11,367 nt of DNA, taken from assembly GCA_016193115.1 (NCBI GenBank), contig JACPSV010000219.1, positions 1-11,367 on the forward strand, read 5' to 3'. The notes below the pieces were generated by a model. That model saw only the letters and a program-made list of their open reading frames with translations. It made no database searches and was not told the DNA's origin. Position numbers and translations under genes: made by a program. The stretch comes from Elusimicrobiota bacterium. GTDB taxonomy: Bacteria > Elusimicrobiota > Elusimicrobia > 2-02-FULL-39-32. This document shows positions 1 to 11,367 of this stretch, one piece after another; position 1 is the stretch's first letter, and the number at the start of each line of letters is the position of its first letter.

Positions 1-1200
1 AACCAACAAGAAATAACACTTTCCGACATTTCCGGAAAAACCGAAACCGTTACAGATCAAAAAACAACCTACTCTGCCCTAGACGGGAAGCACCAATTCG
101 TAGGGACGATAGACTACAAACCCGGCGGAAACTCCACTTTGACAACGTATTCCGGAGGGAACCTGTACCAAGAAGTCGCATTAAACGCTTACAGTATTGA
201 ATATAGAATGGACGACGGACACACAGATATTGCCCCAGTTGCCGCTGGTCAAGTCACAAAAAATTATTACTCTCCCAAAGATCTCCCGTCGCATCACAAG
301 GTCGGTTTGCCGGAAGGCATTACAATGGAGAACGTCAGTTTCTTTGCCGTAGACATGGTAGGAGGCAACATGGGTCAAGTCACATTCGCCCAACTCAAAA
401 CCGGCAAAGACGCGGTCAGAGTTAAAACAGCCAACGGTCAGGAAGGAATAGCGAAGCAACTCAATTTCGCCTACAAAGGCAACGAGATGTCCGCCGTATC
501 CGTGATCGGCAACAGGGTGGAGAAGAAATCGTCTGGAGAGGGCGGGCCTGTCCTGAGCAAAGTCGAAGGGGGCGAGGGTGAAGTGGTTTCCCCACAAGAA
601 ACCATCCTCGCGGGTCACGTCAAGGACGCAGGCGGAAAGTTAGTAGACGCGGGCGTGACCGACACCGGCATCGTCGCCAAAAAAGGCGCGCCCAACCCTC
701 TCATCAAGGGTCATGACCATTCTCGAACCGTAACGGTTGGCAACCCCAAACTCACCCGCGACCAAATGTCCCAATTAGCCTCCGTAGGCATAGACAACCG
801 GACAGAATATTTCAAGAAACAGGAAACATCGGCCAAAGTTCTGGTAGTTGTGATAGACGGCAAACCCCAGACCGTTAAAAAACAAGAGTTTGCCTTCCTC
901 GGCGCCATGAAATCCGAACGCCAGTTCGACGCCAGCGGAAACGCGGTCATAGACAAAAAGTCCGGCCAACCCGTCCCCGCCAAACCCACAGAAATCCTAA
1001 CCGGCACGAAGTTCGGCGACCTCAAAGTTCACAGCCTGTCCACAAAAGGAAAATGGGAACATGTGATGACCTACAACCGAAAGGATGGATCTATCACCGT
1101 TCCTACCACGATAGGCAACCAGACCTACAGCGTGACGATAGACAAGTCCAAGAAAATGACGATCAAGCTGGGAAACAAGACTATCTCACCGGAAAATTTT
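1..1200 (+). other. Beta-rich region at the left edge (residues 1-400)
   Basis: Unrecognised region. It is rich in Thr, Val, Gly, Asn and Lys, with short alternating hydrophobic strands separated by Gly/Asn/Asp turns. Examples are FVGTIDYKPGG (33-43), LAGHVKDAGG (203-212), SVTIDKSKKMTIKLGNKTI (377-395) and the repeated VTVGN/PTTIGN turns. There is no cysteine cluster and no membrane segment. The look is that of an extracellular or surface beta-sandwich or beta-solenoid, but I cannot name a family. It begins mid-domain. The sampled coding-strand lines from about 660 to 1020 are C-rich, unlike the later parts of the gene. Adhesion or a structural stalk is the most natural guess. Confidence 0.5.
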
Positions 1201-4200
1201 GCCAAGGCGATGGATCAAGCGCAGAAAGCCAAACAAAAGAGGGAGCAGGTTGCGAATTTGAAGGAGGGTGAAGCGACGACTTCGGTTCTTAACGAAGGTC
1301 AAGTCAAGGCTCTCATGGTTGAATCCGCAAAGGTAGATGTGGCCAGCAAAGGTTTGGAAGCGGCGGTAGGTAAAAGTTTTCAAGTGGGTCCTTTCCAACT
1401 CAACTTTTATAGCGGGAAAATGGACAATCTACGGGCAGCCAGCAATGCGTTAAACCGTTATATCGTGGTCTCCGCGTTCATGGGAAGTATTGGCCAGTAT
1501 GCCGACGCCAAGTATTGGGACGTCAAAGGAATTTCCAGTGAACGCACGAGCTTAGCCAAAGGTCTAGTCTCCACCGGCATCATGGCCAAGTACGAGAAAC
1601 TAGACCAAGCCAACAAATCTTTCAGCGCATTTCTATCTAACCCCGAAATGAAAACAAAATCAGGACAAACCCTCACCGTCACCCAAGCCCAGAGAGTGGT
1701 TTCGTACGTTGCCGCTGTTCAAGCCGCCCAGACCGCTCGCGCCGGCACACAACCCGGCGGCGCCGGTCAGGCTAGGGGAAGAGGAATAACCGCCTCAGAG
1801 ATTTTAGAAGCTAGCAATCAAGCTATGATTGCCATTGGCGATGTTGATTTTAAATCTGGAGGACGAGACGGAGACAGAGGTGTGTCCCTTTTAGGCGAAT
1901 CCAAAAAGAATCTTGATAAAGCTATTACCAAGGCTCAATCCGGTGATTTAAGAGGCGCGCTCAGTGCATACAATCTCGGCGCTTCTCAACTCAACGGCGC
2001 CATCCGCATTGCCAACACTCAGGCTCAAGCTCAAGCCCCTCCCACGAGAGTTGTGGCGACAAGAGTTGCAGCAACAAGCCAGTCCCCCCGTCATTCCGGC
2101 GAAAGACGGAGTCCAGTCTCCGCCGATCCGACCTCCGCATCTGTAGAAGTAACACCCGTCGTCTCCAGGGATCAAGGTGTCGGTTTCTTTGGAGGTATTG
2201 GCCAACGTCTTGAGAACGCAGGTCAAAGCGCTGCCGGCGCTGCCAGTAGATTTGTCACTTGGGTTACGGGCGGTTCAGCGAACGCTGCCCCAATGCCGGC
2301 CTCCTCTCGTTCGGGCGGGACGATGTCCACACGGTTTGGCTCCCCATTACCATCCCATGGTCCGGGATATCGTCCAACAGCCAGACCTGCGGTTGTTCCT
2401 GCTGCTCGTCCTGCGGTCAGGACTGCTGCCGCACGACCGGCCGCTTCCGCCACACGTCCAACAGCCAGGTCAGCCGCTCCATCTCCACGCTCTGCCGCCG
2501 CTGCTCCGCGGCCTGCAACAGTGCGCGCTCCTGCCTCTCCCACTCAAGGTATTCTTAGAGAAGTCCCTTTACTTTCTGCCTCTGGTTCGGGTCGTGGAAC
2601 TATGTCCAGAAGAGAGCAACAGAAACTGGCAGCCGCGGATAACGCAAGAGTAGACAGAAGAGATGGCGACCTTAAGGTTAATGAGGCCAAATCAAGGGAA
2701 GCTCAATCTGGGTTGAAAGACAAGGAAAAGCGGTTAGACAATGTTTCTGGAGGAGCCGCGCGAGCTCGGTTCACACCCGATGCTATTATCGCTAGATCTG
2801 GGGGGCGTGCAGCGGTTGAAAAAAAATTGCGGGACGATGGAATCATAAATTCTGGCGGAGTGTTTGGAATCGGCGGAGACAGTAGAGAGGTAGTGGATGC
2901 AAAAATTAATGTATGGGCGCTACAACAATCCAATAAAGTTACAGGAACCATCAGAGATGAAAGAAAGTGGCCGCAAGCATTGAGAACGGCTGTTACAAAT
3001 CTTCGAGCCGGGATACAAAATTCAACTGAGCGAGTTCAAAGGTTGACCACTCAGAGAGAATATCTCTCGCGTCCGGTTGTGGTCAACATGCGGGCAGGCA
3101 CGATCCTCCAAGCCGGTCAATCTTATGGAAATCACAGAGTGGTTAGCGGCTCTGCGATCATGACTCCGCTAGGTCCTCGAGCGATAAGCAAAAACCGGGA
3201 CGGTCAATGGGTTTATGAGGGCACAGCGGAAATGGATTCGGGCTTTAAGAAGATGGGGGCAGGGAGAGGGCTGGATTTCTCCAGGGAACACCGTTTCAGA
3301 TACAGTGTGGGTTCTTCAGGAAAAATGAGTCTTTTTAGCATAGATGGCCGCAGGACAGAAAGTCAGACCTTTACTCAAGGGGTTAGGGAATCCGCGCGTA
3401 TCCCCGTGGTAAAAGATGTGGCACGCGTTGCGTTAGCGGGAGGCAAAGAAGGTTTCGTGGGTTCCTCACCAGACGGTAAAGGGTTTACGTTCTACACAAA
3501 AGACAACTCAGTGAGCTACGAGTTTAAAGAGTCCGAACTGAACCCGCCCGGCGGGGCCGGCGGAGAGGCCTCCACGTTAATGATGACCGGGAAACTGGAT
3601 GGTAAAAATTGGAGCATGGACTCCAGGGACGATTTCATGGCGCTTACGTTCAGTTTTGACGGTGGGGCCCTGGTCCAAGGAAAATATGCGCAAGGGTCCC
3701 GCGTGAACTTAACTCAGGGCACGATGTTGTTGGGGTACGTGGCTAAAGGAGCGGATGATAATTACCTCACGTTCAACGAAAAAAGCGGCAACCTGGAGAT
3801 TCTAAATGTGGGAGGAACAGTAGAAAAGGCGACGGCTGGCGGCAGAGTGGTTGAAAGGTATGAGGGTACGATGGAGATGAATGCAGCCGGCCATGCTGTG
3901 GTTCGAACGGCGTATACAGCGCTTTTGGATGGTTCCAAACGAGTGATCTTAGCTGCCGTTGGGGTGGGAGAAAACGCCAGGAAAGTTGTGGCTGTCCAGG
4001 GTCTTGGAAAAGACAAGAAAGCGGAAGTGTATGAAATTGACAGGCGCGGATCTTTAGTGCGAGTTCGCGATCTGGGAAGTTTGTCGGCGCATACCCAGAC
4101 GGATATTGCCGGCGTGACAGGAAAAGGTATCGAACGGGACGAAAAAACGGGAGACTGGCGGCTCGGAGATTTTGCCATGGGTTCTCAGACTGCGGAGTTA

Positions 4201-7200
4201 GTAGAGACGGAAACCGGTCAACAGTTCGTAGTCGGGCAAGGTTTTTCATACGAAGTCGTGGCCGGTCAGACGGTGCAACTTTACGATAAAAATACGACCG
4301 GAGGCGGAGAAAGGTTTAGAAGCGGGATCGAGGGTCTTGTATATGAGGGGAGTTTTAACGGCGAAGGAAAATGGCAAAAAGGCGATCACTTTGTCAGCGC
4401 GGAGCTGGGCAGAGAGCTGGGTTGGAGTCAATTAAGAAATGAGAAGGTGGAAATTTTTACGAATGATAATGGAAGTTTCGTTGCGGTAGACGAAAATACT
4501 GTATTAAGAGTTGGAAGCGGCAACCATTTGGAACAGATGGGGTTGGCGTCGTTCAGGCAAGAATCGTTCCTGGATCACGGAGTTCAAAGAGGCGTTCATT
4601 TTGATTCTCTTAAAAAGGAGTGGACTTTCTCTGAGGGTGCGAGAACAGGTTATGCCGGATGGTTTACGAGTCAGGCAAATCAAAATACGGGTTGGACAAC
4701 AGACACAAACGGATTCACAAGGAAAACCATAAGGGACGGAGATCGAGTCCTGGAAGTCGCGTTAGGAAAAGATATTGGCACAATTGTGGGGAGCAGATTT
4801 AAAGCAGGAGGTTATACTAGGGATGTCTGGGTAAGGGATACGAAAACAGGCGTTGAAACCCATTGGATTGCAAAAGGAACGTATGAAAGCGATTTGGAAC
4901 CCGGGAAGATATTTGCGAGCGAAAGTTCTCTAGCTCAGTCCATGGCTGCGGGCGGGGCCGAGAGAAGTTTCACTGTGCAGAGGGAGGATCAGAATGGAAG
5001 GGTTGTGGACGTGGTCGTTCGCAGCATATTTATGGGAGACAAGGGGTGGGTAGGGGAGAAACCAAACAGCCAAACGGCGGCCTATATTAGGGATCTTGTT
5101 CAAAACCAAAATACGTCAGTTGCGACGGTTGAAAGTTTCAAAACCGCCGTGATGGAAGACGGGAGGGTGTACATTTCTGAAGCGCAGATTGTCGGCGCCC
5201 ATCGTACAACGACGGATAAATTTAAACCTGTTTCTACAGGTGACGCCAGCGGCCCGGGTCCAACTCCGGGCGAGTTTACGATTTCAGTTACAAGCGGTAA
5301 ACTTACAACTAGAGAGGAAAAGGACTCAACAACCGGTAAAACTAAAACTATAACGGAAGTGGGCGAGGCAAGTGTTGAAGTAAAAGGAAAAATTACATTT
5401 TTGGGCCATCTCGGGGAAGGCGGGGTACCAACGTTCAACGCTTCATTAATGAGTCTCGGGAACGTGATTACAGCGTTGGACGGTAGGGCTGCCGCTTTGA
5501 TAGGAGGTGAGTTAGGAGATAAGGATAGCAGGGGTGTTTACATAATTGACGAGTCCGGCAGAACGAAACTGACGTTTGGATTATTTGGCGGAGAACTGGG
5601 TTTTGGCGGTCGTCTCGCGCAATTCGGTTATCGTAGCTCCCAATGGCTGGCCGGATTGGGAGAGGCAAGCATTATTTTTGTTGGGTTGCCCGGGGTTGGG
5701 AACGCTTTTAATTGGTTTGGCGGGAATGAGACCATGGAGAGAGGCATGGTTAAGATGCATGGATTACCCGCAGGTACGGCTCTGAACGATTCGGACAGAG
5801 CGGAAGCTGCGATTGATGTTGCCGTGTCGTTAATTCCCATTCCGGGTCTGAATCTCGCTGTTAAGGGCGGTTCTACTTTACTGAGACTTGTAGGAAAAGG
5901 GTTGGTTGCGGCAGGTGAGAAAGCTGCGGCGGGGACAGTCAACGCTTTGGGTCGTAGGGCAATAACACAGGCAGCGGCTGCAGTCGCTCTTAGAACCGGA
6001 AAAGTTAGTGGATGGCAAGCGGCCAGAACTGCCCTTCACGCTCCACTGGGCGCTGTTGGGAGATTAGCAGCTCAGGGAGTTCGTCGCCTTTTTGGAGGTT
6101 CGGCAGAGGGCGTTATCGGTAGAGGGGTAGTGAATCCCACCGTTAATTTGTTAGGGTCTAATGCGGCTTCTCGGGCTGCAACTGCAGGAGCCAGAGCGGC
6201 AAGTTCGACAGCAGCCAAAGATGCGGCTAAGGCGGCGTGGCAGAATACGGTGAAGTCCGGATGGCAATCTTTTAAAGCCGGCGCTAAAGCAGCTGCCGAT
6301 GCGCCGCTTGCAAGTTTAGCGGGAAATTTGGGGGTAAGAATTTCTGGACTGCTTGATCCATTGATTAAGAATTTTATTGTCAATCCAATTTCGTGGTTTG
6401 TTCGTGAAATGGTTATGCCCACACTTAAAACTTGGATAAGTCGAGCAGCTCAATGGATCGCAGATAAAGCGGCGCCTCTGTTTGAAAAAGGTGTGGGACG
6501 GTTCATTAAGGGAGGTTTCACGGAAGGTAAACTTTTCTGGATACCTATAGGCAAAATTGGCGGTAATGTTGCCAAAGCGGCTGCTTTTGTTGAAAAGAAG
6601 GTTGGAGTCCGTCTGGATAAGGCCGTAGAAGGTTTTGGAAAATGGTTCAGCGCGAATCTTAAGGCAAATATTCCACCGATTATTCTTATAGGACAGTTCA
6701 TTTCCCAACGTTTGGCTCCGCACGCTGTTAAAGTGGTAGATGCACTCATGGTTAGTCAGGGCGCAAAGCAAGCGTATGGCCACTATGAAAATTGGCAGAA
6801 AACTGGGGATAAGGAGTCCTATAAAAAAATGGCTTTAGAAATAGCGGTGATAGCTCTGATCCTTTTTGTGCCGTTTGGGTTAGGAAAAGCGGGAGTATCC
6901 GCGGAAGCGCTCAGAGCCGCTGAAGCCGCTAAAGCTGTAGAAACCGCACAGCCTCTGGCCTGGACATGGAAAAATTGGTCGAGTCAGATAGTTGGTAAAA
7001 CTGTTGATACGTTCTCGCATTTAGGATCTGACTTTACAAAGACTTCTGCAAGCTTTACTAAAGAAGCTCTTCTGGGAGCCAGGAGGTTCGGCACTCTGAA
7101 CGCGATGGGATTGGGGGACCTGATGACTATCCTACCTTCTTCTGAACAGGAAGTGATGGTAGAAATTAACGTAGATGGCAAAAAGAAAATGGTTGGCACT

Positions 7201-10200
7201 GGGAAATTCGAGTCTAAAGGTTTTGGCGGACTCCATCTGTTAAGCATGGAAGAGAGGTACGAGAGTTTTAAGGGTGGGGCTGAGTTTGGAGCCATATTCG
7301 GCGTGGTAGGCCATTTCTTCCAACCTTTATGGGTGGAAATGTTTCCCGTGTTTCGCACATTTTCCATGGGCGGAAAAGCGATTGGCGCGCTTAAAACCGT
7401 TGCGGACACAGTGGTTGAAGGTTCCGGAGAGGTTTTGAGTACCGTTTATTCCGTCACGATTTTCGGTTTGGTAGGGACGGGTTTACATAACTTTGTTAAC
7501 TTTGTGGGACTCGGAGATACAGAGTTAGGCCAGTTCCTTAAATCGGAACCTGTCAACATGGCTCTATCGGTTTTGATTGCCCCTACATCTGGGAGAGGAA
7601 CCTCTCTTGATTTTAGCCGTGCTTACAGGACGTTGAACGGGATGGGTAAGGGAACGGATGTGGCGACGCGCTTAGAGTTTGCTCAAGAAATCCGAAATGC
7701 CAGGGACACTAATAGACCTCTCGAATTCGATGGTGGAAGATCACTCACGAAAGAGGAGTTAAATGGACTTTCAGGGCGCGCGGAACAAGTGACCGCAGAA
7801 ATCCTTTTTGTAAAGGATAAAGAGAGCGGAGAACGCGCGCATCTGAAAGGCGTTCATGAGGCGGTCCGGGAATCTAAAAGTTCGAAATCCGGCGCAGAAG
7901 GAACGGTTGAAGGGCGCTCTGTCCCAACGTACAATGCAAACATAAACGGCAGGCAAGTGGAAGTCAGGTTAACCGACAAGCTCTTGAACGAGCTCGAAAA
8001 CCTTGTTTTTGATCGGCTCGACAAAAGCACGGCGAACCTTGCACAAATGTTAACTATAGAAGTTGGCTCAGAGATTGGAGGTCAACGTAAAGGCGAGACC
8101 TATGAAATGACACAAGGGTTAAAAGATCGCATTGGGGAAGAGTATGCCAGCCGGCTGGATAGGGATACGGCCGCGGAAATAATTAAAGAAGTGGACAACG
8201 AGTTAAATTCAATTAATCAGGATTTGGAACGGTCGGAAACTGGGATTAAGAATTTAACAGATGAGGCAGGAAGAGAAACCTCTCCGGAATTAAAAAAAGT
8301 TCTGCAGGACAACATTGACTTTTATTCAGGGGAGAAGAAAAAGAATGAAGAGAAAAAGAAAGAATTACAGAATTATAAAAATGCTCTGCAAGAAAGAGTG
8401 GACAGTTTTGACATGACCGATGCGCGCAAAGATTTAAAAACATGGGAAGAAAATGCGCGCAAAAAAACAAAACAGGGAGAGGGGCTGAGTGATGAAGGTG
8501 TTATTGACGCTCTTGACAGGATGGAATCCTATAATTCTTTTACACCGAACAAAAAGAAAGCTGTTGGAGAGCGCAAGGAAGAGCTTCTGAATCAATATTT
8601 TGGCGAAAAAAGATCGAGAAAGTATTACGATCAACTTAAAAAAGCGGATGCGTCCGAAGTAAATTCCCTAAAAGAAAGAGCCCAAAAATTGAGGCAAGTT
8701 GAAGAAGGTCAATTTAAAAAATCAGAAGAAACGATCCAGTCTCTGGAACAAGAGATATTACAAGCTGAGCAGGATTTGAGGGAGAATCCTAACCATCCGG
8801 AACGAGACAAGAAGTTGGAACATTTAAGCTCTCTGAAAGATGAACTATCCGTCGCATGGAAAAAACACGAACTCTACTACGATCTCCGCGCCTTGGCGAG
8901 AGGAGATAAAACTTATGAGGAGGTGTTCGGTAATCGCAGATCCGGGTGGGGAGATCAGTTAAGGGCATGGAGAGCCGGAATAAGATCATGGGTTGCCTCG
9001 ACTGCTCTGGGAAGATTCTTTGGAATTGGGGCGGGCGGTGCGGTAAAATTTAGGACTTTCCTCTATCGGGCGAGAGCTGTAGAGAAATCGAGAATCGCCG
9101 CCGACATTGCTTTTCTGGAGGGTAAACTGCGGGCTGGCGGGGGAATAGAAGAAGGCAGTCGCGAGGAACGTTACATTAATATGATCATTAACCGTTTAAG
9201 AGGTGAACAAGGGGATGTGGACAGGCTCTCCCTAAAAACCATATTAAACCGTCTTACTTTAGACGTGAGAGCGGAAGTGAATCACACATTGGAGTTTTTC
9301 AATCGTGTACGGGCGGAAGCAAGAGAAAGTCTCACGCCGGAACAAAGAGAGAATGGGGAAGGATCGATAGAGACGGCTCTGGATGCCCTCTTAGACAGGA
9401 TGTCGGATCCGCTGTACCTGAATGAGAATGCTGATCATCAATCAAAAGTGAAGGAAGCAGTGGGCGATCTTGTGACCAGCATGTTGATAACTTGGGGTGA
9501 AAAATGGAATCAAAACAAAACCACGATTGATGATTGGATATCCAAGATCATGGAGATGGATCCCGCATCAAAAGAGAGTTCAGCAAAGAGTTCGGCGATA
9601 CGCGATCAGATCGCAAGGACAATGTTTGGTGAAGGGCAAAAATCTGATTTTGGGGAAAAGGATCTTACGGTGGCGCAGAAGTTTTTCTTGAGCATGAAGA
9701 TTTCCGAAAACATTCTTAAAAGGAACGTGCCCGCTAACGATTATTGGGAAAGAGCCGTAAATCAAACGGAGATGACAATCAATAATCTTATGGGCAGGGT
9801 TTCCGCGCTGACCATGGGTGGAGGAAAGACGTTTGCTTACTTCTGGTCCATTGATCTCCAGTTTCATATTGGAGGGAAAGGGGTTGCGGAACTGATTGCC
9901 GCAAAAACCACGGACGCCGGCGGGATCACTCGCGGTTGGAACAAACAAATGACGAATGCCCTGGGAATAGAAACGTATAGCGGGAAAGACTACTATGATC
10001 TGGGTACTGAACGATTGGCTGAGCTTTATACCCAGGAAATAGAAGGAGGATCGAGAGGAAGGGTCATCGTCTATGACATGACCACGCGCGGGTTTGTGGA
10101 ACTGAACGCGCGCATGGGTAAAGACGGCGGGGTTCTGGATCGAGCATTGGATCGAGTGAATGTCCGGATCGCCGACGAAGCCGACGTCGCTTCTTTAAGC

Positions 10201-11367
10201 CGCATGGCGTTTGTCATGGGTTCAGGCGACAACGTTGCGGATAAGGAATTTGTAGACCATATTGAGAAACTGATCGCTAAAGTGGAAAAGTTAGGCGCGG
10301 TTAGCAAAGATATCAAAGGCGGCAAGGAGTTAGAAGGAATGGAATTTACTATGAAGGACGAAGAACTTATATTTTCCACGGATTTGGACACGGCTCTGAA
10401 AGATTTGAGGGAAGAGATTAAAAAGGAGACTGGTGACCGGTATAGCAACGATTTGATTGACGCCCAGATAGACCATATTTTTAGGGCCAGAGCCGCGTTG
10501 GAAAAGGAAAAGGTGGGTGAGGGAGGAGGGTTTGTGAATGGGCAGCCTGCCAGCGTGGAGGGAGGGGTGCGCAGGTCCAACACCACGGACCAGAGCGCAT
10601 CCTACAATGTGGCAAAAGTTGTCATGGGGATTCGGGCATTAGAGCGGCAGTATGGAGAAGGCAGTTCCGCGGCAAAGGAGGCAATCGCAAAGGAAGGACT
10701 CAACAAATACAATGTCAAACTATCGGAAAGTGTGGGAGAGTCCACGTTGTCACAGGTATTTAGCCGGGGACGAGGTCGCGTGTTGACGTTTGGCGGGTCG
10801 GGGACAATGGATGTGGCGCGGGAGATCGCTCATTCTATCACTGGCAGCCAGGCTGTGGAGGTACAAGGCGCTAAACTAAGCGATCTCTTAAATGTGATGC
10901 AATCTGGACGCAGGGTTATCATTGGGGATCGAAAGGATGTGATTGCCGCGGAAGTGAAAAGAGTAGTGGAATTCCTGACGAAAGAAGGAGAAATGGATTA
11001 CGGAGAGGTGTTGGGCGCCGTAGATCCCAGCTATTTGCGGGAAATTCTTGTGGGCGCATTGAGGGAATTGGCTGTGGGAGAAGGGAAAAATGAAACGGAA
11101 AAACGTGACATCGCGGAAAAATTTGACAAAACAGTAAAAGAGTTGGAGAAAAAATCGTCCTCCTTGGGCGAGTTGAAAAACGGCCTTGCCAGTGAGTTTA
11201 GCGGTATAAAGAAAGCGGCAGATAAGATTGAAATCATAGATTCTAAGTTGTCAGAGATGAAATCTGAGAAAGTGGCGGAGATTGCCAGGGACGCGAGAGG
11301 GAAGGTGATCTTAACGAATGAAAGCGGGTTGAGGGGCGTAGACTTTGGATATATCAATATCCGGATC
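1..11367 (+). CDS. Giant multidomain protein with embedded SecA-like motor, internal fragment
   Basis: Frame 1 is open through the entire window (3,789 codons, roughly 0.4 MDa) with neither start nor stop, so both ends are missing. The translation has a consistent protein-like texture throughout: alternating beta-rich, helical, disordered, hydrophobic and coiled-coil segments, ending in a recognisable SecA-type ATPase. TGA does not occur in frame, so no code reassignment is needed. The likely setting is a giant gene of the Candidatus Omnitrophota kind, for which membrane segments plus divergent SecA/DEAD domains have been described; this is recalled family knowledge and not a search result. 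The probable location is the cell envelope: beta-rich parts outside, hydrophobic block in the membrane, motor in the cytoplasm. That topology is inferred. No neighbouring gene is visible, so operon and regulation cannot be judged. The coding claim is near certain; the function is speculative. Confidence 0.97.
546..570. repeat. Dispersed-repeat-like sequence embedded in frame
   Basis: The stretch containing CTGAGCAAAGTCGAAGG, preceded by GCCTGTC, matches the widely dispersed bacterial repeat whose usual form reads CCTGTCCTGAGC then GAAGTCGAAGG. In the gene's frame it encodes PVLSKVEG (183-190); on the opposite strand it reads PFDFAQDRP. Both peptides are typical translations of this repeat when it lands in coding DNA. 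Here it sits between two beta-like segments in a Gly/Glu-rich loop (about 179-197), which would tolerate an insertion. The repeat identity is from memory; a search of the host genome for other copies would settle it. Confidence 0.6.
1201..2010 (+). other. Helical region (residues 401-670)
   Basis: After a basic, Gln/Lys-rich helix (AKAMDQAQKAKQKREQVANL, 401-420) the protein turns mostly helical and alanine-rich. Recognisable stretches include DNLRAASNALNRYIVVSAF (436+ region, near 476-494), AQRVVSYVAAVQAAQTARAG (683-base-equivalent residues 563-582) and LDKAITKAQSGDLRGALSAY (638-657). The last of these has the small-residue pattern of a helical-hairpin repeat, but one unit is not enough to call a TPR. 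A Gly-rich loop (about 582-596) divides the region. I do not recognise a family. It may be a spacer or a helical bundle between the beta region and the disordered linker. Confidence 0.4.
2011..2580 (+). other. Disordered low-complexity Ala/Pro/Arg/Ser linker (residues 671-860)
   Basis: The protein loses globular character from NTQAQAQAPPTRVVATRVAA (672-691) and becomes strongly biased between about 781 and 850, where short Arg-Pro and Ala-Ala-Arg-Pro units recur irregularly (RPTARPA, AARPAVR, AARPAAS, ATRPTAR, SAAPSPR). One short hydrophobic interruption (VGFFGGIGQRL, 727-737; FVTWVTGG, 752-759) sits in it. Such segments act as flexible tethers in surface proteins. The DNA is C-rich and open in several other frames here, which is why spurious overlapping reading frames crowd this part of the window. 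It also hosts the dispersed repeat at 2088-2118. Confidence 0.75.
2088..2118. repeat. REP-like palindromic repeat inserted in frame
   Basis: The core ATTCCGGCGAAAGACGGAGT (2093-2112) forms an imperfect hairpin: arms ATTCCGGC and GACGGAGT around a GAAA loop, with one G-A mismatch and one T-G wobble. With its flanks (CCGTC before, CCAGTC after) it matches the common dispersed element that usually reads GTCATTCCGGCGAAAGCCGG followed by AATCCAG. On the opposite strand it reads DWTPSFAGMTG, the usual translation of that element. In the gene's frame it gives SPRHSGERRSPVSADP (695-710), all within the disordered linker. A weaker direct echo (about 16 of 26 positions) lies at 2155-2180. In-frame insertion of palindromic repeats in coding DNA is known from Rickettsia (RPE); this is the same idea, not the same family. 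Confidence 0.65.
2581..3060 (+). other. Charged helical segment (residues 861-1020)
   Basis: The segment is rich in Arg, Lys, Glu and Asp. MSRREQQKLAAADNARVDRR (868-887) and NEAKSREAQSGLKDKEKRL (894-912) read as a continuous charged helix. A loop with GIINSGGVFGIGGD (947-960) follows, then a second helical run NLRAGIQNSTERVQRLTTQR (1000-1019). It marks the end of the disordered linker and the start of normal globular composition. It also coincides with the change from C-rich to G-rich coding strand. No family is recognised. Confidence 0.4.
3061..5232 (+). other. Long beta-rich region with recurring Y-E-G-T/S strands (residues 1021-1744)
   Basis: About 720 residues of alternating hydrophobic strands and Gly/Asp/Asn turns, with many aromatic residues and no membrane segment. 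A strand motif recurs: YEGTAEMDSG (1072-1081), YEGTMEMNAAG (1287-1297), YEGSFNGEGKW (1448-1458) and AKGTYESDLEPG (1624-1635). Weaker relatives are MTGKLDGKNW (1195-1204) and VQGKYAQGS (1225-1233). Spacing is irregular (about 60 to 215 residues), so this is a family of related strands and not a fixed-period repeat. The pattern recalls beta-solenoid or beta-propeller surface proteins, but the RHS/YD consensus is absent. A role in attachment or substrate binding is plausible and unproven. Confidence 0.55.
5233..5640 (+). other. Gly/Pro hinge and short beta unit (residues 1745-1880)
   Basis: STGDASGPGPTPG (1745-1757) is a clear flexible hinge. It is followed by strands FTISVTSGKLTTREEKDSTT (1759-1778) and ASVEVKGKITFLGHLGEGG (1790-1808), then a short helical stretch with the loop IGGELGDKDSRG (1834-1845) and the strands VYIIDESGRTKLTFGLFGG (1846-1864). 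It ends with Gly-rich residues leading into the hydrophobic block. It looks like a small beta domain that connects the putative outer part to the membrane-proximal part. Confidence 0.4.
5641..7620 (+). other. Hydrophobic, Ala/Gly-rich region with possible membrane segments (residues 1881-2540)
   Basis: Charge density falls and apolar stretches appear: SIIFVGLPGVGNAFNWF (1890-1906), VAVSLIPIPGLNLAV (1940-1954), PPIILIGQFI (2225-2234), IAVIALILFVPFGLG (2281-2295), FGAIFGVVGHFFQPLWV (2429-2445) and SVTIFGLVGTGLHNFVNFVG (2484-2503). The 2281-2295 stretch, uncharged until Lys2296, is the best transmembrane candidate. Between them lies a very Ala-rich amphipathic helical run (about 1981-2110). Several segments contain Gly/Pro and are shorter than a classical helix, so re-entrant or amphipathic membrane association is as likely as simple spanning. 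The block precedes the coiled coil and the motor, which suggests it anchors the ATPase side to the membrane. Confidence 0.55.
7621..8160 (+). other. Unassigned mixed alpha/beta segment (residues 2541-2720)
   Basis: The sequence becomes soluble and charged after the membrane block. It contains LEFAQEIRNARDTN (2558-2571), a strand-like stretch AEILFVKDKESGERAHLKG (2599-2617), a Ser/Lys/Gly-rich loop (about 2623-2640), then strands YNANINGRQVEVRLTDKLL (2644-2662) and a helical pattern to about 2720. I recognise no family and no catalytic motif. Confidence 0.35.
8161..8910 (+). other. Predicted Lys/Glu coiled coil (residues 2721-2970)
   Basis: Two long charged helical stretches with hydrophobic residues at heptad-like spacing: AAEIIKEVDNELNSINQDLE (2724-2743) continuing to about 2830, and SLKERAQKLRQVEEGQFKKS (2889-2908) continuing through ETIQSLEQEILQAEQDLREN (2910-2929) to about 2956. 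Lys and Glu dominate, and proline occurs only at the apparent turns (2762, 2930-2933). The pattern fits an antiparallel coiled-coil hairpin or a long stalk between the membrane region and the motor. I judged heptads by eye only. Confidence 0.6.
8941..9750 (+). other. Helical lead-in to the motor (residues 2981-3250)
   Basis: The stretch begins with an Arg/Trp-rich amphipathic segment (SGWGDQLRAWRAGIRSWVAS, 2981-3000) and ALGRFFGIGAGGAVKF (3002-3017), which could lie on the membrane surface. It then runs as mostly charged helices to about 3250. Its last part (TVAQKFFLSMKISENILKRN, 3223-3242) sits where SecA has the helices that precede its Walker A motif. I cannot match it to SecA residue by residue. 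Confidence 0.4.
9811..9831 (+). other. Motif I / Walker A of the motor (residues 3271-3277)
   Basis: TMGGGKT stands where SecA has TGEGKT. The phosphate-binding Lys3276 and the Mg-coordinating Thr3277 are kept. The Glu before Gly-Lys-Thr in SecA is replaced by Gly. Confidence 0.85.
10168..10188 (+). other. Motif II / DEAD box of the motor (residues 3390-3396)
   Basis: IADEADV contains a literal Asp-Glu-Ala-Asp (3392-3395) where SecA has DEVD. It follows the strand VNVRI as expected for Walker B. The glutamate that activates water (Glu3393) is present. The following ASLSRMAFVMGSG corresponds to SecA's ILIDEARTPLIISG. Confidence 0.85.
10783..10806 (+). other. Motif III of the motor (residues 3595-3602)
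   Basis: LTFGGSGT aligns with SecA's LAGMTGT. It is preceded by VKLSESVGESTLSQVFSR (3573-3590), which resembles SecA's NENQTLASITFQNYFR segment, and followed by MDVAREI where SecA has ADTEAFE. This SecA-specific context is the best evidence against a generic DEAD-box helicase. Confidence 0.75.
10993..11226 (+). other. Extra helical insert between motifs IV and V (about residues 3665-3742)
   Basis: SecA has roughly 60 residues from its motif IV strand to the TN of motif V; here there are about 133. The surplus, about 75 residues, is charged and helical (EKRDIAEKFDKTVKELEKKS, 3700-3719, and the run after it). The SecA-like register resumes at EIIDSKLSEMKSEKVAEIAR (3744-3763). Confidence 0.6.
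11311..11349 (+). other. Motif V of the motor (residues 3771-3783)
   Basis: LTNESGLRGVDFG aligns with SecA's ATNMAGRGTDI; Thr, Asn, Gly and the Arg-Gly-x-Asp core are kept. One residue (Leu3777) is extra between Gly and Arg. The window ends six residues later, before motif VI. Confidence 0.75.

Follow-up and report, generated by a model that had tools for sequence, protein, structure and literature searches.

The Window Lies Inside a Giant Gene

The window, an 11,367 bp stretch of DNA, corresponded to the entire contig G000:C222 (positions 1–11367) of an Elusimicrobiota genome of 1.50 Mb, assembled in 321 contigs with a completeness of 80%. Forward frame 1 ran through its 3,789 codons without a single stop and was open at both ends, which are assembly ends since the window is the whole contig. 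The five other frames contained 104 to 224 stops each, and their longest opening was 204 codons. Given the base composition of the window, the probability of a stop-free frame +1 was approximately 10^-92. The window (1..11367, plus strand) thus lies wholly within a single giant protein-coding gene and shows no break in its frame, as an earlier note on this DNA had proposed. The same note had expected a gene finder requiring a start and a stop to report nothing but shadow frames, and such a listing indeed yielded only 14 ORFs of 104–171 aa, all of them outside frame +1.

Codon usage favoured frame +1 in 64 of the 74 blocks of the window, with the other contigs of the same genome as the training set. 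Five of the ten exceptions fell at nucleotides 2101–3000, on or just past an Ala/Pro-rich linker, the five others were scattered, and no alternative frame was consistently preferred. The window contained no RNA family at the gathering threshold and no tRNA, and its protein matched no Pfam or NCBIfam family above the cut-offs. Among the protein search matches listed, there was no further copy of the exact window protein (one member, on one contig). Peptides possibly derived from dispersed repeats were seen in the window at 556–570 (SKVEG) and 2098–2115 (GERRSP), and in locus L058 of contig C10 (KRESR...RFRGNDG); they resemble in-frame translated elements of this kind.

Layout of the Window Protein

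Along the chain, an N-terminal part was followed by a flexible linker, a conserved region, a Gly-rich hydrophobic region, a charged region and a SecA-like motor, all on the plus strand. The linker (aa 691–880, 2071..2640) was of low complexity and rich in Ala, Pro, Ser and Thr; codon usage did not single out frame +1 on it or just past it. The conserved region (aa 1047–1838, 3139..5514) showed 27% identity with residues 11576–12298 of a giant protein from G007, which is assigned to the family that also includes the window's genome. A structure model of aa 1047–1848 displayed mostly strands and, with a pLDDT of 32 and two sequences only, was too poor to trust. The Gly-rich region (aa 1851–2560, 5551..7680) is a candidate membrane region on its Kyte–Doolittle profile, the strongest hydrophobic segments being aa 1936–1954 and aa 2277–2295. 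The highly charged region preceding the motor (aa 2561–3196, 7681..9588) contained 36% of D/E/K/R, is probably helical, and was conserved with a paralogue on contig C32.

The motor (aa 3197–3789, 9589..11367) was represented by its first 593 residues, the contig end cutting it short of the last helicase motif. A Walker A sequence, GGGKT, was located at aa 3273–3277 (9817..9831) and a Walker B/DEAD motif at aa 3392–3395 (10174..10185). By our own reading, the segment SGLRGVDF (aa 3775–3782, 11323..11346) was placed opposite the MAGRGTDI of SecA, a pairing which lies beyond the reach of the profile alignment.

A Divergent SecA-Like ATPase

These last 593 residues of the window make up approximately two thirds of a SecA-like ATPase of divergent sequence, in agreement with the earlier view that the gene carries a motor. 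The fold result belongs to the G007 relative, the window's own motor ending before the scaffold. In a Foldseek comparison, the structure model of the complete motor of this close relative matched SecA best and helicases next, and it displayed the SecA fold, with two motor domains, an inserted preprotein-binding region and a helical scaffold. Identity to SecA in the top rows was 11–13%. The alignments covered 359–550 residues in the SecA rows and 203–360 in the non-SecA rows shown; the greater length of the former indicates that the fit to SecA extends beyond the core which it shares with helicases. The Walker A and DEAD/DEVD motifs were kept in all 12 aligned motor rows, a QxxGRxxR motif was present in relatives, and the motor relatives diverged to as low as 23%. 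No SecA family appeared among the matches of seven motor rows, and the best Pfam hint was Helicase_C, in two of the seven (E 0.0029). The motor thus resembles SecA and SecA2 in fold and motifs, and differs from them in its low identity, in the lack of a Pfam match and in its position inside a giant chain. Whereas SecA is a free-standing protein of approximately 900 residues, the motor matches listed were all embedded in open frames, 1,453–18,984 aa long, some of which end at contig ends, and some of the matches were short and weak. We consider the window to be, almost certainly, an internal piece of an Elusimicrobiota giant with a SecA-like motor.

Homologous Giants and a Second Copy

The homologous frame of G007 extended from base 2 to 56,953 (18,984 codons) and was open at its 5′ end. 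Three segments of the window protein, aa 1047–1838, 2356–2533 and 3059–3789, aligned in order with its residues 11576–12298, 12693–12855 and 13607–14320. Upstream of the linker, a two-sequence BLAST comparison matched aa 622–679 to the position expected (E 0.004), and the same segment scored −0.4 bits in phmmer. The claim of a full protein longer than 3,789 residues holds, as the assembly truncates the gene on both sides and the homologous frame of a same-family genome has 18,984 codons. Past the point where the window ends, the relatives run on for 1,790 (P0004), 3,962 (P0003) and 4,664 (G007) residues, so that the window's protein is probably longer than 5,500 residues, judging from these sequences, and it may be far longer. 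Two complete-looking relatives measured 5,583 and 5,372 aa.

Other contigs of the window's genome matched the G007 giant. The stop-free contig C41 (5,010 bases) and a 1,176-codon frame of C22 corresponded to its N-terminal repeat region; both loci (L125 and L108) were cysteine-free, and the repeats of C22 were spaced 79 aa around a DDGFG-like motif. Contig C10 (3,662 bases, stop-free) matched residues 10,565–10,783. The tandem repeats are a likely cause of the assembly break. A direct junction of C10 to the start of the window was considered and was unsupported by the comparison. The last 2,651 residues of the G007 giant had no match in the window's genome.

When the window was compared by blastn with 40 contigs of its own genome, the homologue on C32 was the sole match. 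The motor of this related piece was 52% identical to that of the window. The two sequences differed at 281, 196 and 429 first, second and third codon positions, respectively, in 699 codons, the third position being the most variable; synonymous sites were saturated (pS 0.79), and therefore no dN/dS is claimed. The C32 frame (L018, minus strand, ending at about 903–949) covered 2,308 codons, and homology to the G007 giant resumed in another frame, which points to a frameshift or an assembly error in this copy. A deposited fragment, P0002, was 94.5% identical to the C32 piece. It is named a UbiA prenyltransferase family protein; no support was found for this name, which is probably a wrong automatic naming. 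On contig C20 of G007, the giant was followed (L016–L017) by an RND pump, a LacI-type regulator and carbohydrate-binding proteins; a glucoamylase-like protein and solute-binding/ABC transporter genes were also present on its 3′ side.

Ends of the Giants and Cysteine Depletion

Nine giant frames of at least 2,000 codons, some of them without the window-type motor, were closed at the 5′ end and terminated by a stop, and by eye seven of these had a signal-peptide-like start. The two exceptions came from G105, where the neighbouring frame upstream carries a segment of this type, and from G012, where the frame includes masked bases. Among the protein relatives, a signal-like segment was present in P0004 and P0005, and absent in P0003, P0006 and P0007.

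At the other extremity, 15 of the 17 giant frames with a stop ended in [ASQ][AQ] (for example AVAQAA, AIAAAA, ALIAEQA or VVAVQQ) versus 9 of 238 shorter frames, the pattern having been picked after inspection of the tails and the two misfits being G012 frames. The corresponding Fisher p of 2.6e-16 is overstated, since the giants include many relatives and overlapping frames were left unfiltered in the background. The tail was common to the G007 giants on C20 and C25, otherwise without mutual match, and it is possible that it constitutes a sorting or retention signal. P0005, a complete-looking relative, had a precomputed PF03412 domain, which we take to be peptidase C39, and near the end of the G007 giant there was a sub-threshold match to a putative metallopeptidase (E 0.0012). 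By eye, P0004 and P0008 resembled P0005 near the N-terminus.

The window protein was devoid of cysteine over 3,789 residues, versus 619 cysteines in the 63,704 residues of 153 other frames of the genome (36.8 expected, P 8.6e-17); this background was made of frames of at least 200 codons on the 38 readable of 60 contigs, leaving out the stop-free C10 and C41, and may be inflated, as the frames were unfiltered for real genes. The G007 giant contained 5 cysteines in 18,984 residues versus 77 in 12,390 elsewhere on its contig. Giants were cysteine-poorer on all seven contigs compared, with p<0.05 on six.

Distribution in Elusimicrobiota

The motor region was found in nine of 60 genomes searched, the window's own included, and the best foreign match was in G007. 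Within the window's own family, seven of nine genomes had no match in this search, so the presence of the motor is patchy. A motor profile matched 28 of 294 Elusimicrobiota genomes, an even draw from the larger group, and 18 of 189 among the good genomes. A weak single-sequence match outside a giant frame was observed in G029 (581-codon frame, E 3.5e-5), which is not one of these 28 genomes. Some members of the phylum are gut symbionts.

A peptide-pattern scan of named genomes returned five loci, all titled Elusimicrobia bacterium, including MGUU01000020.1 (RIFCSPLOWO2_02_FULL_39_32). The named protein relatives P0002, P0007 and P0008 were all from Elusimicrobiota, and the presence of Endomicrobium and Endomicrobia among the named protein matches indicates that two classes carry the motor. 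An Omnitrophota origin was ruled out, the same-family and class relatives being Elusimicrobia MAGs. As for a viral origin, the motor-profile scan of viral contigs matched 147 stretches, none of which was a relative.

Other giants of 4,433 (G007) and 5,255 (G005) codons contained a Pfam SecA_DEAD domain approximately 35% identical to the SecA of the window's genome. The 4,433-codon giant gave chance scores only against the window and against the other G007 giant. On G007:C25 it lies next to a 3,624-codon frame (L137/L138); these neighbours and L139 (G005:C42, 5,255 codons) had signal-like starts, with SecA_DEAD in two of the three.

Discussion

We propose that the window belongs to an exported, membrane-anchored giant equipped with its own translocation-type motor, a reading which, taking identity and mechanism jointly, has about an even chance of being correct. 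The built-in motor is probably used to move its own chain. By analogy with the relatives, a Sec-type signal peptide would direct export of the N-terminus, and the long repeat-rich part would be extracellular. Anchorage in the inner membrane would be provided by the hydrophobic region, with the SecA-like motor adjoining it on the cytoplasmic side and consuming ATP as it pushes, pulls or holds the chain, either in the course of export or afterwards. The C-terminal peptidase-like domain and the conserved tail may finish or anchor the product. For a chain in which a signal-like start, repeats and a hydrophobic region are followed by a SecA-like ATPase, the simplest account is an exported giant held in the membrane with a self-acting motor. 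A wider model, in which phylum-wide giants with a signal peptide, their own SecA-type ATPase, cysteine avoidance and a shared tail perform a self-powered secretion where cargo and motor are one, is more speculative, and we hold it to be less likely than not.

The whole protein, motor included, might instead be exported, and the motor would work inside a prey or host cell, whose cytoplasm contains ATP. In this scheme the hydrophobic region would form a pore for injection, and the C-terminal half would be delivered as an effector. Cysteine depletion spans the entire length in the window, in the G007 giant and on all seven contigs; in the motor half it is the main observation that does not speak for a cytoplasmic motor, and it keeps this delivery scheme under consideration, although cysteine avoidance may stem from chain size or from the exported half alone. 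The available text of PMC3482391 includes SecA-like helicase-related domains among the effector domains of the Amoebophilus endosymbiont. If export is right here, the giants would share with such polymorphic toxins and endosymbiont effectors, as that text presents them, a SecA-like ATPase domain in a cell-leaving protein, and would differ in that no toxin module was identified here. The PF03412 domain and the metallopeptidase match also suit an effector. No toxin domain was found, however: above its cut-offs, Pfam had no match in P0003, P0006, the window or the 17,751 residues covered of the 18,984 in the G007 giant. A signal-peptide start together with a hydrophobic region in the middle is in keeping with a membrane protein. 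We regard delivery of the motor as unlikely.

The motor could also be an ATPase of the SecA fold that serves a different function in the cytoplasm (unfoldase, SecYEG or ribosome tether, RNA or DNA translocase) and was fused during growth of the gene. Its core is common to SecA and helicases, the next matches, and the Helicase_C hint as well as the deep divergence of the relatives would fit; the longer SecA alignments and the location of the motor after a hydrophobic region, in proteins mostly with a signal-like start, argue against such a role, which we find improbable. Finally, the open frame might result from an assembly or binning artefact or from two merged genes. In this MAG contig a misjoin in the linker is conceivable, the codon signal being weak at this place and the upstream homology thin; the lack of phmmer confirmation led us to raise the likelihood of an artefact. 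It is nevertheless very low: from aa 1047 to its end the window follows one uninterrupted G007 frame in order, the same bin contains a related piece, of which a close relative is deposited as P0002, and the differences between the two copies peak at third codon positions.

The earlier note had placed this locus in the giant-protein class of Omnitrophota; the kind is sound, giants being reported in Elusimicrobia, but the organism is an Elusimicrobiota. Of the giant genes that West-Roberts et al. studied in Omnitrophota and other bacteria, most reportedly encode divergent SecA DEAD helicase domains. The Omnitrophota giants have in common with the window family very long frames, hydrophobic segments and few recognisable domains. 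The window family differs in belonging to another phylum, in a motor below Pfam/NCBIfam detection and in forming one family across Elusimicrobiota, including Endomicrobia. In the portions available of the following sources, Omnitrophota, Elusimicrobia and CG03 are described as groups in which giant genes are common (PMC12057145), giant ORFs are reported in Omnitrophota (PMC10066038), and proteins of >40,000 residues are mentioned from Omnitrophota and Oscillospiraceae, citing West-Roberts et al. (PMC13104272). Elusimicrobiota are enriched in proteins >5,000 aa according to the accessible part of PMC11573180; these are of the same phylum and the same size class as the complete-looking relatives, and differ in that, among the enriched phyla, this part gives COG assignments for Planctomycetota proteins only. 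The word "SecA" does not occur in the main text of that article. In the open-access literature on SecA-motor giants, whether from Elusimicrobiota or from any other group, surveyed mostly by listing, no description of the window's family was found.

SecA-motor giants are thereby placed in a second phylum, in contigs to which standard annotation is blind. To our knowledge, the export of bacterial protein chains 5,000 to 20,000 or more residues long has not been explained. A translocation motor located within the cargo would, if true, be a direct and testable answer, and the family offers defined pieces for such tests: the motor, the hydrophobic region and the tail.
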